Positions 1-64,000 of a stretch of 64,000 nucleotides of DNA are shown here, in pieces. A program made the translations under genes and the position numbers. The stretch lies in contig NZ_QQAR01000003.1 of the NCBI RefSeq assembly GCF_003350375.1, forward strand, positions 62,001 through 126,000. The letters run 5' to 3'. Positions within the stretch are counted from its first letter, which is position 1; each line of letters begins with the position of its first letter. The notes under the pieces are model-generated. The model saw only the letters and a program-made list of their open reading frames with translations. It was not told the origin of the DNA and searched no databases. Origin of the DNA: Flavobacterium sp. AG291. GTDB taxonomy: Bacteria; Bacteroidota; Bacteroidia; Flavobacteriales; Flavobacteriaceae.

Positions 1-1219
1 TCTCGTTATCAACGGTAATTTTTCCTTTATCTACATCATATAATCGGCTGATAAGAGATAGTATTGTTGATTTTCCTGAACCTGTCCTTCCTAATATGGC
101 AAGAGTTTCTCCTTTATTAACTGTAAACGATACGTTTTTTAATGCTGTAATATTTGTGTCTTCATAAGTAAAGGTAACATTGTCAAAAGCAATCTGACCA
201 AGAACCGGTGTATGGCTAGGGTTGTTGTTTTGAATGTCAGGCTGTATCTTAAGGAATTCATTAATCCTTTTTTGTGAAGCTTCTGCTTCCTGTACCATTG
301 ATGATATCCAGCCTAAAGAGGCTACAGGCCATGTCAGTCGGTTAATGTATATTACAAACTGTGCGATGATACCTATTTCGGCAATATTTCCGTTTATGTA
401 CATCATGCCGCCTACATATATAACTACCAGGTTGCTTATACCTATAAGTAATATCATAAATGGTCCGAACAAAGCGTTTACTTTGGCAAGGCTCAGGTTT
501 TTAGCAACACTGTCTCGTGAAAGTTCTGTAAAATCGTCCTGTTTTTGCTTTTCAAGGGAGTAGGCTTTTACAATACGTATACCTGAAAACATTTCCTGTG
601 TGAATGAAGAAAGTTTTGAAAGATTTTGCTGGTATAAAGTGCTTCTCTTGTTGATTTGCTGGCTGATCCAGAATATGCTATATGCTAATATAGGTAACGG
701 CAGTAGGGTGTAAAAGGTTAGTTTTGGTGAAATCGTGAACATGTGAGTGGTTATCACGGCAAAACTTATCACGGTGTTGAGAGCATACATGATTGCCGGG
801 CCTACGTATTGACGTACACGTCCCACGTCTTCACTAATACGGTTCATAAGGTCGCCGGTACGGTTCTTTTTGTAGAAACTGGGTGAAAGGTTCTCGTATT
901 GGCGGAATACCTCATTCTTAAGATCAAATTCTACGTGACGGGACATAACTATAAGTGTCTGACGCATAAAAAATGTCAAAACACCACCTATAAGTGTTGT
1001 TGCTAATATCAGTAACAGGTTGTTAGTGAGCATCCCTTTCACTTTTTCAGGGTGTATGCTGCCATTCTGAGCTGTAGAAAGTACAGAGTTGATAGAGTCC
1101 TTTATTAGCTCCGGAGTGAATAAAGAGAAGATTTGGGCTACTATCGTTATAAAGATTCCTAGAAGAAATTGAAATTTATATTTTGCAAAATATTTATTTA
1201 AATACTGAAGTTCTTTCAT
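1..1219 (-). CDS. ABC exporter, fused permease-ATPase (3' end outside window)
   Basis: A type I ABC exporter half-transporter of the MsbA/lipid A exporter class, cut by the left edge; about 406 residues are visible. The first 300 or so residues form the hydrophobic exporter domain with the intracellular-loop sequence RQYVGPAIMYALNT. The nucleotide-binding domain then begins, and the Walker A motif GRTGSGKST lies near residue 372. The signature motif and Walker B fall outside the window. The start is the ATG at 1217-1219. The gene is divergent from the dehydrogenase at 1416. The substrate cannot be told from sequence; a lipid or drug is usual for the family. Confidence 0.9.
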   Translation of the reverse strand, partial: MKELQYLNKYFAKYKFQFLLGIFITIVAQIFSLFTPELIKDSINSVLSTAQNGSIHPEKVKGMLTNNLLLILATTLIGGVLTFFMRQTLIVMSRHVEFDLKNEVFRQYENLSPSFYKKNRTGDLMNRISEDVGRVRQYVGPAIMYALNTVISFAVITTHMFTISPKLTFYTLLPLPILAYSIFWISQQINKRSTLYQQNLSKLSSFTQEMFSGIRIVKAYSLEKQKQDDFTELSRDSVAKNLSLAKVNALFGPFMILLIGISNLVVIYVGGMMYINGNIAEIGIIAQFVIYINRLTWPVASLGWISSMVQEAEASQKRINEFLKIQPDIQNNNPSHTPVLGQIAFDNVTFTYEDTNITALKNVSFTVNKGETLAILGRTGSGKSTILSLISRLYDVDKGKITVDNE

Positions 1220-1365
1220 GTTATTTTTTCAAATGCAATTTTATATATTAATTAATTGTTAAAAAAGTGTCGAAAACGACGTGATTAAGCAATTAAAAAT
1301 AACCGTTGTTTATTATAGAATCGATAAAAAAGGACTTTTAATTTCCTTTATTTTAATTAAATGTA

Positions 1366-1373
1366 TAATTTTG
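1366..1373 (+). promoter_or_regulatory. -7 element TAATTTTG for the dehydrogenase
   Basis: Matches the Bacteroidetes consensus TAnnTTTG, 43 bp upstream of the ATG at 1416. No convincing -33 TTTG was seen at the usual distance. Confidence 0.55.
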
Positions 1374-1415
1374 TCTTCTGTTTTTGAATAAAATTCAAAT
1401 TTAAAAAATATTATT

Positions 1416-2519
1416 ATGATAACAGAAGTTATTAAGGCTAACGAGCTTAGTAAAGTTGATCCTGTATTTGGACAGGCTTCATTCAATGACCATGAGCAGA
1501 TCGTTTTTTGCCATGACAAAGATACAGGTTTAAAAGCAATTATAGGTATACATAACACAGTTTTAGGTCCTGCGCTTGGTGGTACCAGAATGTGGAAATA
1601 TGCTAACGAATGGGAGGCTCTAAACGACGTTTTAAGGCTTTCAAGAGGGATGACTTATAAATCGGCTATCTCTGGTCTTAACCTTGGTGGTGGTAAAGCT
1701 GTTATCATAGGTGATTCTAAACTGGATAAAACTCCGGAAATGATCACAAGATTTGGTCAGTTCGTTCACACACTAAGCGGAAAATATATTACTGCTGAAG
1801 ATGTAGGAACTACTACTGCTGATATGGATCTTATCCGTGATGTGACGCCTCACGTTACAGGTATCTCTGTAGAACGTGGAGGTTCAGGTAACCCTTCTCC
1901 TGTAACAGCTTATGGTGTTTACATGGGTATGAAAGCTGCTGCGCTTCATCAATTTGGAAGCGACAAGCTTGACGGTAAGAAAGTATTGGTACAGGGTACA
2001 GGTCACGTAGGTGAAACCCTTATTGATTACCTTACTAAAGAAGGCGCTCTTGTTCAGATCTCCGATATCAATGAAGCAAGAATGCAAGAGGTGTCAGCTA
2101 AATATGGTGCTACAATCTATACAGGCGAGGATGTTTATGCTGCTGATGTAGATATTTACGCTCCATGTGCTCTTGGTGCTACCATCAATGATGCGACTAT
2201 CGATAAACTAAAAGCTAAAGTTATTGCCGGTGCTGCTAATAACCAGTTGGCTAATGAGCTTGTTCACGGAAAAATACTTCAGGAAAAAGGTATACTTTAT
2301 GCTCCTGACTTCCTGATCAATGCAGGTGGTATTATCAATGTTTATGCAGAGATTGTAGGTTATGATTCAGCTGAGGCTATGAGAAGAACTGAAAATATCT
2401 ACAATACTACACTTGAGATATTTGCTCTTGCTGAGGCTCAGGGTATTACTACGCAACAGGCTGCAATGGCAATCGCTCAGAAGCGTATTGATGACAGAAA
2501 AAAAGAAACGGCTAAATAA
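1416..2519 (+). CDS. Leucine/valine/phenylalanine-type amino acid dehydrogenase
   Basis: NAD-dependent oxidative deaminase of the Glu/Leu/Phe/Val dehydrogenase family, most like leucine dehydrogenase (branched-chain amino acid to 2-oxo acid plus ammonia). The N-terminal domain has GPALGGTRMW (51-60) and TYKSAISGLNLGGGK (80-94), which hold the two conserved lysines K82 and K94. The Rossmann domain carries VLVQGTGHVGE near residue 190. The 367-residue length fits leucine dehydrogenase better than the longer glutamate enzymes. The gene stands alone with its own promoter and terminator. Exact substrate preference is inferred. Confidence 0.88.
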   Translation: MITEVIKANELSKVDPVFGQASFNDHEQIVFCHDKDTGLKAIIGIHNTVLGPALGGTRMWKYANEWEALNDVLRLSRGMTYKSAISGLNLGGGKAVIIGDSKLDKTPEMITRFGQFVHTLSGKYITAEDVGTTTADMDLIRDVTPHVTGISVERGGSGNPSPVTAYGVYMGMKAAALHQFGSDKLDGKKVLVQGTGHVGETLIDYLTKEGALVQISDINEARMQEVSAKYGATIYTGEDVYAADVDIYAPCALGATINDATIDKLKAKVIAGAANNQLANELVHGKILQEKGILYAPDFLINAGGIINVYAEIVGYDSAEAMRRTENIYNTTLEIFALAEAQGITTQQAAMAIAQKRIDDRKKETAK

Positions 2520-2551
2520 TTAGCTTACAAAAATATTATTCTTAATTTTGC

Positions 2552-2590
2552 AGAGCGAAAGGGGTATTCTCTTTCGCTCTCTTAATTTTT
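2552..2590 (+). terminator. Intrinsic terminator after the dehydrogenase
   Basis: A 10-bp perfect stem, AGAGCGAAAG with CTTTCGCTCT around a 9-nt loop, followed by a T-rich tract. A TAATTTTG box (2543-2550) sits at its upstream edge and may serve nusB. Confidence 0.75.
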
Positions 2591-2607
2591 AAAGTTCTTA
2601 TAGGCGG

Positions 2608-3558
2608 ATGTTAAACAGAAGACATATTCGGGTTAAAGTGATGCAGTCAATATATGCTATGCATCAAAATGATTCAGACAATCTTGAAAAGGAAGAAAAG
2701 TTCCTTTTTAATAGTATTGAAAACATTCGTGACTTATATCTTATCATGCTGTCTGCATTGGTAGAGATTAGGAACAGTGAGGAAGATTTTATAGAAAAAT
2801 CATCAAAAAAACACCTTGCTACTGCCGAAGAGCGCAATCCAAACAAAAAATTCATCAACAACCAAGTTCTTAATATGTTGGCAGAAAGCAATTCGCTTAG
2901 CATTGCTATGGCTGACAGGAATATTAACAATTGGAAGAATAATGATGATTATATCCTTCTTCTGCTTGATGATGTTAAGAAAAGTGAAGTTTATAAAAAT
3001 TACATGGAAAGCAAAACCAATAGCTTTGAAGAAGATCGTGACTTTGTAACGAATCTTTTTACTGAAGTTGTTGCTCCTAATGAAAAATTATATGAATACC
3101 TTGAGGATCATAAGCTTACATGGGTTGATGATATTCCTGTTGTGAATACGCTTATAGCGAAACAACTTGGGCTAATGACGCCTGCTCAGGAAGATAAAGA
3201 AACTTTTAAGGTACCAAGGCTTTATAAAGATATTGACGATAAAGATTTTGTGAAAGATCTTTTCCGTAAAACAGTACTTAATAACCAGGAGCTGGCTAAA
3301 GAATTTATAGATAAAACGCCTAACTGGGATACAGAGCGTATAGCTGAAATAGATGCTATTATTCTTAAAATGGCAATTTGTGAGTTCTTAAAATTCCCGT
3401 CGATACCTGTTAAAGTAACCATAAATGAATATCTTGAGATTGCAAAGGAGTATTCTACGCCAAAAAGCAGTATTTTTATCAACGGAATCCTTGATAATCT
3501 TATCAAAGATTACCAGGCAAGTAATAAATTAATCAAAACCGGCAGAGGTTTAATGTAA
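2608..3558 (+). CDS. nusB: Transcription antitermination protein NusB
   Basis: RNA-binding component of the NusB-NusE antitermination complex acting on rRNA operons. The C-terminal third (about residues 195-305) is the all-helical NusB domain, with RIAEIDAIILKMAICEF and the later KSSIFINGILDNL segment. The N-terminus opens with RRHIRVKVMQSIYAM, the usual NusB start. At 316 residues it is about twice the proteobacterial length, with an extended middle, which is normal for Bacteroidetes NusB. It is followed by a DUF1573 gene and yajC, a common flavobacterial order. Confidence 0.92.
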   Translation: MLNRRHIRVKVMQSIYAMHQNDSDNLEKEEKFLFNSIENIRDLYLIMLSALVEIRNSEEDFIEKSSKKHLATAEERNPNKKFINNQVLNMLAESNSLSIAMADRNINNWKNNDDYILLLLDDVKKSEVYKNYMESKTNSFEEDRDFVTNLFTEVVAPNEKLYEYLEDHKLTWVDDIPVVNTLIAKQLGLMTPAQEDKETFKVPRLYKDIDDKDFVKDLFRKTVLNNQELAKEFIDKTPNWDTERIAEIDAIILKMAICEFLKFPSIPVKVTINEYLEIAKEYSTPKSSIFINGILDNLIKDYQASNKLIKTGRGLM

Positions 3559-3581
3559 AACAAGTTATAAATTTTTAAGTT

Positions 3582-4064
3582 ATGTTGAAAAAAACAGCCG
3601 CTATGTTGTTTGTAGCATCTTTAGTGCTTACAGCATGCAAGAAAGAAAACGCAGCATTACGCATAGACGACAAAACAGCTAAAGATGCTGAAATTGCTCA
3701 CGCGCAGTCAGGAAACCTTCCGGTGTCAGAATTTGACAGTATGGAGTTTGATTTCGGAAAAATCAAACAGGGAGACAAAGTAGAGCACACATTTAAAGTA
3801 ACAAATAAAGGTACTGCTGATCTTGTTATCAGTGATGCTAAACCAAGCTGCGGATGTACTGTTCCTGAGTTTACTAAAACACCTATCAAACCGGGTGAAT
3901 CAGGAGATATCAAAGTAATTTTTGATTCTACAGGAAAAAGCGGACAACAGGAAAAAACAGTTACAGTAAACATGAACACTGAAAAAGCTTCAGAAGTTCT
4001 TAAATTTAAGGCTAACATTGAAGCTCCTGCAGGAGGTATTGGTGTTGCGCCGGCAGCACACTAA
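3582..4064 (+). CDS. DUF1573 lipoprotein
   Basis: A 160-residue exported lipoprotein. The signal peptide ends in the lipobox LVLTAC with Cys at about residue 19. The rest is a single DUF1573 domain, an immunoglobulin/ASH-like beta sandwich, with typical segments FDFGKIKQGDKVEHTF, NKGTADLVI and SCGCTVPE. DUF1573 proteins are very common in Bacteroidetes and their precise role is unknown. It lies 23 bp after nusB and 3 bp before yajC, so the three are probably co-transcribed. Confidence 0.9.
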   Translation: MLKKTAAMLFVASLVLTACKKENAALRIDDKTAKDAEIAHAQSGNLPVSEFDSMEFDFGKIKQGDKVEHTFKVTNKGTADLVISDAKPSCGCTVPEFTKTPIKPGESGDIKVIFDSTGKSGQQEKTVTVNMNTEKASEVLKFKANIEAPAGGIGVAPAAH

Positions 4065-4067
4065 TAT

Positions 4068-4352
4068 ATGGAACAGATAACATCATTTGCACCAATTATA
4101 CTAATGTTCGTAGTAGTATATTTTTTAATGCTACGTCCCCAACAAAAAAGGCAAAAACTTGAAAAAGAGTTTGAGCAGAATCTTAAAGTAGGTGATAAGA
4201 TCATCACTAAAAGCGGCATCCACGGAAGGATTGCTGAAATAGCTGAAGATTCATTAGTTATAGAGACTATGGCAGGAAAGCTTAAAATGGAGCGTTCGGC
4301 TATATCACTTGAACTAAGCCAGAAATTAAACAACCCTAAAGAAGTTAAATAA
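4068..4352 (+). CDS. yajC: Preprotein translocase subunit YajC
   Basis: Accessory subunit of the Sec translocon (SecDF-YajC). A single N-terminal membrane helix (about 4-21) is followed by MLRPQQKRQKL, the hallmark of YajC, then KVGDKIITKSGIHGRIAEI and a charged C-terminus. The 94-residue length is normal. It is the last gene of the nusB-DUF1573-yajC unit and is followed at once by a strong terminator. Confidence 0.95.
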   Translation: MEQITSFAPIILMFVVVYFLMLRPQQKRQKLEKEFEQNLKVGDKIITKSGIHGRIAEIAEDSLVIETMAGKLKMERSAISLELSQKLNNPKEVK

Positions 4353-4360
4353 TAAAATAA

Positions 4361-4388
4361 AATCCCAATCGAAAGATTGGGATTTTTT
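4361..4388 (+). terminator. Intrinsic terminator after yajC
   Basis: A perfect 10-bp stem (AATCCCAATC with GATTGGGATT) on a GAAA tetraloop, followed by a run of T. Confidence 0.9.
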
Positions 4389-4400
4389 TATGGTGCTTAT

Positions 4401-4471
4401 GTCATTGCGAGCGGAATGTAATGGAGCGCGGCAATCTCAGAGATTGCTTCGTCGTACCTCCTCGCAATGAC
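4401..4471. repeat. Dispersed inverted repeat, GTCATTGCGAG family
   Basis: Outer arms GTCATTGCGAG (4401-4411) and CTCGCAATGAC (4461-4471) enclose a second palindrome, GCAATCTCAGAGATTGC (4431-4447). A longer relative with the same outer arms is at 48533-48657, and half-copies lie near 9361 and 56715. It lies in the gap between two genes converging on it. Confidence 0.75.
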
Positions 4472-4509
4472 AGACTGTAATTGTAAATTACGACTGATCA
4501 CTACTGTTA

Positions 4510-5094
4510 TTATTTCCTATATTTATCATTCAGTCCAATACCCTGAAGAATTAGCGGTTTTATCTTTTCAAGGCGTGCTAAAACAGTTTTTTCCTGTTTT
4601 GCGGTTGCTATCTGTTCGATGAATTCTTTTTGTTTGTAAGGTGAGAATTTTGCGAAAGCTTCAGCTAACTCGGTTGAAGCATCCAGTTCTTTCTGAAGGC
4701 GTTCGGGTATTACGGCTTCTTTTCTTTCGGGCTTAATACCCAAACCGGCCTTTTCTACAGCAATAGCTTCATGAATGTATTGAAGGACCATCTTTTCGTT
4801 TATCTGGTCTTTTGAAGTGAAACGCCACTGTCGCAACGATTTGGTTACACCTTCATTAGCGTTTACAAGTATACCGGCTTCATCTTTTAAGAATACACCT
4901 TTAAAGAACCAAATGGTGAAAAAATCTTTGAAGCCTCCAATGCCTAAAACATTCTTGTTATTGATGGTATACACAATGCCTCCCCACTTGGTGGTTTCAA
5001 CCAGTTCTGTTTTGTTGATGATACTTTTCAGTACCTCAAGTTCTTCAGGCCACTGACCGTTCTTGTTCCAGTCATATTTCTCTTTGGTTTCCAT
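4510..5094 (-). CDS. YdeI/OmpD-associated family protein with DUF1801-like domain
   Basis: A cytosolic protein of about 194 residues. The N-terminal two-thirds resemble DUF1801 (ETTKWGGIVYTI, FFTIWFFKGVFLKDEAGIL, SLRQWRFTSKDQI). The C-terminus has the YdeI-type segment with FAKFSPYKQKEFIEQIATAK and AKQEKTVLARLEKI. The function is not established; YdeI-like domains have been tied to peptide-antibiotic protection. The ATG at 5094 is chosen because conserved-looking sequence begins there, while the 28 extra upstream residues are hydrophobic and unlike the family. Confidence 0.8.
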   Translation of the reverse strand: METKEKYDWNKNGQWPEELEVLKSIINKTELVETTKWGGIVYTINNKNVLGIGGFKDFFTIWFFKGVFLKDEAGILVNANEGVTKSLRQWRFTSKDQINEKMVLQYIHEAIAVEKAGLGIKPERKEAVIPERLQKELDASTELAEAFAKFSPYKQKEFIEQIATAKQEKTVLARLEKIKPLILQGIGLNDKYRK

Positions 5095-5173
5095 AGGGCA
5101 GGGATTTATTTTTATAAGCTTAAAAATAAAGAATATTCTGTTTGGTAATAATTTCAGGAGGGGTAAAAAATAA

Positions 5174-5233
5174 GCCACGAATTACATAAATAACACAAAA
5201 GCTAATTTGTGGTGATCTGTGTAATTCGTGGCA
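5174..5233. repeat. Inverted repeat GCCACGAATTAC
   Basis: Perfect 12-bp arms, GCCACGAATTAC (5174-5185) and GTAATTCGTGGC (5222-5233), around an AT-rich middle. There is no T tract, so it is more likely a dispersed intergenic repeat than a terminator for pepT. Confidence 0.65.
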
Positions 5234-5252
5234 AAAAGTATGTTTTAATCTA

Positions 5253-6494
5253 TTATTTCTTTTCAGCAGTAAGCTCAGCGATTTTAACGATAACCTCTAC
5301 AGCTTTCTGCATGCTCTCTACAGGAACATATTCATATTTTCCGTGGAAGTTATGTCCGCCCGCAAAGATATTAGGGCATGGTAGGCCCATGTATGAAAGT
5401 CTGGAGCCATCAGTTCCGCCACGAATAGGTTTGATAAGTGGTTCGATACCCAGTTCTCTCATTGCTTTTTCGGCAATTTCTACAATGTGCATAACCGGCT
5501 CAACCTTTTCTTTCATGTTGTAGTAGTAATCCCTTACTTCAGGGATAACCACATCACCGCCAAATTGCTTTTGGTATTCAGCGTTTATGTTGTCAGTAAT
5601 GGTCTGGATCATCACTTTACGCTCCTCAAATTTTACTTTATCATGGTCACGGATGATAAGCTGAACGGTTGTTTCTTCGATACTTCCGCTGATACCTACA
5701 ACGTGGAAGAAACCTTCATAACCTTTTGTTTTTTCAGGAACTTCATTAGCAGGCAGCTGACTAATGAAGTTGTTAGCTAAAAGCATAGAGTTGATCATTT
5801 TACCTTTAGCATAACCCGGGTGAACACTGATACCTTTAAAAGTAATTTTTGCACCGGCTGCATTGAAGTTTTCATATTCAAGCTCACCAATCTGACTTCC
5901 ATCCATAGTATACGCCCATTCAGCACCAAATTTCTCTACATCAAAAAGGTCTGCACCACGTCCGATTTCCTCATCTGGAGTAAAACAGATACGGATTTTT
6001 CCGTGTTTAATCTCAGGATGCTGGATCATGTATTCCATAGCAGTTACAATTTCAGTAATACCTGCTTTGTCATCAGCGCCAAGAAGGGTGGTACCATCAG
6101 TAGTGATAAGTGTCTGCCCTTTGTATTGCAGCATGTCTTTAAAGTAAGACGGAGATAATACGATATTAAGCTCTTTATTCAGGATGATATCGCCACCGTC
6201 ATAATTTGGAACAATCTGCGGTTTAACATTAGCTCCTGTAAAATCAGGTGTTGTGTCAAAGTGAGAAACAAAACCTATAACCGGAACTTCATGGTCTACA
6301 TTAGAAGGTAATGTAGCCATTACGTATGAATGCTCATCAATAGTAACATCTTCCATACCTATAGCTTTAAGCTCTTCGGCAAGTTTATTGGCAAGATCCC
6401 ATTGTTTAGCGGTACTTGGTGTAGTTGGAGAGTTTGCGTCAGATTCTGTGTCAATGGTCACATAGCTAATGAAACGGTCTATGATATGCTGCAT
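5253..6494 (-). CDS. pepT: Peptidase T (tripeptide aminopeptidase)
   Basis: M20B metallopeptidase that removes the N-terminal residue of tripeptides in the cytosol. The two-zinc ligand set is visible: [28 protein letters not shown] and the C-terminal [17 protein letters not shown] and the lid-domain segment [13 protein letters not shown] are also present. Its 413 residues match the family. It stands alone, with intergenic gaps on both sides. Confidence 0.96.
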
Positions 6495-6575
6495 TTTTGA
6501 ATTTTATTTATTAATGAAGTGCAAATTTACGATTTTACGTATTTCTGTATTGATTTTAGATAAATTTTCTATGTA

Positions 6576-7199
6576 TTATTCTTTAGAAAGAAGTGTTATT
6601 TCGGTGTGTATATTTTGCTTGGCCTGGTCTTCAAATTTTTCCCTGAAAAACTGCGTTTTAAAAATGTATTCCATGCCTAAAAAGTGTTGTAAAGCTTTTT
6701 TCCTGCCCGGGTTGTACATAAAGTCAGGATAGATGGCATATTCTTTCCCTACCTGCCGGCTGTATTCAAGGTAAATTTCCCATTCACTGCCTAAAATAGA
6801 CAGGTCGGCGTCCGTAAATAAATTGGTGTCATTGTCAGTGCTTAATTCATGATTTTTTGTGGCAAGTATCTGTTCTGCACAAAGTTTTACCTTTTCTTTA
6901 GGATAACCAATGCTGCTAAGGGCTTTGATTGCTACCAAGGCACTCTTATCTTCGTTTTCTTTAGAAGTTACCTTATAAATAATGTCATGGTAAAAAAGAG
7001 AAAACAATAGGGTGTCCCAGTCGGTAATTTGTTCTCTGCAGGTTTCAAGCTGAACAAGCATATTCTCTAAATGCTGCAGGTTATGATAATGGCGTTTTTG
7101 AGAGGTGTAATGTTTCTCAATGTCATCCCATAGTGTCTCAATTAGGGATTTTTCACGGGTATATTTATTTACAAGGCTTGTAAAAACTCCTTTGAGCAT
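6576..7199 (-). CDS. Predicted HD-superfamily metal-dependent phosphohydrolase
   Basis: A 207-residue protein resembling the predicted HD-type hydrolases of COG4339. It has RHYHNLQHLENML (about residues 36-48) and LLFSLFYHDIIYK, where the HD pair appears as FYHDIIY, then a helical C-terminus with KKALQHFLGMEYIF. The substrate is unknown. It is divergent from pyrD. Confidence 0.8.
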   Translation of the reverse strand: MLKGVFTSLVNKYTREKSLIETLWDDIEKHYTSQKRHYHNLQHLENMLVQLETCREQITDWDTLLFSLFYHDIIYKVTSKENEDKSALVAIKALSSIGYPKEKVKLCAEQILATKNHELSTDNDTNLFTDADLSILGSEWEIYLEYSRQVGKEYAIYPDFMYNPGRKKALQHFLGMEYIFKTQFFREKFEDQAKQNIHTEITLLSKE

Positions 7200-7273
7200 G
7201 GTGTGTTTGTATGGGTTGAATCATCAAATGTAATAACTTTTACACTTTAATTTTTAATATGGCTTGTTATTCA

Positions 7274-7281
7274 TAAATTTG
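7274..7281 (+). promoter_or_regulatory. -7 element TAAATTTG for pyrD
   Basis: A perfect TAnnTTTG match 19 bp upstream of the ATG at 7300. It lies inside the longer possible reading frame that opens at 7264, so that longer start is unlikely to be used. Confidence 0.75.
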
Positions 7282-7299
7282 CACACCAAACAAAACGAT

Positions 7300-8328
7300 A
7301 TGTACAAATCCTTAATAAGGCCTATACTGTTCCGCTTCGATCCGGAGAAAATTCACCATTTTACATTTTCATCAATACGTTTCTTAAACAGCATACCGGG
7401 AATACCGTCACTGCTTAAATCAATGTATGAAGTAAACGACCCCCGTTTGGAACGTGAGGTATTTGGTTTGAAGTTCAAAAATCCGGTTGGCCTTGCAGCT
7501 GGTCTTGATAAGGATGCCAAACTGTACAAAGAGTTGGCTAATATGGGTTTCGGCTTTATAGAAATCGGAACCCTGACACCAAAACCTCAGGATGGAAACC
7601 CTAAAAAGAGGTTGTTCCGCTTAAGGGAAGATGGTGGGCTTATTAACCGTATGGGCTTTAACAATGGCGGGGTGCAGGAAGCTGTAGAACGCCTGAAAAA
7701 GAATCCTAAAGGGAAAGGCCACGTGCTTATAGGTGGAAATATTGGGAAGAACAAGGTAACACCGAATGAAGATGCGGTAAGCGATTACGAAATCTGCTTT
7801 GATGCTTTATATGATTACGTAGATTACTTTGTGGTGAATGTGAGTTCGCCAAATACACCTAACCTGAGAGAGCTTCAGGATAAAGAGCCATTAACGAACT
7901 TGTTGCAAACGCTTCAGGATAAGAATGCTGCAAAACCGGTACAGAAGCCAATATTGCTTAAGATAGCTCCGGATTTGACGGACGAACAACTTCTGGATAT
8001 TATCGATATTGTAAAAACAACTAAGATTGCCGGTGTAATAGCTACTAATACCACTATTTCAAGAGAAGGACTGGTGTCTGAAAACAAACAGGAGACAGGA
8101 GGACTAAGCGGTAAACCTCTTACCAAACGTTCGACGGAAGTTATCCGATTCCTTTCTGAGAAAAGCAACAAAGCATTCCCTATCATTGGAGTAGGAGGTA
8201 TTCATACTGCCGATGACGCTATAGAGAAACTGGAAGCAGGAGCAAGCCTTATACAGCTGTATACAGGTTTTATTTATGAAGGTCCGGCACTTATTAAGGA
8301 TATCAATAAAAAATTATTGAATTCTTAG
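7300..8328 (+). CDS. pyrD: Dihydroorotate dehydrogenase, quinone-dependent (class 2)
   Basis: Fourth step of de novo pyrimidine synthesis: oxidises dihydroorotate to orotate and passes electrons to quinone at the membrane. An N-terminal amphipathic extension ([20 protein letters not shown]) is typical of class 2. The FMN-barrel motifs are [48 protein letters not shown] with the class 2 catalytic serine, LKIAPDLT and GVGGI. The 342-residue length is usual. The start follows the promoter at 7274. Confidence 0.97.
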
Positions 8329-8330
8329 AT

Positions 8331-8399
8331 AGTTCGATGATTCGATATTTTGATTGTTGGATTTTTCGAACGATCCAAAAATCGAATAATCCAAAACTC
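8331..8399. repeat. Interleaved AT-rich inverted/direct repeat
   Basis: TTCGAT and TTGGAT words alternate with their complements (ATCGAA, ATCCAA), giving several possible hairpins after pyrD. It is probably a degenerate intergenic repeat; it may also act in termination. Confidence 0.4.
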
Positions 8400-8438
8400 G
8401 TAAAAGAGAAAACGTTTTCGTAAATGTGCTAAATCTAT

Positions 8439-8446
8439 TATCTTTG
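8439..8446 (+). promoter_or_regulatory. -7 element TATCTTTG for HMG-CoA lyase
   Basis: A perfect TAnnTTTG ending 7 bp before the ATG at 8454. A transcript would start at or next to the start codon, so this mRNA is probably leaderless or nearly so. Confidence 0.7.
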
Positions 8447-8453
8447 AGCCTTT

Positions 8454-9317
8454 ATGGAAAAGATTAAAATTATCGAATGCCCCCGCGATGCCATGCAAGG
8501 CATCAAGGCGTTCATTCCTACCGAAAGGAAAATAAGCTACATACAGTCCCTGTTAAGGATTGGTTATGATACTATAGATTTTGGAAGTTTTGTTTCGCCA
8601 AAGGCTATTCCGCAAATGGTGGATACGGCTGAGGTGCTGGCAGGGCTTGACCTTTCTAAGACGCAAAGCAAGCTGCTGGCTATCATTGCCAATACGCAGG
8701 GGGCTCAAATGGCGTCTGAACATAAAGAAATACAATACTTAGGCTATCCGTTCTCGATCTCAGAGAACTTCCAGATGCGTAACACGCACAAAACCATAGC
8801 CGAATCAATAATTACCCTTCAGGAAATATTGAACATTGCCGATGCTTCTAACAAAGAAGTAGTGGCATACCTGTCTATGGGCTTCGGGAATCCGTATGGT
8901 GACCCGTGGAATGTTGAGATCGTAGGGGAGTGGACCGAAAAACTTGCAGCAATGGGCGTTAAGATACTTTCGCTTAGTGATACTGTAGGTAGTTCTACGC
9001 CTGATGTGATAGATTACCTGTTTTCGAATCTTATACCTAAATACCCTCAGATAGAATTTGGGGCGCATTTACACACTACACCTGATAAATGGTTCGAAAA
9101 GATAGATGCAGCCTATAGAGCCGGCTGTAAGCGTTTTGATGGCGCAATACAAGGCTTTGGCGGATGCCCAATGGCAAAAGACGACCTTACCGGAAATATG
9201 CCTACAGAGCGTATGTTATCGTATTTCACCACTGTAAAAGCTGATACCAATATGCAGCCCATGAGCTTTGAGAGTGCTTATAATGAAGCAACAAAGTTGT
9301 TTGGAGAGTTTCATTAA
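8454..9317 (+). CDS. mvaB: Hydroxymethylglutaryl-CoA lyase
   Basis: TIM-barrel lyase of the HMG-CoA lyase family; it splits HMG-CoA into acetoacetate and acetyl-CoA, the last step of leucine breakdown. Seen in sequence: the N-terminal metal/substrate motif ECPRDAMQG, FGSFVSPKAIPQM, the barrel segment GAHLHTTP, and the signature DGAIQGFGGCPMAKDDLTGN with the active-site cysteine. The 287-residue length is standard. A branched-chain amino acid role would fit the leucine-type dehydrogenase earlier in the window, but the two are not adjacent. Confidence 0.9.
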   Translation: MEKIKIIECPRDAMQGIKAFIPTERKISYIQSLLRIGYDTIDFGSFVSPKAIPQMVDTAEVLAGLDLSKTQSKLLAIIANTQGAQMASEHKEIQYLGYPFSISENFQMRNTHKTIAESIITLQEILNIADASNKEVVAYLSMGFGNPYGDPWNVEIVGEWTEKLAAMGVKILSLSDTVGSSTPDVIDYLFSNLIPKYPQIEFGAHLHTTPDKWFEKIDAAYRAGCKRFDGAIQGFGGCPMAKDDLTGNMPTERMLSYFTTVKADTNMQPMSFESAYNEATKLFGEFH

Positions 9318-9361
9318 GAGTTTACAGTTTACGGTTGTAAATTTACAGTCTATGTACTCTG

Positions 9362-10207
9362 TCATTCCGACGAAGGAGGAATCTCATTAGTTTTCTCTAT
9401 GTTGTCCCAAATATCAATATAGTATCCATTAATTGAATCTGCTTTCATCCATTGTGACGCTAGGCTTGATAACCAAAATCTTATTATCCCTTTAACTTTA
9501 GAAAATACAACAGTATTTTCTCCTTTGATACTTAACATTCTAGGTTGATTTATATCTTTCCTAGAAATAGTTCCTGTGCATTTACCATTAAAATCACCAA
9601 CAACAAAAGATTCGTCATGCTGAAACGCCCAAACGAAGTCAATTATGTCTGGATCAATTAATTCTTTAATGTCTTCATGTGATAATTCAGATGTTAATCC
9701 AATAATCCCAAACATTGGTGATAATGTACTCGGCATGGTGGTTATGCCAAATGTATTATTATCTAAATCTTTTGTTTTGTAATCTTTGATTACTTCTTCA
9801 TATGTTTTTTTAATGTGCGATTGAGCTTGTTTAATACTTTCTTTTGTTAGATTTCGTTTTATTTCAATAATGCCAACCATGGATTCAACAGGAACTATGG
9901 CGATTTTATTTTCAATTATTGAAAATAGAGGAGGAGTATTTTTATTTGATAAAATTATATCGTGTTGTGAAAGATTTTGTTTGCTTTTAAATGTAAGCGA
10001 ATTAACAATGTATCCAGAGGTTATACGAATACCTTCTGGTGAGATTTGTCTAAGAAAGTTTCTTATATAAGTTTCAACGAGGTCACCAGAGCTTTTTAAT
10101 TCACCGGATTGCCCATTTTCTTTTTTTTGAAGAAGCAAACCTGATTGTGCAATTACTGCCTCAACCTCTTTTAGATGGACATTAATTAAATCCGACGGTC
10201 TAATCAT
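9362..10207 (-). CDS. DUF6602-like protein, probable restriction-endonuclease fold
   Basis: A 281-residue soluble protein. The arrangement GDLVETYIRNFLRQI, then QHDIILSN, then VESMVGIIEIKRNL resembles a PD-(D/E)xK nuclease core, with Asp in QHDIIL and the E-x-K pair in IEIKR. This pattern recalls DUF6602, a family often found near defence genes; the assignment is from memory. The remaining half shows no motif I know. The gene is more AT-rich than its neighbours and is bordered by dispersed repeat fragments (9317-9385), so it may be acquired. No partner methylase is visible. Confidence 0.5.
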   Translation of the reverse strand: MIRPSDLINVHLKEVEAVIAQSGLLLQKKENGQSGELKSSGDLVETYIRNFLRQISPEGIRITSGYIVNSLTFKSKQNLSQHDIILSNKNTPPLFSIIENKIAIVPVESMVGIIEIKRNLTKESIKQAQSHIKKTYEEVIKDYKTKDLDNNTFGITTMPSTLSPMFGIIGLTSELSHEDIKELIDPDIIDFVWAFQHDESFVVGDFNGKCTGTISRKDINQPRMLSIKGENTVVFSKVKGIIRFWLSSLASQWMKADSINGYYIDIWDNIEKTNEIPPSSE

Positions 10208-10285
10208 TTTACGAAAATTTGTTATTGAGCATCTAAGATAATATTATTCTATCCCACCATAAAAATATATTATCATACTCTATAT

Positions 10286-10315
10286 TTTGCATTCGCAGAA
10301 AAAGATGTATATTTG
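10286..10315 (+). promoter_or_regulatory. Promoter of guaB: TTTG, 18 bp, TATATTTG
   Basis: Both elements of the Bacteroidetes primary-sigma promoter are present: -33 TTTG at 10286-10289 and -7 TATATTTG at 10308-10315. The ATG of guaB is at 10341. The longer frame from 10287 would start inside the promoter and is rejected. Confidence 0.85.
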
Positions 10316-10340
10316 CATGCAATTTAACTACAATTGCATA

Positions 10341-11813
10341 ATGAAAGCACACACTTCTAAAATCATCGGTGAAGGCCTTACTTACGATGATGTTCTGCTG
10401 GTTCCAAATTACTCTGAAATATTACCGCGCGAAGTTAGCATACAGTCTAAATTCTCTAAAAACATAACGCTAAATGTTCCTATCGTATCTGCTGCGATGG
10501 ATACTGTAACCGAAAGTGCAATGGCAATTGCTATGGCTCGTGAAGGTGGTATAGGCGTTCTTCATAAAAACATGACGATCGAGCAGCAGGCAACTGAAGT
10601 TCGTAAAGTAAAAAGAGCGGAGTCGGGAATGATCATCGATCCTGTTACGCTTCCTCTTACATCAAACGTAGGTGATGCTAAAAACGCAATGCGTGAGTAT
10701 GGTATTGGTGGTATTCCTGTAGTTGATGCTAACGGAATCCTTAAAGGTATCGTTACAAATCGTGACCTTCGTTTCGAAAAAAATAATTCACGTGAAATTA
10801 CTGAGGTAATGACGTCTGAAAACCTTGTTACTGCTGCTGAAGGTACTACGCTTCAGGAAGCAGAAGGTATTCTTCAAAAAAATAAGATCGAGAAACTTCC
10901 TGTTGTAAATGCTGACAACAAACTTGTTGGCCTTATCACATTCAGGGATATCACTAAACTTACCCAAAAACCTATCGCTAACAAGGATAAGTTCGGACGC
11001 CTTCGCGTTGCGGCTGCCCTTGGGGTTACTGCCGATGCTGTTCAGCGTGCTGAAGCTCTTGTAAACGCAGGTGTTGATGCTGTTATCATCGATACGGCTC
11101 ACGGTCACACTAAAGGTGTGGTAACGGTTCTTAAAGAAGTAAAAGCTAAATTCCCTCAGCTTGATGTAGTTGTTGGTAACATTGCTACTCCAGAGGCTGC
11201 GCTTTACCTTGCAGAAAACGGTGCTGATGCTGTAAAAGTAGGTATCGGTCCGGGTTCAATCTGTACTACACGTGTAGTTGCAGGTGTTGGTTTCCCTCAG
11301 TTCTCTGCAGTTCTTGAAGTGGCAGCTGCTCTTAGAGCTACAGGTGTTCCTGTTATTGCTGATGGTGGTATCCGGTATACAGGTGATATTCCTAAAGCGC
11401 TTGCTGCGGGTGCGGACTGTGTAATGCTTGGATCGCTTCTTGCAGGGACTAAAGAATCTCCGGGTGAGACAATCATCTTCGAAGGAAGAAAATTCAAATC
11501 ATACCGTGGTATGGGTTCTGTAGAGGCTATGAAAGAAGGTTCTAAAGACCGTTATTTCCAGGATGTTGAGGACGATGTGAAAAAACTGGTTCCGGAAGGT
11601 ATCGTAGGGCGCGTTCCTTATAAAGGAGAGCTTTTCGAAAGCATGCTTCAGTTCATTGGAGGTCTTCGCGCAGGTATGGGTTACTGTGGTGCTAAAGACA
11701 TTCCTACACTACAGGAAAACAGCCGTTTTGTACGTTTAACATCAAGTGGTATCGCAGAGAGCCACCCTCATAACGTAACGATCACTAAAGAAGCTCCGAA
11801 TTATTCAAGATAA
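10341..11813 (+). CDS. guaB: Inosine-5'-monophosphate dehydrogenase
   Basis: Converts IMP to XMP with NAD, the committed step of guanine nucleotide synthesis. The barrel is split by two CBS domains (about residues 95-215, with GIGGIPVVD and EKLPVV). The catalytic loop [15 protein letters not shown] carries the nucleophilic cysteine near residue 308. [12 protein letters not shown] and the flap segment YRGMGS follow. At 490 residues it is the usual length. The start follows the promoter at 10286-10315. Confidence 0.98.
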
Positions 11814-11878
11814 TTTTTAAGTCGAAAGACTAAAGTTATAAGGTCTAAAGACGTAAAGTCCGAAGATAATATTACATG

Positions 11879-11926
11879 AAAAGGCATGGATTAGCAGTTG
11901 TAAAACTTCTTCTCTGTGCCTTTTTT
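11879..11926 (+). terminator. Probable terminator after guaB
   Basis: AAAGGCA and TGCCTTT arms enclose about 30 nt and are followed by TTTTTTG. The large loop makes it a weak candidate. The preceding 11820-11870 stretch is a degenerate AAAG/GTC-rich repeat. Confidence 0.45.
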
Positions 11927-11983
11927 GATTTTTAATTTTGTAATCTTTTTTTTGTGTAGAACTTTTGATATTACAACTATAGT

Positions 11984-13882
11984 CTAATCCGTAGTGCTGT
12001 CAAGTTCTTCCCTACGTTCTTTACTTATATCATCACTTTCCCAGGCATGATCATTGGCACCAAGCTGTGCGTATAGATCATTGCGAAGAAGTTGCTCCTG
12101 CATTTCAATTTCTTCTTTAGCGGTCATCAGGAAGGCTTTTTTGTCGTGACGTTTTTCAGCTAATCTTGCTATAGATTGCTCGTCGTACTTCATAAAGCGC
12201 TGACCTTGTCGTGTAGCGGTATAACGCCTGTGGCCAAGCTCTACCAACGCATCTACACCCAAATGAACAGCACTATACATATTTTCCCTGTAAAAATCCT
12301 TTACTCCCATATCCAGTAGCTCAAAAGCATCACTGCGGTTACGGGCACGAGCCAGTACTTTTAAATGTGGGAAGTGTTTCTTTATCATTTCCACTACCTC
12401 GAGGTTTACCCTTGGGTTATCAATGGCGGCAATAAACAATTTCGCATTGTCACAACCTGCTGCTTTAAGAAGTTCAAGCCTGGAGGCATCTCCATAGTAA
12501 ACCGTAAATCCCATTTTTCGAAGAGAATCAACCCTATCGGAGTCCATGTCGAGTACGGTTGCCTTAATGCCATTTGTTTTTAGCAAACGCACGATGGTAC
12601 TTCCAAAGTTTCCAAAACCGGCAATAACTACATCATTATGTTCATCGATAGAATCGTATTTGTCTTTTGGCTGTTTTTCCTTCACACCAAAATAGGGGTC
12701 TATGAGCTTTTCATTTATTAGTAATAAGAAAGGTGTTCCTACCATACTAATGGCAATTACCGCCATCATTTGATTGGATAACTCTTCCGGCATAAGATTA
12801 AGCTGCAATGCAAATCCGAGTATTACAAATCCAAATTCTCCGGCCTGGCTTAACGCAAAAGAGAATAATAGATTTTGATCCGAGCTTTTCTTGTATATAT
12901 TTCCAACAATCAGCAATACAAAAAACTTGATACTGTTGAATATGGTAGTAAATATGATAATGAATGCCGGATCGGCCATAATAAGTGAAAAATTGATGGA
13001 AGCACCAACACCAATAAAGAACAAGCCTAAAAGCAGTCCTTTAAAAGGGGCAATATCGCCTTCCAATTCATGTCTGAATTCGCTGTTGGCTAATACCAGT
13101 CCTGCAAGAAAAGCGCCTAACGCAGGGCTTAATCCTACCAGTTGCATCATAAATGATACACCCATTACCAATAATAGTGCTGAAGCTGTAAACAGTTCCT
13201 GAAGCCTTGTTCTGGCCACTACGTGCAATAAAGGAACAATTATAAAACGTCCGCCTACATAAACCATTCCTATGGCTCCAAAAACGATAAGCGTTTGCAG
13301 CCAGGGTTCAAAGTCGGAAATAAGTGACTGATTTACGTGCTCGAGATTTACTGCTCCGTCAGTTTCGGCCAATAAGGGTAATATTGCCATGATTGGGATT
13401 ACGGCAATATCCTGAAACAGTAGTATAGCAAAAGAAGAACGCCCCATAGAGGTATTGGTAAGTCCTTTTTCTTTTAGGGTCTGCATTACGATAGCAGTTG
13501 AAGAAAGGGTAAGTGCTAACGAAATAACCAGTGTAGCACGCCATTCCCAGCGGAGTACAAACGAACAGGCTATAAATAATACAGCAGCTGTACCCACTAC
13601 CTGAAGGGTGCCCATACCAATTATGAATTTCCGCATTCGCCAGAATTTCTGTGGATCAAGCTCCAATCCGATGAGGAATAGCATCATTACAACTCCGAAT
13701 TCGGCAAAATGCATAATGTCCTGACCTTCCTGGCCAATAAAGCCCAGTACATAAGGACCAATGATGATTCCGGCAAATAAATAACCTAATATTGAGCTAA
13801 GTCCTATTTTTTTGGCAATAGGGACACATACCACGGCTGCGACAAGGTATATTATGGCCTGAAAGAAAAAACTGTCCTGCAT
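11984..13882 (-). CDS. Kef-type cation:proton antiporter (CPA2)
   Basis: Inner-membrane monovalent cation/proton antiporter of the KefB/KefC type, 632 residues. The first 390 or so residues form about 12 membrane helices, including LIGLELDPQKFW, SSTAIVMQTL and LGAFLAGLVLANSEFRHELE. A cytosolic TrkA-N (RCK) domain follows with the nucleotide-binding motif VVIAGFGNFGS near residue 430, then a charged, helical tail. It starts 1 bp after the stop of the flavodoxin-like oxidoreductase, which fits the KefC/KefF or KefB/KefG pairing. Glutathione gating is inferred from homology only. Confidence 0.92.
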   Translation of the reverse strand: MQDSFFFQAIIYLVAAVVCVPIAKKIGLSSILGYLFAGIIIGPYVLGFIGQEGQDIMHFAEFGVVMMLFLIGLELDPQKFWRMRKFIIGMGTLQVVGTAAVLFIACSFVLRWEWRATLVISLALTLSSTAIVMQTLKEKGLTNTSMGRSSFAILLFQDIAVIPIMAILPLLAETDGAVNLEHVNQSLISDFEPWLQTLIVFGAIGMVYVGGRFIIVPLLHVVARTRLQELFTASALLLVMGVSFMMQLVGLSPALGAFLAGLVLANSEFRHELEGDIAPFKGLLLGLFFIGVGASINFSLIMADPAFIIIFTTIFNSIKFFVLLIVGNIYKKSSDQNLLFSFALSQAGEFGFVILGFALQLNLMPEELSNQMMAVIAISMVGTPFLLLINEKLIDPYFGVKEKQPKDKYDSIDEHNDVVIAGFGNFGSTIVRLLKTNGIKATVLDMDSDRVDSLRKMGFTVYYGDASRLELLKAAGCDNAKLFIAAIDNPRVNLEVVEMIKKHFPHLKVLARARNRSDAFELLDMGVKDFYRENMYSAVHLGVDALVELGHRRYTATRQGQRFMKYDEQSIARLAEKRHDKKAFLMTAKEEIEMQEQLLRNDLYAQLGANDHAWESDDISKERREELDSTTD

Positions 13883-13883
13883 A

Positions 13884-14486
13884 TTATCCTAATTTTGTTT
13901 TTATCCAGTCGTTAAAATAGTGGTACTCTGAAACTTCTTTTATGTTAAGGTCTATATTCTCTAAATATTCGAGAACCTGTCCGTACAGTTTTGCGTTCTT
14001 TTCATAACCGTCCTCATCCATAGAATGTGTGCCGTGTACAACAAAAGGCGGTAGATATATCATATTACAAACCTTTGCTGTCTGGTTAAAAGGTTCCAAA
14101 AGCTGAGGTATGGTAAAACGGTCACGCCCCAGCGGACTATAGTTTTCTTTTCGTCCGCCTGTGGTAATCACCTGTAATAGTTTTTTGTCTTTAAGTGCAA
14201 AGCCTTCTTTGCCGTAAGCCCAACCGTGTTCCAGTACAATATCTATCCATTGCTTGAGCAGGGGAGGGCAGTTATACCAATACATGGGATGGTGCCAGAT
14301 AATAATGTCATGCAACATGAGGAGTTCCTGCTCACGTTTCATGTCAATATCGAATTCAGGATATTCCTGATACAGGTCGTGAAAGGTAATGTTAGGGGAG
14401 TTTGGGATATGGCTTACAAGCGCATTGTTGGCGTTCGATTTCTCGAACAGCGGATGCGCGAAGAGTATTAAAATCTTATTTGGCAT
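13884..14486 (-). CDS. Kef-ancillary NAD(P)H oxidoreductase (flavodoxin-like)
   Basis: A 200-residue quinone-reductase-like flavoprotein of the KefF/KefG/MdaB group. It begins ILILFAHPLFEKSNAN, continues with IIWHHPMYWYNCPPLLKQWID and the loop GKEGFALKDKKLL, and has TTGGRKENYSPLGRDRF at the FMN/active-site region. In enteric bacteria such proteins bind and activate Kef channels. The 1-bp gap to the antiporter downstream supports the same role here. Confidence 0.88.
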   Translation of the reverse strand: MPNKILILFAHPLFEKSNANNALVSHIPNSPNITFHDLYQEYPEFDIDMKREQELLMLHDIIIWHHPMYWYNCPPLLKQWIDIVLEHGWAYGKEGFALKDKKLLQVITTGGRKENYSPLGRDRFTIPQLLEPFNQTAKVCNMIYLPPFVVHGTHSMDEDGYEKNAKLYGQVLEYLENIDLNIKEVSEYHYFNDWIKTKLG

Positions 14487-14560
14487 ATATGAACCTGTTT
14501 GATTATGCTAAACGCGGTTGTAATGCAATATAAGGATTTTTGACCATTTTTTATAGAAGT

Positions 14561-14675
14561 TTTCAGTCACAGTCGCAGTTTTCAATTGCTGCATAAAAAA
14601 AGACGCAGCACTAGCTACGTCTTTTTTTCGATTTTATAAACAATCACTGTTAACCGTGACTGAAACTGAAAACTA
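14561..14675. repeat. Imperfect inverted arms around the purB terminator (CAGTTTTCAGTCAC family)
   Basis: GTTTTCAGTCACAGT near 14561 is mirrored by GTGACTGAAACTGAAAAC near 14657-14674, flanking the hairpin at 14594-14630. Similar ACAGTTTACAG/TTTTCAGTTAAC words occur at 9317-9355 and 19662-19690, which suggests a dispersed intergenic family. Confidence 0.5.
14594..14630 (-). terminator. Terminator after purB (AGACG..CGTCT palindrome)
   Basis: Stem AGACG-c-AGC with GCT-a-CGTCT, flanked by A7 on the left and T7 on the right, so it can terminate in both directions. It belongs to the same palindrome family as 17391-17411, 20643-20669 and 60407-60427. Confidence 0.8.
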
Positions 14676-14676
14676 A

Positions 14677-16029
14677 TTAAGCATTAATACCCAAATAGTT
14701 TGCAGGAGTTATTTTTAACAACTCAGCTTTTATTTCGTCGCTTACATTAAGGTTATTGATGAATGCGTGCATTGACTCTTTATTGATAACCGTATTCGTT
14801 CTTGTAAGGTCTTTAAGGGCCTCATAAGGGTTAGGGTAGGCCTCACGACGAAGTATCGTCTGAATAGCCTCAGCTACTACAGCCCAGTTTTTCTCAAGAT
14901 CTTCGTGGAATTTCTCTTCGTTAAGAAGTAGTTTGTTTAATCCTTTAAGTGTTGCTTCGAAAGATATGATAGTGTGCCCCATTGGTACGCCTACATTACG
15001 AAGTACTGTACTGTCAGTAAGGTCACGCTGTAGTCTTGAGATTGGCAGTTTAGCCGAAAGATGCTCAAAAATGGCGTTAGCGATACCAAGGTTACCTTCA
15101 GAGTTTTCAAAGTCGATAGGGTTAACTTTATGTGGCATAGCCGAAGAACCGATCTCACCGGCTTTGATCTTCTGTTTGAAGTAATCCATAGAAACGTATG
15201 TCCAGATATCCCTGTCAAGGTCGATAAGGATAGTGTTGATACGCTTTAATGCATCAAAGAACGCAGCGAAGTGATCGTAATGCTCAATTTGCGTTGTGGG
15301 GAATGAGTGTTTAAGTCCAAGGGTGCCTTCTACGAAGTCATTACCGAACTTTCTCCAGTCATTCTGCGGATATGCAATGAAGTGTGCATTGAAGTTACCT
15401 GTAGCACCACCAAATTTAGCAGCGAACGGCACGTTGAAAAGCAAACGCATCTGCTCTTCCAAACGCTCAACAAATACATGTATCTCTTTGCCAAGACGGG
15501 TAGGAGAGGCCGGTTGTCCGTGGGTACGGGCAAGCATCGGTATGTCTTTCCATTCAACAGCCAGTTCTTTCAGTTTAGCAATAACACTAATTAGCGATGG
15601 CATGTATACGTTTTCGAACGCTTCTTTTGTAGAAAGCGGAATAGCAGTGTTGTTGATGTCCTGAGAAGTCAATCCAAAGTGGATGAACTCTTTGTGAGCC
15701 TCAAGGCCAAGTTTGTCGAAAGCAGCTTTTATAAAGTATTCCACGGCTTTAACGTCGTGGTTTGTTGTTTTCTCGATTTCTTTTATCTGAAGTGCATCTT
15801 CGCTTGAGAAGTTCTTGTAAAGGTTGCGAAGCGGACCGAAAGTGCTTTTGTCTACACCGGCAAGCTGCGGCAATGGCAGTTCGCAAAGGGCGATAAAGTA
15901 CTCGATCTCTACAAGCACGCGGTATTTTATTAGTGCTTCTTCCGAGAAATAGGCAGCTAAAGGTGCGGTTTTGTTTCTGTAACGGCCGTCTATAGGCGAT
16001 ATGGCATTCAGTTCAGATAAATTTTGCAT
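14677..16029 (-). CDS. purB: Adenylosuccinate lyase
   Basis: Fumarase/aspartase-superfamily enzyme that acts twice in purine synthesis (SAICAR to AICAR, and adenylosuccinate to AMP). Visible motifs are LNAISPIDGRY at the N-terminus, HFGLTSQDINNTA, ARTHGQPASPTRLG, and the signature loop GSSAMPHKVNPIDFENSEG. About 450 residues, as expected. The ATG at 16029 is preferred because a -7 element occupies 16042-16049 and overlaps the alternative start at 16044. Confidence 0.97.
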   Translation of the reverse strand: MQNLSELNAISPIDGRYRNKTAPLAAYFSEEALIKYRVLVEIEYFIALCELPLPQLAGVDKSTFGPLRNLYKNFSSEDALQIKEIEKTTNHDVKAVEYFIKAAFDKLGLEAHKEFIHFGLTSQDINNTAIPLSTKEAFENVYMPSLISVIAKLKELAVEWKDIPMLARTHGQPASPTRLGKEIHVFVERLEEQMRLLFNVPFAAKFGGATGNFNAHFIAYPQNDWRKFGNDFVEGTLGLKHSFPTTQIEHYDHFAAFFDALKRINTILIDLDRDIWTYVSMDYFKQKIKAGEIGSSAMPHKVNPIDFENSEGNLGIANAIFEHLSAKLPISRLQRDLTDSTVLRNVGVPMGHTIISFEATLKGLNKLLLNEEKFHEDLEKNWAVVAEAIQTILRREAYPNPYEALKDLTRTNTVINKESMHAFINNLNVSDEIKAELLKITPANYLGINA

Positions 16030-16041
16030 GTGTTTAAGTGT

Positions 16042-16049
16042 CAAAATTA
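16042..16049 (-). promoter_or_regulatory. -7 element TAATTTTG for purB
   Basis: On the minus strand, TAATTTTG ends 12 bp before the ATG at 16029, giving a very short leader. Confidence 0.7.
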
Positions 16050-16119
16050 GAAGCCGCGAAGGTAAGGATTTTGAGGGGAATATAAAAAAATATGAAGGTC
16101 TAAAACCAGCTGCACAAAC

Positions 16120-16590
16120 TTATTCTATGTAAACTTTATATGGCTGGTCTGCTGATAGGCAATATTCGAGAAAATTTTTAAATCTGTTTAAGGTAAATGC
16201 CATTTGTGGGCCGCTGCCTTCAAAAATATCGTTTTCATAAATTCCAATATGTTCAAGATAGCCCGGATTTGTATTGAACAATTTTATAAAACCTAACACT
16301 CCTCCATAGTTTTCTATTAAATCCATATTTTCTACTTCAAGGGAAAATCTAACTTCATTTTCTAAAGAAGGTATAACTTCATTTTCTAAGAATAACATAA
16401 TATTTTTTAATGTATGTGGATCAAAATGTGCAGTATCATCTTCCTCATTATATGGATTTTTTTCTAAAAAAAGCCATTGATCATTAGGTAGATTCCAATG
16501 TTCATATTGCCAATTATAGTATTTTGATTGTGTTGCGTAAAAAAGTTCTTTAGTTTTAAGAGGATCTATCTGCTTTGCATAATACATCAA
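16120..16590 (-). CDS. Hypothetical protein, 156 aa, acidic
   Basis: I do not recognise this family. The protein is soluble, aromatic-rich and acidic (YYNWQYEHWNLPNDQW, NEEDDTAHFDPHTLKNIM), with no signal peptide or membrane segment. Size and composition recall small immunity-type proteins, but no specific family can be named. It is AT-rich and stands between purB and the sirtuin, both on the same strand. The start is either of two adjacent ATG codons. Confidence 0.65.
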   Translation of the reverse strand: MMYYAKQIDPLKTKELFYATQSKYYNWQYEHWNLPNDQWLFLEKNPYNEEDDTAHFDPHTLKNIMLFLENEVIPSLENEVRFSLEVENMDLIENYGGVLGFIKLFNTNPGYLEHIGIYENDIFEGSGPQMAFTLNRFKNFLEYCLSADQPYKVYIE

Positions 16591-16669
16591 TAAAGCATAT
16601 ATGCCAAAATCAAAAGATATTTGTTCATTGTTTGCTTTAAAAATTTTTATTCTTGCCTTTCCAATATGA

Positions 16670-17356
16670 TTATGATTTTCTCAACCTCTCCCTGACAACC
16701 GCCATACCCTCACTTGCCGTCATTGGTACAACATCAATAGAGTTGCTTAAGTATGGAATACTGGCAGGATTAGGGTCGATGTAAAATATAGGTGCGGTTG
16801 GTTTTACATAATCTACCAGCCCTGCCGCAGGATATACCTGCATTGATGTTCCGATAATGATGATGTAATCGGCTTCTTTTACGATATCCATAGCATCGGC
16901 AATTGCCGGAACCATTTCACCAAACCACACAATATGCGGTCGCAGCTGGTAACCATCGGTATGGAGGTCGCCAACATTGATGTCGGTTTTCCATTCTACA
17001 ATATCATTTTCATTATGAACGCTTCGTGCTTTAAGGAGCTCGCCATGCAGATGCAAAACATTAGTGCTTCCGGCACGCTCGTGCAGGTCGTCTACGTTTT
17101 GGGTAATGATGTGTACTTCGAAGTCTTTTTCAAGTTCGGCAACAATGATGTGCCCCTGATTCGGATTTACCTCAAATAGCTGTCTTCTGCGTTGGTTGTA
17201 AAAATCGAGCACCAGCGCCTGGTTCTTGCGCCAGCCTTCGGGAGAGGCTACTTCCATCACGTCATGGCCTTCCCATAGCCCTCCTGCATCGCGAAAGGTC
17301 TTGATGCCGCTTTCCGCACTCATTCCTGCTCCTGAAAGTATTACCAGTTTTTTCAT
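16670..17356 (-). CDS. cobB: NAD-dependent protein deacylase, SIR2 family
   Basis: Class III sirtuin that removes acyl groups from lysines with NAD. It begins VILSGAGMSAESGIKTFRD and GGLW. The FYNQRRR segment contains the Tyr-x-x-Arg pair tied to succinyl-lysine recognition. TQNVDDLHERAG and the catalytic His in LHLHGE follow, then GTSMQVYPAAGLV. No CxxC pairs are visible where other sirtuins bind zinc. The 228-residue length is normal. The ATG at 17356 is chosen because the sirtuin fold begins there. Confidence 0.93.
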   Translation of the reverse strand: MKKLVILSGAGMSAESGIKTFRDAGGLWEGHDVMEVASPEGWRKNQALVLDFYNQRRRQLFEVNPNQGHIIVAELEKDFEVHIITQNVDDLHERAGSTNVLHLHGELLKARSVHNENDIVEWKTDINVGDLHTDGYQLRPHIVWFGEMVPAIADAMDIVKEADYIIIIGTSMQVYPAAGLVDYVKPTAPIFYIDPNPASIPYLSNSIDVVPMTASEGMAVVRERLRKS

Positions 17357-17390
17357 TTTTATATTGAATAATGTAAATGTTTTATTGCAG

Positions 17391-17411
17391 AGACGTAGCA
17401 TTGCTACGTCT
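17391..17411. repeat. Palindrome AGACGTAGCA/TGCTACGTCT
   Basis: A 10-bp perfect inverted repeat with a single-base centre, upstream of the sirtuin gene. Same family as 14601-14625, 20643-20669 and 60407-60427. Confidence 0.7.
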
Positions 17412-17457
17412 GTACTGTCAAAAATAAATCAGAAATTTGGTTTATCACTATTATATT

Positions 17458-17523
17458 TTACCACAAAGTGCACAAGTTTTTTCACTATGTTCACAAAGCT
17501 TTGTGATTCCTTGTGTTCTCTGG
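17458..17523. repeat. Dispersed ACCACAAAG/CACAAAGCTTTGTG repeat
   Basis: Contains ACCACAAAGTGCACAAG and TTCACAAAGCTTTGTGA followed by CTTGTGTTCTC. The same words in the same order occur at 53470-53552. Confidence 0.6.
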
Positions 17524-17554
17524 GGTTTAATAATTCGGGAGGATATTCAAATAA

Positions 17555-17588
17555 AAAAGTGCGCTGAGTTTTCACAAAGCGCACTTTT
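17555..17588 (-). terminator. Terminator after the anti-sigma gene
   Basis: An 11-bp perfect stem, AAAAGTGCGCT with AGCGCACTTTT. The minus-strand transcript runs into TTTTTTAT. Confidence 0.85.
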
Positions 17589-17611
17589 AAATTATTGATT
17601 TTTTCAGCTTA

Positions 17612-18406
17612 TTAGCTTTTTACTTCTCCTAAAGTATATAGTTGTTCCATAGTAGGTGTTGCGCTACCGCCTGTAGGCTCAAGAGTGATACCAAAGGCTT
17701 GTACGCCTTCAAAGTTATCCACCTGAATGATTCCCTGGCTATCGGCAACTTTATTCTTGTCAAGTACCCCTATACTGGTTGGTGTAAGCGGGTTAAGCGT
17801 CAATGCCCATACCTGATACTCTTTTCCTTCCGGTGCTTCCGGCAAACCTGCGATATCCACAAACACTTCATTGTCTGCATCGTTCATGTAGACTTTTGCA
17901 TACGAGTCTGGAGACACTTGCTGACCGCCAAGGTTTACTATAGCACTGTTTTTAGCACGGATAACACGTAATGCCTTTTCTTTTTGTTCATTATCTTTAG
18001 TGGTGCTCGCAAATAGTTGTTCATATTTGTCCCTTTCTTTAGTAACAGCTTCTTTTTTCTCTACCTCCTGATCATACATAAAATATTGTACGCCTAAGCA
18101 GCCCAGTAATACGATAGCTGCTGCCCATCCAATGTAAGAAGAAGCACTCCTGCGGGGTTGTAGTTGTACAACACCTTCAGTTCCATGCTTGTCGATGAGT
18201 TCTCTGCGAATCCTGTGGTATACTTCCGGTGATAATTGTGGTGATACGCTATAAGAAAGATCGATAATCGCTTTTTCTATAGATAATATCTCGGCTCTGA
18301 CCTCGGCATGCTTGCCGGCCATTTCCTGAACTTCCCTGTTTTCTTCTTCAGTGGTTACACCAAAGATATAAAGTTCTAAAATCCCTGAGTTGATAAATTC
18401 TTCCAT
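17612..18406 (-). CDS. Anti-sigma factor, RskA/anti-sigma-K type
   Basis: A 264-residue membrane-anchored anti-sigma factor. The cytosolic N-terminus (1-85) begins INSGILELYIFGVTTEEEN, resembling the anti-sigma-K N-terminal region. One membrane helix follows (about 90-110, IGWAAAIVLLGCLGVQYFM), then a short coiled coil, and an extracytoplasmic RskA domain with LPEAPEGKEYQVWAL and GVQAFGITLEPTGGSATPT. Its ATG overlaps the stop of the sigma gene by one base (TAATG), so the two are translationally coupled. It probably holds the sigma factor inactive. Confidence 0.9.
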   Translation of the reverse strand: MEEFINSGILELYIFGVTTEEENREVQEMAGKHAEVRAEILSIEKAIIDLSYSVSPQLSPEVYHRIRRELIDKHGTEGVVQLQPRRSASSYIGWAAAIVLLGCLGVQYFMYDQEVEKKEAVTKERDKYEQLFASTTKDNEQKEKALRVIRAKNSAIVNLGGQQVSPDSYAKVYMNDADNEVFVDIAGLPEAPEGKEYQVWALTLNPLTPTSIGVLDKNKVADSQGIIQVDNFEGVQAFGITLEPTGGSATPTMEQLYTLGEVKS

Positions 18407-18936
18407 TATACCTCTAATATGTTTCTTAAATCTTTAATACAAGTCCTGTTTTGTGTCTTAACCGTGCCAAGAGGCATTGCCAGTTCGTCTGAGGCTTCCT
18501 GTTGGGTATAGCCCTTGAAAAATAATAGCTCGATAATGCGCACGCATACAGGCTTTAACTTTTTTACAAATTCACGTATACCAATAGCGTCTATTCTGTT
18601 AACGACTGTGGCATTGTGGTCAAGGATATGTACGAAATTATCAACCGAGAGGTTTTTTAAATTTTTAGTATGGTCTTTAGATCGCAGCCTGTCTATGGCT
18701 GCATTCCTGGCTATGTTGAGGATCCAGGTGAAAAAACGTCCTTTACTTTCGTTATAGGAGTCAACATTTTTCCAAATTTTTACGAATACTTCCTGAAGAA
18801 CGTCTTCGGCTTCCTCTTTATTTTTTAATAGATTGAATATTACACCATATAGGCTCTTAGAGTACATGTTATACAGCGTGTTGAATGCATTGCTGTCTTT
18901 TTTGTAGATTTGTGCGAGTAATTCTTCCTGTGTCAT
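18406..18936 (-). CDS. ECF RNA polymerase sigma factor
   Basis: A 176-residue sigma-70-family extracytoplasmic-function factor. Region 2 covers about 20-85 (FNTLYNMYSKSLYGVIFNLL, EDVLQEVFVKIWKN, FFTWILNIARNAAIDRLRS) and region 4 covers about 115-170 (GYTQQEASDELAMPLGTVKTQNR). There is no region 1.1 or 3. It is coupled to a RskA-type anti-sigma factor, so it most resembles the SigK-like group. Target promoters are unknown. Confidence 0.93.
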   Translation of the reverse strand: MTQEELLAQIYKKDSNAFNTLYNMYSKSLYGVIFNLLKNKEEAEDVLQEVFVKIWKNVDSYNESKGRFFTWILNIARNAAIDRLRSKDHTKNLKNLSVDNFVHILDHNATVVNRIDAIGIREFVKKLKPVCVRIIELLFFKGYTQQEASDELAMPLGTVKTQNRTCIKDLRNILEV

Positions 18937-18983
18937 ACAATCAAGTTAGTTGGTTTTGTAGACCCGAATATAATAAAAATTAA

Positions 18984-19664
18984 ATGGCAAACTTGCATAT
19001 AATGAAAAATATATCAGACGTAAACTATCTCAATTATCTTGAAACTATTATAACAGAAGAAAGAAAAAACAGGTTTATAGATATACTTTCACGACGTACA
19101 AAGCACTTTACCATTGCTATGGAAGATGTTTACCAGATGCATAATACAAGTGCAGTAATGCGTACCTGTGAAATATTCGGTATTCAGGAACTTAATGTCA
19201 TAGAGGAAAAGTACGGTAAGACCATTGATAAGGAGATTGCTCTTGGCGCTGAGAAATGGGTTGATATAAATCGTTTTGGTACGACGGTAGATTGCTTAAA
19301 AAATCTTAAAGAAAGAGGTTATCGCATTATTGCCACAACACCGCATAAAGATTCCTGCTACCTTGAGGATTTTGATATCAGTACTCCGGCAGCTTTGTTC
19401 TTCGGTACTGAAAAGTTAGGATTGTCTGAAGAGGTAATGGAGCAGGCGGATGGTTTCCTTAAAATACCCATGTATGGCTTTACCGAAAGTATCAATGTGT
19501 CTTCATCGGCAGCGATAATCATCCATAGCCTGAGTACGCGTTTGCGTAATTCTGATATTCAATGGCAGTTAAACGAAGAAGAATTGCTTGAAAAACGCAT
19601 TGACTGGGCACGTAAATCAATAAAAGATATTGATTTTATTACAGAGAGGTATCTTTTCAGTTAA
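18984..19664 (+). CDS. trmH: tRNA (guanosine-18-2'-O)-methyltransferase
   Basis: SpoU/TrmH-family 2'-O-methyltransferase with the SPOUT knot. Motif 1 is MHNTSAVMRTCEIFGIQELNV, motif 2 is FFGTEKLGLSEE, and motif 3 is ESINVSSSAAIIIHSL. GAEKWVDI is typical of TrmH. It probably methylates G18 in tRNA. An alternative ATG lies 18 bp downstream. It is divergent from the sigma factor. Confidence 0.92.
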   Translation: MANLHIMKNISDVNYLNYLETIITEERKNRFIDILSRRTKHFTIAMEDVYQMHNTSAVMRTCEIFGIQELNVIEEKYGKTIDKEIALGAEKWVDINRFGTTVDCLKNLKERGYRIIATTPHKDSCYLEDFDISTPAALFFGTEKLGLSEEVMEQADGFLKIPMYGFTESINVSSSAAIIIHSLSTRLRNSDIQWQLNEEELLEKRIDWARKSIKDIDFITERYLFS

Positions 19665-19690
19665 CGGTTTACAGTTTTCAGTTAACAGTT
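19662..19690. repeat. Intergenic repeat, ACAGTTTTCAGTTAACAGT
   Basis: A run of GTTAAC and CAGTTT words after trmH, matching words at 9317-9355 and 14561-14675. Confidence 0.45.
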
Positions 19691-19756
19691 AGTTTTCGGG
19701 ATTTTTAAAGCAGATTAATAGAGTTATGTATCTGTAAGCTGCTCACTGTAAATTAT

Positions 19757-20530
19757 TTAATTACTCCTGTTCAGTGCTTTATATTCTTCATAACAACCGC
19801 TTATAGCGTCCATAATCTGCAGGTCGTTGGCAGATTTTATAAACTCCTCCGAATAATTACAACGCTCTAGTATGTCGGCTATATCATCTTTGCTTACACC
19901 TAAAAGGGCAGCAAGGGTTTCGCGGTCATATTTTTCGGCAAGCGCGTTACGCACAGTGTCGTCTTTTTTCATTTCCTTCAGCCTGCGCATTTCCTGTGGT
20001 TTTTTACCAAAGATGTTATGCAGTAAGTCTGCCGGATTGAACATCGAGCTTACAATTTTCTTGAAAGAGTTTGGAGAATTGTCGCCACCTTCATATCCTA
20101 TATTAAGTCCTGAAATGCTGTAGCGGTAGTTTTCGCGAACAGGTGCCAGCTTAGAGTCAATCTGCAGGTAACCGGTAAGGTTGTATTTGCTGATGATTAC
20201 TTCCTCAAGTGTGTATGCTTTTTCCTGAAGCAAAATTTTTGTCACATTTTTAAATTTGATCCAGTCATTGGTTACGCGTACCCTTACCGACTGATATCCT
20301 ACAAAAGATATATGGAGCGTATCGTTTACAGAGGCCTCAATGGTAAAATTACCACGATCGTCACCTGTTACTCCCTTTACACGATTGATGTTGATGATAC
20401 TTGCTCCCGAAACCGGCTGAAGCGTAGCTTCGTTAAGTATAATACCTGAAACTTTTTCGGGTGCAGAAGTGTTCTGTGCAAAAGCGCTGAAAGAAAGTAA
20501 TGCAAATAAAAAAACTACAAAATATCTCAT
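19757..20530 (-). CDS. Exported protein with carboxypeptidase-regulatory-like domain
   Basis: A 257-residue secreted or periplasmic protein. A signal peptide (1-18, ending FSAFAQ) precedes a CarboxypepD-reg-like beta sandwich (about 25-110), with VSGIILNEATLQPVSGASI, GNFTIEASVNDTLHISFVGYQ and a LEEVIISKYNLTGYL tail like those of TonB-linked receptors. The C-terminal half is helical and charged with no recognised motif. It looks like the plug-less relative of TonB-dependent receptor N-termini. Confidence 0.8.
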   Translation of the reverse strand: MRYFVVFLFALLSFSAFAQNTSAPEKVSGIILNEATLQPVSGASIININRVKGVTGDDRGNFTIEASVNDTLHISFVGYQSVRVRVTNDWIKFKNVTKILLQEKAYTLEEVIISKYNLTGYLQIDSKLAPVRENYRYSISGLNIGYEGGDNSPNSFKKIVSSMFNPADLLHNIFGKKPQEMRRLKEMKKDDTVRNALAEKYDRETLAALLGVSKDDIADILERCNYSEEFIKSANDLQIMDAISGCYEEYKALNRSN

Positions 20531-20642
20531 TGAATGTTTATGTGTCGTAAAAGTAATAAACTAACGGGATATTTTGAAGTTAGTATATGAACTTGTTTAA
20601 TTTTTTTTAGTGGAAATGAAAACAAGTGCGTTATAAATGAAA

Positions 20643-20669
20643 AAGAGACGCAACAATGTTGCGTCTCTT
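20643..20669 (-). terminator. Palindromic terminator after the DEAD-box helicase
   Basis: Near-perfect 13-bp arms AAGAGACGCAACA/TGTTGCGTCTCTT. It lies just after the helicase stop on the minus strand and shares the AGACGYARC core with other palindromes in this window. The T-tract is weak (CATTT), so terminator function is inferred. Confidence 0.6.
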
Positions 20670-20691
20670 CCTGAAAATATGATTTGCTTTT

Positions 20692-22530
20692 TTAGCTTCT
20701 TCTTGGTTTTCTGTCTCTTGGAGCGGCAGAATCGCCTCTTCTTGGAGGACGTCCGCCCGGGCTTGAATTTCTTGTACTGCTTCTTCCTTCTCCGTAAGAG
20801 CTTCCGCCTCTTCTTTCGCCACTGTTTCTGTTTCCGCGCTCAAAACCTCTGTCGCTTCCACCACGTTTAAAGCCACCACCACGGTTGTTGTGGTCTCTTC
20901 TTCCGCTATTATTGTCGCGACCGTCGTTTTTAGAGATCTCAACATTAATCCTGCGTCCATCCATCTGGAAACTGTTCAGAATATCAAGTACTTTTTCGCT
21001 GTGCTCTGCATCAGTATTAAAGAAAGAGAAACCTTCTTTTACATCCACTTTAAACACGTCGTCACGTCCAAGACCTAATGTATCACGAAGGAAGTCTTTA
21101 AGGCTCATCCAGTCGTAATTATCTCTCGATCCAATGTTAATGAAGTAACGAACAGCGCCGCTGTCGTTTGGCCTTGCAGCACCTCTTTCGCCTCTTTCAC
21201 CTGCTGATTGAGCAGAAAGGTCACGGTTCTTTTTATAGTAGTTGATGAATCGGTTAAATTCTACCGATACCATTTTCTTGATAAGTTCTTCTTTAGAAAG
21301 GTCTTTCATTACCTCATAAATAGCAGGAAGATAAGAATCTATCTCGTGGTCAACCTCTACATCTTTAATCCTGTTAGCAAGGTGGAATAGCTGTATTTCG
21401 CAGATTTCCATCCCTGAAGGGATTGTTTTTTCTTCAAACTTCTGTTTGATGATCCTTTCGATAGCCGATATTTTACGAAGCTCACTTTTAGTGATAATAA
21501 CGATAGATGTACCAAGTTTACCGGCACGTCCTGTACGGCCACTTCGGTGGTTGTACGTTTCAACCTCGTCAGGTAGCTGATAGTTAATTACATGAGTAAC
21601 GTTATCAACGTCAATACCCCTTGCAGCAACGTCGGTAGCAACAAGCATTTGTATCTGTCTGTTACGGAATGATTTCATTACAGAGTCACGTTGTGCCTGA
21701 GAAAGGTCACCATGAAGTGCTGCTGCATTGTATCCGTCTTCAATAAGTTTTTCGGCAACAGCCTGAGTATCTCTTTTAGTACGGCAGAAAACAACCGAGA
21801 AGATATCCGGGTTAGCATCGGCAAGACGCTTAAGAGCTTCATAACGGTCACGTGCATTTACAAGGTAAAACTCGTGAGATACCGTAGAAGAACCTGAGTT
21901 TTTGTGGCCTACTGTAATTTCAAGTGGCTTTCTCATGAATTCTTTAGCGATACGGGCAACTTCCTGTGGCATAGTAGCCGAGAAAAGCCATGTGCTCTTA
22001 TCATCAGGTGATGTAGAAAGGATGTTTACGATATCATCATAGAATCCCATGTTAAGCATTTCATCAGCCTCATCAAGAATACAGTAATCAATTTTTGAAA
22101 CATCAACAAGACCACGATTAATCATGTCCTGCATCCTTCCCGGTGTTGCAACAATAATTTGTGCGCCACGTTTTACTTCTCTTGCCTGTTCTGTAATGCT
22201 TGCGCCTCCGTATACTGCAACAGTATGAAGGCCTTTTATGTATTTAGCGTAAAGTTTGATCTCGTTTGTTATCTGTAAGCAAAGCTCACGAGTAGGCGAC
22301 AAAATCAGCGCCTGTGTGTTCCTGTTCTCAGGATCTATCTTCTGGATAAGCGGAAAACCGAAAGCAGCGGTTTTCCCTGTACCCGTCTGGGCTAACGCTA
22401 CTATATCTGTATCTTTTTCCAATAATAGGGGAATCGCTTTCTCCTGCACTTCTGACGGATTCTCAAATCCTAGATCGGTTATCGCCCTCAGCAGCGATTC
22501 ATTCAATCCTAATTGTTCAAATTTATTCAT
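20692..22530 (-). CDS. DEAD-box RNA helicase (DeaD/CsdA-like)
   Basis: ATP-dependent RNA helicase. The Q motif starts with FEQLGLNESLLRAI. AQTGTGKTAA (Walker A), PTREL, TPGRM, DEAD and SATMP occupy the first RecA domain. VFCRTKRDT, ATDVAARGID and HRSGRTGRAG occupy the second. A DbpA-type RNA-binding domain follows (about 460-545), then an Arg-Gly-rich tail. 612 residues. The start at 22530 is chosen because a -7 element lies at 22551-22558. Role in cold adaptation or ribosome assembly is inferred. Confidence 0.95.
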   Translation of the reverse strand: MNKFEQLGLNESLLRAITDLGFENPSEVQEKAIPLLLEKDTDIVALAQTGTGKTAAFGFPLIQKIDPENRNTQALILSPTRELCLQITNEIKLYAKYIKGLHTVAVYGGASITEQAREVKRGAQIIVATPGRMQDMINRGLVDVSKIDYCILDEADEMLNMGFYDDIVNILSTSPDDKSTWLFSATMPQEVARIAKEFMRKPLEITVGHKNSGSSTVSHEFYLVNARDRYEALKRLADANPDIFSVVFCRTKRDTQAVAEKLIEDGYNAAALHGDLSQAQRDSVMKSFRNRQIQMLVATDVAARGIDVDNVTHVINYQLPDEVETYNHRSGRTGRAGKLGTSIVIITKSELRKISAIERIIKQKFEEKTIPSGMEICEIQLFHLANRIKDVEVDHEIDSYLPAIYEVMKDLSKEELIKKMVSVEFNRFINYYKKNRDLSAQSAGERGERGAARPNDSGAVRYFINIGSRDNYDWMSLKDFLRDTLGLGRDDVFKVDVKEGFSFFNTDAEHSEKVLDILNSFQMDGRRINVEISKNDGRDNNSGRRDHNNRGGGFKRGGSDRGFERGNRNSGERRGGSSYGEGRSSTRNSSPGGRPPRRGDSAAPRDRKPRRS

Positions 22531-22550
22531 ATATATTTTTAAAATAGGTG

Positions 22551-22558
22551 CAAAGGTA
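22551..22558 (-). promoter_or_regulatory. -7 element TACCTTTG for the DEAD-box gene
   Basis: A perfect TAnnTTTG on the minus strand, 20 bp upstream of the ATG at 22530. It rules out the longer start at 22575. Confidence 0.7.
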
Positions 22559-22629
22559 CTGCTAATTAGCGACATATACTAATGAGATTTGCAGTTTTAT
22601 TTTAATAAAAATATTTGAAAATCAGAATG

Positions 22630-23202
22630 TTATGATTTCAGAAAAGCGATAAGCTGCGCTACAGCACGTCCACGATGGCTTAAGAGTGCCTTTTCGGCGA
22701 GAGAAATTTGCGCAAAAGTGAGGTCTAAATCCTCCGGTTTAAATACCGGATCGTAGCCAAAACCCTCTTTTCCTGCTTTTTCGGTAGTGATTACACCATT
22801 TACAATTCCTGTAAAAAGGTGTTGTTGTCCGTTCCTATTAAGTGCTATTACGGTTTTAAAATGTGCTTTGCGGTTAGTGTTGCCTTTAAGCTCCTGTAAA
22901 AGCTTATCCATATTATCGTTAGCGTCTTTCTGTTCGCCGGCATAACGTGCGGAATATACTCCCGGAGCACCGTTTAATGCATCAACTTCAAGTCCGGTAT
23001 CATCGGCGAAACAGTCGTAACCGTAGTTTTTGGTTACATAATCGGCTTTCAGTATGGCGTTGCCTTCAATGGTATCGGCAGTTTCAGGGATATCTTCATG
23101 ACAGCCTATGTCTTCAAGGCTAAGCAGTTCGATGTCCTGAGGTAGTTGATGTCTTATTTCCTGTAATTTATTCTTATTGTTCGAGGCAAATACCAGTTTC
23201 AT
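22630..23202 (-). CDS. rdgB: dITP/XTP pyrophosphatase (HAM1 family)
   Basis: House-cleaning nucleotide pyrophosphatase that hydrolyses deaminated purine triphosphates. Seen: FASNNKNKLQEI at the N-terminus, FADDTGLEVDALNGAPGVYSARYAG, GFGYDPVF and SHRGRAV. 190 residues, standard length. Its ATG overlaps by one base the stop of the membrane protein gene upstream (TAATG), so it belongs to the 24484-22630 gene cluster. Confidence 0.96.
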   Translation of the reverse strand: MKLVFASNNKNKLQEIRHQLPQDIELLSLEDIGCHEDIPETADTIEGNAILKADYVTKNYGYDCFADDTGLEVDALNGAPGVYSARYAGEQKDANDNMDKLLQELKGNTNRKAHFKTVIALNRNGQQHLFTGIVNGVITTEKAGKEGFGYDPVFKPEDLDLTFAQISLAEKALLSHRGRAVAQLIAFLKS

Positions 23203-23759
23203 TATGCTGTTTTATATGGGTTTCTGTCTTCTGTACTGGTTAATTTATCGGCTAGGGGGGCAATTCCCCACCAGCGAACGTTATGGCCTTTTCTAACTTT
23301 AGAAGCTGTAGCGATAACAATAATAAATTCGGTAATGTTCAGAATTATGACAAAGGTAATATAAAGCCAGTATAAAAGGGTAGTGCCTGTATAATCTTCA
23401 AAAAGAGTTACGTCGTCAGCATAATAACGCCTTGGGATATCATATAATCCTAAAAAGCCCCTGCCGCCAAACAGTATACCTAATGTCCATGCAAGAGCGA
23501 TGCTGTTAAATGGAATAAGTGCAATTTGTCCTAAAGAGGCCTGTATGCAATGCCAGCGTACAAGATAGGATGATTTTCTGTGAGCAAGGTAATAGCCTAC
23601 AGTGGCAATAAGGTTAATAACCGGCAATGGCAAGCCTGCAATAACCGATACTACAGCCATCATATAACTGTTAGAAGCTAATTCGTATTCATAAGGATGT
23701 ACAAATGGCTTTGTTTCTTTTACCGGAGTAGTTTCTATAGTCCCTTCTGTATGTTCCAT
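23202..23759 (-). CDS. DUF4870-like membrane protein
   Basis: A 185-residue membrane protein with about four helices. The segment HRKSSYLVRWHCIQASLGQ is like the FHxxQA motif of DUF4870-type proteins. There is a soluble N-terminus of about 30 residues. The ATG at 23759 is chosen over 23804; it overlaps the end of the DUF2752 gene by 25 bp. Function unknown. Part of the tight cluster TM2, DUF2752, this gene, rdgB. Confidence 0.7.
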   Translation of the reverse strand: MEHTEGTIETTPVKETKPFVHPYEYELASNSYMMAVVSVIAGLPLPVINLIATVGYYLAHRKSSYLVRWHCIQASLGQIALIPFNSIALAWTLGILFGGRGFLGLYDIPRRYYADDVTLFEDYTGTTLLYWLYITFVIILNITEFIIVIATASKVRKGHNVRWWGIAPLADKLTSTEDRNPYKTA

Positions 23760-24142
23760 ACCCAGTTGATTAAGATTAAAATAATAAGTATAATGGCTAC
23801 CCATTTTATTCGAATGAGCTGCTCTGTTTTTTTATAGCTTGTATAAAGAGTGTCTTTTTTGAGGATGACATCATATAGTAGCCAAAAAGGAGCTGTAATC
23901 ATTATTGCGGCCATAATCAGGCCAAGAGGATTAAGTAGTATTGCTTCTGTAATATGTCCGTGGGATACCTGAAGTACAGAGCGTGTAACACCACAAGAAG
24001 GGCAGGCTATACCGGTTGCATTTTTAAAAAAGCAAGGTGTAAAATCGCTATAATGCGTAGTTTGCCACGATGCCCATATCAGCCAGCCGTAACCGGCCAA
24101 AAGGCCCAGAGACAGCAGCAGGTATAGCCTGTTTCTTGTCAT
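23735..24142 (-). CDS. DUF2752 membrane protein
   Basis: A 135-residue small membrane protein. The conserved DUF2752 motif CPSCGVTRSVLQVSHGHI is at about 45-62, preceded by one helix and followed by a second and third (NPLGLIMAAIMI, WVAIILIILILINWVW). The family is common in Bacteroidetes next to TM2-domain genes; function unknown. It overlaps the next gene. Confidence 0.88.
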   Translation of the reverse strand: MTRNRLYLLLSLGLLAGYGWLIWASWQTTHYSDFTPCFFKNATGIACPSCGVTRSVLQVSHGHITEAILLNPLGLIMAAIMITAPFWLLYDVILKKDTLYTSYKKTEQLIRIKWVAIILIILILINWVWNIQKGL

Positions 24143-24148
24143 GTTATA

Positions 24149-24484
24149 TTATAGGTAAGCCTGTAGTTTTTCCAGATTTTTCTGGCGCGTAATGTCCATG
24201 ATAAGAAACCAGTCAATGATAGCCCAGATACCAAATCCTCCACAAGTTAATAGTTTAGCAACGCCAAGTCCAGTGTCGCCAACAAGGAAACGGTCGATAC
24301 CGATGTTACCTGCAAGGATAGAAACGATAAGGATAGTTGTTGGGTCTTTCAGGTCGGCTGACTGAATATACATCCATTTTGATTCGTCAGCGGCAAGAAG
24401 CCTTTCACGAACATATGCTAATTGAGAAGGTTGAAAAAACTTTGCATTTGACATTAAGTACATGTCTACTTTCTGTGAGTCCAT
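24149..24484 (-). CDS. TM2 domain protein
   Basis: A 111-residue protein. The C-terminal TM2 domain has two membrane helices joined by a short turn: ILVSILAGNIGIDRFLVGDTGLG, then LLTCGGFGIWAIIDWFLIM. The DRF motif is the family hallmark. It is first in a minus-strand cluster with DUF2752 and rdgB. Function unknown. Confidence 0.9.
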   Translation of the reverse strand: MDSQKVDMYLMSNAKFFQPSQLAYVRERLLAADESKWMYIQSADLKDPTTILIVSILAGNIGIDRFLVGDTGLGVAKLLTCGGFGIWAIIDWFLIMDITRQKNLEKLQAYL

Positions 24485-24678
24485 CGTAATTGATTGTTTT
24501 TGGTTATTAATTTCGTAAAACTATAATTTTTTTTAAAAGCGTAATGGTTTTCGCTCATTTTTTTAATCGCTGTCGGTTTAATCCGATACTTTTTAGTTGC
24601 TGAAAGGCACTGTTAGTAACCCTTCTTTCCTGTTAGACGAAAAACTCCCCGTTTTATTACAATGAAAATCGAAAATTA

Positions 24679-24709
24679 TTTGATGTGACCAATTTAATAG
24701 TTACTTTTG
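24679..24709 (+). promoter_or_regulatory. Promoter: TTTG, 19 bp, TACTTTTG
   Basis: Both Bacteroidetes promoter boxes at the canonical 19-bp spacing: TTTG at 24679-24682 and TACTTTTG at 24702-24709. The longer reading frame from 24707 would start inside the -7 box and is rejected. Confidence 0.85.
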
Positions 24710-24739
24710 GTGCGTTTTTTAAAGCACAAAACTAGAATT

Positions 24740-26005
24740 ATGGTAAAAGATCTTTTTGAAAGAATACAGAAGAATAAAGGCCCTCTTGGCAAGTGGGCTT
24801 CACAGGCTGAGGGATATTTTGTTTTTCCTAAACTTGAAGGACCACTGTCTAACAGGATGCAATTTCACGGGAAAGAGGTTATCAACTGGAGTATAAACGA
24901 TTACCTTGGTCTTGCTAACCACCCTGAGGTGCGCAAAGTAGATGCTGAGGCTGCTGCTGAGTATGGTTCTGCATACCCAATGGGAGCAAGGATGATGAGC
25001 GGACACACTTCATGGCACGAGAAACTGGAGCAGGAACTTGCTTCTTTTGTTGGAAAAGAATCTGCTTACCTGTTAAACTTCGGTTACCAGGGGATGGTTT
25101 CTACTATTGATGCCCTTGTGTCTAAAAATGACGTTATTGTTTACGATGTCGATTCTCACGCTTGTATTATTGATGGTGTGCGTCTTCACATGGGTAAACG
25201 TTTTACCTATAAACATAATGATGTAGAGAGTCTTGAGAAAAACCTTGAGCGTGCTACAAATATGGCAGAAACTACAGGAGGTGGTATCCTTGTGATCACC
25301 GAAGGTGTTTTTGGTATGAGAGGCCAGCAGGGTAAACTTAAAGAGATCGTAGAGCTTAAAAAGAAATATAACTTCAGACTTCTTGTTGACGATGCTCATG
25401 GTTTTGGTACGCTTGGTAAAACAGGTGCCGGAGCAGGTGAGGAGCAGGAATGCCAGGATGGTATTGATGTGTACTTCTCTACTTTCGCTAAATCTATGGC
25501 AAGTATAGGTGCATTCGTTGCGGCAGATAAAGACGTTATCGATTTCCTTAAATATAACCTTCGTTCACAGATGTTTGCTAAAGCACTTCCAATGCTATTG
25601 GTAAAAGGTGCACTTAAGCGTCTTGAAATGCTAAGAACTATGCCGGAGCTTAAAGATAAGCTTTGGGAAAATGTAAACTACCTGCAAAACGGACTTAAAG
25701 AAAAAGGATTCAATATTGGTGATACAAATACTTGTGTAACTCCTGTATACCTTGAAGGTAGTATTCCGGAAGCTATGGTAATGGTAAACGACCTGAGAGA
25801 GAACTATAGTATCTTCCTTTCTATCGTGGTTTATCCGGTAATACCTAAAGGAATTATCCTTTTAAGGATGATCCCTACGGCTACGCACACTAAAGCAGAT
25901 ATTGATGAGACCCTTGCTGCGTATGAGGCTATCCGTGAGAAACTGGTAAACGGTACTTACAAAGCTATCGCTGCCCAGACTACAGTTGATGTTTCCGCTG
26001 AATAA
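24740..26005 (+). CDS. Alpha-oxoamine synthase (serine palmitoyltransferase / KBL / AONS family)
   Basis: PLP enzyme that condenses an amino acid with an acyl-CoA. Seen: WSINDYLGLANHPEV, GARMMSGHTSWHEKLE, DDAHGFGTLGKTGAG, and FSTFAKSMASIGAF with the PLP lysine at about residue 251. The 421-residue length and missing biotin-operon context argue for a sphingolipid- or sulfonolipid-type first step (serine or cysteate as acceptor) rather than biotin synthesis. The substrate cannot be settled by sight. A GNAT-family gene at 26454 may belong to the same pathway. Confidence 0.85.
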   Translation: MVKDLFERIQKNKGPLGKWASQAEGYFVFPKLEGPLSNRMQFHGKEVINWSINDYLGLANHPEVRKVDAEAAAEYGSAYPMGARMMSGHTSWHEKLEQELASFVGKESAYLLNFGYQGMVSTIDALVSKNDVIVYDVDSHACIIDGVRLHMGKRFTYKHNDVESLEKNLERATNMAETTGGGILVITEGVFGMRGQQGKLKEIVELKKKYNFRLLVDDAHGFGTLGKTGAGAGEEQECQDGIDVYFSTFAKSMASIGAFVAADKDVIDFLKYNLRSQMFAKALPMLLVKGALKRLEMLRTMPELKDKLWENVNYLQNGLKEKGFNIGDTNTCVTPVYLEGSIPEAMVMVNDLRENYSIFLSIVVYPVIPKGIILLRMIPTATHTKADIDETLAAYEAIREKLVNGTYKAIAAQTTVDVSAE

Positions 26006-26025
26006 GCATACAATTTATATGAGAG

Positions 26026-26053
26026 AAGCCCACGCATTGCGTGGGCTTTTTTA
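26026..26053 (+). terminator. Terminator after the oxoamine synthase
   Basis: An 11-bp perfect stem (AAGCCCACGCA/TGCGTGGGCTT) followed by TTTTATT. Confidence 0.9.
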
Positions 26054-26057
26054 TTAC

Positions 26058-26381
26058 TTACATCCATCCGTATATTTTACTTAGTACTCCAATTATGATT
26101 AGTACTCCTAATAGGCAGAAGAAAAGTACCTGACAGCGTTTTATGTTTTTTCCTGTTTTTTGCAGCCAGCTATCTTCCGGATTTTTTTGCATTAAGTTGA
26201 CAAGTGCAATATCTTTCGAAAACCATTGTCCGTCATATCTGGAGTAAGAATTGTAGGCTTTTTTTGAAGAAGAATCAATATAATTGTAGTATATTTTCTT
26301 TTTCTGCCTGATGACATATTCCATTAGTACTAACATTATGATAATACTTAAGATTATTAAACTGCAAATTGTGATGCGCAT
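26058..26381 (-). CDS. Small hypothetical membrane protein, 107 aa
   Basis: Two membrane helices, one at the N-terminus (4-24) and one at the C-terminus (about 85-105). They bracket a polar, Tyr/Ser-rich loop that contains DGQWFSKDIALVNLMQKNPEDSW. No family recognised. It is convergent with the oxoamine synthase and ends just past that gene's terminator. Confidence 0.65.
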   Translation of the reverse strand: MRITICSLIILSIIIMLVLMEYVIRQKKKIYYNYIDSSSKKAYNSYSRYDGQWFSKDIALVNLMQKNPEDSWLQKTGKNIKRCQVLFFCLLGVLIIIGVLSKIYGWM

Positions 26382-26393
26382 AAATAATAGTTA

Positions 26394-26425
26394 ATAAAAA
26401 CTCCGAAACCATTGGCTTCGGAGCT
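26394..26425 (-). terminator. Terminator after the GNAT gene
   Basis: Stem CTCCGAA/TTCGGAG with a 9-nt loop. The minus-strand transcript continues into TTTTTATT. Confidence 0.75.
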
Positions 26426-26453
26426 ATATAGTAAATAATAAGAGCAATATAAA

Positions 26454-27572
26454 TTACAGCTCTTTTTTATAGGTTTTTCTTCGTTTATGGATCTTTGGAT
26501 TAAAGTTCTTCCAAAGGTTATGCATAGCATAGTTATCTTCAAGTTCCGGTGTTCTGATACAGGTCTGAACATTGTTCTTTATGAATACCTTATAATATTC
26601 GTCAAAGATAATAGCCGTAACACCTTTGTTTTGGTATTCGGGGTCTATGCCTATAAGGTAAAAAACCACTTCTTTGCTGTTTTTTCTGGCTTTTAAAAGA
26701 TGAATGAAGCCAAATGGGAACAGTCTTCCTTTAGCTTTGATCAGTGCTTCAGAAAACGAAGGCATAACTATAGTAAAGGCTATTATATTGCCCTTTTCGT
26801 CTTCAACAAACTTTATGTACTCAGGATTGATGAGTCCAACGTATTTCTTTTTGAAGTATTCCTTTTGTATGTTGGAAATCGCGACAAACGAAGATAGTTT
26901 TTCGTAAGTTTTGTTGAAAAGGTCAAACATCTTGTCTACATACGGCATTACTTCTTTTGAAGAAGAGAAGCTAACCGCCCGCAGGTTGTAACGTTTTTTG
27001 ATTAGGGTGCTTGCCTTTTGAAAAGGAGCGGGATCTACATCAAAGAATGAAAATACACTTTCGTGGTATTCTTTTTCGATGGTCATTCCTAATTTTTCAA
27101 AGTGTTCTTTGTAGTACGGGTAGTTATACCAGGTAATCATGGTACCTATCTGGTCAAAACCTTCGGTAAGTACGCCTACCTTATCAAGATTTGAGAATCC
27201 CATAGGGCCCTCGGCATGATCCATGCCTTTTTCACGTCCGTATTCGTATACTTTTTCCAGTAATGCTTTAGTTACTTCAATATCGTCTATAACATCGAAC
27301 CAGCCAAATCGAACTTTTTTCTTGCCTTGCTGGTTTACTTCCTGCCAGTTGATTATAGCGGCAGTTTTACCTACTATTTTGCCATCGCGGTATGCCAGAT
27401 AAAATTTAGCCTCTGCGTTCTCAAAAGCCGGATTTTTGTCTTTGTCAAAACCTTCAAGCTCATCGTTTATAAGCGGCGGTACCCAGTAAGGGTTGTTTTT
27501 GTAAAGTTCAAAAGAGAACTTGATAAAATCTGTAAGTTCTTTTTTTGTCTTTGCTTCTTTAATTGTAATCAT
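26454..27572 (-). CDS. GNAT-like acyltransferase, 372 aa
   Basis: A large GNAT-superfamily protein of a type conserved in Bacteroidetes. The N-terminal motif KNNPYWVPPLINDE and AEAKFYLAYRDGKIVGKTAAI (about 55-75) lead into a first GNAT-like half. The second half has IDPEYQNKGVTAIIFDEYYK, which resembles the acyl-CoA-binding motif A. Substrate unknown; homologues are often near serine-palmitoyltransferase-like genes (recollection). Gap to the upstream outer-membrane gene is 8 bp, so the two are probably an operon. Confidence 0.75.
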   Translation of the reverse strand: MITIKEAKTKKELTDFIKFSFELYKNNPYWVPPLINDELEGFDKDKNPAFENAEAKFYLAYRDGKIVGKTAAIINWQEVNQQGKKKVRFGWFDVIDDIEVTKALLEKVYEYGREKGMDHAEGPMGFSNLDKVGVLTEGFDQIGTMITWYNYPYYKEHFEKLGMTIEKEYHESVFSFFDVDPAPFQKASTLIKKRYNLRAVSFSSSKEVMPYVDKMFDLFNKTYEKLSSFVAISNIQKEYFKKKYVGLINPEYIKFVEDEKGNIIAFTIVMPSFSEALIKAKGRLFPFGFIHLLKARKNSKEVVFYLIGIDPEYQNKGVTAIIFDEYYKVFIKNNVQTCIRTPELEDNYAMHNLWKNFNPKIHKRRKTYKKEL

Positions 27573-27580
27573 GTGGTGTG

Positions 27581-28555
27581 TTATTCTCCTTCCGGAAGGA
27601 CATTGTCAAGTCTTTCTTTCTCTTGTTTTTCTTTTTGTTTCTGCATTTTTTTATCCATCTCGCTCTGGCTTTTTTCAGCATCCGATTTGCCAGGAAGTAA
27701 AATATCGCGGTAATCGGCATCAAAACGCCAGGACAGTCCGGCACCGCCATAGAGTATGGCAGGAGTATCTTTAAAGTTTTTATTGATGTACGCATCAAGC
27801 TGCAGGTTGTCGTTCAATAGGTATGCAGCACCTACACGAGCAGCGATATCTGAATAGTAGTCACTGTCAAACACCTGTAATTCAACGAAACCTGACCATT
27901 TGGCAGCAAACGATCGTGTTACTGTCGATATCCAGCCAATGCTCATATAGTCAGTAGTAATTTTGTCAGCTATGATGTTGTTAGTCCATATTACACCATT
28001 AAAACGGTTTTGGGTAATTGCCATTACCTTAGGGCTAACCTGGTCTTCAGGGAAGGTGTAAGGATTCTTTCCGCCTATAAGATTAGCTCCGGCATATACC
28101 GATACAGATGGCAAAAGATTACGCCATTTGAATTTATGGTTGGCTTTCCAGCTGTATATGTTTACTTCCGGATGATAGTTCTTGTTCGGGTCATAGATAA
28201 GGTATTTGGCTCCGATAAGGAACTGCTTGAAATCGTTGCGGTTAGTTACATATATGGCATCTTCAAACTGGTCGAACTGATACTGCATATCAACTATAAA
28301 TTCAAGCTGCTCCAGAAAGGCGCCGTAACGAAGTGTAAGATCGACCCCCATACCTTTGGTCTTATTGTTAAGCACATCGTGCTTTTCTTTTATGCCATAC
28401 AACCCGCTTTCCAACTGCATTACTGATTTACCTACAGCAAACGCTCCCATAGACATACTTGGGCGGTTAGTGTTTATCTGATCGGTATATTGTGCCTGAG
28501 TAAGGGCGGAGCAAAATAGTAAGGTGAGCGAAAATATTTTTTTGAAACCGGTCAT
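27581..28555 (-). CDS. Outer-membrane transporter-like protein (phenol MetA-like barrel)
   Basis: A 324-residue exported beta-barrel-like protein. The signal peptide ends LFCSALTQAQ. Then TDQINTNRPSMSMGAFAVGKSVMQLESGL and alternating aromatic strands follow, as in the MetA-pathway-type transporter family (PF13557). The last 40 residues are Lys/Glu/Gln-rich. The ATG at 28555 is chosen because a -7 element lies at 28593-28600, too close for the 28606 start. Confidence 0.75.
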   Translation of the reverse strand: MTGFKKIFSLTLLFCSALTQAQYTDQINTNRPSMSMGAFAVGKSVMQLESGLYGIKEKHDVLNNKTKGMGVDLTLRYGAFLEQLEFIVDMQYQFDQFEDAIYVTNRNDFKQFLIGAKYLIYDPNKNYHPEVNIYSWKANHKFKWRNLLPSVSVYAGANLIGGKNPYTFPEDQVSPKVMAITQNRFNGVIWTNNIIADKITTDYMSIGWISTVTRSFAAKWSGFVELQVFDSDYYSDIAARVGAAYLLNDNLQLDAYINKNFKDTPAILYGGAGLSWRFDADYRDILLPGKSDAEKSQSEMDKKMQKQKEKQEKERLDNVLPEGE

Positions 28556-28592
28556 GTTTGGCTCGTTTATTGGTTGTACAATGATTGTTTTC

Positions 28593-28600
28593 CAAAAATA
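28593..28600 (-). promoter_or_regulatory. -7 element TATTTTTG (minus strand)
   Basis: A perfect TAnnTTTG on the minus strand, 37 bp upstream of the ATG at 28555; drives the outer-membrane protein/GNAT unit. Confidence 0.65.
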
Positions 28601-28655
28601 GTACAATTTATTATTAATTTAGGGGAGACGATTTATTTTTAAATAACCAATTACG

Positions 28656-28663
28656 TATTTTTG
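28656..28663 (+). promoter_or_regulatory. -7 element TATTTTTG (plus strand)
   Basis: A perfect TAnnTTTG 10 bp upstream of the ATG at 28674, giving a short leader. Divergent from the -7 box at 28593-28600. Confidence 0.65.
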
Positions 28664-28673
28664 AAAAAAATTA

Positions 28674-28958
28674 ATGATTATGGATATAGCATCATTCTCT
28701 AGTGTTATACGAACTCTTCTTTGGATTGTACTAATTTATTATGCACTAAAGTTCTTTATGAAACTTTTTGCTCCCATGATATTTCAGGCAGCAGCCAAAA
28801 AGGCAGGAGAACATTTTCAGCAGCAATTCCAGCAACAGCAACAACAATATCAGGAACAATACCAACAGCAACAACAGGCTTATGAAGCACCAAAGCAGGA
28901 TAAACCACATGAAAAGAAAAAAGTTGGTGAATATATTGACTTCGAAGAAATAGAATAG
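28674..28958 (+). CDS. DUF4834 family small membrane protein
   Basis: A 94-residue protein. One N-terminal membrane helix (about 8-30, VIRTLLWIVLIYYALKFFM) is followed by a Gln-rich low-complexity linker (48-68) and a conserved acidic end KKVGEYIDFEEIE. This is the DUF4834 layout seen across Flavobacteriia; function unknown. A second ATG two codons downstream is also possible. Confidence 0.85.
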   Translation: MIMDIASFSSVIRTLLWIVLIYYALKFFMKLFAPMIFQAAAKKAGEHFQQQFQQQQQQYQEQYQQQQQAYEAPKQDKPHEKKKVGEYIDFEEIE

Positions 28959-28969
28959 AATCAACTGTT

Positions 28970-28993
28970 ATCCCTCTTATTGAGGGATTTTTT
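28970..28993 (+). terminator. Terminator after the DUF4834 gene
   Basis: Stem ATCCCTC/GAGGGAT on a 5-nt loop followed by TTTTTG. Confidence 0.8.
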
Positions 28994-28997
28994 GTTT

Positions 28998-29387
28998 ATG
29001 AGGGTAAATATACTTTGTGATATATATTGGGAATCCAGAGTTGATTGGGTGACACACGCTTTGTCTGATGCTGGATACAGAAATTTTTTTGATGAACAGG
29101 ATTACGGTTCATCAATCAATAATTTGGTTATTATAATGATGTGTCGCGATTCTTATTTGAATTTTAAACAAAGAATTAGATTTTCAAAAAAGGAAAAAAC
29201 ACTTTATATGGATATTATGCTTGATTTGGATCAATTTATGAAAATTGCTCAGAAAGAAAGAGAAGAAATAGTTGTAGATAAACTCATATCTGAAGTTCCG
29301 CTTATAATAGCAAAATATAAATTTAAAGATTTTAATCTTCTTGCATTTGAAAAAGACTTTAAAATTCAAATGTCAAAGATTTTATAA
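28998..29387 (+). CDS. Hypothetical protein, possible immunity-type
   Basis: A 129-residue soluble protein starting MRVNILCDIYWES; the ATG at 28998 follows directly after a terminator, and the longer TTG start at 28980 lies inside that hairpin. Strand-rich N-terminus, helical C-terminus with LIIAKYKFKDFNLLAFEKDF. The layout vaguely recalls the immunity-44 family, which I cannot confirm. The gene is AT-rich. No toxin neighbour is visible. Confidence 0.55.
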   Translation: MRVNILCDIYWESRVDWVTHALSDAGYRNFFDEQDYGSSINNLVIIMMCRDSYLNFKQRIRFSKKEKTLYMDIMLDLDQFMKIAQKEREEIVVDKLISEVPLIIAKYKFKDFNLLAFEKDFKIQMSKIL

Positions 29388-29484
29388 TCTTATACAGTTA
29401 AATTACATTTATTAATTGAGCTGATTTAAGGGTGTTTTTGTAGAAAATTAAGTATCTTCACGGCGTTTTTTACAAAAAGTATTT

Positions 29485-31938
29485 ATGAAAAATCTCAACA
29501 GGTTCTACCCGCATTTATTAGCTATTTTAGGATTTGTAATCATTTCGCTTATCTATTTTTATCCGGTATTACAAGGGAAAAAAATATACCAGTCTGATAT
29601 TGCCCAATATACGGGAATGGCTAAAGAGCAGAATGATTTCAGAAAAGAGACAGGCGAAGAGCCATATTGGACCAACAGTGCTTTTGGTGGTATGCCTACC
29701 TATCAGTTGGGTGCAAAATATCCTCATAATTACGTAAAAAGCATTGATGAAGCAATCCGCTTCCTGCCTCGTCCTGCAGATTATCTTTTCCTTTATTTTT
29801 TAGGATTTTATATACTGCTGGCGACCCTTAAAACCGATCCGCTCAAAGCCTTTTTTGGCGCACTGGCCTTTGGTTTTTCTACCTATCTGATTGTAATATT
29901 AGGAGTTGGGCACAATGCCAAAGCCCACGCTATTGCCTATATGCCGCTTGTTATTGCCGGTTTTGTAATGGTAATGCAAAAGAAATATGTAAAAGGAGGT
30001 TTGCTCATGATGCTTGCTACGGCACTTGAGCTAAGCGCCAACCACATACAGATGACCTACTATCTGTTCCTGTTGCTTCTGGCAATGGGAATATGGTTCC
30101 TTGTAGGTATCATAAAGAACAAAGAGTATAAACACCTGGCGATTTCGCTTGGTATTTTTGTAGTGGCAGGATTAGTGGCTTTGGGTACAAATGCTACCAA
30201 TCTTATGGCTACTTCGCAATATGCAAAATACAGTACCCGTAACGACAGTGAGCTTACTTTTGAGCCGGATGGTAAACCAAAAGCAAGTAAAAATGCCATG
30301 ACTTATGAGTATATTACCGATTATAGTTATGGTATTGCTGAAAGTTTAGACCTTATATCACCCCGTTTGTTCGGAGGTTCGTCAGGTCATGAAGATCCGC
30401 AGGATGACTGGCATTTGGTTGAGTTCTTACAGCAGCAGCAGGTTGCCGAAGGCCAGTACATCACTAAAGAACAGGCGCTACAGATTGCCGGTTCAGGAAT
30501 CCCGACATACTGGGGAGACCAGTACAGTGTGGCAGCACCGGCCTATATTGGTGCTGTGGTATTCTTTCTTTTCGTTCTTGCACTTTTTGCTGAACCAAGA
30601 AAGATCAAATGGGCATTTTTAGTTGGTGCAATCCTTTCACTATTATTATCATGGGGTAAATATTTCCCACTGCTAACCAACTTCTTTATTGATTACTTCC
30701 CTATGTACAATAAGTTCAGGGCAGTAGCATCAATACAGGTATTGCTTGAAGTATGTATTCCTGTGCTTGCCGTAATGGGGTTATATTCGTTCTTTACTCT
30801 TGATAAAGAAAAGCAATGGAATGCACTTTGGAAAACTTCTGCCATAACATTGGGTGTTGTAGCATTGCTATTTGTATGTAAAGGAATGTTCAGTTTTGCA
30901 GGTCTTAACGACGGTGCAATTACAGAAGCTTACGGACAGGAATTTATGGATGCGCTGCGAATGGACAGAAAAACCATGTATAGTGCCGATTTACTTCGTA
31001 CAGGCTTCTTTATACTTATTACTGCTGCAACATTATGGTTCTTTACAAAACAGCGTCTTTCTCAGACTACAGCTGTAATACTTATAGGCTTATTCATGGT
31101 AGGTGACCTTTTCTTTGTAGATAAACGCTATGTTGATGGAGATAACTTCCAGGCAGCATCGAAGATTGATATACCTTTCCAGCCTACAACTGCCGATCTT
31201 CAGATTATGCAGGATACCAGTTATTACAGGGTTTTTGATATTGACGGAAGCCTGAATAGTGCACGTGCTTCTTACTTCCATAAATCATTAGGAGGTTATC
31301 ACGCTGCCAAACCAAGAAAATTACAGCAATTGGTTGAATACCAACTGGCAAAAAATAATATGAGCGTGTTGAATATGCTTAATGTTAAGTATGTGATCCA
31401 GACAGATGAAGAGGGAAAAGAAGTACCTACGCTAAATAACCAGGCGAATGGTAATGCATGGTTTGTGAGTAACTTACGAATTGTAAATACTCCGGATGAG
31501 GAAATGAGAGCACTTACCAGAATGGATTCTAAAACTACCGCGGTAGTGAACAAATCTAAATTTCCTGATGCGGTTACCAAAACTTCTTTTGTGGTTGACA
31601 GCACAGCTACTATAAAACTTACGGCTTATGAGCCTAACTATCTGAAATACATTTCGAATAACACCAACGAAGGTCTGGCAATATTCTCTGAAATGTATTA
31701 TGCTGAAGGATGGAATGCTTATATAGATGGCAAGCTTACACCTCATTTTGAAGCTGATTATGCGCTTAGGGGCTTAAAAGTTCCTGCCGGAAAACATACT
31801 GTTGAATTTAAGTTTGAACCTCAGGTTATTAAAACCGGTAGTACAATTTCTTTAGTAAGCTTTATATTGATGCTTGGGCTTATTGGCTTTGGTATTTATA
31901 CAGAGAGAAAAAAGAAATCGGAAACTACAGTTAATTAA
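29485..31938 (+). CDS. YfhO-family membrane protein
   Basis: An 817-residue polytopic membrane protein of the YfhO group, GT-C-like proteins that act in lipid-linked glycosylation of surface polymers. About 12 helices cover residues 10-560; QSDIAQYTGMAKEQNDFR sits in the first large loop. A soluble C-terminal domain (about 590-780) is followed by a last helix near 790. It is followed after 14 bp by a glycosyltransferase gene, supporting a surface-glycan role. The exact sugar is unknown. Confidence 0.88.
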   Translation: MKNLNRFYPHLLAILGFVIISLIYFYPVLQGKKIYQSDIAQYTGMAKEQNDFRKETGEEPYWTNSAFGGMPTYQLGAKYPHNYVKSIDEAIRFLPRPADYLFLYFLGFYILLATLKTDPLKAFFGALAFGFSTYLIVILGVGHNAKAHAIAYMPLVIAGFVMVMQKKYVKGGLLMMLATALELSANHIQMTYYLFLLLLAMGIWFLVGIIKNKEYKHLAISLGIFVVAGLVALGTNATNLMATSQYAKYSTRNDSELTFEPDGKPKASKNAMTYEYITDYSYGIAESLDLISPRLFGGSSGHEDPQDDWHLVEFLQQQQVAEGQYITKEQALQIAGSGIPTYWGDQYSVAAPAYIGAVVFFLFVLALFAEPRKIKWAFLVGAILSLLLSWGKYFPLLTNFFIDYFPMYNKFRAVASIQVLLEVCIPVLAVMGLYSFFTLDKEKQWNALWKTSAITLGVVALLFVCKGMFSFAGLNDGAITEAYGQEFMDALRMDRKTMYSADLLRTGFFILITAATLWFFTKQRLSQTTAVILIGLFMVGDLFFVDKRYVDGDNFQAASKIDIPFQPTTADLQIMQDTSYYRVFDIDGSLNSARASYFHKSLGGYHAAKPRKLQQLVEYQLAKNNMSVLNMLNVKYVIQTDEEGKEVPTLNNQANGNAWFVSNLRIVNTPDEEMRALTRMDSKTTAVVNKSKFPDAVTKTSFVVDSTATIKLTAYEPNYLKYISNNTNEGLAIFSEMYYAEGWNAYIDGKLTPHFEADYALRGLKVPAGKHTVEFKFEPQVIKTGSTISLVSFILMLGLIGFGIYTERKKKSETTVN

Positions 31939-31952
31939 TATAAAATTCTAAA

Positions 31953-33230
31953 ATGAAGGTACTTATCATAACTTATTATTGGCCGCCTGCCGGTGGTCCC
32001 GGTGTACAACGCTGGCTTAAGTTTGTTAAGTACCTTCCTGATTTTGGTGTAGAACCCATAGTTTATATTCCTGAAAATCCTACATATCCTCTTATTGATG
32101 AAGGGCTGTTGTCGGAAGTCAATCCTAATGTCACTATCCTCAAACAGAAGATTACCGAACCTTATGCGTGGGCTTCGGCATTTTCGAAGAGCAGTACTAA
32201 AAAGATAAGTTCCGGTATTATCCCTAACAAGAAAAAGCAATCGTTTTTACAGCGTATCATGTTGTGGGTGAGGGGTAACCTCTTCATTCCTGATGCAAGG
32301 GTATTGTGGGTAAAGCCTTCAGTAAATTACCTTTCAAAGTACATAAAGGAGAATGGTATCGATACGGTTATTACCACCGGGCCTCCTCACAGCCTGCATC
32401 TTATAGGTATGAGATTAAAGGAGTTGCATTCTATAAAATGGTTTGCTGATTTCCGTGACCCCTGGACAACAATTGGCTACCATAAAGAATTGAAACTTAG
32501 TGCTTCTGCCGAAAAGAAGCACAAAGACCTTGAAAGGAAAGTGCTTACAGGTGCTGATAGTATTTTGGTTACGAGTCCAACCACTAAAGCTGAATTCCAG
32601 TTACTTACCAATAAACCAATTGATGTTATTACGAATGGCTACGATACAGAAATAGTAGCCAAACAGCCTATGGATGAGAAGTTTACATTGGCACACATTG
32701 GTTCATTCCTTTCAGAGCGTAATCCGCAAATGCTGTGGAATGCGCTTGTGGAATTACTAGCCGAAATACCCGATTTCCACACTTATTTTGAACTGAAACT
32801 GATAGGTGCTGTTAGTGCTGAAGTGCTAAAATCTATTGATACAGCAGGGCTTTCGGGTTATGTAAACAGTCTTGGGTACGTTCCTCACAGCGTTGCCGTA
32901 GCAGAACAGCGAAAGTCTCAGGTGTTACTCTTAATTGAGATCGATTCGGAATATACAAAATGCATAATTCCGGGCAAGTTATTTGAATATATGGTCTCCG
33001 AAAGGCCAATTTTAGCAATCGGTCCCGATGGAGCCGATTTTGCATCAATAATTAAAACTACAAATACGGGAGTCTTTTCGTTATATTCTGATAAAGAATT
33101 AATTAAAAAGACAATTCTTAGTTATTTTAACCAATATAAAGAAGGTAATTTGAAGTCATATGCTATAGGTTTACAGCAGTTTTCTCGCAAAAACCTTACT
33201 TCTCAGTTAGCCAGTATTTTACGAAAATAA
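31953..33230 (+). CDS. Glycosyltransferase, GT4-like (GT-B fold)
   Basis: A 425-residue glycosyltransferase. The N-terminal domain opens ITYYWPPAGGPGVQRWLKF, a typical GT4 acceptor-side loop, then TTGPPHSLHLIG and WFADFRDPWT. The C-terminal domain has HIGSFLSERNPQ, LGYVPH and KLFEYMVSERPILAI, which includes the conserved E-x7-E-like nucleotide-sugar region. Probably adds a sugar to a surface polysaccharide or lipid, downstream of and co-transcribed with YfhO. Confidence 0.88.
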   Translation: MKVLIITYYWPPAGGPGVQRWLKFVKYLPDFGVEPIVYIPENPTYPLIDEGLLSEVNPNVTILKQKITEPYAWASAFSKSSTKKISSGIIPNKKKQSFLQRIMLWVRGNLFIPDARVLWVKPSVNYLSKYIKENGIDTVITTGPPHSLHLIGMRLKELHSIKWFADFRDPWTTIGYHKELKLSASAEKKHKDLERKVLTGADSILVTSPTTKAEFQLLTNKPIDVITNGYDTEIVAKQPMDEKFTLAHIGSFLSERNPQMLWNALVELLAEIPDFHTYFELKLIGAVSAEVLKSIDTAGLSGYVNSLGYVPHSVAVAEQRKSQVLLLIEIDSEYTKCIIPGKLFEYMVSERPILAIGPDGADFASIIKTTNTGVFSLYSDKELIKKTILSYFNQYKEGNLKSYAIGLQQFSRKNLTSQLASILRK

Positions 33231-33692
33231 TATTACGCTTTTTGCTCTCAAAACGTCATTTTTGTGCGTAATATTAGCACTGTCTAATAATTTGATATTG
33301 AGTAATCTAAAATATTATATTGCACTTTTGGTTTTTCAAAAAAAGGTGTTTTTTGTTAGCTGATTTTTAAATTTTCCAATCTTTAAATTTTTCAATTTGC
33401 CCTAAAAAGTAAATCCCGCCATTCTTGTAAGAATGACGGGACTTAACAAACCAACCAACCAATTATTAACAAACCTCAAATCTTATGATTGTGAGATTTA
33501 TAATGACAAAGATACAATTAATGTGCCAAACTAAAAATATATTGTAATTTTTTTTATGTCAGTTGGTTACAATTTTCTTTGAAAGAATTTCATTAATAGT
33601 ATGTCAAAGTCAATAAATACGCACTATGCGTGCATATTAATACAGCTTAATTCCGAATATGAAAAAATGTAATTTGTATTGATTCTATATAA
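33231..33692. other. 462-bp gap between glycosyltransferase and DinB genes
   Basis: No credible protein gene. It is AT-rich and holds a hairpin (33414-33441) and a minus-strand TATCTTTG box (33507-33514), which together suggest a small RNA (listed separately). The rest, 33515-33692, shows nothing I can name. Confidence 0.6.
33404..33502 (-). ncRNA. Candidate small RNA, promoter to terminator
   Basis: On the minus strand, TATCTTTG at 33507-33514 is followed by about 60 nt containing GGTTGGTTGGTTTG, and then the hairpin 33414-33441 (TCCCGTCATTCTT with AAGAATGGCGGGA, one mismatch) trailed by TTTACTTTTT. No reading frame fits. This is a promoter-terminator pair with nothing protein-coding between, so a short transcript is inferred; the -33 box is weak. 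Confidence 0.35.
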
Positions 33693-34160
33693 TTAGGTGC
33701 TGAGAATCATCTTTTTAAGAAGAGCTATCTGCCCCAGGTGGTAATGGGTATGTTCAATAATTCCAACAAGATTCCTAAAATAGATATCATATTTGCCATC
33801 TATAAAGTCCTGATATATAATTTCCTCGGGTAGTTTTTCGATCAGAGTTGCAAATTTTTCTGCTTCTGTCCATATTTTTCCCTGAAATTGCTGCCAGTCT
33901 GCCTCTGAAGTAACAACCGGATGATCAAAACTGAATTTATCGTGGGCATCCAGTGAGCCACCTTCCAGTACTTTAAGCACTGCAGTCACATAATACCCAA
34001 TATGATAGGTTAGGGCTGTAATGGTATTAAATGTAGATACCTGAGTATTGGCCTGTTCCCAGGTTATATCCTGTAAAGTGTCTTTTAGGTTTACGGTACA
34101 CCAGTTCCCGCCAAAGATAACTTCACGAAAGTGCTTTGCTATTTGTGTTGGAGCGTTCAT
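33693..34160 (-). CDS. DinB-family protein
   Basis: A 155-residue four-helix-bundle protein of the DinB/DfsB superfamily. Metal-binding histidines are visible in TYHIGYYV (about 51-58) and near the C-terminus in EHTHYHLGQIALLKK. DinB-like proteins include thiol-dependent transferases and many of unknown role. It lies 3 bp after the VOC gene and is co-transcribed with it. Confidence 0.85.
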   Translation of the reverse strand: MNAPTQIAKHFREVIFGGNWCTVNLKDTLQDITWEQANTQVSTFNTITALTYHIGYYVTAVLKVLEGGSLDAHDKFSFDHPVVTSEADWQQFQGKIWTEAEKFATLIEKLPEEIIYQDFIDGKYDIYFRNLVGIIEHTHYHLGQIALLKKMILST

Positions 34161-34163
34161 GTA

Positions 34164-34529
34164 CTACTTATTAAACTCCCCGAAATGCCATAATATGCCT
34201 GAAGGATCGTGTACAAAACATTCCTTTCCCCAGTCGAGCGTACGGACCGGTACAAGTTTTACAGAAGGATATTTATCAGTAAGGTTTAAGGCAGTAAGCT
34301 CATTCCAAAAACGGACAGTATCATCTACTTCCATAAAGATCATGGTATTGTCTACCCAATCCTTTACATAGGCGTCCTGCAAATAGAAAGCCATTTTTCC
34401 CGATTTAAAAACCGACATATTTGTAGTTAAAACAGTTTCTTCAAAGCCCAGGTCACGATAAAAGCTTCGTGATGTTTCAAAGTGTTTTGCACCTATAAAA
34501 GGGCGTATGGATTTGGCGTTGTGGTTCAT
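34164..34529 (-). CDS. VOC-family (glyoxalase/bleomycin-resistance fold) protein
   Basis: A 121-residue protein with the vicinal-oxygen-chelate fold: RPFIGAKHFETSRSFYRDLGFEE, then AFYLQDAYVKDW, FMEVDD and ECFVHDPSGILWHFGEF. Substrate unknown; glyoxalase-like or resistance roles are possible. The ATG at 34529 overlaps by 4 bp (ATGA) the stop of a tiny membrane ORF upstream. Confidence 0.88.
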   Translation of the reverse strand: MNHNAKSIRPFIGAKHFETSRSFYRDLGFEETVLTTNMSVFKSGKMAFYLQDAYVKDWVDNTMIFMEVDDTVRFWNELTALNLTDKYPSVKLVPVRTLDWGKECFVHDPSGILWHFGEFNK

Positions 34530-34624
34530 GGTCTTATTAGTTTTTTGTAGGGTCTTTTCTTCCTGAGCCAGTTGACATAGAAGAAAAAGAATATTAGCCA
34601 CGGAAGTAATAATGTTAACAACAT
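34526..34624 (-). CDS. Small membrane protein, 32 aa
   Basis: A short ORF that begins MLLTLLLPWLIFFFFYVNW and ends in a basic tail (RKKRPYKKLIRP). It has one membrane helix and a positively charged cytosolic end, a common layout for real small membrane proteins. Its stop overlaps the VOC start as ATGA, which suggests translational coupling. No family recognised. Confidence 0.45.
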   Translation of the reverse strand: MLLTLLLPWLIFFFFYVNWLRKKRPYKKLIRP

Positions 34625-34676
34625 GGTGGTTTGGATTTGGATTACCTAAATATATAAAATATTATGAAACAAACCT

Positions 34677-35360
34677 TTATTTGCTGTAAGTAGAATAAAT
34701 AGCGATAGCAAACAGCATAAGGATCAAAACAAAAAGCAGTATGGTTGTGAGTGGCGGCATCTCTTCATTATCGTGTACGGTAGTTTTTGAGGCTTTTGGG
34801 ATATCGTGATTTTCATTGGTATTCAGGGTTTCAATCCTGCTGAGCATACGGGTATTACCGTCTGCCAGCTTTTTCAGTTTGGGCTGTATGGCAGTTTTGT
34901 CGTCCTGTGTGAGGAAAATGCAGCAGGTAATAAGCTCGTCCATGATAAGGCTGTTTACGGCTATGTCCCTTTCATAAAGCAGGAAGTTGATATTCTCGCT
35001 GGTAAGCAGCTCATCCAGCACTTTAAAAAGCGCCCTTTTACTCATGTGGCCGTTGGTATTCAGCACGGCATCCTTGATTTTCTTAGAGTGTATAAGGTAT
35101 TTTATAGGTGTAGGCTTGCCATTGTCGGTTTTATGCCTGAAACCCGGTTTTGCGCCCCTTATATAGTCATATTCGGCGCGGGTATCGGTATCGCTGAGTA
35201 CGATATACGATTCCAGTATCTCTTTAAAGAGTTCCTCACTATTGCTGTTACCACTATTCTTGTCAGGGTGGTGCTGTAAAGCCAGCTGCCGATATGCCTT
35301 TTTTATGTCAGCCTGTGAACAGTTGGATGCAACACCCAGTATTTGATAGTGGTTCTTCAT
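34677..35360 (-). CDS. J-domain protein with C-terminal membrane anchor
   Basis: A 227-residue DnaJ-class protein. The J-domain (about 3-68) has YQILGVASNCSQADIKKAYR and the HPD tripeptide in ALQHHPDKN. A helical middle region follows, then one membrane helix at the C-terminus (about 203-223, TTILLFVLILMLFAIAIY). There is no Gly/Phe or zinc domain, so it is a specialised type III co-chaperone, probably recruiting DnaK to the inner membrane. Confidence 0.88.
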   Translation of the reverse strand: MKNHYQILGVASNCSQADIKKAYRQLALQHHPDKNSGNSNSEELFKEILESYIVLSDTDTRAEYDYIRGAKPGFRHKTDNGKPTPIKYLIHSKKIKDAVLNTNGHMSKRALFKVLDELLTSENINFLLYERDIAVNSLIMDELITCCIFLTQDDKTAIQPKLKKLADGNTRMLSRIETLNTNENHDIPKASKTTVHDNEEMPPLTTILLFVLILMLFAIAIYSTYSK

Positions 35361-35502
35361 GTAAGCAATCGTTCGGACTGTAAATGTAAGGAATAAATGG
35401 GTTATCGGGTTATTGAGTTTCGGGTTTCGGGTTGTCCGAAGTTGGGGTATGCTGTCATAGGTGTGGGGCTTGTTTTGACGGTTGAGTGAAGCTAGTTCCC
35501 CT

Positions 35503-35510
35503 CTTGAGAG
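35503..35510 (+). repeat. Left target-site duplication CTTGAGAG
   Basis: Identical to 44064-44071. Joining the sequence up to 35510 with that from 44072 recreates a repeat matching the intact copy at 56664-56705 almost base for base. Confidence 0.9.
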
Positions 35511-35538
35511 GGTAACTATATACCAGGTTACAGTAAAT
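35511..35538 (+). repeat. Left terminal inverted repeat (28 bp)
   Basis: Starts GGTAACTATATACCAGG and ends ACAGTAAAT; a perfect reverse complement of 44036-44063. With one mismatch the similarity runs on for about 7 more bases (ATTAAT). Contains an inner ACAGTAAAT that also appears near the transposase promoter. Confidence 0.93.
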
Positions 35539-35546
35539 TATTAATT

Positions 35547-35581
35547 AAAAAGGTCGTGCAATAACCATGCACGACCTTTTT
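35547..35581 (-). terminator. Terminator just inside the left end
   Basis: A perfect 14-bp stem, AAAAAGGTCGTGCA/TGCACGACCTTTTT, on a 7-nt loop. It ends the long minus-strand cargo operon and would also stop transcription entering from outside. Confidence 0.9.
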
Positions 35582-35604
35582 ATCTTTCTTCTAGAAGTAA
35601 TATA

Positions 35605-35850
35605 TTAATCCTGTGAATCTCTTTTAGGGAAAAAATGACGTACCATAGTCGGTATGGAGTACGACAACATTAAGTCTACAGCTCCTAGAATAATATTGTT
35701 TTGCCATGGTGATTCTTGAACTACCTTTATAATGAGGGCAACAATAGCTCCCGCATAGACAAGTAAAAGAACGGCAGTAACCATAATCTTTAACCAAACA
35801 TCTGCCAAATCCCTGAACAAATTAACCGATTTTTGAGTTCTACTTGCCAT
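35605..35850 (-). CDS. Two-helix small membrane protein, 81 aa (cargo)
   Basis: Begins MASRTQKSVNLFRDLADVWL and has two membrane helices (about 21-43 and 52-70) with a basic C-terminus. No family recognised. Its ATG overlaps the end of the zinc-ribbon gene by 11 bp, so the two are coupled. It is the last gene before the terminator at 35547. A small membrane protein after a soluble pair recalls effector layouts in defence operons, which is only an analogy. Confidence 0.65.
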   Translation of the reverse strand: MASRTQKSVNLFRDLADVWLKIMVTAVLLLVYAGAIVALIIKVVQESPWQNNIILGAVDLMLSYSIPTMVRHFFPKRDSQD

Positions 35851-36181
35851 TTTCAATGTATTGGTAATATTCCACAATATTTAACTTGTCGGTTTCAAAC
35901 TCAAATTTGGGATAACCTTCTAATTCACATGTTCTACAAACAATTTTTTCAGGAATATCACTTTTTCGGTCATAACTTTTTATAATTCTGCCACACTCTT
36001 CATTTCCACATTCAATACTATATTTTTTTCTAAGGATACCTTGCCGAACTGCCATATCGCATAAAAACCTTGCCCAACGAGTAGGAATATTGAAAAAGCT
36101 TCTCACATTCTCAACAAAAATCCTATCGGGGTCAGTGTTTTCTACAATTGCGGCCTTGCGCTTTAGAAATCGATTAAACAT
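35840..36181 (-). CDS. Zinc-ribbon protein, 113 aa (cargo)
   Basis: A small protein whose only cysteines of note form a likely four-Cys zinc site: C58-x4-C63 and C82-x2-C85 (ECGNEECGR, VCRTCE). The N-terminus is basic (RFLKRKA), and the rest is helical then acidic. Function unknown. It lies 1 bp after the 290-aa gene and overlaps the two-TM gene, so the three are almost certainly one functional unit. Confidence 0.7.
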   Translation of the reverse strand: MFNRFLKRKAAIVENTDPDRIFVENVRSFFNIPTRWARFLCDMAVRQGILRKKYSIECGNEECGRIIKSYDRKSDIPEKIVCRTCELEGYPKFEFETDKLNIVEYYQYIENGK

Positions 36182-36182
36182 A

Positions 36183-37055
36183 CTAGTTTTTAGATAATAT
36201 CAAATCTATTAAATCTGTTGTTGCCATATGCTGTTTAGGAAATATAGCAAAATAAACTATACCTTTTGTCGGGTCGGCTACAAAAGCATCAACACTATGG
36301 TTTTGTTTTAAAACCTCAAAGGTAGTCCTTCCTATCGGGTCTTTAATAATTTTTAAATATTCCGCAGGTAAATCCCTCTTTAATAAAAAATCACCGTGTA
36401 AAGTTTCAGTCCTTACGGATTTTGCCATCGTAACTTTTGCTTTTGAAGCATCAATTTCTTCCTTGTCCCATAAATCTTTAATTCCTTTATTCAAATCACA
36501 AGGAGAGAGTTGAATCGGTCTTACAGATTCTGCAAAACTATTCAGAATATCGTTGTCTTCCATATTTCTTTTTGCTCCAACAATTTTATTGTCTATTAAA
36601 GCAGCAATGTCTCTTTCCAAAATATTTATGGCAACTATAAATCGGGTGCCTTTTCGTCGAATCTGAACTGGAACCAGAAAATCTACTGCTTCCTCTGCTT
36701 TTGAATCTTTATTGTAAAATTCGACAACAATAGGAAAAAGCAAGTTAAATATTTGTTGTCCTCCACTGGTTTCAGTTGATATAAAATATGGATGACCAGA
36801 GAGTAAATTAGGAGCAACAGTACCACGGAAATCATATATGTACACATGTTGCTTTAACAATGAGAAATTATCAAATACAGTTTTAAGAATAATATCTAAT
36901 GTATTCCCTTCTATAACTCTATTTATAAGTTCAGGTTGTCGCTCCTTATGTTCTTGTAAATTGAAAACTGTTTTTAGAGCATTTACAGAAAATGCTTTCA
37001 GTAGTCTTTTGTATTGTTCTGTTTTAGCGTTTAGTGGATTCCTACTCATTGTCAT
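36183..37055 (-). CDS. Hypothetical protein, 290 aa (cargo)
   Basis: The largest cargo gene apart from the transposase. A soluble mixed alpha/beta protein with no signal or membrane helix and no P-loop or nuclease motif I can name. Distinct stretches are IYDFRGTVAPNLLSGHPYF (about 73-91) and IRRKGTRFIVAINILERDI (about 131-149). It heads the tight set 290-aa, zinc ribbon, two-TM. A second ATG two codons in is possible. I do not recognise the family. Confidence 0.75.
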   Translation of the reverse strand: MTMSRNPLNAKTEQYKRLLKAFSVNALKTVFNLQEHKERQPELINRVIEGNTLDIILKTVFDNFSLLKQHVYIYDFRGTVAPNLLSGHPYFISTETSGGQQIFNLLFPIVVEFYNKDSKAEEAVDFLVPVQIRRKGTRFIVAINILERDIAALIDNKIVGAKRNMEDNDILNSFAESVRPIQLSPCDLNKGIKDLWDKEEIDASKAKVTMAKSVRTETLHGDFLLKRDLPAEYLKIIKDPIGRTTFEVLKQNHSVDAFVADPTKGIVYFAIFPKQHMATTDLIDLILSKN

Positions 37056-37158
37056 TACACATGTTAAATTTAATGGATTGGCAATTTTAGAGAATATTCT
37101 TCAATAATACAATGAGTAGTAAATATGTTTATTAAATTGCTTATTAACATTTTACATT

Positions 37159-37401
37159 CTATTCAATATTATTAAGCCAAGGAGGATTAGCCCCCATTAT
37201 CTGCCTATATTCCTCTATGGAAACTTCTCTTTGGTTTAGAAGCACTGGTGCTAACTTGGCGTTAGGATGATTTTCCCTAGCAATTTTAATTGCCATATCT
37301 TTAATCATATTAAGATTAAAATCACCCGCACTTCCCACTCTAACAATTTCCGAAAGTTCACCATCAATTATTACATTCACCTCATGTATATAATGTCGCA
37401 T
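37159..37401 (-). CDS. Hypothetical protein, 80 aa (cargo)
   Basis: Starts MRHYIHEVNVIIDGELSEI; strands followed by helices (KDMAIKIARENHPNAKLAP). No family recognised. The ATG lies 1 bp after the stop of the 46-aa ORF (TAAcATG), so it depends on that gene for translation. A longer start at 37410 would overlap the upstream stop and is less likely. Confidence 0.6.
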   Translation of the reverse strand: MRHYIHEVNVIIDGELSEIVRVGSAGDFNLNMIKDMAIKIARENHPNAKLAPVLLNQREVSIEEYRQIMGANPPWLNNIE

Positions 37402-37402
37402 G

Positions 37403-37543
37403 TTAATCACCTTTTTTATGTTTATGTGGTTTTAAATCGGGATGCTTTTCTTTATTTGGGGGGTCTACACGTCTTCTTCTGTCTGGTGTGCCATCTTCTT
37501 TTTTAGGTTTTGGACCAGGTTTAATTGCTTGAATTTTTTCCAT
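37403..37543 (-). CDS. Lys/Pro-rich small protein, 46 aa (cargo)
   Basis: A short ORF beginning MEKIQAIKPGPKPKKEDG and continuing with DRRRRVDPPNKEKHPDLKP, ending in a His/Lys tail. Strongly basic and disordered-looking, unlike a membrane or enzymatic protein. Spaced 1 bp from the 80-aa gene. The tight coupling argues that it is real. It could bind nucleic acid. Confidence 0.55.
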   Translation of the reverse strand: MEKIQAIKPGPKPKKEDGTPDRRRRVDPPNKEKHPDLKPHKHKKGD

Positions 37544-37572
37544 AATTAAAAAGTTGAGTTGTTGGTAATATT

Positions 37573-37785
37573 TTAAAAATGTCCGATATATGGATATGAG
37601 TTGAAAAATTTATCGAATTCTTCTTCATCTATCCCATCTGACAATTCAAGTTCAATTTTTATAAATTGGATACCACTGTCGTCATATGATATTTTATCTG
37701 CGTACTCAGCAAGTTTAAGTTTAAAATCACTTAACTCTTTTTCAGTATCAAGATTTCTCGGCTTAGGAATTTTAAATACTTTCAT
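37573..37785 (-). CDS. Hypothetical acidic protein, 70 aa (cargo)
   Basis: Starts MKVFKIPKPRNLDTEKELSDF and ends in acidic DGIDEEEFDKFFNSYPY. No family recognised. It follows the DUF2158 gene by 3 bp in the same operon. Confidence 0.6.
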   Translation of the reverse strand: MKVFKIPKPRNLDTEKELSDFKLKLAEYADKISYDDSGIQFIKIELELSDGIDEEEFDKFFNSYPYIGHF

Positions 37786-37788
37786 GAA

Positions 37789-37989
37789 TTAAGAATTATG
37801 TATATCAATCTCAATTTTGTCGTCTTGATATACTTTAGTTAAAGTTTGACCTTCAAAATCATTCCATTTTAATGTACCACTAGTAAACCAATTAGTATGA
37901 TAATTACCATTATTATAATCTTTAGCTACGGTCATTTTAGGCCCTCCTGATTTTAAAACCACAACATCACCAATTTTAAATTTTTCCAT
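37789..37989 (-). CDS. YodC-like DUF2158 protein, 66 aa (cargo)
   Basis: Short beta protein starting FKIGDVVVLKSGGPKMTV, the DUF2158/YodC signature, ending around FEGQTLTKVYQ. Such small proteins are frequent in phage and mobile-element cargo; their role is unknown. Lies between the P-loop NTPase and the 70-aa gene. Confidence 0.8.
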   Translation of the reverse strand: MEKFKIGDVVVLKSGGPKMTVAKDYNNGNYHTNWFTSGTLKWNDFEGQTLTKVYQDDKIEIDIHNS

Positions 37990-38008
37990 CTTTTATAGTT
38001 TTATAGAA

Positions 38009-38473
38009 TTAAATTACACCATTAGAATTAATATACTTTTTAATATCATCTAATATTTCATCGGCCCTTCCGTTAAGTTTTATTCTTTCCGAAACACTAT
38101 CAAATCTATCCCAAATGCCTGTCCCTATAGAATTTGAAAGATTATAAGATATTATATGATAACCATTAGAAGTTAAAAAACTTATTGTATTTGCATATTT
38201 ATTACCATTCAGTTGTTCTGCAAGAATTATAGTTTGAGGAAGATTGTCCCAATCTATAAATCTATCTACCAAATCAAGATTTTTTTCAGTTGGGGATGCA
38301 GGAATACAATATGCGGTTAATCTAAGGGATTTGAATCTTAAATCCATATAGATATTCCTCCAACTCGAACGCATAATTTTCCCTACACCATCTCCATATT
38401 GATTAATTAATTTTTTAATTGTAGATGTCTTACCAGAGTTTTGAACTCCGATTATTAAAATTGCTAATCTCAT
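38009..38473 (-). CDS. P-loop NTPase, 154 aa (cargo)
   Basis: Small nucleotide-binding protein. Walker A is GVQNSGKTSTIKKL at about 9-22. A Walker-B-like strand is PQTIILAEQLNG near 79-90. The fold is like a stripped-down kinase or GTPase; no GTPase NKxD motif was found. The protein opens at once with a hydrophobic strand (MRLAILIIGVQ). Substrate unknown. Confidence 0.7.
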   Translation of the reverse strand: MRLAILIIGVQNSGKTSTIKKLINQYGDGVGKIMRSSWRNIYMDLRFKSLRLTAYCIPASPTEKNLDLVDRFIDWDNLPQTIILAEQLNGNKYANTISFLTSNGYHIISYNLSNSIGTGIWDRFDSVSERIKLNGRADEILDDIKKYINSNGVI

Positions 38474-38491
38474 AGTAATTGTGTTATTTGA

Positions 38492-38818
38492 TTATGAGTG
38501 GAACGTTTCAAGATGGGAAAAATCATCTGTAAAATAAGTTAAAAGAAGTCCTGTAAAGTTCCCCATGATTACCGCTTTAACAGCATCATCTGGTTCTCCC
38601 ATATAATCCCAAAACGTAGTTTCAGCTATTAATTTACCAGCAACTGAGGTAAGGTCAATTAATACTTTATCAATGTACTGTGCAGCAGTATGATTGAGTA
38701 GTTTGTTTTTGTCATTATCTACTTCAATCTTCCATGTCCTGAACTCACCGTCCTCGACATTTTTAATAATAGCCTTTTTTAAAGCTATTGGGGCTGTAGT
38801 TATTATTTCTATTCTCAT
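38492..38818 (-). CDS. Hypothetical protein, 108 aa (cargo)
   Basis: Starts MRIEIITTAPIALKKAI; a soluble protein with a strand-helix N-terminus and AGKLIAETTFWDYMGEPDDA in the middle. No family recognised. It lies 18 bp upstream of the NTPase gene and probably heads that operon. No clear -7 box was seen. Confidence 0.6.
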   Translation of the reverse strand: MRIEIITTAPIALKKAIIKNVEDGEFRTWKIEVDNDKNKLLNHTAAQYIDKVLIDLTSVAGKLIAETTFWDYMGEPDDAVKAVIMGNFTGLLLTYFTDDFSHLETFHS

Positions 38819-38860
38819 ATATAGGGGGATAAATATTAAAATTAAGAAATATATAATAAG

Positions 38861-38885
38861 AAAAAATACCCATTAATGGGTATTT
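38861..38885 (-). terminator. Terminator of the Cas2-like unit
   Basis: A perfect 22-bp palindrome (AAATACCCATT/AATGGGTATTT), followed on the minus strand by TTT. Confidence 0.8.
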
Positions 38886-38941
38886 AAAGGATGAAAATGT
38901 AACTTGCAAAAAGATGAATGGCAAGTAGAGGGAAAAGGATA

Positions 38942-39172
38942 TTACTTTTTTATAATTTCAATACCTTTTTCTGATATTTTTAGGATATAAGTTTCTCCAT
39001 CTTCCATCTCCGATTTTATTTTATCTATTTGATTATGTACTTCTTCTTTAGAAGGATAATTTTTAAATAGCTCTTCATTATTGTTAAAATATTCAGTGTC
39101 AATTTTTCTACCTTGGTAATATGTCTCTGTAGTTATAGAATTAGGAATTATAAACGATTTTTTAATATCCAT
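38942..39172 (-). CDS. Hypothetical protein, 76 aa (cargo)
   Basis: Starts MDIKKSFIIPNSITTETYY; the ATG at 39172 is 4 bp after the stop of the 80-aa repeat protein. Earlier starts would overlap it. The C-terminus is helical and charged (NQIDKIKSEMEDGETYILK). No family recognised. Last gene of the Cas2-like unit. Confidence 0.55.
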   Translation of the reverse strand: MDIKKSFIIPNSITTETYYQGRKIDTEYFNNNEELFKNYPSKEEVHNQIDKIKSEMEDGETYILKISEKGIEIIKK

Positions 39173-39176
39173 ATCT

Positions 39177-39419
39177 TTATTCTTTACCATTTGATTGTGA
39201 AAGCACTGAGCCAGCCAAAGTTTTTGTAGTCTCACTATATTTATCACTTTGTAGAGCTTTTGATGCTATTCTTTCCATTTGCTCACTTGTTTGGTTATTT
39301 GTGTTTGCCTGTGATAAAACTGAGCCAGCCAATTGCTTAGCTATATGAGAAGAATTAGGGTCCTTTAAAACACTAGATGCTATTTTTGTTACTGGAGGTG
39401 ATGATTTTTTTGCACTCAT
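39177..39419 (-). CDS. Internally duplicated 80-aa protein (cargo)
   Basis: Two near-identical halves: VTKIASSVLKDPNSSHIAKQ then LAGSVLSQ (about 10-37), and MERIASKALQSDKYSETTKT then LAGSVLSQ (about 48-75). Each half has the pattern IAS..L, Ser-rich turn, K.LAGSVLSQ, suggesting two copies of a helix-turn-helix-sized unit. From memory, proteins with this LAGSxLSQ pattern accompany stand-alone Cas2-like proteins, but I cannot verify it. Middle gene of the Cas2-like unit. Confidence 0.6.
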   Translation of the reverse strand: MSAKKSSPPVTKIASSVLKDPNSSHIAKQLAGSVLSQANTNNQTSEQMERIASKALQSDKYSETTKTLAGSVLSQSNGKE

Positions 39420-39459
39420 TGTATGTTATTTTATGATTAACCTTTAAACCTAAGTATCA

Positions 39460-39705
39460 TTAAAAATCCAAAGGCAAATTATCTGTATTATATGTTGCCC
39501 ATGCAGTAGCTTCTATAACAAGTATTCCGTCATCTACATCTATATATTGTCTAAAATAATCTCTTACTTTTTCGTATTCAGCATTTACTTTAATACACCA
39601 TACGGATTCCAAAACTCTTACGCCATCATACCTTTCTAATTCATCATATAGCGTTTGATAATTTCGTTGTTTACGTAAATCGTAACTAATAAAAAACATT
39701 GGCAT
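39460..39705 (-). CDS. Stand-alone Cas2-fold protein (SinR/VapD-like)
   Basis: An 81-residue ferredoxin-fold protein. MFFISYDLRKQRNYQTLYDEL has the beta-1 Asp of Cas2-like nucleases; LESVWCIKVN follows after the first helix, then VDDGILVIEAT. There is no cas1, array or other cas gene nearby, so it is not CRISPR adaptation. Relatives are VapD-type toxins and the SinR family. It heads a promoter-to-terminator unit with the duplicated 80-aa protein and the 76-aa protein. Confidence 0.7.
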   Translation of the reverse strand: MPMFFISYDLRKQRNYQTLYDELERYDGVRVLESVWCIKVNAEYEKVRDYFRQYIDVDDGILVIEATAWATYNTDNLPLDF

Positions 39706-39733
39706 CTTAAATCTAGATTAGGGGGTTATTCCT

Positions 39734-39741
39734 CAAAAATA
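39734..39741 (-). promoter_or_regulatory. -7 element TATTTTTG for the Cas2-like unit
   Basis: A perfect TAnnTTTG on the minus strand, 28 bp upstream of the ATG at 39705. Confidence 0.65.
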
Positions 39742-39802
39742 CAAATAACGGATTTGTTGTATATACGTAAAAATACCTGATTTTTAGTTGGTTGATAAAA
39801 TA

Positions 39803-40144
39803 CTATGGGCATGTAGGGCAAGACTTTTTTCTCGAATCATTGCAGCATTTTAACGAACAATATTTACCAATAGAATTATCATCATAAGTACTGGTACAAT
39901 CCGACATCCTACCTAAATGAGTATAATGTACACCCGTAAATTGCGTTGAACACCATGAACAAGTTTTACTCTTTTCATAAGATTGACTGGTACTATCGTA
40001 TGATTCAGAACTACTAGTTTGCATCTGTTGTTCCTGCAGTGGAATCTCAGCATTATTTGTTGCTTTAATATATAAAGAGCCTAAATATAAAAGCAAAAGC
40101 CCTACACAGATTATAGGGATTAATTTACCGACATTATCTTTCAT
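39803..40144 (-). CDS. Membrane-anchored Cys-rich protein, 113 aa (cargo)
   Basis: One N-terminal membrane helix (about 8-27, LIPIICVGLLLLYLGSLYI), a Ser/Gln linker, then a Cys-rich C-terminal region (CSWCSTQFTG, CSLKCCNDSRKKSCPTCP) that could bind zinc. No family recognised. Its start overlaps the stop of the lipoprotein gene by 4 bp (ATGA), so the two form an operon. Confidence 0.65.
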   Translation of the reverse strand: MKDNVGKLIPIICVGLLLLYLGSLYIKATNNAEIPLQEQQMQTSSSESYDSTSQSYEKSKTCSWCSTQFTGVHYTHLGRMSDCTSTYDDNSIGKYCSLKCCNDSRKKSCPTCP

Positions 40145-40554
40145 GGTATAAGTATATTATCAAGGATTATTTCATTTGCTGTTACCGTCTTCTTACATTC
40201 GACATCACTCCATTGGCCTTGATTACCATAACTCTCAATCCTATATTGCATACAAACGTTTTCATCCGTATTTGTTCCATTATTTACAGCATCACCACCT
40301 AAAGTATATCTCACTCGAATTAAATCACCAGATTTAACTAAACCGTGAGGGCTGTTATCATCTCCAAGACGATTCCATCCGTTTGAATCAGATTTCTTTT
40401 CAATCCAAATATGATTTTCAGGTAAATTATATAACACCTTCACATATATGGCTTTGTTAGTAGATGGAGTATTTGTGTTAGTCGGTTCACTTGTGTCATC
40501 ACTACAAGCTATTAAGCCTGTGACCATAAACAAATACAGTAGAGCTCTTTTCAT
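40141..40554 (-). CDS. Cargo lipoprotein, 137 aa
   Basis: Signal peptide MKRALLYLFMVTGLIACSDD with the lipobox LIAC, then a Thr/Asn-rich linker and a beta-rich domain (IWIEKKSDSNGWNRLGDD, DLIRVRYTLGG). No family recognised. First gene of a two-gene operon with the Cys-rich membrane protein; divergent from the XRE regulator. Confidence 0.75.
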   Translation of the reverse strand: MKRALLYLFMVTGLIACSDDTSEPTNTNTPSTNKAIYVKVLYNLPENHIWIEKKSDSNGWNRLGDDNSPHGLVKSGDLIRVRYTLGGDAVNNGTNTDENVCMQYRIESYGNQGQWSDVECKKTVTANEIILDNILIP

Positions 40555-40580
40555 AATAAGTAGATTTTAAGTTTGATGAG

Positions 40581-40588
40581 CAAATGTA
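40581..40588 (-). promoter_or_regulatory. -7 element TACATTTG for the cargo lipoprotein operon
   Basis: A perfect TAnnTTTG on the minus strand in the 116-bp divergent region, 26 bp upstream of the ATG at 40554. Confidence 0.65.
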
Positions 40589-40673
40589 TAAAAAACAGAT
40601 TAATATGACTGGATTTATACGTTACTATTTTTATGACTACTTACTTCTATTTTTCATAATTAAATGGTAAGTG

Positions 40674-40898
40674 ATGAGAAAGAAGGAGATTCCTCAATCT
40701 GTCAAAGATGTTGGAGCTAATATTAAAGCTATTATAAAAGAGAAGAATCTAAAGGTTAGGCACGTAGCTCATGATGCCGATTTAGACATCGAAGCTTTAA
40801 GGAGATATATGGCAGGAAAGCAGATTATGGGTATTGATAAATTTATCCTAATAGCAAAAGCCCTAGGTGTCGAAGCATCTGAATTATATAAAATATAA
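40674..40898 (+). CDS. XRE-type helix-turn-helix regulator (cargo)
   Basis: A 74-residue Cro/C1-type DNA-binding protein. Helix 1 is VGANIKAIIKEKN, and the HTH covers RHVAHDADLDIEALRRYMAGK (about 27-48). GIDKFILIAKALGV completes the fold. The ATG at 40674 is preferred; a GTG sits one codon upstream. It is divergent from the lipoprotein operon and probably regulates nearby cargo. Confidence 0.85.
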   Translation: MRKKEIPQSVKDVGANIKAIIKEKNLKVRHVAHDADLDIEALRRYMAGKQIMGIDKFILIAKALGVEASELYKI

Positions 40899-40946
40899 AT
40901 CTATCTTTACTTCTTGTACTTCATAGTTTATTTTAAGTAAAAAACT

Positions 40947-41516
40947 ATGAAAATTCTATATGAGTTAAAACAAATTTTTAGAAATCTAAAACATAAATTC
41001 AGGATGTTTGTATTCAATATTCTAGATGCTTTTGAACAGCAGTTCGCACACTGGTACCATTTCTCAATAAATATAAAAACGGATGATAACGAGAACGAAT
41101 TTGTTTTACCCGTTTTTGCCTGTATGAGAGAAAGGTCTCATGCCGAGAGCTTAATGAATCAGATACAAAAAGATTTGATTCAAAACAACTTGATGTTGTT
41201 AGCCTCAGGTATAACGGAAATTACAGAGGAACAAAAAAATTCAATAATTGCCGAATTAGAAAATCAACTAGCAGGGCAAGAGGTAATTGAACTTAGGGCG
41301 ATGATATATAATCAAGTCGGACAAAGAAATAGACCTAGTACTTCTGGACTTTTTAATGAAGAAGATTTAAATCCTACAAACTTAGATTCTTTTACAAATT
41401 ATAAACTAGACACTACAGTAACTTTCAGAATGAACATTTTAAGAAACCAAGGAGTTCCTTTTCATCAAATTAGAGACTGTTTTTTAGTGAAACTGGACAA
41501 ATCTAAATTAAAATAA
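40947..41516 (+). CDS. Hypothetical protein, 189 aa (cargo)
   Basis: A soluble protein with a helical N-terminus, then a segment with RERSHAESLMNQIQKDLIQN and a later stretch ending RDCFLVKLDKSKLK. No signal peptide, membrane helix or motif I recognise. It lies 48 bp downstream of the XRE regulator and may share its transcript. Confidence 0.65.
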   Translation: MKILYELKQIFRNLKHKFRMFVFNILDAFEQQFAHWYHFSINIKTDDNENEFVLPVFACMRERSHAESLMNQIQKDLIQNNLMLLASGITEITEEQKNSIIAELENQLAGQEVIELRAMIYNQVGQRNRPSTSGLFNEEDLNPTNLDSFTNYKLDTTVTFRMNILRNQGVPFHQIRDCFLVKLDKSKLK

Positions 41517-41519
41517 TTT

Positions 41520-41699
41520 TCATTGCTCTAGTTGCTTTATTTTTTTCCTTATCTCCGCAATTTCCTTTTTGAGCTTTAGAGCCTGTAATTCTTTTTGAAG
41601 TCTTTGCCTTCTATGGATATCCTTTTCATAATTAAGCTCGCGGAGCTTTAAATCGATTTTATTACGTAGTTTTATTATATATTGATTAATAGTATTCAT
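41520..41699 (-). CDS. Coiled-coil small protein, 59 aa (cargo)
   Basis: Reads MNTINQYIIKLRNKIDLKLR and then continues as uninterrupted Lys/Glu-rich helix with RRQRLQKELQALKLKKEI, a long amphipathic coiled coil. It lies tail to tail with the 189-aa gene (3-bp gap). No family recognised. Confidence 0.5.
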   Translation of the reverse strand: MNTINQYIIKLRNKIDLKLRELNYEKDIHRRQRLQKELQALKLKKEIAEIRKKIKQLEQ

Positions 41700-41758
41700 A
41701 TAATTAAATATGTCTTACAGAATAAAAATTCAGTATTAAAAGTTATTATTCTGTAAAT

Positions 41759-41789
41759 AAAAAGACCTCCGATCACCGGAGGTCTTTTT
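41759..41789 (-). terminator. Terminator after the transposase unit
   Basis: A 13-bp stem, AAAAAGACCTCCG/CGGAGGTCTTTTT, on a 5-nt loop; it can terminate in either direction. Confidence 0.9.
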
Positions 41790-41790
41790 A

Positions 41791-42006
41791 TTATTTTTTC
41801 TTTTTATGTTCTTTAGGATTCCATTCAAGTCCCTGCTTCAATTTCTTATTAAAATCGGATAATTCTTCCTCTTTTGGTTCTTCGTTTATAACAGTCAAAC
41901 TTGATAGCTTGCTCCAATTCTCAACATTATTTTTAAAATCATCCCAACTGTTTGAAGCCTTTACTAGCTCAACTAGGACATCAATATTTATTACACCACT
42001 ACCCAT
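41791..42006 (-). CDS. Hypothetical protein overlapping the transposase, 71 aa
   Basis: Starts MGSGVINIDVLVELVKASN; its ATG lies inside the last codons of the transposase gene (8-bp overlap), so it is translated from the same transcript. Helical and acidic in the middle, Lys-rich at the end (KEHKKKK). No family recognised. It could be a transposition accessory protein. Confidence 0.6.
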   Translation of the reverse strand: MGSGVINIDVLVELVKASNSWDDFKNNVENWSKLSSLTVINEEPKEEELSDFNKKLKQGLEWNPKEHKKKK

Positions 42007-42937
42007 TGATAAGCTGTTTATATGTTATACGGTTTTCAATATTCGAAAGTAATAAATTAAATCGTAAACAATCGGTTTGTTTTCTGGTATTATACCTGAA
42101 TGAAAATTCATTAACATACTTCTGCAGGTGTTTCCTTGATACAAAATGATAAATACCGATAATACCACGTTTTAATAAACTCCAGAATCCTTCAATAGTA
42201 TTTGTATGGAAATGTTCATATCTAACATATTCTTTCTTATCATGCATTACCTTCATGTGTCCATGAAAGTGTTTATGTATATCCTTATATGCCCCAAAAC
42301 CATCCGTAACTATATATGCCGATTCTTTTATGTTATTGTACATTATTGGCTTAATAATGTTCCCAACTGCTTTATCAATTACAAATCCTTTTACAGAGCC
42401 ACCACGTTCTAATATTCCTAATACAGGTTGTTTGTGATTGCCACCAGTTTGCATACCATTTTTATGAAGTTCTTTTCTTTTTGATAATGACTTATTCTTG
42501 TTCTCACCGCCAACATAAGTTTCATCAACTTCAACTAAATTATCAGCCATATCGTCGCCATTGATATCAAAACAGTTCCTAATTCTTTGAAGCATAAACC
42601 AAGCTGATTTTTGGGTAATATTCAAATCACGGCTTAATTGAAGAGATGAGATTCCTTTTTTGTGTGAAGTTGCTATCCAGATAGCTAAAAACCATTTTTG
42701 TAATTCAATCTTTGTGTTATCAAAAATCGTGTTGGTTTTCACGTTGAAATATTTACCAGTAGACTTACAATGGTATCGGTTATTCTTGCACTTGTAAATT
42801 TTTGAAGTTTTATCAAAAGGGCTTACAACATTTCCATTCCATCTGATTGCTTCAAGATGTTCAATACATGATTGTTCAGTTGGGAATGCCTGTATAAGTT
42901 GAATAACTGATTTGATGTTGTCGTTAAAAATTTTCAT
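41999..42937 (-). CDS. IS1595-family (ISXO2-like) transposase
   Basis: A 312-residue DDE-type transposase. The N-terminal zinc-ribbon region (31-65) ends GKYFNVKTNTIFDNTKIELQ, a family landmark. A helical part follows (GISSLQLSRDLNITQKSAWF). The ISXO2 catalytic domain has VEVDETYVGG (D138), IVTDGFGAY (D212) and NTIEGFWSLLKRG (N246/E249), then RYNTRKQ. The usual CxxC pairs of the ribbon are reduced to lone cysteines. It is the only transposase between the ends and has its own promoter. Confidence 0.93.
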   Translation of the reverse strand: MKIFNDNIKSVIQLIQAFPTEQSCIEHLEAIRWNGNVVSPFDKTSKIYKCKNNRYHCKSTGKYFNVKTNTIFDNTKIELQKWFLAIWIATSHKKGISSLQLSRDLNITQKSAWFMLQRIRNCFDINGDDMADNLVEVDETYVGGENKNKSLSKRKELHKNGMQTGGNHKQPVLGILERGGSVKGFVIDKAVGNIIKPIMYNNIKESAYIVTDGFGAYKDIHKHFHGHMKVMHDKKEYVRYEHFHTNTIEGFWSLLKRGIIGIYHFVSRKHLQKYVNEFSFRYNTRKQTDCLRFNLLLSNIENRITYKQLING

Positions 42938-42944
42938 TGCCTGG

Positions 42945-43000
42945 TTATTTACAGTACAAATATAGAACTTATTTACAGTTAAGCAAATTATTTACTGTAA
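42945..43000. promoter_or_regulatory. Transposase promoter with repeated TTATTTACAGT boxes
   Basis: The minus-strand -7 box TATATTTG is at 42957-42964. TTATTTACAGT occurs at 42945-42955 and 42969-42979 (24-bp spacing), and an inverted relative, TTATTTACTGTAA, is at 42988-43000. The terminal repeats contain the related ACAGTAAAT. Probable binding sites through which the transposase or a host factor controls expression. Confidence 0.6.
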
Positions 43001-43081
43001 AAAAGAACTAATTTTTATTTTATTACTGCAATTAAAGTTTAATAGGATATTTATGTAATAGATTACATCTAATAATTTACA

Positions 43082-43105
43082 TATCTTTGTAAAAGATTAT
43101 ATTTG
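43082..43105 (+). promoter_or_regulatory. Two -7 boxes before the Panacea gene
   Basis: TATCTTTG at 43082-43089 and TATATTTG at 43098-43105. The second covers the alternative TTG start at 43103, which is therefore rejected in favour of the ATG at 43121. Confidence 0.6.
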
Positions 43106-43120
43106 AACAAACTATCTTAT

Positions 43121-43573
43121 ATGCATAACGCTTTATATATTGCAGATTGTCTTATAGATTTGGCTTCACAGAATCCTGATAATAATGACATGACCAATAT
43201 GAAGCTTCAAAAGCTTCTTTACTATGTACAAGGAACGTACTTAGCTTTACATGGTTCAAGAATGTTTGAACAGGGGATAAAAAAATGGCAATACGGACCC
43301 GTTGTCCCAGATGTTTACCATGCATTTAAAGACAGGGGTAACCAAACAATTAATTTTGACCAACTTATTGATACATCTGGTTTAAACGACAATGAGAAAG
43401 ATGTAATCAAAATGGTTTATGATTATTTCGGCCAATTTTCTGCCATAGCTCTAATGAATTTTACACATAATGAATCCCCTTGGAATTCAGTAGAAATGAG
43501 CGAAGAAATAACAGATGATTTATTGTTAGAGTACTTTAAGACAATTGTGATTAAAGAAGATGGCGAAGAATAA
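43121..43573 (+). CDS. Panacea-domain antitoxin (SocA/DUF4065 type)
   Basis: A 150-residue protein with the Panacea fold: MHNALYIADCLIDLA, NMKLQKLLYYVQGTYLA, IKKWQYGPVVPDVYHAF, then a C-terminal helix pair with LMNFTHNESPW. Panacea proteins act as antitoxins to many unrelated toxins. The partner gene begins 14 bp before its stop. Located at the right end of the transposon, facing outward, where a stability module is plausible. Confidence 0.88.
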   Translation: MHNALYIADCLIDLASQNPDNNDMTNMKLQKLLYYVQGTYLALHGSRMFEQGIKKWQYGPVVPDVYHAFKDRGNQTINFDQLIDTSGLNDNEKDVIKMVYDYFGQFSAIALMNFTHNESPWNSVEMSEEITDDLLLEYFKTIVIKEDGEE

Positions 43574-43994
43574 AGGGAAAGCCAGATTTAACCATATTCA
43601 ACAGGCGCAGAAGGGGTTTAACCATACTCCACCAACAGAAAACAGGATTTCTATGCCTGACCATAAACATCCAGTTTTTTGTTTTAAACATGTCCATCCT
43701 GACCATAATTTAAATGAATGCACTGCTGATGAAAAAGTTAGTCTTTTAGAACAAATAGTTAGGCTAAGTCAGATGACTTGGGATGAAATTGAAAGGACTC
43801 ATAGACATGGAATGGGAAGTGAAAAAATTGAGGTGAATAGTTTAAAGGTAAAATGTCCTGAATTTATTACTGACGATGTAAATTATCTTTTATCATTAAG
43901 ATTTCAAGGCAAAAAGCCATTCTTAATCCATAGAGATAGATTTATATGCCATGTAATTTTTATTGATAACAAATTCTCAGTCTATAAACACTAA
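43560..43994 (+). CDS. Probable toxin partner of the Panacea antitoxin
   Basis: A 144-residue soluble protein that overlaps the antitoxin by 14 bp. A basic N-terminus (MAKNKGKARFNHIQQAQKG) is followed by a His/Cys-rich stretch (FCFKHVHPDHNLNEC), a helix (WDEIERTHRHGMGSEKI), and a final strand set with FLIHRDRFICHVIFIDNKFS. I do not recognise the family; the RHGMGSEKI and R-x8-F motifs faintly recall small ribonuclease toxins. Toxin role is inferred only from its pairing. Confidence 0.6.
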   Translation: MAKNKGKARFNHIQQAQKGFNHTPPTENRISMPDHKHPVFCFKHVHPDHNLNECTADEKVSLLEQIVRLSQMTWDEIERTHRHGMGSEKIEVNSLKVKCPEFITDDVNYLLSLRFQGKKPFLIHRDRFICHVIFIDNKFSVYKH

Positions 43995-44031
43995 TAAAAA
44001 TAAGCCTCAAATATCGAGGCTTATTTTTATT
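43993..44031 (+). terminator. Terminator just inside the right end
   Basis: A perfect 16-bp stem, AATAAAAATAAGCCTC/GAGGCTTATTTTTATT, on a 7-nt loop, 5 bp inside the right terminal repeat. Stops outward transcription from the toxin-antitoxin pair. Confidence 0.9.
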
Positions 44032-44035
44032 AATC

Positions 44036-44063
44036 ATTTACTGTAACCTGGTATATAGTTACC
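44036..44063 (-). repeat. Right terminal inverted repeat (28 bp)
   Basis: Ends ...CCTGGTATATAGTTACC on the plus strand; a perfect reverse complement of 35511-35538. Confidence 0.93.
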
Positions 44064-44071
44064 CTTGAGAG
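44064..44071 (+). repeat. Right target-site duplication CTTGAGAG
   Basis: Identical to 35503-35510; followed by GGGATAGGGGTGTG, the remainder of the interrupted repeat. Confidence 0.9.
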
Positions 44072-44174
44072 GGGATAGGGGTGTGTGTTCCATATATCAT
44101 TATATATTGAATTCACGCTAATCTTACAACAAACCTCTAAATCCCCCGTTATCCTATCACATTCCTTACTTACA

Positions 44175-45071
44175 ATGCTTTTCAGGATTACCACTTTACT
44201 TATTACATTTATTGTTTGCCAAAATACATTTGGTCAGTCAACTGTTGATACAGCCTACATAGCGCAATACCCTCAAAAGATGATGGTAAAGGCTTTTGTT
44301 TCCCAAAGCGGGATAGAGATAGAGCATAACAAAAAAGGCTATTCTCCCAATAATCCTACCCGTTTGGGCGTTGGATTTTCCGTAAAGAATACCGTTATAA
44401 ACCTGAGTTCGAGTTTTGGGGTGTTTCCTGTCGAAAAAGATTTAGGGAAAACAAAGTCGGTTGATTTCCAGATCCATAATTACGGACGGAAATTCCTTGT
44501 TGACCTGTTCTATCAACAATACAAAGGCTTTTATAACGACGATGATAATGACAATGTAACGTTATACCCTGATACCTCGGTACAACTGATAGGGGGAGAG
44601 CTCACCTACGTTTTTAACCACGACCGCTTTTCCACAAAGGCAGCTTTGGAGCAAACAGAAAAGCAACTGAAGTCTGCCGGGAGTTTTCTGATAGGAGGTG
44701 GTGCCTATCATTATAAATTACGCCTTGAAGATACCTTTGGAGCAACAAAAAATAGCGTAAACAATTTTCAGTTGGGTGTTAATGCCGGTTATGGCCATTC
44801 CTGGGTAATTGACAAACACTGGCTGTTATCCGGTATGGCGACTGTAGGGGTCAATGCCGGAAATGAGGTTAACGTACTCGAAGATGGCAAGATAAAATTG
44901 TACCCCACAGCCTTTGCCCGTGGCGGTGCCGGATACCATAAAGACAGTTGGGGTATTGGTATGTCATTTATCGTAAATAACAAGCTGGTATATTACATCT
45001 CCGACAGTTTTAGTCTTACCTCGGTAAACTTACAGATTACCTATGTCAAGCATTTTGACAGGGTTTTTTAA
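44175..45071 (+). CDS. DUF4421 exported protein
   Basis: A 298-residue secreted protein: signal peptide ending CQNTFGQ, then the DUF4421 opening (DTAYIAQYPQKMMVKAF) and a barrel-like repeat of aromatic strands (KKGYSPNNPTRLGVGFS, RKFLVDLFYQQYKGFY, LVYYISDSFSLTS). DUF4421 proteins are Bacteroidetes-specific and are probably outer-membrane associated; function unknown. The ATG at 44175 starts the signal peptide. Not part of the transposon. Confidence 0.85.
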   Translation: MLFRITTLLITFIVCQNTFGQSTVDTAYIAQYPQKMMVKAFVSQSGIEIEHNKKGYSPNNPTRLGVGFSVKNTVINLSSSFGVFPVEKDLGKTKSVDFQIHNYGRKFLVDLFYQQYKGFYNDDDNDNVTLYPDTSVQLIGGELTYVFNHDRFSTKAALEQTEKQLKSAGSFLIGGGAYHYKLRLEDTFGATKNSVNNFQLGVNAGYGHSWVIDKHWLLSGMATVGVNAGNEVNVLEDGKIKLYPTAFARGGAGYHKDSWGIGMSFIVNNKLVYYISDSFSLTSVNLQITYVKHFDRVF

Positions 45072-45103
45072 GTACGGATTGTAAATCCACTCCATATGGA
45101 GCT

Positions 45104-46006
45104 TTATTTACGTTTAAATGTCTTAGCTGTTTTTTTGTAGATTTCCAGTAAGTTGGATTTTTGTTTAGCCTTACCAATAATAATATAATATTCTGTATTG
45201 TCAAATAATATTATTTCATAAAGTAAAATAGAATCACTTCCTATTTGATCTTCAGCTATGATTTCATAGCCTTGAAGATTATCAATAGTTATTCTAGTTG
45301 AAGATTTTATTTCAATATTTACTGCTCCTGGTATTTTTTTTAAGCGTTCTTCCGCATAATCTTGTTTATTCTCAGTAATAATATTTCCAAACGAATTTCC
45401 GGCTAGTAAAGTAGGCCTATCTGACGGCATTAGACTATCCATAGTGTAAAGCAATGTTCCTGACATATTTTTTGTAAATGTAAATCCTGTACCTGATACA
45501 TCGATAGTAAATTTTACACTCTCTTCAGGATTACTATTTAATGTTGCCTCTTGTTTAATAGTAAGTATACTTTTCTTTACAGACGCTTCTATATCCTTAC
45601 TTGATTCAGGGTAGATTCCATTAACTATAACTGTTTTATTTTCATTACCAAAAACAAGTATCTGTTTTAAATACTGAGTTCCATTGGCAGGCTGGGTAAC
45701 ATGGAATAAAGTTACTTTTGAATTGTTGATGTCAACAATCTCTTTACTCGTTAAATCCATTCCTTTTGTTTTTAAAGCCTCAGGAGTCCATGCATTGACA
45801 ATTTGCTGATAAGGCGCAGGAAGATCATTTACCATTATAGATGCTCCGTTTCTAAGATTTTCAAAACCTGCAAAGTTGGACGAAAGTTTAAATCCATCAG
45901 GAGGTATTAGGCTATATGCGGTTCCTGGAATTTTTACATATTGATTATCCTGTCCTAAAACTAATTGTGCTATAAGAAATAGAAAAATTGTTAGTTGTCT
46001 TTGCAT
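45104..46006 (-). CDS. Secreted hypothetical protein, 300 aa
   Basis: Signal peptide (1-18, ending LVLG), then two similar domains, each with a start like TAYSLIPPDGFKLSSNFAGF or SGTGFTFTKNMSGTLLYTM and a later LNNSKVTLFHV/NLQGYEIIAED segment. This is the layout of PsbP/DcrB-type periplasmic proteins, but no firm family match. Convergent with the DUF4421 gene. Confidence 0.7.
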   Translation of the reverse strand: MQRQLTIFLFLIAQLVLGQDNQYVKIPGTAYSLIPPDGFKLSSNFAGFENLRNGASIMVNDLPAPYQQIVNAWTPEALKTKGMDLTSKEIVDINNSKVTLFHVTQPANGTQYLKQILVFGNENKTVIVNGIYPESSKDIEASVKKSILTIKQEATLNSNPEESVKFTIDVSGTGFTFTKNMSGTLLYTMDSLMPSDRPTLLAGNSFGNIITENKQDYAEERLKKIPGAVNIEIKSSTRITIDNLQGYEIIAEDQIGSDSILLYEIILFDNTEYYIIIGKAKQKSNLLEIYKKTAKTFKRK

Positions 46007-46055
46007 TTTTTAATTGATTTGTATTGACAAAGTAACGCAGAATTTCTTTTACAAA

Positions 46056-46084
46056 AAAAGCCCCATCCATACGATGAGGCTTTT
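46056..46084 (-). terminator. Terminator after the ArsR/SRPBCC operon
   Basis: Stem AAAAGCC-c-CATC with GATG-a-GGCTTTT; minus-strand T run follows. Confidence 0.8.
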
Positions 46085-46110
46085 CGCTTTTTGATTGATG
46101 ATAATGATGA

Positions 46111-46587
46111 TTATTTTAAAAGTTCCTGAAGCCTGTCCAGCATCAGTATCCAGCTTGGGTGGGCACCGGTCTTTTTAGCCAAAGCTTCCGATACCGTTTG
46201 TCTCAGCTCTATTGTTGTTTTTCCGTTGTTTTCGGTAAAGGTTACATCAACGGTGGTGCTGTCAGGCCATTCGGCATCCATACCGGCATCTATGGCTGAA
46301 ATGCTTTTGCCTGAGGCATCGGCAACTTCCATAGTAAAGACAAGCCTGTTAGGGTAATCAATGTCAAGGTAGGTGCCCTTACACCAGCAATCGCCAAATT
46401 CCGGATTGCTGATACACGAGTGAAAAGAACCTCCTTTGCGAACGTCTATGCTCTCAAATTTAAGGTCGCAGCCGGTTGGGGCAAACCATTGCAGTAGCTG
46501 TTCGGGTTGTGTCCAGGCATCAAATACCATTTTCACAGGAGCGTTGAATTCGTAAGTGATGTACACTTGTTCTGTTGTTGCATTCAT
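46111..46587 (-). CDS. SRPBCC/AHSA1 family protein
   Basis: A 158-residue START-like protein: ITYEFNAPVKMVFDAWTQPEQLLQWFAP is the AHSA1 opening, followed by GGSFHSCI and VTFTENNGKTTIELRQ near the C-terminus. Hydrophobic-ligand binding is typical. It lies 2 bp after an ArsR-type regulator; this ArsR-SRPBCC pair is a frequent operon. Confidence 0.9.
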   Translation of the reverse strand: MNATTEQVYITYEFNAPVKMVFDAWTQPEQLLQWFAPTGCDLKFESIDVRKGGSFHSCISNPEFGDCWCKGTYLDIDYPNRLVFTMEVADASGKSISAIDAGMDAEWPDSTTVDVTFTENNGKTTIELRQTVSEALAKKTGAHPSWILMLDRLQELLK

Positions 46588-46589
46588 AA

Positions 46590-46916
46590 CTATTTCGATT
46601 TTGATTTGATTGTTTCCAAATGTTTTTCCAATGCTGCAAAGCGTTCTGTCCAGAATTCTTTATACTGGCTTACCCAGGCAGATACCTCTTCGAGTTTTTC
46701 GAGCTTTGCATGGCATATACGCTCCCTGCCAATCTGGTTTATGGTAATGATGCCGCATTCATTAAGTATCTTCACATGAAGTGATATAGCCTGACGGCTC
46801 ATGTCGAACTGTTCAGCAAGGCTGTTAAGGTTCTGTGGCTTTTGTGCCAGCATACCAATGATCTGCCTACGTGTAGGGTCGGCTATTGCGTGAAAAGGGT
46901 CGCGTCGTAATTCCAT
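46590..46916 (-). CDS. ArsR-type transcriptional regulator
   Basis: A 108-residue winged-helix repressor: MELRRDPFHAIADPTRRQII, NLNSLAEQFDMSRQAISLH (HTH) and the wing ITINQIGRERI. No metal-binding CxC motif, so it belongs to the SRPBCC-linked ArsR group rather than metal sensors. The ATG at 46916 follows a -7 box at 46934-46941. Probably represses its own operon. Confidence 0.9.
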   Translation of the reverse strand: MELRRDPFHAIADPTRRQIIGMLAQKPQNLNSLAEQFDMSRQAISLHVKILNECGIITINQIGRERICHAKLEKLEEVSAWVSQYKEFWTERFAALEKHLETIKSKSK

Positions 46917-46954
46917 ATGCAAGTATTTGTTTGCAAATATATATGCAAGTATTT
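46915..46954 (-). promoter_or_regulatory. ArsR operon promoter with direct repeats
   Basis: The -7 box TATATTTG (46934-46941, minus strand) lies between exact copies of ATATGCAAGTATTT at 46915-46928 and 46941-46954 (26-bp spacing). The second copy continues into the palindrome GCAAGTATTTACTTGC. Likely operator of the adjacent regulator. Confidence 0.65.
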
Positions 46955-46975
46955 ACTTGCGCAAATTTTTAACAT

Positions 46976-47010
46976 AAAAAAATCCCCATTCGGTTAAGAA
47001 TGGGGGATTT
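46976..47010 (-). terminator. Terminator after the 47031 gene
   Basis: Stem CCCCATTC/GAATGGGG, 6-nt loop; A/T flanks on both sides. Related hairpins occur at 48021-48053 and, degenerate, at 48481-48510. Confidence 0.75.
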
Positions 47011-47030
47011 ATGTTTACTGTTCAGTTGTT

Positions 47031-47624
47031 TTAAAAACCTATTTTCCTTTTTTCGACATTAAAAGCTTTATTGAGTTCAGTCTTATTGAATTCAAATTCT
47101 TCATTGTCTATCGCTTCAATCTTTTTTAGCCAGATGAAATTGTTCAGTAGGCTTTCATAAGGCATATTTTTTTCAATGAAGAGATAGGTGTCTTTTAAAT
47201 ATTTTTTTCTCGTTTCAAAAAGAGTATCTATAAATTGATCTACCTGTTTTTCATTAGGAATGTTTTTGAAAAGAAATATATAAGTTCCATTTTGTAAACG
47301 AATCTTCCATACTTTTTCTTTGGTAATAAAATACACGCACAGTGCAATAAGGAATATGATACCATAAAATAAAGAAGCGGAAGGATCTGCCGGTTCATCT
47401 GTTGGTATTAGGCAAACCAGCGCACCAAAAATACCTAAGCACATACCTATGATAGATGGTGTATTATTAAAATAATGCGATTCTTTAAAGTTTGTCAATT
47501 CTTCATAAGGGATATAGACTTCTGTTTTATTTCCGAATTTTGAAGATTGATATAAGACTTTAGAATCGAATATGGTTAAATTGTATTTGGTAAATAGCCA
47601 TCTCTGCTTTAGCTCTAATTTCAT
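47031..47624 (-). CDS. Hypothetical two-helix membrane protein, 197 aa
   Basis: A cytosolic N-terminus rich in strands (YLTIFDSKVL, TEVYIPYEEL), two helices (about 57-75 and 84-102), then a long soluble helical tail. The layout resembles PH-like bacterial membrane proteins, but no family is confirmed. Its start overlaps the 47621-47944 gene by 4 bp, so they are co-translated. Confidence 0.65.
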   Translation of the reverse strand: MKLELKQRWLFTKYNLTIFDSKVLYQSSKFGNKTEVYIPYEELTNFKESHYFNNTPSIIGMCLGIFGALVCLIPTDEPADPSASLFYGIIFLIALCVYFITKEKVWKIRLQNGTYIFLFKNIPNEKQVDQFIDTLFETRKKYLKDTYLFIEKNMPYESLLNNFIWLKKIEAIDNEEFEFNKTELNKAFNVEKRKIGF

Positions 47625-47944
47625 TTTTCGTTCATTTTTTTTCTGATTTGTTCCAAATCAAATTCTGCACTGTATATCTTGTAGTTTATGTCTTTGATGT
47701 AAAGATAACATCCTATAGGCGTCAAAATTGCTGAAGCGACACCAAAAATCATAAATGCGCTCCAATAATTCTCTTCAGAAGCCATGTTGATTTTTGAGCG
47801 TCTCATTGGCATAAAAGGAAGAATGAAAGGGGAAATAATACCTATAGTGATAAATTTTAAGATTTTCCATTTTTGCTTAGGTAATGATGCTATTTCGTCT
47901 TTAAGCAATTTTTCCTGTAATTCTAAATCTTCATTTATGCTCAT
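47621..47944 (-). CDS. Hypothetical membrane protein, 107 aa
   Basis: A charged helical N-terminus (MSINEDLELQEKLLKDEI) is followed by two helices (about 31-48 and 63-82) and a helical tail. No family recognised. Overlaps the 47031 gene by 4 bp. Confidence 0.65.
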   Translation of the reverse strand: MSINEDLELQEKLLKDEIASLPKQKWKILKFITIGIISPFILPFMPMRRSKINMASEENYWSAFMIFGVASAILTPIGCYLYIKDINYKIYSAEFDLEQIRKKMNEK

Positions 47945-48020
47945 ATTGATTAAACTTTAATAATATCCTGCTTCCTTAATGTTTTTCAAATTAAATGATT
48001 TAATAGTTCTCTTACAAACA

Positions 48021-48053
48021 AAAAAAATCCCCATTGGTTCAGAATGGGGATTT
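48021..48053 (-). terminator. Terminator after the SseB-like gene
   Basis: Stem AAATCCCCATT/AATGGGGATTT with A-tract upstream (T-tract on the minus strand). Confidence 0.8.
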
Positions 48054-48060
48054 ATATATT

Positions 48061-48462
48061 TTACTTTTTGCTTTGCTCTAAAACAAATATGGTGGGTGTT
48101 CCGGTGTTGATTACGATCCTGTGTATCGAACTCATTTCACATAGCTGAAGCACGTCTTTTGAAGCGAGCATTTTATAAGGCATTGGTTTCTTAGCCCAGT
48201 CAGATAAAGTTTCTTCATCTGTAAACACGCATAGTGTACGAATGCCGTCGTGATTAAATACACTACTTAGCTTTAGTGTCTTGGTATGTCCGGCTTCCGT
48301 AAGGGCTTTTCGTTCTTCCGGCGTATCATTGGCAGAAGGCAGCAACAGCATTGAGCTACCATTCATAAGCTCCAGGATTACATTTTGGTAACTGTTGCCT
48401 TTGCCTTCCTGCTTGTAGTAGGTATTTATTAAATCTAAAAGTTTTGTGTTGTTTGGGTTCAT
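48061..48462 (-). CDS. SseB-family protein
   Basis: A 133-residue soluble protein with the SseB N-terminal-like domain: LLDLINTYYKQEGKGNSYQNV, LLLPSANDTPEERKALTEA and LCVFTDEETLSDWAKKP. SseB-type proteins are widespread and mostly of unknown role despite the name. The ATG at 48462 is preferred over 48489. Confidence 0.8.
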   Translation of the reverse strand: MNPNNTKLLDLINTYYKQEGKGNSYQNVILELMNGSSMLLLPSANDTPEERKALTEAGHTKTLKLSSVFNHDGIRTLCVFTDEETLSDWAKKPMPYKMLASKDVLQLCEMSSIHRIVINTGTPTIFVLEQSKK

Positions 48463-48532
48463 TGATTTTGTTTTATTTAATACCCCCATTCGGTTAAGAA
48501 CAGGGCTTGTATGTGTTTATAAGAAGTTTTTC

Positions 48533-48657
48533 GTCATTGCGAGCCTGCCTGCCGGTATAGGCAGGGAGGTACGACAAAGCAATCTAAAAGAGATTACCTC
48601 GTCCATTCTGCTTCAGCGTCAGATTGCCACGCTTCGTTACACTACGCTCGCAATGAC
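48533..48657. repeat. Dispersed inverted repeat, long copy of the GTCATTGCGAG family
   Basis: GTCATTGCGAG (48533-48543) and CTCGCAATGAC (48647-48657) as outer arms, as at 4401-4471, with an inner CCTGCCTGCCGGTATAGGCAG and AGCAATCTAAAAGAGATTAC. Lies between the SseB-like gene and uvrA. Confidence 0.75.
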
Positions 48658-48699
48658 AAAACGTAAGAGTAAGCCACTCGGAACTCGGAACCCTAAACT

Positions 48700-51489
48700 C
48701 TATAACTTGGTTCGAAGATATTCTCCCGTAATCGATTTAGGATTCTTAACGACTTCCTCCGGCGTACCGAAAGCCACTAAGTGACCGCCATTTTCACCAC
48801 CTTCGGGACCTATGTCGATGATGTAGTCAGCGCACTTGATAAGGTCAAGGTTGTGCTCGATAACAATTATCGAATGACCTTTGTCCAGTAATGCTTCAAA
48901 CGAAGCCAGTAGCTTTTTAATATCGTGGAAATGCAGACCGGTAGTTGGCTCATCAAATACGAAAAGGGCTTTTTCTTTAGTAGCTCCTTTAACAAGGAAC
49001 GACGCCAGCTTGATACGTTGCGCCTCACCACCGGAAAGTGTAGAAGAGGACTGCCCCAATTGTACATAACCCAAACCAACATCCTGTAGCGGCTGTAGTT
49101 TGGTCATGATTTTCGTTTGCTTATGTTCACTGAAGAATGCCACGGCATCGTCAATGGTCATGGTCAGTATATCATCGATGTTTTTGCCCTCAAAAGTCAC
49201 TTCAAGCACCTCTTTTTTGAAGCGTTTACCGTTACAGGTTTCGCATTCCAAATGCACATCGGCCATAAATTGCATCTCTATGGTTACTTCGCCCTCGCCT
49301 TTACAGGTTTCGCAACGCCCGCCGTCTACGTTAAACGAGAAATGCTTGCTTTGGTAACCACGAATCGACGATAGCTTTTGCTTCGCAAACAGGTCACGGA
49401 TGTCATCATACGCCTTAATATACGTCACCGGATTTGAACGTGAACTGCGCCCGATTGGATTCTGGTCTACGTACTCAATATGCTTGATGTGTCCATAGCT
49501 GCCCTGCAGTTCGGTAAATTGCCCTGCCTTTTCGCCCACACCCTCAAGCTGTTTCTGCATGGCAGGGAATAATATCTTTTTTACGAGCGTACTTTTGCCA
49601 CTGCCCGAAACTCCCGTAATCACGGTAAGGCAGTCCAGCGGGAATGTTACGTCGATGTTCTTCAGGTTGTTTTCGCGTGCGCCAATAACATCCACATGGT
49701 TCTTGAACTTGCGGCGTGTCTTCGGAACGCTGATCTCAAGCTCACCGTTCAGGTATTTGGCGGTTAGCGAGTCTGATTTCAGGATCTCGTCATACGTACC
49801 CTGGGCTACCAGTTCACCACCATACGTACCTGCTTCAGGACCAATATCAATGATCATGTCGGCCATTTTCATGATGTCCTCATCGTGTTCAACCACAATA
49901 ACGGTATTACCCAGATTACGAAGTCCTTCCAATACTTTGATAAGTCTTTCGGTATCTTTAGGGTGAAGCCCGATACTCGGTTCATCAAGTATATACATCG
50001 AACCCACAAGGCTGCTACCCATAGAAGTCGCAAGGTTTATACGCTGCGACTCACCACCCGAAAGCGTCGCCGAACGACGGTTCAGTGTCAGGTAATCCAG
50101 TCCAACCTCCTGAAGGAATTTCACGCGGTTGTTGATCTCTATCAAAAGGCGTTTTGCAACTTTCTGCTCAAAATCGGTCAGTTCCAAAGCAAGGAAGAAA
50201 TCCGCCAGGTTTTTGATAGGCAGGTCAACCAGGTCAGAAATAGTGTGGTTGCCTACTTTAATATAGTTTGCCTCCGGTCTCAGGCGTTTGCCTTTACAGG
50301 TAGGACATTTGGTCTTTCCGCGGTAGCGTGACAGCATCACGCGGTTTTGTATCTTATAGTTTTTCTCTTCCAGTTCGGCAAAGAAATCGTTCAGTCCGGT
50401 AAAGTATTTGTTACCTGTCCAAATCAGTTGCCTGTCGCTTTCCGACAACTGGAAATACGGCTTGTGGATAGGGAAGTCAAATTTATGGCTGTTCTTAACG
50501 AGTTCGTCACGATACCAGCCCATGCTCTCGCCACGCCAAGGGTAAATAGCATTCTCATATACCGAAAGCGCGGTGTTTGGCACAACCAATTCCTCATCAA
50601 TACCTATGATGCTGCCGTAACCTTCACAGGCAGGGCACGCTCCATATGGATTATTAAAGCTGAACAGGTGTACGTTAGGCTCAGGGAAGGTTATGCCATC
50701 CAGTTCGAAATTATTGCTGAATGAAAGTCGGTTGCCGGTTGCCACATCCTGAAGATACAGTTCGCCCTTACCTTCATAAAAAGCCGTCTGAACCGCATCA
50801 GCAAGTCGGTTGTAAAATTCCTCTTCGTCTTTCACAACTAAACGGTCGACAATCAATAATACTTCTTTGTTTGCTAAATCGGCCCCCGGAAGTTCGTCAA
50901 GACGTTTGGTTTCGTTATCTACGAGCACACGGGCAAAACCCTGTTGCAGCAATACGCCAAGCTTTTCGTCAAGCGTACGGCCTTTCTCGATATGCACGGG
51001 AGAAAGCAGTAACCAACGGCTGTCGGCTTCGAAAGCCTTAACCTCGTCCATTACGTCGGTAACGGTATGCTTTTTTACTTCACGCCCTGAAACCGGCGAG
51101 AAGGTACGCCCGATACGGGCAAAAAGCAGCTTCATGTAATCGTAGATCTCAGTGCTTGTCCCTACGGTAGAACGGGCATTGGTGGTGTTTACCTTCTGCT
51201 CAATGGCGATTGCAGGTGCAATACCCTTGATGTATTCCACCTTTGGCTTGTCGAGACGGCCAAGGAACTGGCGCGCGTACGACGACAAACTCTCCACGTA
51301 GCGGCGTTGGCCTTCGGCATAAAGGGTATCGAACGCGAGGCTCGATTTACCCGAACCCGACAGGCCTGTTACCACCACCAGCTTGTTACGGGGTATGGCA
51401 ACGTCTATGTTCTTAAGGTTGTGCAGCTGCGCACCTTTTATAAGTATGTTTTTCTTAGGTTCTAATTTAGAAAAATCGGTCTTTATCAT
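48700..51489 (-). CDS. uvrA: Excinuclease ABC subunit A
   Basis: DNA damage recognition ATPase of nucleotide excision repair, 929 residues. Two ABC ATPase modules are visible: [12 protein letters not shown] near 40 with LSGGESQRI near 490, and [11 protein letters not shown] near 635 with LSGGEAQRI near 830. Zinc modules are [17 protein letters not shown], and [18 protein letters not shown]. Length and order are standard. A -7 element lies 17 bp upstream of the ATG at 51489. Confidence 0.98.
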
Positions 51490-51506
51490 GGCAAAAATTG
51501 AATAGG

Positions 51507-51514
51507 CAAAGATA
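51507..51514 (-). promoter_or_regulatory. -7 element TATCTTTG for uvrA
   Basis: A perfect TAnnTTTG on the minus strand, 17 bp before the uvrA start. Confidence 0.75.
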
Positions 51515-51582
51515 CGGATTTACAGGCAGATTTTTGTTAAGGGAAATGAAAGGGATTTTTATTTATGAAGAGAGAGATTTCT

Positions 51583-51590
51583 TATATTTG
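51583..51590 (+). promoter_or_regulatory. -7 element TATATTTG before the 51594 gene
   Basis: Perfect TAnnTTTG 3 bp before an in-frame ATG at 51594; if used, the mRNA is leaderless. Confidence 0.4.
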
Positions 51591-51593
51591 GAT

Positions 51594-51935
51594 ATGACTA
51601 AGAAAGAACAATATGGACTGAGCTTCCTGAATTGGGAGAATGAGGATAAAACAATTGTAAAAATTTGCAGAAGAGAAATTGTTGATGAATATAGTGAACT
51701 TCAGGTTTTAAACAGATTCAATATTACGTTGAGCAAATCACTTATTGATCAAATTGATAGAGTGTTAAATAATGAATACTTTGAAAAAATATTTTCTTCA
51801 GATGCTATAGATGATAATTCTATTGAAATCCATCCGCCATTTATAATTATAAATGATTTACTTCAAATCAGGATTGAGGATATGAAAGAGCTTCTTAATG
51901 AATGGATTGTCTTTTTAAAGGCTGAGGAGGGCTAG
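51594..51935 (+). CDS. Hypothetical protein, about 113 aa
   Basis: From the ATG at 51594 it reads MTKKEQYGLSFLNWENEDK; an ATG at 51546 would give 129 residues. Acidic, strand-rich, with LLQIRIEDMKELLNEWIVF near the end. No family recognised. AT-rich, between uvrA and DinB. The start is uncertain, since a -7-like TATATTTG lies just before the inner ATG. Confidence 0.5.
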   Translation: MTKKEQYGLSFLNWENEDKTIVKICRREIVDEYSELQVLNRFNITLSKSLIDQIDRVLNNEYFEKIFSSDAIDDNSIEIHPPFIIINDLLQIRIEDMKELLNEWIVFLKAEEG

Positions 51936-51994
51936 CTTTACTCAACCCTAATAGTCAGAATCGTTTCATACTTTCGTTTAAATATTAATAATTC

Positions 51995-52432
51995 ATGCTC
52001 AACCGCCTGCAATACCTCATAAATACCATTCCTGATAAGCTCAGGACGATTCCTGATGCTGATTTTAGCAATAAGCCCGCACCTGAAAAATGGAGCAAAA
52101 AAGAGATTATCGGTCACCTGATAGACAGCGCGACCAATAACCACCACCGATTTGTGAGGGCGCAGTTTGAAGACGTGCCTAAGATAACTTACGCTCAGAA
52201 CAACTGGAATAACGCAAGCTGTTACCAGGATATGGATAAGGAACACGTGATAAGTTTCTGGGCGAATTATAACCAGCACCTTATCGAGGTCGTAAAACGC
52301 ATCCCCGAGGCCGATATGCTGCGTGAATGCAACAACGGCGGAGAAAATAATATAACTTTACAATGGCTTATTGCTGATTATGTTGTGCACATGGAGCATC
52401 ATTTGAGGCAGGCAGGGATTGACTTAGAATAA
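51995..52432 (+). CDS. DinB-family protein
   Basis: A 145-residue four-helix bundle: EKWSKKEIIGHLIDSATNNHHRF holds the first metal histidines and HMEHHLRQ the last. KITYAQNNWNNASCYQ lies between. DinB/DfsB-type; likely metal-dependent transferase-like or unknown role. Confidence 0.88.
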   Translation: MLNRLQYLINTIPDKLRTIPDADFSNKPAPEKWSKKEIIGHLIDSATNNHHRFVRAQFEDVPKITYAQNNWNNASCYQDMDKEHVISFWANYNQHLIEVVKRIPEADMLRECNNGGENNITLQWLIADYVVHMEHHLRQAGIDLE

Positions 52433-52454
52433 AATAAATATTTTTTAATCTGAT

Positions 52455-52560
52455 AATATGAAACGCAGATGACGCGGATCTGACTGATTAACGCGGATTT
52501 CTCAGCATAGCGGAAATGAATCCGTGACTATCCCGCCCAAATCTGCGTCATCCGCGTTCA
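52455..52560. repeat. Inverted repeat, ACGCAGATGACGCGGAT family
   Basis: AAACGCAGATGACGCGGAT at the left is mirrored by ATCTGCGTCATCCGCGTT at 52541-52558, with two GCGGATT words between. Of a class widely dispersed in Bacteroidetes intergenic DNA. Confidence 0.65.
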
Positions 52561-52574
52561 ATTATAAAAATAAA

Positions 52575-53465
52575 ATGACAACACCACCATACCTAAAATC
52601 CGGCAATAAGGTCGGGATAGTGAGTACCGCAAAACGTTGTGAACCACACGAAATAAATGATGCCCTTGGCGTACTGAACAACTGGGGACTAGTGCCTGTA
52701 ATTGGGCGTAATGCGTTCTCATCTGATGGCTATCTTGCCGGTACGGATGAAGAACGCCTGTATGACCTTCAGCAGATGCTGGACGACACGGAGATAAAGG
52801 CTGTTTTCTTTACCAAAGGCGGCTACGGTACACTTCGTATCATCGATAGCATCGACTGGACGGCTTTTAAAGCCAACCCGAAATGGCTTGTAGGGTATAG
52901 CGATATTACGATGCTGCATTCCCATGTACATAACTTTGGGATTCAGACACTACATGCGGTAATGCTACAGGGCATGCCCGGGAGTACGCCGGAATCATCC
53001 GAAAGTATCCGAAAGGCACTCTTTGGCGAAAGCCTTAGCTATGAAATCCCTGCATTGCCAGAAAACAATAGCGGAGATATAATTGAAGGTACGCTAGTTG
53101 GGGGTAATCTGTCGATGTTGTATTCTGTGTTGGGTTCTGTTACCGATATTGATACGACAGATAAAATCCTTTTTATAGAAGAGATCGACGAATACCTGTA
53201 TCATTACGAACGCATGCTTCTTTCTCTGAAAAGAGCAGGGAAGCTGTCAGGTCTTAAGGCTGTGATCGTTGGCAGTATGGTCGACATCAAAGAGGCTACC
53301 TTGCCTTTTGGCAGGAATGATAGGCAAATCACACTGGAACATTTCGATTGTCCGGTATACTTCGGCTTCCCATCCGGTCATATCAGCGACAACAGGGCAA
53401 TTATTTTGGGAAGAAATATTAGGATTAAGAATAGCGGAGCTACTGTTAATTACGAGTTTATCTAA
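52575..53465 (+). CDS. LD-carboxypeptidase (S66 family)
   Basis: Murein-tetrapeptide carboxypeptidase of the LdcA type, 296 residues, trimming the terminal D-Ala in peptidoglycan recycling. It opens LKSGNKVGIVSTAK, then GYLAGTDEERLYDLQQML and FFTKGGYGTLRI. The catalytic serine S109 is in VGYSDIT. LVGGNLSML, the acid in EEIDEYLYHYERML and the PSGHI histidine follow. The ATG at 52575 is chosen because the earlier frame runs through the repeat. Confidence 0.92.
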   Translation: MTTPPYLKSGNKVGIVSTAKRCEPHEINDALGVLNNWGLVPVIGRNAFSSDGYLAGTDEERLYDLQQMLDDTEIKAVFFTKGGYGTLRIIDSIDWTAFKANPKWLVGYSDITMLHSHVHNFGIQTLHAVMLQGMPGSTPESSESIRKALFGESLSYEIPALPENNSGDIIEGTLVGGNLSMLYSVLGSVTDIDTTDKILFIEEIDEYLYHYERMLLSLKRAGKLSGLKAVIVGSMVDIKEATLPFGRNDRQITLEHFDCPVYFGFPSGHISDNRAIILGRNIRIKNSGATVNYEFI

Positions 53466-53469
53466 TTTT

Positions 53470-53552
53470 TTAACCACAAAGGCCACAAAGCGAAGAAACA
53501 CAAAGAACACAAAGCTTTGTGAACCTAGTGTAATTCTTTGTGTGCTTAGTGG
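53470..53552. repeat. Dispersed ACCACAAAG/CACAAAGCTTTGTG repeat
   Basis: ACCACAAAGGCCACAAAG...CACAAAGCTTTGTGAACCT...TTCTTTGTGTGC...GTGGTTAG forms a long imperfect inverted repeat; second copy of that at 17458-17523. Confidence 0.65.
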
Positions 53553-53575
53553 TTAGATACATCTGAAATAATTGC

Positions 53576-54043
53576 ATGGAAACACTTTTAACCGATAAGA
53601 AATACCAACTCGAACGCTTTCCCGGAAAGGGAGGGTGGACGTATGTTTTGCTGCCGGAGATACCCAAAGACCCCGAGGCTGCTTTTGGAGTCGTAAAAGT
53701 AAAGGGTACTATTGATAATTATGAAGTAAGTGATGTAACGCTGATGTCGTTTCAGGGTGTGCTTATGATGGCGGTTAAAGCAGAGATTCGTAAAGCAATA
53801 GACAAGGAGGAAGGCGATACAGTTCATATTACTTTATACAGGGACACGGGTGTTTTTCAGATTCCCGAAGATTTTAAGCAACGATTAATGGAAGAAGGTG
53901 TATTCGAAATCTTTAAAGGATACAGAAAATGGGAACAGCGTATGTGCATAAAATGGATTTTTTCTGCAAAGCGTGAGGAAACTGTTAAGGAAAGGATTGT
54001 TAAAACAATTTTTAAGCTAAAACGCAGGGAACGAATAATTTAA
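53576..54043 (+). CDS. DUF1905/YdeI-type protein
   Basis: A 155-residue protein. DUF1905-like beta region in the first 95 residues (YQLERFPGKGGWTYVLLPEI, VKVKGTIDNYEV, GDTVHITLYRDT), then a YdeI-type helical end (FEIFKGYRKWEQRMCIKWI). Function unknown; the YdeI part relates to bacteriocin-protection-type domains. Relative of 4510-5094. Confidence 0.82.
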   Translation: METLLTDKKYQLERFPGKGGWTYVLLPEIPKDPEAAFGVVKVKGTIDNYEVSDVTLMSFQGVLMMAVKAEIRKAIDKEEGDTVHITLYRDTGVFQIPEDFKQRLMEEGVFEIFKGYRKWEQRMCIKWIFSAKREETVKERIVKTIFKLKRRERII

Positions 54044-54156
54044 CAATTGTTTTGCTCTAAGTCTAAAACACTGAATTATCTGTTGTGTTTTGAAAATTAT
54101 TGTGCTAATTATGTTAAAATTTGCAATAACTCTTGCATTTTAAATTTTATTTATAT

Positions 54157-54164
54157 TATATTTG
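54157..54164 (+). promoter_or_regulatory. -7 element TATATTTG for the 54276 sigma factor
   Basis: A perfect TAnnTTTG that would leave a leader of about 105 nt before the ATG at 54276. The -33 box is weak. Confidence 0.5.
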
Positions 54165-54275
54165 GCTTATAATTAATTCAAAATTAACACTGCCTATACA
54201 AAAAATTACTTTTTAAAGAACCCAGTTCTGTTTTACCGAAACCAAATTCAAAAAAACAATTAAAAAGTATTTGCT

Positions 54276-54860
54276 ATGGCTAATGTTGTAATCCCCGACG
54301 CTGTTCTGGTTAAAAACTATGTAGATGGAGACGAAAACGCTCTTGCTACACTAATCAGCAGACACCAATCAAAAATTTACGGTTTTATCTATTCTAAGGT
54401 AACTGACAGGGATATTGCTGATGATATCTTTCAGGATACTTTTATCAAGGTAATCAAGACACTGAAATCTAACTCGTATAATGAGGAGGGTAAATTCCTG
54501 CCGTGGGTAATGCGTATTTCGCACAACCTTATCGTTGACCATTTCAGGAGGAACAAAAAAATGCCAATGTTCCGTGAAACAGAAGAGTTCTCTATTTTCT
54601 CTATTATGACAGATAATAGTCCTAACATCGAGAACAGGATTATTACAGAACAGGTGGAAAACGACCTTCAGCGCCTTATCGAGGAACTTCCTGACGATCA
54701 GAAAGAAGTGCTTCAAATGCGTATTTACCAGGACTTAAGTTTTAAGGAAATAGCTGATTTAACTGGGGTTAGCATCAATACTGCCCTTGGAAGGATGAGG
54801 TATGCGCTTATGAACTTAAGAAAGGTTATCGAAAAAAATAAAATAATTTTAACCAATTAA
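54276..54860 (+). CDS. ECF RNA polymerase sigma factor
   Basis: A 194-residue sigma-70-family factor. Region 2 (about 15-90) has FIYSKVTDRDIADDIFQDTF and PWVMRISHNLIVDHFRRNKK. Region 4 (about 130-185) has LIEELPDDQKEVLQMRIYQD, then LSFKEIADLTGVSINTALGR. No anti-sigma gene follows; instead a conserved-looking 48-aa ORF does. Different from the 18406 factor, which has a RskA partner. Confidence 0.93.
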   Translation: MANVVIPDAVLVKNYVDGDENALATLISRHQSKIYGFIYSKVTDRDIADDIFQDTFIKVIKTLKSNSYNEEGKFLPWVMRISHNLIVDHFRRNKKMPMFRETEEFSIFSIMTDNSPNIENRIITEQVENDLQRLIEELPDDQKEVLQMRIYQDLSFKEIADLTGVSINTALGRMRYALMNLRKVIEKNKIILTN

Positions 54861-54911
54861 ACAATATAAAGAGCTTCTTTGCGTTCTATAGGGAAACATA
54901 ACAACCTATAC

Positions 54912-55058
54912 ATGGCAAAACTTTACTCTAAAAAGAAATTAGCGGAAGCTCCAAAAATGTTACCTAAACAAGAAACGATCGATTTTATACTTAATTATTC
55001 AAAGGCTTTAAAAGTAGTTAAGACGTCAAACGGTACATACGAGAATATCGCTAATTAA
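54912..55058 (+). CDS. Small protein after sigma factor, 48 aa
   Basis: Reads MAKLYSKKKLAEAPKMLPKQ, then ETIDFILNYSKALKVVKTSN and GTYENIAN. Basic N-terminus, then an amphipathic helix. 51 bp after the sigma stop, before the shared terminator, so it is co-transcribed. Could be a sigma-linked regulator; no family can be confirmed. Confidence 0.6.
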   Translation: MAKLYSKKKLAEAPKMLPKQETIDFILNYSKALKVVKTSNGTYENIAN

Positions 55059-55059
55059 G

Positions 55060-55091
55060 AAAAACCTCCCGCTGATTAACGGGAGGTTTTT
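55060..55091 (+). terminator. Bidirectional terminator between sigma unit and nth
   Basis: Stem AAAACCTCCCG/CGGGAGGTTTT on an 8-nt loop with A/T runs on both sides. Confidence 0.88.
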
Positions 55092-55747
55092 TTGTTTTTG
55101 GCGGCTTCGTATTCTTCTAAAACCGACTTGCGGCCTATGGTTGCCGTAATAATGTCTTTCTTCAGGTCCCAGCCACGTGCCGGTGAATATTCACGTCCGT
55201 ACCAGATGATCTGCAGGTGAAGTTCATTCCATTTTTCTTCCGGGAAAAGACGTTTGGCATCTTTCTCGGTCTGTACCACGTTTTTACCGTTAGTGAATCC
55301 CCAGCGGTACATTAGTCGGTGTATATGAGTGTCTACAGGAAAAGCGGGTACGTTAAACGCCTGACTCATGACAACGCTTGCTGTCTTGTGGCCTACGGCA
55401 GGCAGTTCTTCCAGTGCTTCAAAGCTTTGTGGCACTTCACCATTATGTTTTGCAATCAGTATTTCAGATAAACCATGTATGCCTTTGGCCTTCATTGGCG
55501 AAAGCCCAACAGGTTTTATTATTTCTCTTATCTCATCTACCGTTAACTTTACCATATCATATGGATTGTCAGCTTTGGCAAACAATAATGGCGTAATCTG
55601 ATTTACACGAACGTCAGTGCTCTGTGCACTCATCAGTACCGCGATAAGCAGGGTATAAGGGTCTTTATGGTCTAACGGAATGGGAATCGTTGGGTATATT
55701 TCGTCAAGGGTGTCCATTACGAACTGTACCTTTTGCGCTTTGGTCAT
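55076..55747 (-). CDS. nth: Endonuclease III, without the iron-sulfur cluster
   Basis: Base-excision DNA glycosylase/AP lyase for oxidised pyrimidines, 223 residues. The helix-hairpin-helix is LPAVGHKTASVV with the catalytic Lys at 121; the catalytic Asp 139 is in FPVDTHIHRL. The C-terminal four-cysteine 4Fe-4S loop of E. coli Nth is absent, and the protein has no cysteine at all. It is replaced by WYGREYSPARGWDLKKDII. The start follows a -7 box at 55769-55776. Confidence 0.92.
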   Translation of the reverse strand: MTKAQKVQFVMDTLDEIYPTIPIPLDHKDPYTLLIAVLMSAQSTDVRVNQITPLLFAKADNPYDMVKLTVDEIREIIKPVGLSPMKAKGIHGLSEILIAKHNGEVPQSFEALEELPAVGHKTASVVMSQAFNVPAFPVDTHIHRLMYRWGFTNGKNVVQTEKDAKRLFPEEKWNELHLQIIWYGREYSPARGWDLKKDIITATIGRKSVLEEYEAAKNKKTSR

Positions 55748-55768
55748 TTTTGATGTAGTTTTGTGTTA

Positions 55769-55776
55769 CAAATATA
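55769..55776 (-). promoter_or_regulatory. -7 element TATATTTG for nth
   Basis: A perfect TAnnTTTG on the minus strand, 21 bp before the ATG at 55747. Confidence 0.7.
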
Positions 55777-55802
55777 CATTTTGAAAAGAATCAAATTTTG
55801 AT

Positions 55803-56153
55803 ATGCATACAAAAACAACTAATCAGAGTAATAAATCATCAAACCTTATTTTTTTATCAGCACTTTTAGGATTCGTTAATCTTTTACTTTCTCCTGATAT
55901 ACGATCTAATGATTCACTATTATTAATTAGTGTTATATCGCTTGCAATAGTGATAGTAATTGGTGTTCTTGTTAGAATTGGAGTTCAATGGATAAAATAT
56001 TTTATGCTAGTTAGTATTATTTTGGCATTATTTAATTTACCTTTCATAAAGCAAGATTTTCAGTTAAGTCCGATAAATGGGACAATAAGTTTAATAGTAT
56101 CTGCATTTCAGGTTTGGGCTCTGATATTATTATTTAAAAGGAATCAACAATAA
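55803..56153 (+). CDS. Small polytopic membrane protein, 116 aa
   Basis: A basic, Asn/Ser-rich N-terminus, then four closely spaced helices (about 14-31, 37-58, 62-82, 90-110). No charged motif or known family. AT-rich. It is divergent from nth. Confidence 0.65.
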   Translation: MHTKTTNQSNKSSNLIFLSALLGFVNLLLSPDIRSNDSLLLISVISLAIVIVIGVLVRIGVQWIKYFMLVSIILALFNLPFIKQDFQLSPINGTISLIVSAFQVWALILLFKRNQQ

Positions 56154-56187
56154 ATTATAAAGCTATTAAGGTTTAAAATATATACTT

Positions 56188-56640
56188 ATGACAACACTTA
56201 CAAAAGGAGATAAAGCGCCTGATTTTTCGGGCGTTGACCAGGATGGCAAAACACATACATTAGCCGATTATAAAGGAAAGAAACTCGTAGTTTTCTTTTA
56301 CCCTAAAGCAAGCACACCCGGCTGTACTGCCGAGGCCTGTGACCTTCGCGATAATTACCATCGCTTTCAGGCGCAGAATTACGAACTACTGGGCGTAAGC
56401 GCTGACAGCGCCAAAAGACAAAAAAGCTTTCAGGATAAATACCAGCTGCCATTCCCATTACTTGCTGATGAGGACAAGAGCGTTATCAATGCGTTTGGTG
56501 TTTGGGGGCCTAAAAAGTTTATGGGCAGGCTGTTTGACGGTATTAACCGTACCACTTTTGTAATTGATGAAAATGGAATTATTGATGAGGTAATAACAGC
56601 AGTGAAGACTAAAGAACACGCTGGGCAGATATTGAAGTAA
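56188..56640 (+). CDS. bcp: Thiol peroxidase, Bcp/PrxQ type
   Basis: Thioredoxin-dependent peroxiredoxin that reduces hydrogen peroxide and organic peroxides. 150 residues: KGDKAPDFSGVDQDGKTHTL, then FYPKASTPGCTAEACDLRD with the peroxidatic Cys46 and resolving Cys51 (five-residue spacing, PrxQ class), then LLGVSADSAKRQKSF. Stands alone between repeats. Confidence 0.96.
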   Translation: MTTLTKGDKAPDFSGVDQDGKTHTLADYKGKKLVVFFYPKASTPGCTAEACDLRDNYHRFQAQNYELLGVSADSAKRQKSFQDKYQLPFPLLADEDKSVINAFGVWGPKKFMGRLFDGINRTTFVIDENGIIDEVITAVKTKEHAGQILK

Positions 56641-56663
56641 CAATATATGCTAAATTTAGGGTA

Positions 56664-56757
56664 TGAGTGAAGCTTTTCCCCTCTTGAGAGGGGTTAGGGG
56701 TGTGTTTTTATTATTGAGATTTCTCGGCTACACTACGTTTCGCTCGAAATGACAAAA
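56664..56757. repeat. Intact CCCCTCTTGAGAGGGG repeat plus half GTCATT-family copy
   Basis: GAGTGAAGCTTTTCCCCTC, then TTGAGAGGGGTTAGGGGTGTG (56664-56705). This is the uninterrupted counterpart of the transposon target near 35482-35510/44064-44085. It is followed by CTACACTACG and CTCGAAATGACAAAAC (56733-56757), a half-copy of the repeat at 48533-48657. Confidence 0.7.
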
Positions 56758-56769
56758 CAGATTAAATAC

Positions 56770-56801
56770 AAAAAGGGAAGCAATGCTTCCCTTTATTTTT
56801 T
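56770..56801. terminator. Bidirectional terminator
   Basis: Stem GGGAAGCA/TGCTTCCC flanked by A5 on the left and TTTATTTTTT on the right; serves bcp and the facing 56823 gene. Confidence 0.85.
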
Positions 56802-56822
56802 CGTGTTTTACTGGTTTAAAGA

Positions 56823-57224
56823 TTAAAAGAAGAACAAACGCTTCATTCGTCCGCCGTGTTTGCCGGTAAAGGCAATCATTCCTGAGCCATTTTGCTCCTG
56901 GTTGTTCTTGTTGGTGACTTTAAAGGCTACATAACCGCTTTCGGCGGCACTGCCCACTCTGCCATGAATGGTCAGGACAGCATTGCCCGAATTGTTGGTA
57001 ATAGCCGTTACTGCCGGGATGGATAACCATTCCGGGTGTCTGTCAACGGTGAAAATAATCTCTTCACCCTGAGCGACTGATCCTTTGGCGTCTCTTACAT
57101 TTACAGTAATCGAAAGGGAGAATTCACCTTTTGAAGAGACTGTAGATAAATCAATCGTTGGATTGGCAGGTCCAAATCTAAAGCTGCCATTCTTCATTGT
57201 GCCGTATTGTCTTGTAATGCCCAT
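56823..57224 (-). CDS. Hypothetical Ig-like-fold protein, 133 aa
   Basis: Reads as a beta-sandwich: VSSKGEFSLSITVNVRDAKG, QGEEIIFTVDRHPEWL, AVTAITNNSGNAVLTIHG, and ends in GGRMKRLFFF. The order resembles an invasin/Big-1-like domain. No signal peptide is visible. No firm family. Confidence 0.55.
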   Translation of the reverse strand: MGITRQYGTMKNGSFRFGPANPTIDLSTVSSKGEFSLSITVNVRDAKGSVAQGEEIIFTVDRHPEWLSIPAVTAITNNSGNAVLTIHGRVGSAAESGYVAFKVTNKNNQEQNGSGMIAFTGKHGGRMKRLFFF

Positions 57225-57519
57225 GGGGGGTATGGTATTAAATATTACAAATATCTGAAAATAGTGAGTGCTGATAGCAGGTAAAAATACCTGTTTTAAA
57301 GGTTCAACATATGTTAATATTTCTTATTCTCTAATGTACAAAAAAAAGCAGTAGGTAAAACATCCCCATAAATAGGGATTTTCCCATTGATATGTATTTA
57401 GACGGATTTTAAATTTGTTTCGTCGAATTTAATCATTGTTTTATCGATGAAATGTTAAAATTATATTTTAAATTTTAACAAGAATTATTTAATTTTAACC
57501 AACTTAACTAACCTGAATT

Positions 57520-58278
57520 ATGGAACTGGATATGTACAATGAACTGCAAAAGATATGGGGGACCATACCTATTGATGAGAATGCTAAGAATGAAGATTTT
57601 GATTTGCAGTTGCAAAAGAAAATTCTTGATGTTTTTCATGTTGGGGATTACTACTATTTTACAATGAATGTTCGTAAATCCCTTATGGAGAATGTTAGTT
57701 CGGAAGTTGAAAAGGTGCTTGGGTATCCTTCAGAAAAGATCACACTTGCCTTTTTAGGAAGTATCATGCATCCCGATGACTTGCCATATTTCCTGAATTT
57801 TGAGGTAGCGATCACTAACTTTTTTAATGGTATGTCAGGGGCGAAGCTCTTTAGGTATAAGGTACAGTATGACTTTAGATTAAAAAAAGCGAATGGTGAG
57901 TATATTCGTTTACTGAATCAGTTTGTAATAATAGAACACGACGAAGAAAATGTACGCACTTTTGTTATCAACACTGATATTTCACATCTTAAGAAAGAAA
58001 CCAAACCTTTACTGTCATTTATAGGAATGGAAGGGGAGCCCTCTTATTATAATGTAGATGTTCAGAATATCTTTAAACCAACGAAACCTTTCTTTACTAA
58101 CAGGGAAAAAGACATATTACGCGCCCTTGCCAAAGGCATGAACAGCGTAGAGATAAGCGAGGCATTTTGTATAAGCAAGCATACTGTCGATTCCCACCGC
58201 AAGAACATGCTGCAAAAAACCAATGCCAAATCTACCTCAGAGATATTGGGAATAGCTTACAATAATGGGTGGGTGTAG
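57520..58278 (+). CDS. LuxR-type regulator with PAS-like sensor domain
   Basis: A 252-residue transcription factor. The N-terminus (about 30-150) resembles a PAS/PAC fold (NVSSEVEKVLGYPSEKI, IMHPDDLPYFLNF, DFRLKKANGEYIRL). The C-terminus is a LuxR/GerE HTH, FFTNREKDILRALAKGM then NSVEISEAFCISKHTVDSHR. No receiver domain is present. The preceding 295-bp gap (57225-57519) is AT-rich with no clear gene. Confidence 0.88.
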   Translation: MELDMYNELQKIWGTIPIDENAKNEDFDLQLQKKILDVFHVGDYYYFTMNVRKSLMENVSSEVEKVLGYPSEKITLAFLGSIMHPDDLPYFLNFEVAITNFFNGMSGAKLFRYKVQYDFRLKKANGEYIRLLNQFVIIEHDEENVRTFVINTDISHLKKETKPLLSFIGMEGEPSYYNVDVQNIFKPTKPFFTNREKDILRALAKGMNSVEISEAFCISKHTVDSHRKNMLQKTNAKSTSEILGIAYNNGWV

Positions 58279-58279
58279 G

Positions 58280-58906
58280 TTATGATGTTGTAGAGGTTGC
58301 AAAAAAATAGATTAGAATAGGAACAAAAATTATTAAAATAGGCAACAAAATATTGAGTATTGCTTTACCAATAGAAAAACGCTGTACCTGGGCTAATCCA
58401 ATAACCAACAATGCAAGTGCCCAAAAAGACAATGCTATTTCAATAAACAATACAACGTAATATACCACAAATTTTATATCAAAAACTATTGGTTCAAAAC
58501 CTATAGCGTATCTCACTATTAATAGAGGTATTGTTGCTATTGTAGGTATGGCAGCATAGGATATTACAGGTAATATAGTATCAGTTCTTCCTTCGCCTCC
58601 AAGCCAACGACCGGTAAGACTTAGAATTCCAGAGAATATATAATAACCGATCCAACCGAAAAGCCCTCCAATAATTGTATAGATTAATGCAGATATGATG
58701 CCTGAGTCACCAGCCATGGTTTTTTCAACTGCTTTATCAAGTCCGCTGGTCATCCCGGCAAGAACTAAGAGCTGTACCATATGCTTTTCATATTGATGGT
58801 CTGCTATAAATCTGAAGGCTTCCTTTGGTGCTGTTATGATCTTTTTGAAAAGATTTTCTTCGATTTCTGCATTTTGTGTGTATTCTTCAAATTCATTCAA
58901 TTCCAT
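58280..58906 (-). CDS. Yip1-domain membrane protein
   Basis: A 208-residue protein with a short cytosolic N-terminus and about five helices between 40 and 205 in the Yip1-domain arrangement (FIADHQYEKHMVQLLVLAG near the start, LSLTGRWLGGEGRTDTILPV in the middle). Bacterial Yip1 proteins are of unknown role. Its stop is 1 bp from the stop of the LuxR-type gene. Confidence 0.82.
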   Translation of the reverse strand: MELNEFEEYTQNAEIEENLFKKIITAPKEAFRFIADHQYEKHMVQLLVLAGMTSGLDKAVEKTMAGDSGIISALIYTIIGGLFGWIGYYIFSGILSLTGRWLGGEGRTDTILPVISYAAIPTIATIPLLIVRYAIGFEPIVFDIKFVVYYVVLFIEIALSFWALALLVIGLAQVQRFSIGKAILNILLPILIIFVPILIYFFATSTTS

Positions 58907-58981
58907 ACTATAAGGGTTTGTTGGTATGCAATACTACAAAATATAAGATAATTCTATTAAACCTAAGCCAGTTTATTACAG

Positions 58982-59377
58982 TTAAACCGGAAAATCCTTT
59001 AAATCTTTAAAGAATGGTTTGTTGTGAAACGTACTGTCCTTAATTGCCCATTCACCCATTGCGTATAATACAGGGCCTAATGCCTGTCCCATTTCGGTAA
59101 GCGTATAGGTTACATGCGGAGGTACAACGGGTAATGCGGTACGCAGCACAAGGTCATCGGTCTCCAGTTGTTTCAGGTGCTGTATCAGCATTTTTTCGGT
59201 TATATGCGGAATGGCCTTGCGCAATTCTCCGTATCTTTTCGCCCCGGTAAGAAGATGGTACAAAATGATAGGTTTCCAATACCCGCCTATCTTTTCCATA
59301 ACATAGGTTACAGGGCATTCCTGATGGGCAAAACGTTTGTTTTCCTGTATGGTCGAGCTTTCTTTAATCTGTGTCAT
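58982..59377 (-). CDS. HxlR-family transcriptional regulator
   Basis: A 131-residue winged-helix regulator: CPVTYVMEKIGGYWKPIILY (about 20-39) is the HxlR signature, then AKRYGELRKAIPHITEKMLI, QHLKQLETDDLVLR and YTLTEMGQALGPVL. Divergent from the NmrA-like gene, which it very likely controls through the operator at 59394-59432. Confidence 0.93.
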   Translation of the reverse strand: MTQIKESSTIQENKRFAHQECPVTYVMEKIGGYWKPIILYHLLTGAKRYGELRKAIPHITEKMLIQHLKQLETDDLVLRTALPVVPPHVTYTLTEMGQALGPVLYAMGEWAIKDSTFHNKPFFKDLKDFPV

Positions 59378-59393
59378 AGATACATACTTCAGG

Positions 59394-59432
59394 GTAAGTA
59401 CTTGTATAAAAGTAAGTACAAATATACATTTG
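59394..59432. promoter_or_regulatory. Divergent promoter/operator of the HxlR-NmrA pair
   Basis: Exact GTAAGTAC copies at 59394-59401 and 59412-59419 (18-bp spacing). The minus-strand -7 box TATATTTG (59419-59426) overlaps the plus-strand -7 box TACATTTG (59425-59432). One binding event could block both directions. Confidence 0.7.
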
Positions 59433-59459
59433 TTCCATCATTAATTAAAAATTAAACAA

Positions 59460-60347
59460 ATGAAAATAACTGTTACAGGTTCCCTTGGGAACATAAGTAA
59501 AAGACTTACTGAACAATTAGTAGACAAAGGGCATGATGTTACCGTAATAAGTCATGATGCCGATAAAGCTTCAGCCATAGAGACGCTTGGTGCAAAGCCT
59601 GCCATTGGTTCAGTAGAGGATGAAGCATTCCTGAAAGAGGCTTTTACAGGCGCCGATGCTGTATACGTAATGATTCCGCCAAACGCTCAGGCAGAAAACC
59701 TGAAAGAGACTATGAAAAACCTTTCAGATAAATATGCCAAAGCTATAGAAGCTACAGGTGTGAAATATGTTGCTAACCTGAGTGGGGTAGGTGCCCAGAG
59801 TCCGGAGGGTAACGGACCTTCGAGTGCATTTTATTTCTCTGAAGGCAGGCTAAATCAGCTTGAAGGAGTAAATGTGCTGCACCTTCGTCCGGGAATGTTC
59901 TATACCAATCATCATGGAAGTGTAGGTATGATACAACGTATGGGCTTTATGGGAAATAATTTCAGTGCCGATACTATCATTATGATGTCGCACCCACATG
60001 ATATTGCCGATGCTGCTGCTGAAGCTTTTGATACAATTTCTTTTAGTGGAAAACAGGTTCAGTATGTTATCAGCGATGAACTTACAGGGGGCGAACTTGC
60101 CGCAACGCTTGGCGAAGCTTTTGGCAAACCCGAACTTCCCTGGATTGTTATGACTGATGATCAGTTAAAACAGGGAATCATGCAGGGAGGTTTTTCTGCG
60201 CATATGGCTGAAAACTTTGCAGAAATGGGTAGGGCAATAGGTGAGGGAGCTATATGGGAACCTTATCTTGCTGATAAAGCCAATAACTTTGGAAACAGGA
60301 AATTTGCTCCGTTTGCCAAAGAACTGGCAGCGATATATAACAGATAA
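59460..60347 (+). CDS. NmrA-like NAD(P)-binding oxidoreductase
   Basis: A 295-residue atypical short-chain dehydrogenase. Dinucleotide motif VTGSLGNISKRL at the N-terminus, then AKPAIGSVEDEAFLKEAFTG, then ANLSGVGAQSP and an FSEGRLNQLEG helix. No Tyr-x3-Lys pair. Function is probably redox sensing or quinone/aldehyde reduction. Divergent HxlR neighbour supports stress induction. Confidence 0.88.
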   Translation: MKITVTGSLGNISKRLTEQLVDKGHDVTVISHDADKASAIETLGAKPAIGSVEDEAFLKEAFTGADAVYVMIPPNAQAENLKETMKNLSDKYAKAIEATGVKYVANLSGVGAQSPEGNGPSSAFYFSEGRLNQLEGVNVLHLRPGMFYTNHHGSVGMIQRMGFMGNNFSADTIIMMSHPHDIADAAAEAFDTISFSGKQVQYVISDELTGGELAATLGEAFGKPELPWIVMTDDQLKQGIMQGGFSAHMAENFAEMGRAIGEGAIWEPYLADKANNFGNRKFAPFAKELAAIYNR

Positions 60348-60406
60348 TTCTTTATTTCCTGCAAGGTTTTCAAAACCTTGTAGGTATTAATTATATCGTT
60401 TTGTAG

Positions 60407-60427
60407 AGACGTAGAATCGCTACGTCT
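60407..60427. repeat. AGACGTAG/CTACGTCT palindrome
   Basis: Arms of 8 bp with a 5-nt centre, followed by T6. Fourth member of the family in this window. Confidence 0.7.
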
Positions 60428-60624
60428 TTTTTAATATGTATTAGAATCAATTCAATTTCAATAACCCCGGAGGGGTGATATATTTATAGCGAAAGTTTGT
60501 TGATTGAGTTATAAAGCTCCGGAGGAGCGAAATAGTTATGCCGTTCCTCTGGAACTCATGATCAGGTAAAACTCACAATCTTCTATAAATATGCCGCTTC
60601 TCCGAAGCTTGCATAGTTTAAATA

Positions 60625-60653
60625 AAGAAGAGCAGTTTTAAACTGCTCTTCTT
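60625..60653 (-). terminator. Terminator after the 497-aa gene
   Basis: AAGAAGAGCAGTTT mirrored by AAACTGCTCTTCTT, T-rich on both sides. Confidence 0.85.
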
Positions 60654-62147
60654 TTATACTGTAGTACTGTTAGTTGTATTATTTTGTTCCGACAGCAGTT
60701 TCTTAGGATCATAACCAAACAGGTGGTTCTTTTTGATAAGTTCTGCAATACCAGGAGGCAGCATATCTTCCCATCCCGTTTTACCTTTGTTGATCATCTT
60801 AAGTACCTCTCTCGAGAAGATATCCAGATTATCTGGATCTACATTGGCAATATCAATTACTTTTCCATTGAATTTAAAGAACTTGAAGAGTTCTTTCATT
60901 CGTGGGTGAACTTTAAGGGTTTCAGAGTCAATAACGTTACCATCCTCATCTTTCATAGGGTATAAGAATACCTTAAGGTCACGATAGAATAATTTACCGA
61001 AAGCCTCTAATATACCTCCACTCAGGTGACGGTAGTATTTCTCATCAAAGATATCTACAAGATTGCTCACACCCATGGCAAGTCCCATACGGGCTTTGGT
61101 GTAAGAAGAGAAGTATTCAACCACTTTGTAATACTCCTGAAAGTTCGATATCATTACCGTTTGCCCAAGTGAGCAAAGCAACTCGGCACGGTCCATAAAG
61201 TCACGTTCATCAATTTCCCCTTCAGAACGAAGATTCGAAAGCGTAATCTCGAAAACTACAAGGGTTTTATCTTTATCAACTTTATTCTCTTCAAGGAACA
61301 TCTTGTATGATTTCTCATACATGTCCATGTTTACTTTGGTTACAGGTCGGAAACTTCCGCGAAGCGCAAGAATGTTCTTTTTGTATAACACGGCAGCAGG
61401 CAATACATTATGTCCGTTAGGATCGAACATTACCGCATCGGTCATGCCGTTTTTAACCAGCTGAAGGCTCATTAGCCTGTTATCTACATCGGCAAAGCGT
61501 GGCCCTGAGAAGTTGATGGTGTCAATCTCAAGCTGATCTTTGTCTAAGTGATCGTACAGGTAACGAAGCAGTTTTTTAGGGTCATTGTATTTATAAAATG
61601 CACCATAAATAAGGTTAACGCCCAAAATTCCGAGTGTTTCCTGTTGAAGTCTGGCATCGGTTTCCTTAAAGCGGATGTGCAGTGTGATTTCGTTATAATC
61701 TTCGTCCGGTTCTACCTGGTATTTAATACCTACCCAGCCATGACCTTTAAATTGTTTAGCGAAGTCAATAGTAGCAACCGTATTGGCATAACTGAAGAAA
61801 ACCTTGTTAGGGTGTTTGTCGCGTTTTAGTCTGCTTTCAATGATCTTAACCTCATGGCTAAGCATTTTTTTAAGGCGGCTTTCGGTAACATAACGGCCAT
61901 CTTCCTCAACACCATAAATAGCGTCGCTAAAGTCTTTGTCATAAGCCGACATCGCTTTTGCAATAGTTCCTGAAGAACCTCCTGATCGGAAAAAATGGCG
62001 GACAGTTTCCTGACCGGCGCCAATTTCAGAAAAGGTTCCGTAAATATGTTCGTTAAGATTGATGCGAAGTGCTTTATCCTTTATTGAAGGTACGTGTGCA
62101 ATTACCCTGTCGCCTTTCAGGGTTATGTCTTCATCCGTTAATTTCAT
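60654..62147 (-). CDS. Conserved hypothetical protein, 497 aa
   Basis: A long soluble protein highly typical of Bacteroidetes: INLNEHIYGTFSEIGAGQET, FFRSGGSSGTIAKAMSAYDK, VFFSYANTVATIDFAKQ, and a second domain with FDPNGHNVLPAAVLYKKNIL and MVFDKD-free charged repeats. From memory, homologues are called by inconsistent names in databases (nicotinate-nucleotide adenylyltransferase, TonB receptor); none is supported by motifs here. No NadD HxGH motif is seen. Function unknown. Confidence 0.8.
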   Translation of the reverse strand: MKLTDEDITLKGDRVIAHVPSIKDKALRINLNEHIYGTFSEIGAGQETVRHFFRSGGSSGTIAKAMSAYDKDFSDAIYGVEEDGRYVTESRLKKMLSHEVKIIESRLKRDKHPNKVFFSYANTVATIDFAKQFKGHGWVGIKYQVEPDEDYNEITLHIRFKETDARLQQETLGILGVNLIYGAFYKYNDPKKLLRYLYDHLDKDQLEIDTINFSGPRFADVDNRLMSLQLVKNGMTDAVMFDPNGHNVLPAAVLYKKNILALRGSFRPVTKVNMDMYEKSYKMFLEENKVDKDKTLVVFEITLSNLRSEGEIDERDFMDRAELLCSLGQTVMISNFQEYYKVVEYFSSYTKARMGLAMGVSNLVDIFDEKYYRHLSGGILEAFGKLFYRDLKVFLYPMKDEDGNVIDSETLKVHPRMKELFKFFKFNGKVIDIANVDPDNLDIFSREVLKMINKGKTGWEDMLPPGIAELIKKNHLFGYDPKKLLSEQNNTTNSTTV

Positions 62148-62207
62148 AGCAGAAAAATGATATATGGCAAAGTTAGGAAAACACTACGTGTTATAAAACA
62201 AATATGC

Positions 62208-62215
62208 TACTTTTG
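62208..62215 (+). promoter_or_regulatory. -7 element TACTTTTG for the metallo-hydrolase
   Basis: A perfect TAnnTTTG 18 bp before the TTG start at 62234. Confidence 0.65.
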
Positions 62216-62233
62216 TGAAAAAATAACCCTATT

Positions 62234-62998
62234 TTGAAAGTTTGGTTTTTAGGTACCGGAACATCGCAGGGCATACCGGTTATAGGAAGTAACCATCCGG
62301 TTTGCCTGAGCAGCGACCCCCGCGATAAACGCCTCCGTGTGTCCGTTTGGATGCAGTGGGATGATGCCTCGTATGTGATTGACTGCGGCCCCGACTTTCG
62401 CCAGCAGATGCTTACCAGCAAATGTGTTAAGCTGGATGGCATACTCTTTACCCACGAACATTCCGATCACACTGCTGGTATAGATGATATCAGGCCTTTT
62501 GTGTTTATGCAGGGTGATATGCCAATTTATGCCGAAGACCGTATAATAGAAAGCCTGAAAAAACGTTTTGAATACATATTTGAGGAAGAAAATCGTTATC
62601 CTGGTGCACCTTCGGTTGCTATTCATGAGATTAATCATAATACTTCATTCTCACTGGCAGGAAAAAGGGTTGTGCCTATTAGGGTAATGCACGGCAACCT
62701 CCCGATTTTAGGTTACAGAATAGGTGATTTTGCTTATCTGACTGATGTTAAAACGGTTGCTTCTGAAGAAATTGAAAAACTCAAAGGGATAAAAGTACTG
62801 GTTGTTAGTGCATTGCGTGAAGCACCCCATGAAACACATTTTAACCTTCAGGAAGCTCTCGATTTTATTGATAAAGTAAAGCCGGAACGTACCTATTTAA
62901 CTCATATCAGCAGTCTTATGGGATTTCATGCTGAAGTACAGGAAAAATTGCCGGAAAACGTATTTTTGGCTTACGATAATTTACAAATAGACATTTAA
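62234..62998 (+). CDS. MBL-fold metallo-hydrolase, PhnP-like
   Basis: A 254-residue metallo-beta-lactamase-fold phosphodiesterase-type enzyme: VWFLGTGTSQGIPVIG, the HxHxDH motif in THEHSDHTAG (H74 to H79), VMHGNLPILGYRIG, DVKTVASEEI and LTHIS near the end. It starts with TTG at 62234: the next in-frame ATG falls after residue 39, inside the fold, so TTG is well supported. PhnP-like cyclic phosphodiesterase activity is inferred. Confidence 0.9.
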   Translation: MKVWFLGTGTSQGIPVIGSNHPVCLSSDPRDKRLRVSVWMQWDDASYVIDCGPDFRQQMLTSKCVKLDGILFTHEHSDHTAGIDDIRPFVFMQGDMPIYAEDRIIESLKKRFEYIFEEENRYPGAPSVAIHEINHNTSFSLAGKRVVPIRVMHGNLPILGYRIGDFAYLTDVKTVASEEIEKLKGIKVLVVSALREAPHETHFNLQEALDFIDKVKPERTYLTHISSLMGFHAEVQEKLPENVFLAYDNLQIDI

Positions 62999-63007
62999 AC
63001 CAATACC

Positions 63008-63511
63008 ATGAAAAAGAACCTTTTCTTATACCTGTTCATCTTCGCATTGCTTATCAATGTATTTACCTACATGTATTTTACAAGCCAGCAGAAATTTGAA
63101 AACGAACGTATAGAAAAAATGAAGGCCGATGTTAAGGCTTCGCAAAAACAAGTTGATGCTGAAAAAGAAAAATTAGCTGCGGAAAACTACTTCTCTCTTG
63201 AAAATAATACTAATGCTCAGGAATATTTTAAAGGTCAGGATCCTAAAGCTATTGTTATGGCTATAACAGATGCTATTTTCAAACAAAATACCAATCCTAA
63301 TGGTAACCCTTTAATTGGTTATCCTCCAATGGATGGAGGTAAGCCATTTACTATTGCAAAAATTAAAGTGCTTAACCACAGATGGATTATTGCTGATTTC
63401 TATAACGGACTCCGTTGGGGAGAAGTGCTTATAAAGTATTTTGTTGAAGAAGATGGTACTGTGACTTTTGAAAGGATAGACAATACGCTTTACGAATTCA
63501 AGCCGTATTAA
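63008..63511 (+). CDS. Membrane-anchored hypothetical protein, 167 aa
   Basis: One N-terminal helix (about 5-25, LFLYLFIFALLINVFTYMYF), a coiled-coil stalk (28-60), then a small mixed domain with GYPPMDGGKPFTIAKIKVLN, HRWIIADFYNGLRWGEVLI and DNTLYEF. Flavobacterial conserved hypothetical. It lies 9 bp after the metallo-hydrolase and is probably co-transcribed. Confidence 0.7.
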   Translation: MKKNLFLYLFIFALLINVFTYMYFTSQQKFENERIEKMKADVKASQKQVDAEKEKLAAENYFSLENNTNAQEYFKGQDPKAIVMAITDAIFKQNTNPNGNPLIGYPPMDGGKPFTIAKIKVLNHRWIIADFYNGLRWGEVLIKYFVEEDGTVTFERIDNTLYEFKPY

Positions 63512-63550
63512 TATTTTTTTGTACATTAGTTACCCTTTAAAAAATCGATT

Positions 63551-64000
63551 ATGAAAAAACTGATAATGCTTCCGGCATTGGCTTTTCTTATTTTTTCGTG
63601 TGACGGCATACTAAAAGACCGTAGCAAGGACGACACAGGGACTATTACTGATAAAAATGTTGTTTTAGGCACCGATAAGGACAAACACGGTTGTGTACAT
63701 TCGGCAGGCTACAGTTGGTCTAAGTTAAGAGAAGAATGCATCAGGGTTTTTGAAGAAGGGTATCGCCTGAATCGTATTGATGAACTAAAAGGCGAAAGCA
63801 TGAACAAAAGTGCTTTTGTAGTTTTTGAAGATGATGGTGACAGGGCAGAATTATTCCTTCCGGACGTTACTGATTCAGTAATGCTTGAAAGAGAGAAAGA
63901 GGGTACGCCTTATAAAGGGGGTGAATGGTCTCTGGAACTTCAAAAGAAGTATAGTCTCAAGAAAAATGGGCAATTGCAGTATGCAGGAGCAGAAATACTC
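63551..64000 (+). CDS. Lipoprotein (3' end outside window)
   Basis: 150 residues visible; runs off the right edge. Begins MKKLIMLPALAFLIFSC, with the lipobox LIFSC, then DGILKDRSKDDTG and CVHSAGYSWSKLREECIRVF. The visible half is acidic and likely beta-rich. No family recognised. It follows the membrane-anchored gene by 39 bp. Confidence 0.7.
   Translation, partial: MKKLIMLPALAFLIFSCDGILKDRSKDDTGTITDKNVVLGTDKDKHGCVHSAGYSWSKLREECIRVFEEGYRLNRIDELKGESMNKSAFVVFEDDGDRAELFLPDVTDSVMLEREKEGTPYKGGEWSLELQKKYSLKKNGQLQYAGAEIL

What the first reader, a model, noticed from the sequence alone, without database searches (positions are those of the whole stretch)
43121..43994. Panacea antitoxin with an unrecognised toxin at the right end
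Panacea proteins pair with many different toxins. The overlapping partner (43560) does not match a toxin type I know. Sited at the end of a transposon it would punish loss.
Basis: partly seen in the sequence, partly recalled or inferred. Interest (0 to 1): 0.62.

Follow-up and report, generated by a model that had tools for sequence, protein, structure and literature searches.

The report
Transposon-borne Panacea toxin-antitoxin pair
A mobile DNA element in this bacterium carries, just inside its right end, a pair of overlapping genes that looks like a poison and its antidote; the antidote is of a known kind, and the unnamed poison is predicted to fold like the RelE family of toxins that stop protein synthesis.

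Summary
43121-43573 encodes a stand-alone Panacea (PF13274) protein. 43560-43994 overlaps it by 14 bases and encodes a 144-aa partner with no Pfam match. The partner is not an orphan: it belongs to phrog_8366 (no known function) and occurs in temperate phages and nine bacterial phyla. Its relatives form 59 clusters at 90% identity; in 55 a Panacea gene lies directly upstream, and the other four are two fragments, a contig-edge case and a truncated remnant. Two AlphaFold models (pLDDT 87 and 89) resemble RelE/HigB/YoeB/YafQ toxins (best Z 8.8 and 8.7). Profile comparison with YafQ and HigB finds nothing, so the link rests on predicted fold alone. The 'transposon end' holds up: an 8,553-bp IS1595-type element (35511-44063) has 40-bp inverted ends and an 8-bp target duplication, with the pair between transposase and right end. 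Best reading: a type II PanAT module whose toxin probably acts on translation, stabilising the element and perhaps defending against phages. Toxicity is untested. Distant forms of the toxin domain sit beside AbiLi-type ATPases and at the end of an NsnC (Menshen) protein, hinting at a shared anti-phage effector. Known kind of system; the toxin's fold and wider links are the new part.

The parts
35511..44063 (.). 8,553-bp IS1595-type transposon that carries the pair
   Evidence: 40-bp terminal inverted repeats and 8-bp target-site duplication; G+C 31% against 38% and 41% in 10 kb on either side; only copy in the genome by its end sequence
35503..35510 (.). left copy of the target-site duplication, CTTGAGAG
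44064..44071 (.). right copy of the target-site duplication, CTTGAGAG
35511..35550 (+). left terminal inverted repeat (first 28 bases perfect, 38 of 40 overall)
44024..44063 (-). right terminal inverted repeat
41999..42937 (-). IS1595-family transposase, 312 aa, transcribed away from the pair
   Evidence: PF12762 E 1.4e-37; NF033547 191 bits against cut-off 75
42947..43001 (-). three copies of the inner part of the terminal repeat (xxTACxGTAAAT type) between transposase and antitoxin gene; possible transposase-binding or operator sites
   Evidence: matches at 42947-42958, 42971-42982 and 42990-43001; exact TTACAGTAAATAATT at 42986-43000
43053..43068 (.). perfect palindrome ATGTAATAGATTACAT upstream of the pair, possible operator
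   Evidence: read from the sequence; significance not tested
43082..43089 (+). TATCTTTG, possible -7 element of a Bacteroidota-type promoter
   Evidence: read from the sequence; consensus recalled, not tested
43121..43573 (+). panA: stand-alone Panacea antitoxin, 150 aa
   Evidence: 28-41% identical to seven Panacea proteins that lie beside relatives of the partner
43560..43994 (+). panT: putative toxin, 144 aa, phrog_8366 family, RelE-like predicted fold; F40, H83, G86, E88, P100, R114 and H144 are invariant in the 45-sequence alignment and present here
43992..44032 (.). stem-loop (17-bp arms, fully complementary) after panT, possible terminator at the element's end
   Evidence: the terminator scan lists it on the minus strand only

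Best explanation
The two genes are a type II toxin-antitoxin operon of the Panacea (PanAT) kind, antitoxin first, carried as cargo between the transposase gene and the right end of an IS1595-type transposon. PanA binds and silences PanT directly (inferred from work on other stand-alone Panacea antitoxins). PanT has a RelE-like fold and most likely enters the ribosomal A site and cuts mRNA, or otherwise halts translation, when PanA is lost or disabled (inferred). The pair would make loss of the element costly and may also arrest phage-infected cells. Shown here: the gene pair, its conserved linkage, the transposon, the predicted fold. Inferred: toxicity, neutralisation, target, function. My estimates: a toxin-antitoxin pair 0.9, RelE-like fold 0.85, mRNA cleavage 0.55.
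For: (1) Linkage: searches made with the partner alone bring a Panacea gene directly upstream in 78 of 80 viral-contig hits, 22 of 25 genome-contig hits and 13 of 13 whole-genome hits at E 1e-12 or better. By 90%-identity cluster it is 55 of 59, the four others being two fragments, one contig edge and one truncated remnant. (2) Spread: temperate phages of Pseudomonas and of the P22 type, a Legionella plasmid, and genomes of nine phyla as read from the record titles: Bacteroidota, Patescibacteria, Acidobacteriota, Cyanobacteria, Pseudomonadota, Desulfobacterota, Chloroflexota, Fibrobacterota, Cloacimonadota. (3) In E. coli two variants of the pair are found in 48 and 34 of 5,426 genomes, and every matching record has a place that covers at least 80% of the two-gene query. 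(4) Purifying selection: dN/dS 0.04 (dS 1.12) and 0.15 (dS 1.15) for panT, 0.05 (dS 0.73) and 0.07 (dS 0.93) for panA, in the two most usable of eight pairs. (5) Fold: pLDDT 87 and 89. The best match is T. thermophilus RelE at Z 8.8 (rmsd 2.8, 86 aligned) and 8.7 (2.8, 86), and 46 of the 50 rows shown in each list are named as RelE/HigB/YoeB/YafQ/ParE-type toxins or toxin-antitoxin complexes. (6) Transposon anatomy, with the same end type in three relatives of the transposase, two of them with 8-bp duplications.
Against: Foldseek itself gives no match below E 0.28. Profile comparison with YafQ and HigB-like families gives at most 1% probability, while those two find each other at 96%. Only one row per list has Z of 8 or more, and the tool warns that Z under 8 may mean only a common arrangement; the lists are also a second look at Foldseek's own candidates. 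Neither toxicity nor neutralisation has been tested for this pair. One phage record has a frameshifted panA beside an open panT (L006), which a strict addiction model would not expect. RelE-fold proteins can also be gyrase poisons. PMC8832971 reports that eight of 25 candidate PanTs were not toxic in E. coli (section 6 read).
Confidence: 0.68

Rival explanations
1. The pair is chiefly an anti-phage (abortive infection) module: Panacea senses a phage product and releases PanT; riding on a transposon and on prophages is just how such modules spread.
For: Many homologues lie in temperate phages and viral contigs. Distant forms of the PanT domain lie next to AbiLi-type ATPases (L104-L106) and form the C-terminus of an NsnC-type protein (L110). 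PMC10440598 proposes Panacea as a sensor (passages).
Against: I found no phage test of this family. PADLOC has no model that matches the pair itself. The distant forms share only a domain, not the antitoxin.
Confidence: 0.4
2. PanT is a toxin with the RelE/ParE fold but acts like ParE, by poisoning DNA gyrase.
For: ParE structures are among the rows of the structure comparison, at Z 5.4-5.8, and an entry named YoeB/ParE at 6.5.
Against: The best rows are RelE, HigB, YafQ and YoeB (RNases, recalled); the invariant H83, E88, R114 and C-terminal Y142/H144 suit a nuclease better than a gyrase binder (inference, no superposition of residues done).
Confidence: 0.15
3. PanA is a SocA-like protease adaptor (type VI), delivering PanT for degradation.
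For: P0001 matches the SocA model NF047745 at E 4.4e-22.
Against: 78.6 bits against that model's cut-off of 190, so it is not a SocA equivalog; published pull-downs of other PanA/PanT pairs show complexes (PMC8832971, abstract and figure legend in section 5).
Confidence: 0.08
4. The partner is not a toxin but an accessory or regulatory protein of the Panacea protein.
For: No toxicity data; one record with broken panA and open panT (L006).
Against: RelE-like predicted fold in two models; the two panT copies in long contigs that lack panA (L085, L090) have lost about 40 N-terminal residues and the start codon. Where one gene of a pair is broken it is panT with panA open in five inspected cases (L100, L111, L131, L260, L261) and the reverse in one (L006); sequencing errors could explain any of them.
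Confidence: 0.08

Closest known systems
PanAT toxin-antitoxin systems (Panacea/DUF4065; Kurata et al. 2022, PMC8832971; 2023, PMC10440598)
   Same: Stand-alone Panacea antitoxin, antitoxin-first overlapping operon, small partner of a conserved family, patchy mobile distribution.
   Different: The partner family is not among the ten pairs of Table 1 by name or stated toxin family. Whether it is one of their 88 predicted toxin clusters could not be checked, as the datasets were not readable.
RelE/HigB/YoeB/YafQ toxins
   Same: Predicted helices plus sheet fold covering residues 35-144; conserved charged residues and a C-terminal Tyr/His.
   Different: No detectable sequence or profile similarity in the tests made; an extra N-terminal tail of about 35 low-confidence residues; paired with Panacea rather than RelB/HigA/YefM/DinJ-type antitoxins.
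phrog_8366 / NCBIfam NF046006 'MAG6450 family'
   Same: P0002 matches phrog_8366 at E 2.5e-34; 39 of 45 members of alignment A4 match NF046006 at E 0.1 or better, best 1.2e-7.
   Different: phrog_8366 has no known function; P0002 itself does not match NF046006, and none of the relatives whose bit scores I saw reaches its 40-bit cut-off.
Toxin-antitoxin pairs inside Tn3-family transposons (PMC7157771)
   Same: A TA pair sits inside the transposition module of a transposon and may be co-regulated with it.
   Different: IS1595-type element rather than Tn3; the pair there abuts a res site, and I looked for no resolvase or res site here; PanAT is not a TA type that I saw named in the passages read.
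Serratia phage OS31 p23/p24 (PMC7556043)
   Same: Panacea gene and overlapping toxin-like gene on a temperate phage.
   Different: Its toxin gene is described as MazF-like (COG2337), not RelE-like (passages).

Membership tests
PanAT toxin-antitoxin systems | Antitoxin with a Panacea domain (PF13274) | tested here: met
   80 bits against cut-off 25.7
PanAT toxin-antitoxin systems | Two genes within 100 nt, same strand | tested here: met
   14-base overlap
[quoted passage not shown]
   55 of 59 partner clusters have a Panacea gene directly upstream; nine phyla
PanAT toxin-antitoxin systems | Toxin inhibits growth and PanA relieves it | not testable with these tools
   needs expression
RelE/HigB/YoeB/YafQ toxin families | RelE-like fold | tested here: met
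   predicted structure only: Z 8.8 and 8.7 to T. thermophilus RelE, 46 of 50 rows shown in each list of this kind; Foldseek alone weak, best E 0.28
RelE/HigB/YoeB/YafQ toxin families | Sequence or profile similarity to a member family | tested here: not met
   no Pfam match up to E 1; hhalign to YafQ 1.0% and HigB-like 0.5%, positive control 96%
RelE/HigB/YoeB/YafQ toxin families | Catalytic residues in equivalent positions | tested here: inconclusive
   H83, E88, R114 and H144 invariant in 45 sequences, but no superposition of residues was possible
RelE/HigB/YoeB/YafQ toxin families | Ribosome-dependent mRNA cleavage | not testable with these tools
   needs biochemistry
SocA (type VI) equivalog NF047745 | Score over the curated cut-off | tested here: not met
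   78.6 bits against 190
NCBIfam NF046006 MAG6450 family | Score over the 40-bit cut-off | tested here: not met
   P0002 no match
IS1595-family transposon | IS1595-type transposase | tested here: met
   NF033547 191 bits against 75
IS1595-family transposon | Terminal inverted repeats and 8-bp target duplication (recalled as typical of the family) | tested here: met
   38 of 40 bases, CTTGAGAG twice; 8-bp duplications also at L196 and L197 but not at L194 or L198

The most novel reading that the evidence does not exclude
The PanT domain (phrog_8366/MAG6450-like) is one RelE-like, ribosome-directed effector that has been fitted to three different control systems: Panacea antitoxins in phages and transposons, AbiLi-type AAA ATPases, and the Menshen anti-phage system as the C-terminal domain of an NsnC protein. 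If so, this transposon pair is a minimal anti-phage switch, and a mechanism can be proposed for that class of Menshen effector.
Probability: 0.28. Interest if true: 0.66.

Novelty: new member of a known kind. Interest (0 to 1): 0.46.

Why it matters
Panacea antitoxins are known for pairing with dozens of unrelated toxins, most without a recognised domain. Giving a fold and a candidate target to one widespread partner family of unknown function makes its toxicity directly testable in E. coli, where natural copies exist on P22-like prophages and where the open toxin frame had no annotated gene in three records that I inspected. The same domain beside AbiLi-type and NsnB-type ATPases suggests that classical toxin-antitoxin pairs and multi-gene phage defences share an effector. 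A TA pair between the transposase gene and the end of an IS1595-type element extends, to another transposon family, the idea that TA pairs can be part of a transposition module.

Tried and rejected
Rejected: that the partner is an orphan with no relatives (a single-sequence scan of viral contigs found none, but tblastn and profile-guided scans found many). Rejected: that the pair is a SocA/SocB equivalog (below cut-off). Sought and not found: a PDB relative by sequence, for P0002 or for its 45-member profile; a viral structure match (BFVD, best E 0.64); profile similarity to YafQ or HigB families. For those profiles I used 16 of 28 listed YafQ places and 22 of 43 listed HigB-like places, leaving out those with stops, weak ones, those without a locus, and L243 and L244.

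Sought and not usable: an empty insertion site. The gene right of the element has its best same-genus relatives at about 45-50% identity, and the genes left of the element were not found in the roughly 3.9-kb neighbourhoods that I had of them. A wider search for the AbiLi-associated form gave only the three places already known (3 of 395 genomes) and nothing in viral contigs.

Against my reading: L006 has a frameshifted panA with an open panT. L099 was listed by the search as having a stop in panT, but on inspection it is open to within a few residues of the end, so I did not count it as broken. L102 (stop listed, Panacea cut short) and L137 (both genes decayed) were not counted either. The count of broken panT against broken panA (5 to 1) is too small to be significant and could be sequencing error. 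Of the four transposase relatives whose candidate ends I followed, L196 and L197 show an 8-bp duplication; L194 has the same end sequence without one, and L198 has other ends without a perfect one. No matching ends were found for L193 (contig ends soon after) or L195.

Literature: in the capped listings of searches for Panacea, SocA, MAG6450, phrog_8366, NF046006, Panacea with RelE, Menshen, and IS1595 with TA I saw no paper that describes this toxin family, apart from a mutant list that names MAG6450 (PMC3179502). A paper on Menshen domain polymorphism (PMC12065111, seen only as a reference) is not held, so it may already describe the NsnC C-terminal domain. The supplementary datasets of PMC8832971, which list all predicted PanT clusters, could not be read.

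Full report
WHAT IS THERE. The reading frame 43121-43573 encodes a 150-residue protein that is essentially one Panacea domain (PF13274, E 3.3e-22). The next frame, 43560-43994, starts 14 bases before the first one ends and encodes 144 residues. Up to E 1 it matches nothing in Pfam or NCBIfam, PADLOC or the sequences of solved structures. It does match phrog_8366, a phage protein family of unknown function, at E 2.5e-34.

THE TRANSPOSON. A 42-nt inverted repeat, 95% complementary, lies at 35509-35550 and 44024-44065. Trimmed to symmetrical ends the element runs from 35511 to 44063 (8,553 bp). Its first 28 bases match perfectly between the ends, 38 of 40 in all, and the same 8 bases, CTTGAGAG, flank it on both sides. 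The 29-base end pattern is found twice in the window against 0 in 100 shuffles, and at no other place in the genome held. Inside lies an IS1595-family transposase at 41999-42937 on the minus strand (191 bits against a cut-off of 75). I fetched six relatives of this transposase from other genomes of the genus. Three lie in elements that begin with the same GGTAA(C/G)TATA (L194, L196, L197), and two of these have perfect 8-bp duplications (L196, L197); L194 and L198 do not, and no ends were found for L193 and L195. The element's G+C is 31% against 38% and 41% in the 10 kb on either side. The gene pair lies between the transposase gene and the right end, transcribed away from the transposase, with a stem-loop at 43992-44032 just before the end.

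THE PAIR IS CONSERVED. I searched with the partner protein, its family or its alignments only, never with Panacea. tblastn found it in 12 phage records and 3 plasmid records, of which I fetched 4 and 2. Profile-guided scans gave 80 viral-contig loci (capped at 80 of 82; 30, nearly all the same contigs) and 24 loci in genomes whose titles span nine phyla. Whole-genome searches with phrog_8366 gave 4 of 100 relatives and 19 of 395 genomes of the phylum (the window's own genome is counted in both), so the family is patchy. At E 1e-12 or better, a Panacea gene lies directly upstream on the same strand in 4 of 4 phage loci, 2 of 2 plasmid loci, 78 of 80 viral hits, 30 of 30 of the second viral scan, 22 of 25 genome-contig hits and 13 of 13 whole-genome hits, a few of them repeats of one place. 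One of the 24 genome-contig loci, L137, gave no hit at that level. Clustered at 90% identity (repeat and unrelated fetches L168-L192 and L200 onward left out) there are 59 clusters. In 55 Panacea is upstream; of the other four, two are fragments (L123, L131), one lies at a contig edge (L126), and one (L085/L090) lacks Panacea. L085 and L090 have lost about 40 N-terminal residues and the start codon, as expected of a toxin that cannot be kept without its antitoxin. In E. coli, two variants of the pair occur in 48 and 34 of 5,426 genomes, and every matching record has a place that covers at least 80% of the two genes together. The toxin frame is open but has no CDS of its own in three records that I inspected (L258, L259, L262).

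SELECTION AND DECAY. I compared eight pairs of loci. For panT, dN/dS is 0.04 (dS 1.12) and 0.15 (dS 1.15) in the two pairs with useful divergence. A third gives 0.04 at a near-saturated dS of 3.1, three very close pairs give 0.33-0.51 on 2-5 non-synonymous changes and say little, and two are saturated. For panA the same two pairs give 0.05 and 0.07; one other gives 0.40 (dS 0.22), two close pairs 0.12 and 0.19, and three are saturated. Among inspected loci where one gene is broken, panT is broken beside an open panA in five (L100, L111, L131, L260, L261) and the reverse holds in one (L006). That points the right way but is not significant.

FOLD. AlphaFold models of the window protein (alignment of 45, pLDDT 87.0) and of an enterobacterial prophage relative (alignment of 43, pLDDT 89.2) show the same order: a strand, a long helix, a short helix, then strands of a sheet, with a floppy N-terminal tail. 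Foldseek against the PDB gives only weak scores, but its best row is a YafQ structure (E 0.28). Aligned by VIA-align to Foldseek's own candidates (843 and 348 chains), the best match of both models is T. thermophilus RelE (Z 8.8 and 8.7, rmsd 2.8, 86 aligned), followed by HigB, YafQ, YoeB and RelE-type entries at Z 7.0-7.6. In each list 46 of the 50 rows shown are named as RelE/HigB/YoeB/YafQ/ParE-type toxins or toxin-antitoxin complexes; the other four are HP0894, two Cami1 entries and Txp40. Against this, only one row per list reaches Z 8. A profile comparison with YafQ and HigB-like proteins fails (1.0% and 0.5%, within the range of 40 column-shuffled controls each, best 5.8% and 12.7%), although YafQ and HigB find each other at 96%. 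I conclude that PanT probably has a RelE-like fold but is not a sequence-level member of the RelE-type families that I tested. F40, H83, G86, E88, P100, R114 and H144 are invariant in 45 sequences, and P38, W74, K89, I90, G123, F130, D136 and Y142 nearly so. The window protein has all seven invariant residues but not the usual glycine at 123 or phenylalanine at 130. A His, Glu, Arg and C-terminal Tyr/His set would suit an RNase active site; that is inference, since no superposition of residues was available.

WIDER FAMILY. 39 of 45 members of the alignment match NCBIfam NF046006 (MAG6450 family) at E 0.1 or better, best 1.2e-7. In Mycoplasma agalactiae, MAG6450 follows, by locus number, MAG6440, named as a putative prophage protein ps3 (PMC3179502, passages). 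The Panacea gene of a Pseudomonas phage carries a 'prophage ps3' note, so that pair may be another case; this is a lead by name only. Distant forms of the PanT domain lack Panacea. In L104-L106 (three genomes of one genus) a 147-152-residue form follows an ATPase; the two that I scanned match AbiLi (E 9e-87 and 1.5e-88). In L110 and L112 it is the C-terminal part of a 279-residue protein that follows an ATPase; in L110, the one scanned, these match NsnC (E 1.2e-85) and NsnB (E 2.8e-74). A profile built without them finds all five at E 7.6e-8 to 2.7e-5, with no hit to reversed decoys. hhalign gives 94.5% and 92.6% for the two types (no shuffled control there). That NsnB and NsnC name parts of the Menshen system is recalled; [quoted passage not shown]

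HOW IT PROBABLY WORKS. A single upstream promoter (a TATCTTTG element at 43082-43089 and a perfect 16-base palindrome at 43053-43068, both only read by eye) would make PanA first and PanT by coupled translation over the 14-base overlap. PanA, which has no extra domain, would bind PanT directly; for stand-alone Panacea antitoxins this is the published mode (PMC10440598, passages including part of the abstract). When PanA is lost or disabled, PanT halts growth, most likely at the ribosome. Between transposase and panA lie three copies of the inner part of the transposon end (42947-43001; 11 matches in the whole window, two sites counted on both strands, against a shuffled mean of 2.5 and a largest value of 10; one exact 15-base copy). 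If the transposase binds there, expression of the pair could be tied to transposition, as proposed for TA pairs in Tn3-family elements (PMC7157771, passages). Whether the pair's main benefit is stabilising the element or stopping phages cannot be decided from sequence.

WHAT IS KNOWN AND WHAT IS NEW. PanAT systems are known: PMC8832971 (abstract, section 5 part 1 of 2, and section 6 read) predicts 88 toxin clusters and validates nine new pairs, with 938 of 1,268 putative toxins having no hit in the conserved-domain database. This partner is probably one of those clusters, which I could not check. New here, as far as my searches reach, are the fold assignment, the description of the carrier transposon, and the link to AbiLi-type and NsnC proteins. 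I therefore rate it a new member of a known kind, with moderate interest, and keep the shared-effector idea as the bolder reading.

Noticed in passing
L104, L105, L106 and L110, L112: Distant forms of the PanT domain follow an AbiLi-type AAA ATPase, or form the C-terminus of an NsnC-type protein, instead of pairing with Panacea.
   Followed up: partly
42947-43001: Three copies of the inner part of the transposon's terminal repeat lie between the divergent transposase and antitoxin genes; they may be transposase-binding sites or the relic of an older right end.
   Followed up: partly
39460-39705: A Cas2-like protein (PF09827, E 5.4e-9, 36.6 bits against cut-off 23.8) lies inside the transposon among unknown small proteins; I did not look for a CRISPR array.
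   Followed up: no
L258 (2501-3378), L259 (1501-2378) and L262 (1501-2378): In these E. coli records the panT frame is open but has no annotated CDS of its own; 33 of 34 rows list Panacea alone under the match.
   Followed up: partly
L085 3941-4273 and L090 3959-4273: PanT remnants without Panacea that lack the N-terminus and a start codon; L090 also has Cys in place of the invariant Arg.
   Followed up: yes
L111 757-2959: Two Panacea/PanT-like pairs in tandem in one genome, the first toxin broken by a frameshift.
   Followed up: no
L196 6653-10433 and L197 6769-11503: Related IS1595-type elements in the same genus carry other passenger genes that I did not identify, and end in the same GGTAA-type repeats with 8-bp duplications.
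   Followed up: partly
40671-41516: A small HTH protein and a 189-aa protein without a Pfam match over a cut-off lie side by side inside the element, possibly another two-gene unit.
   Followed up: no
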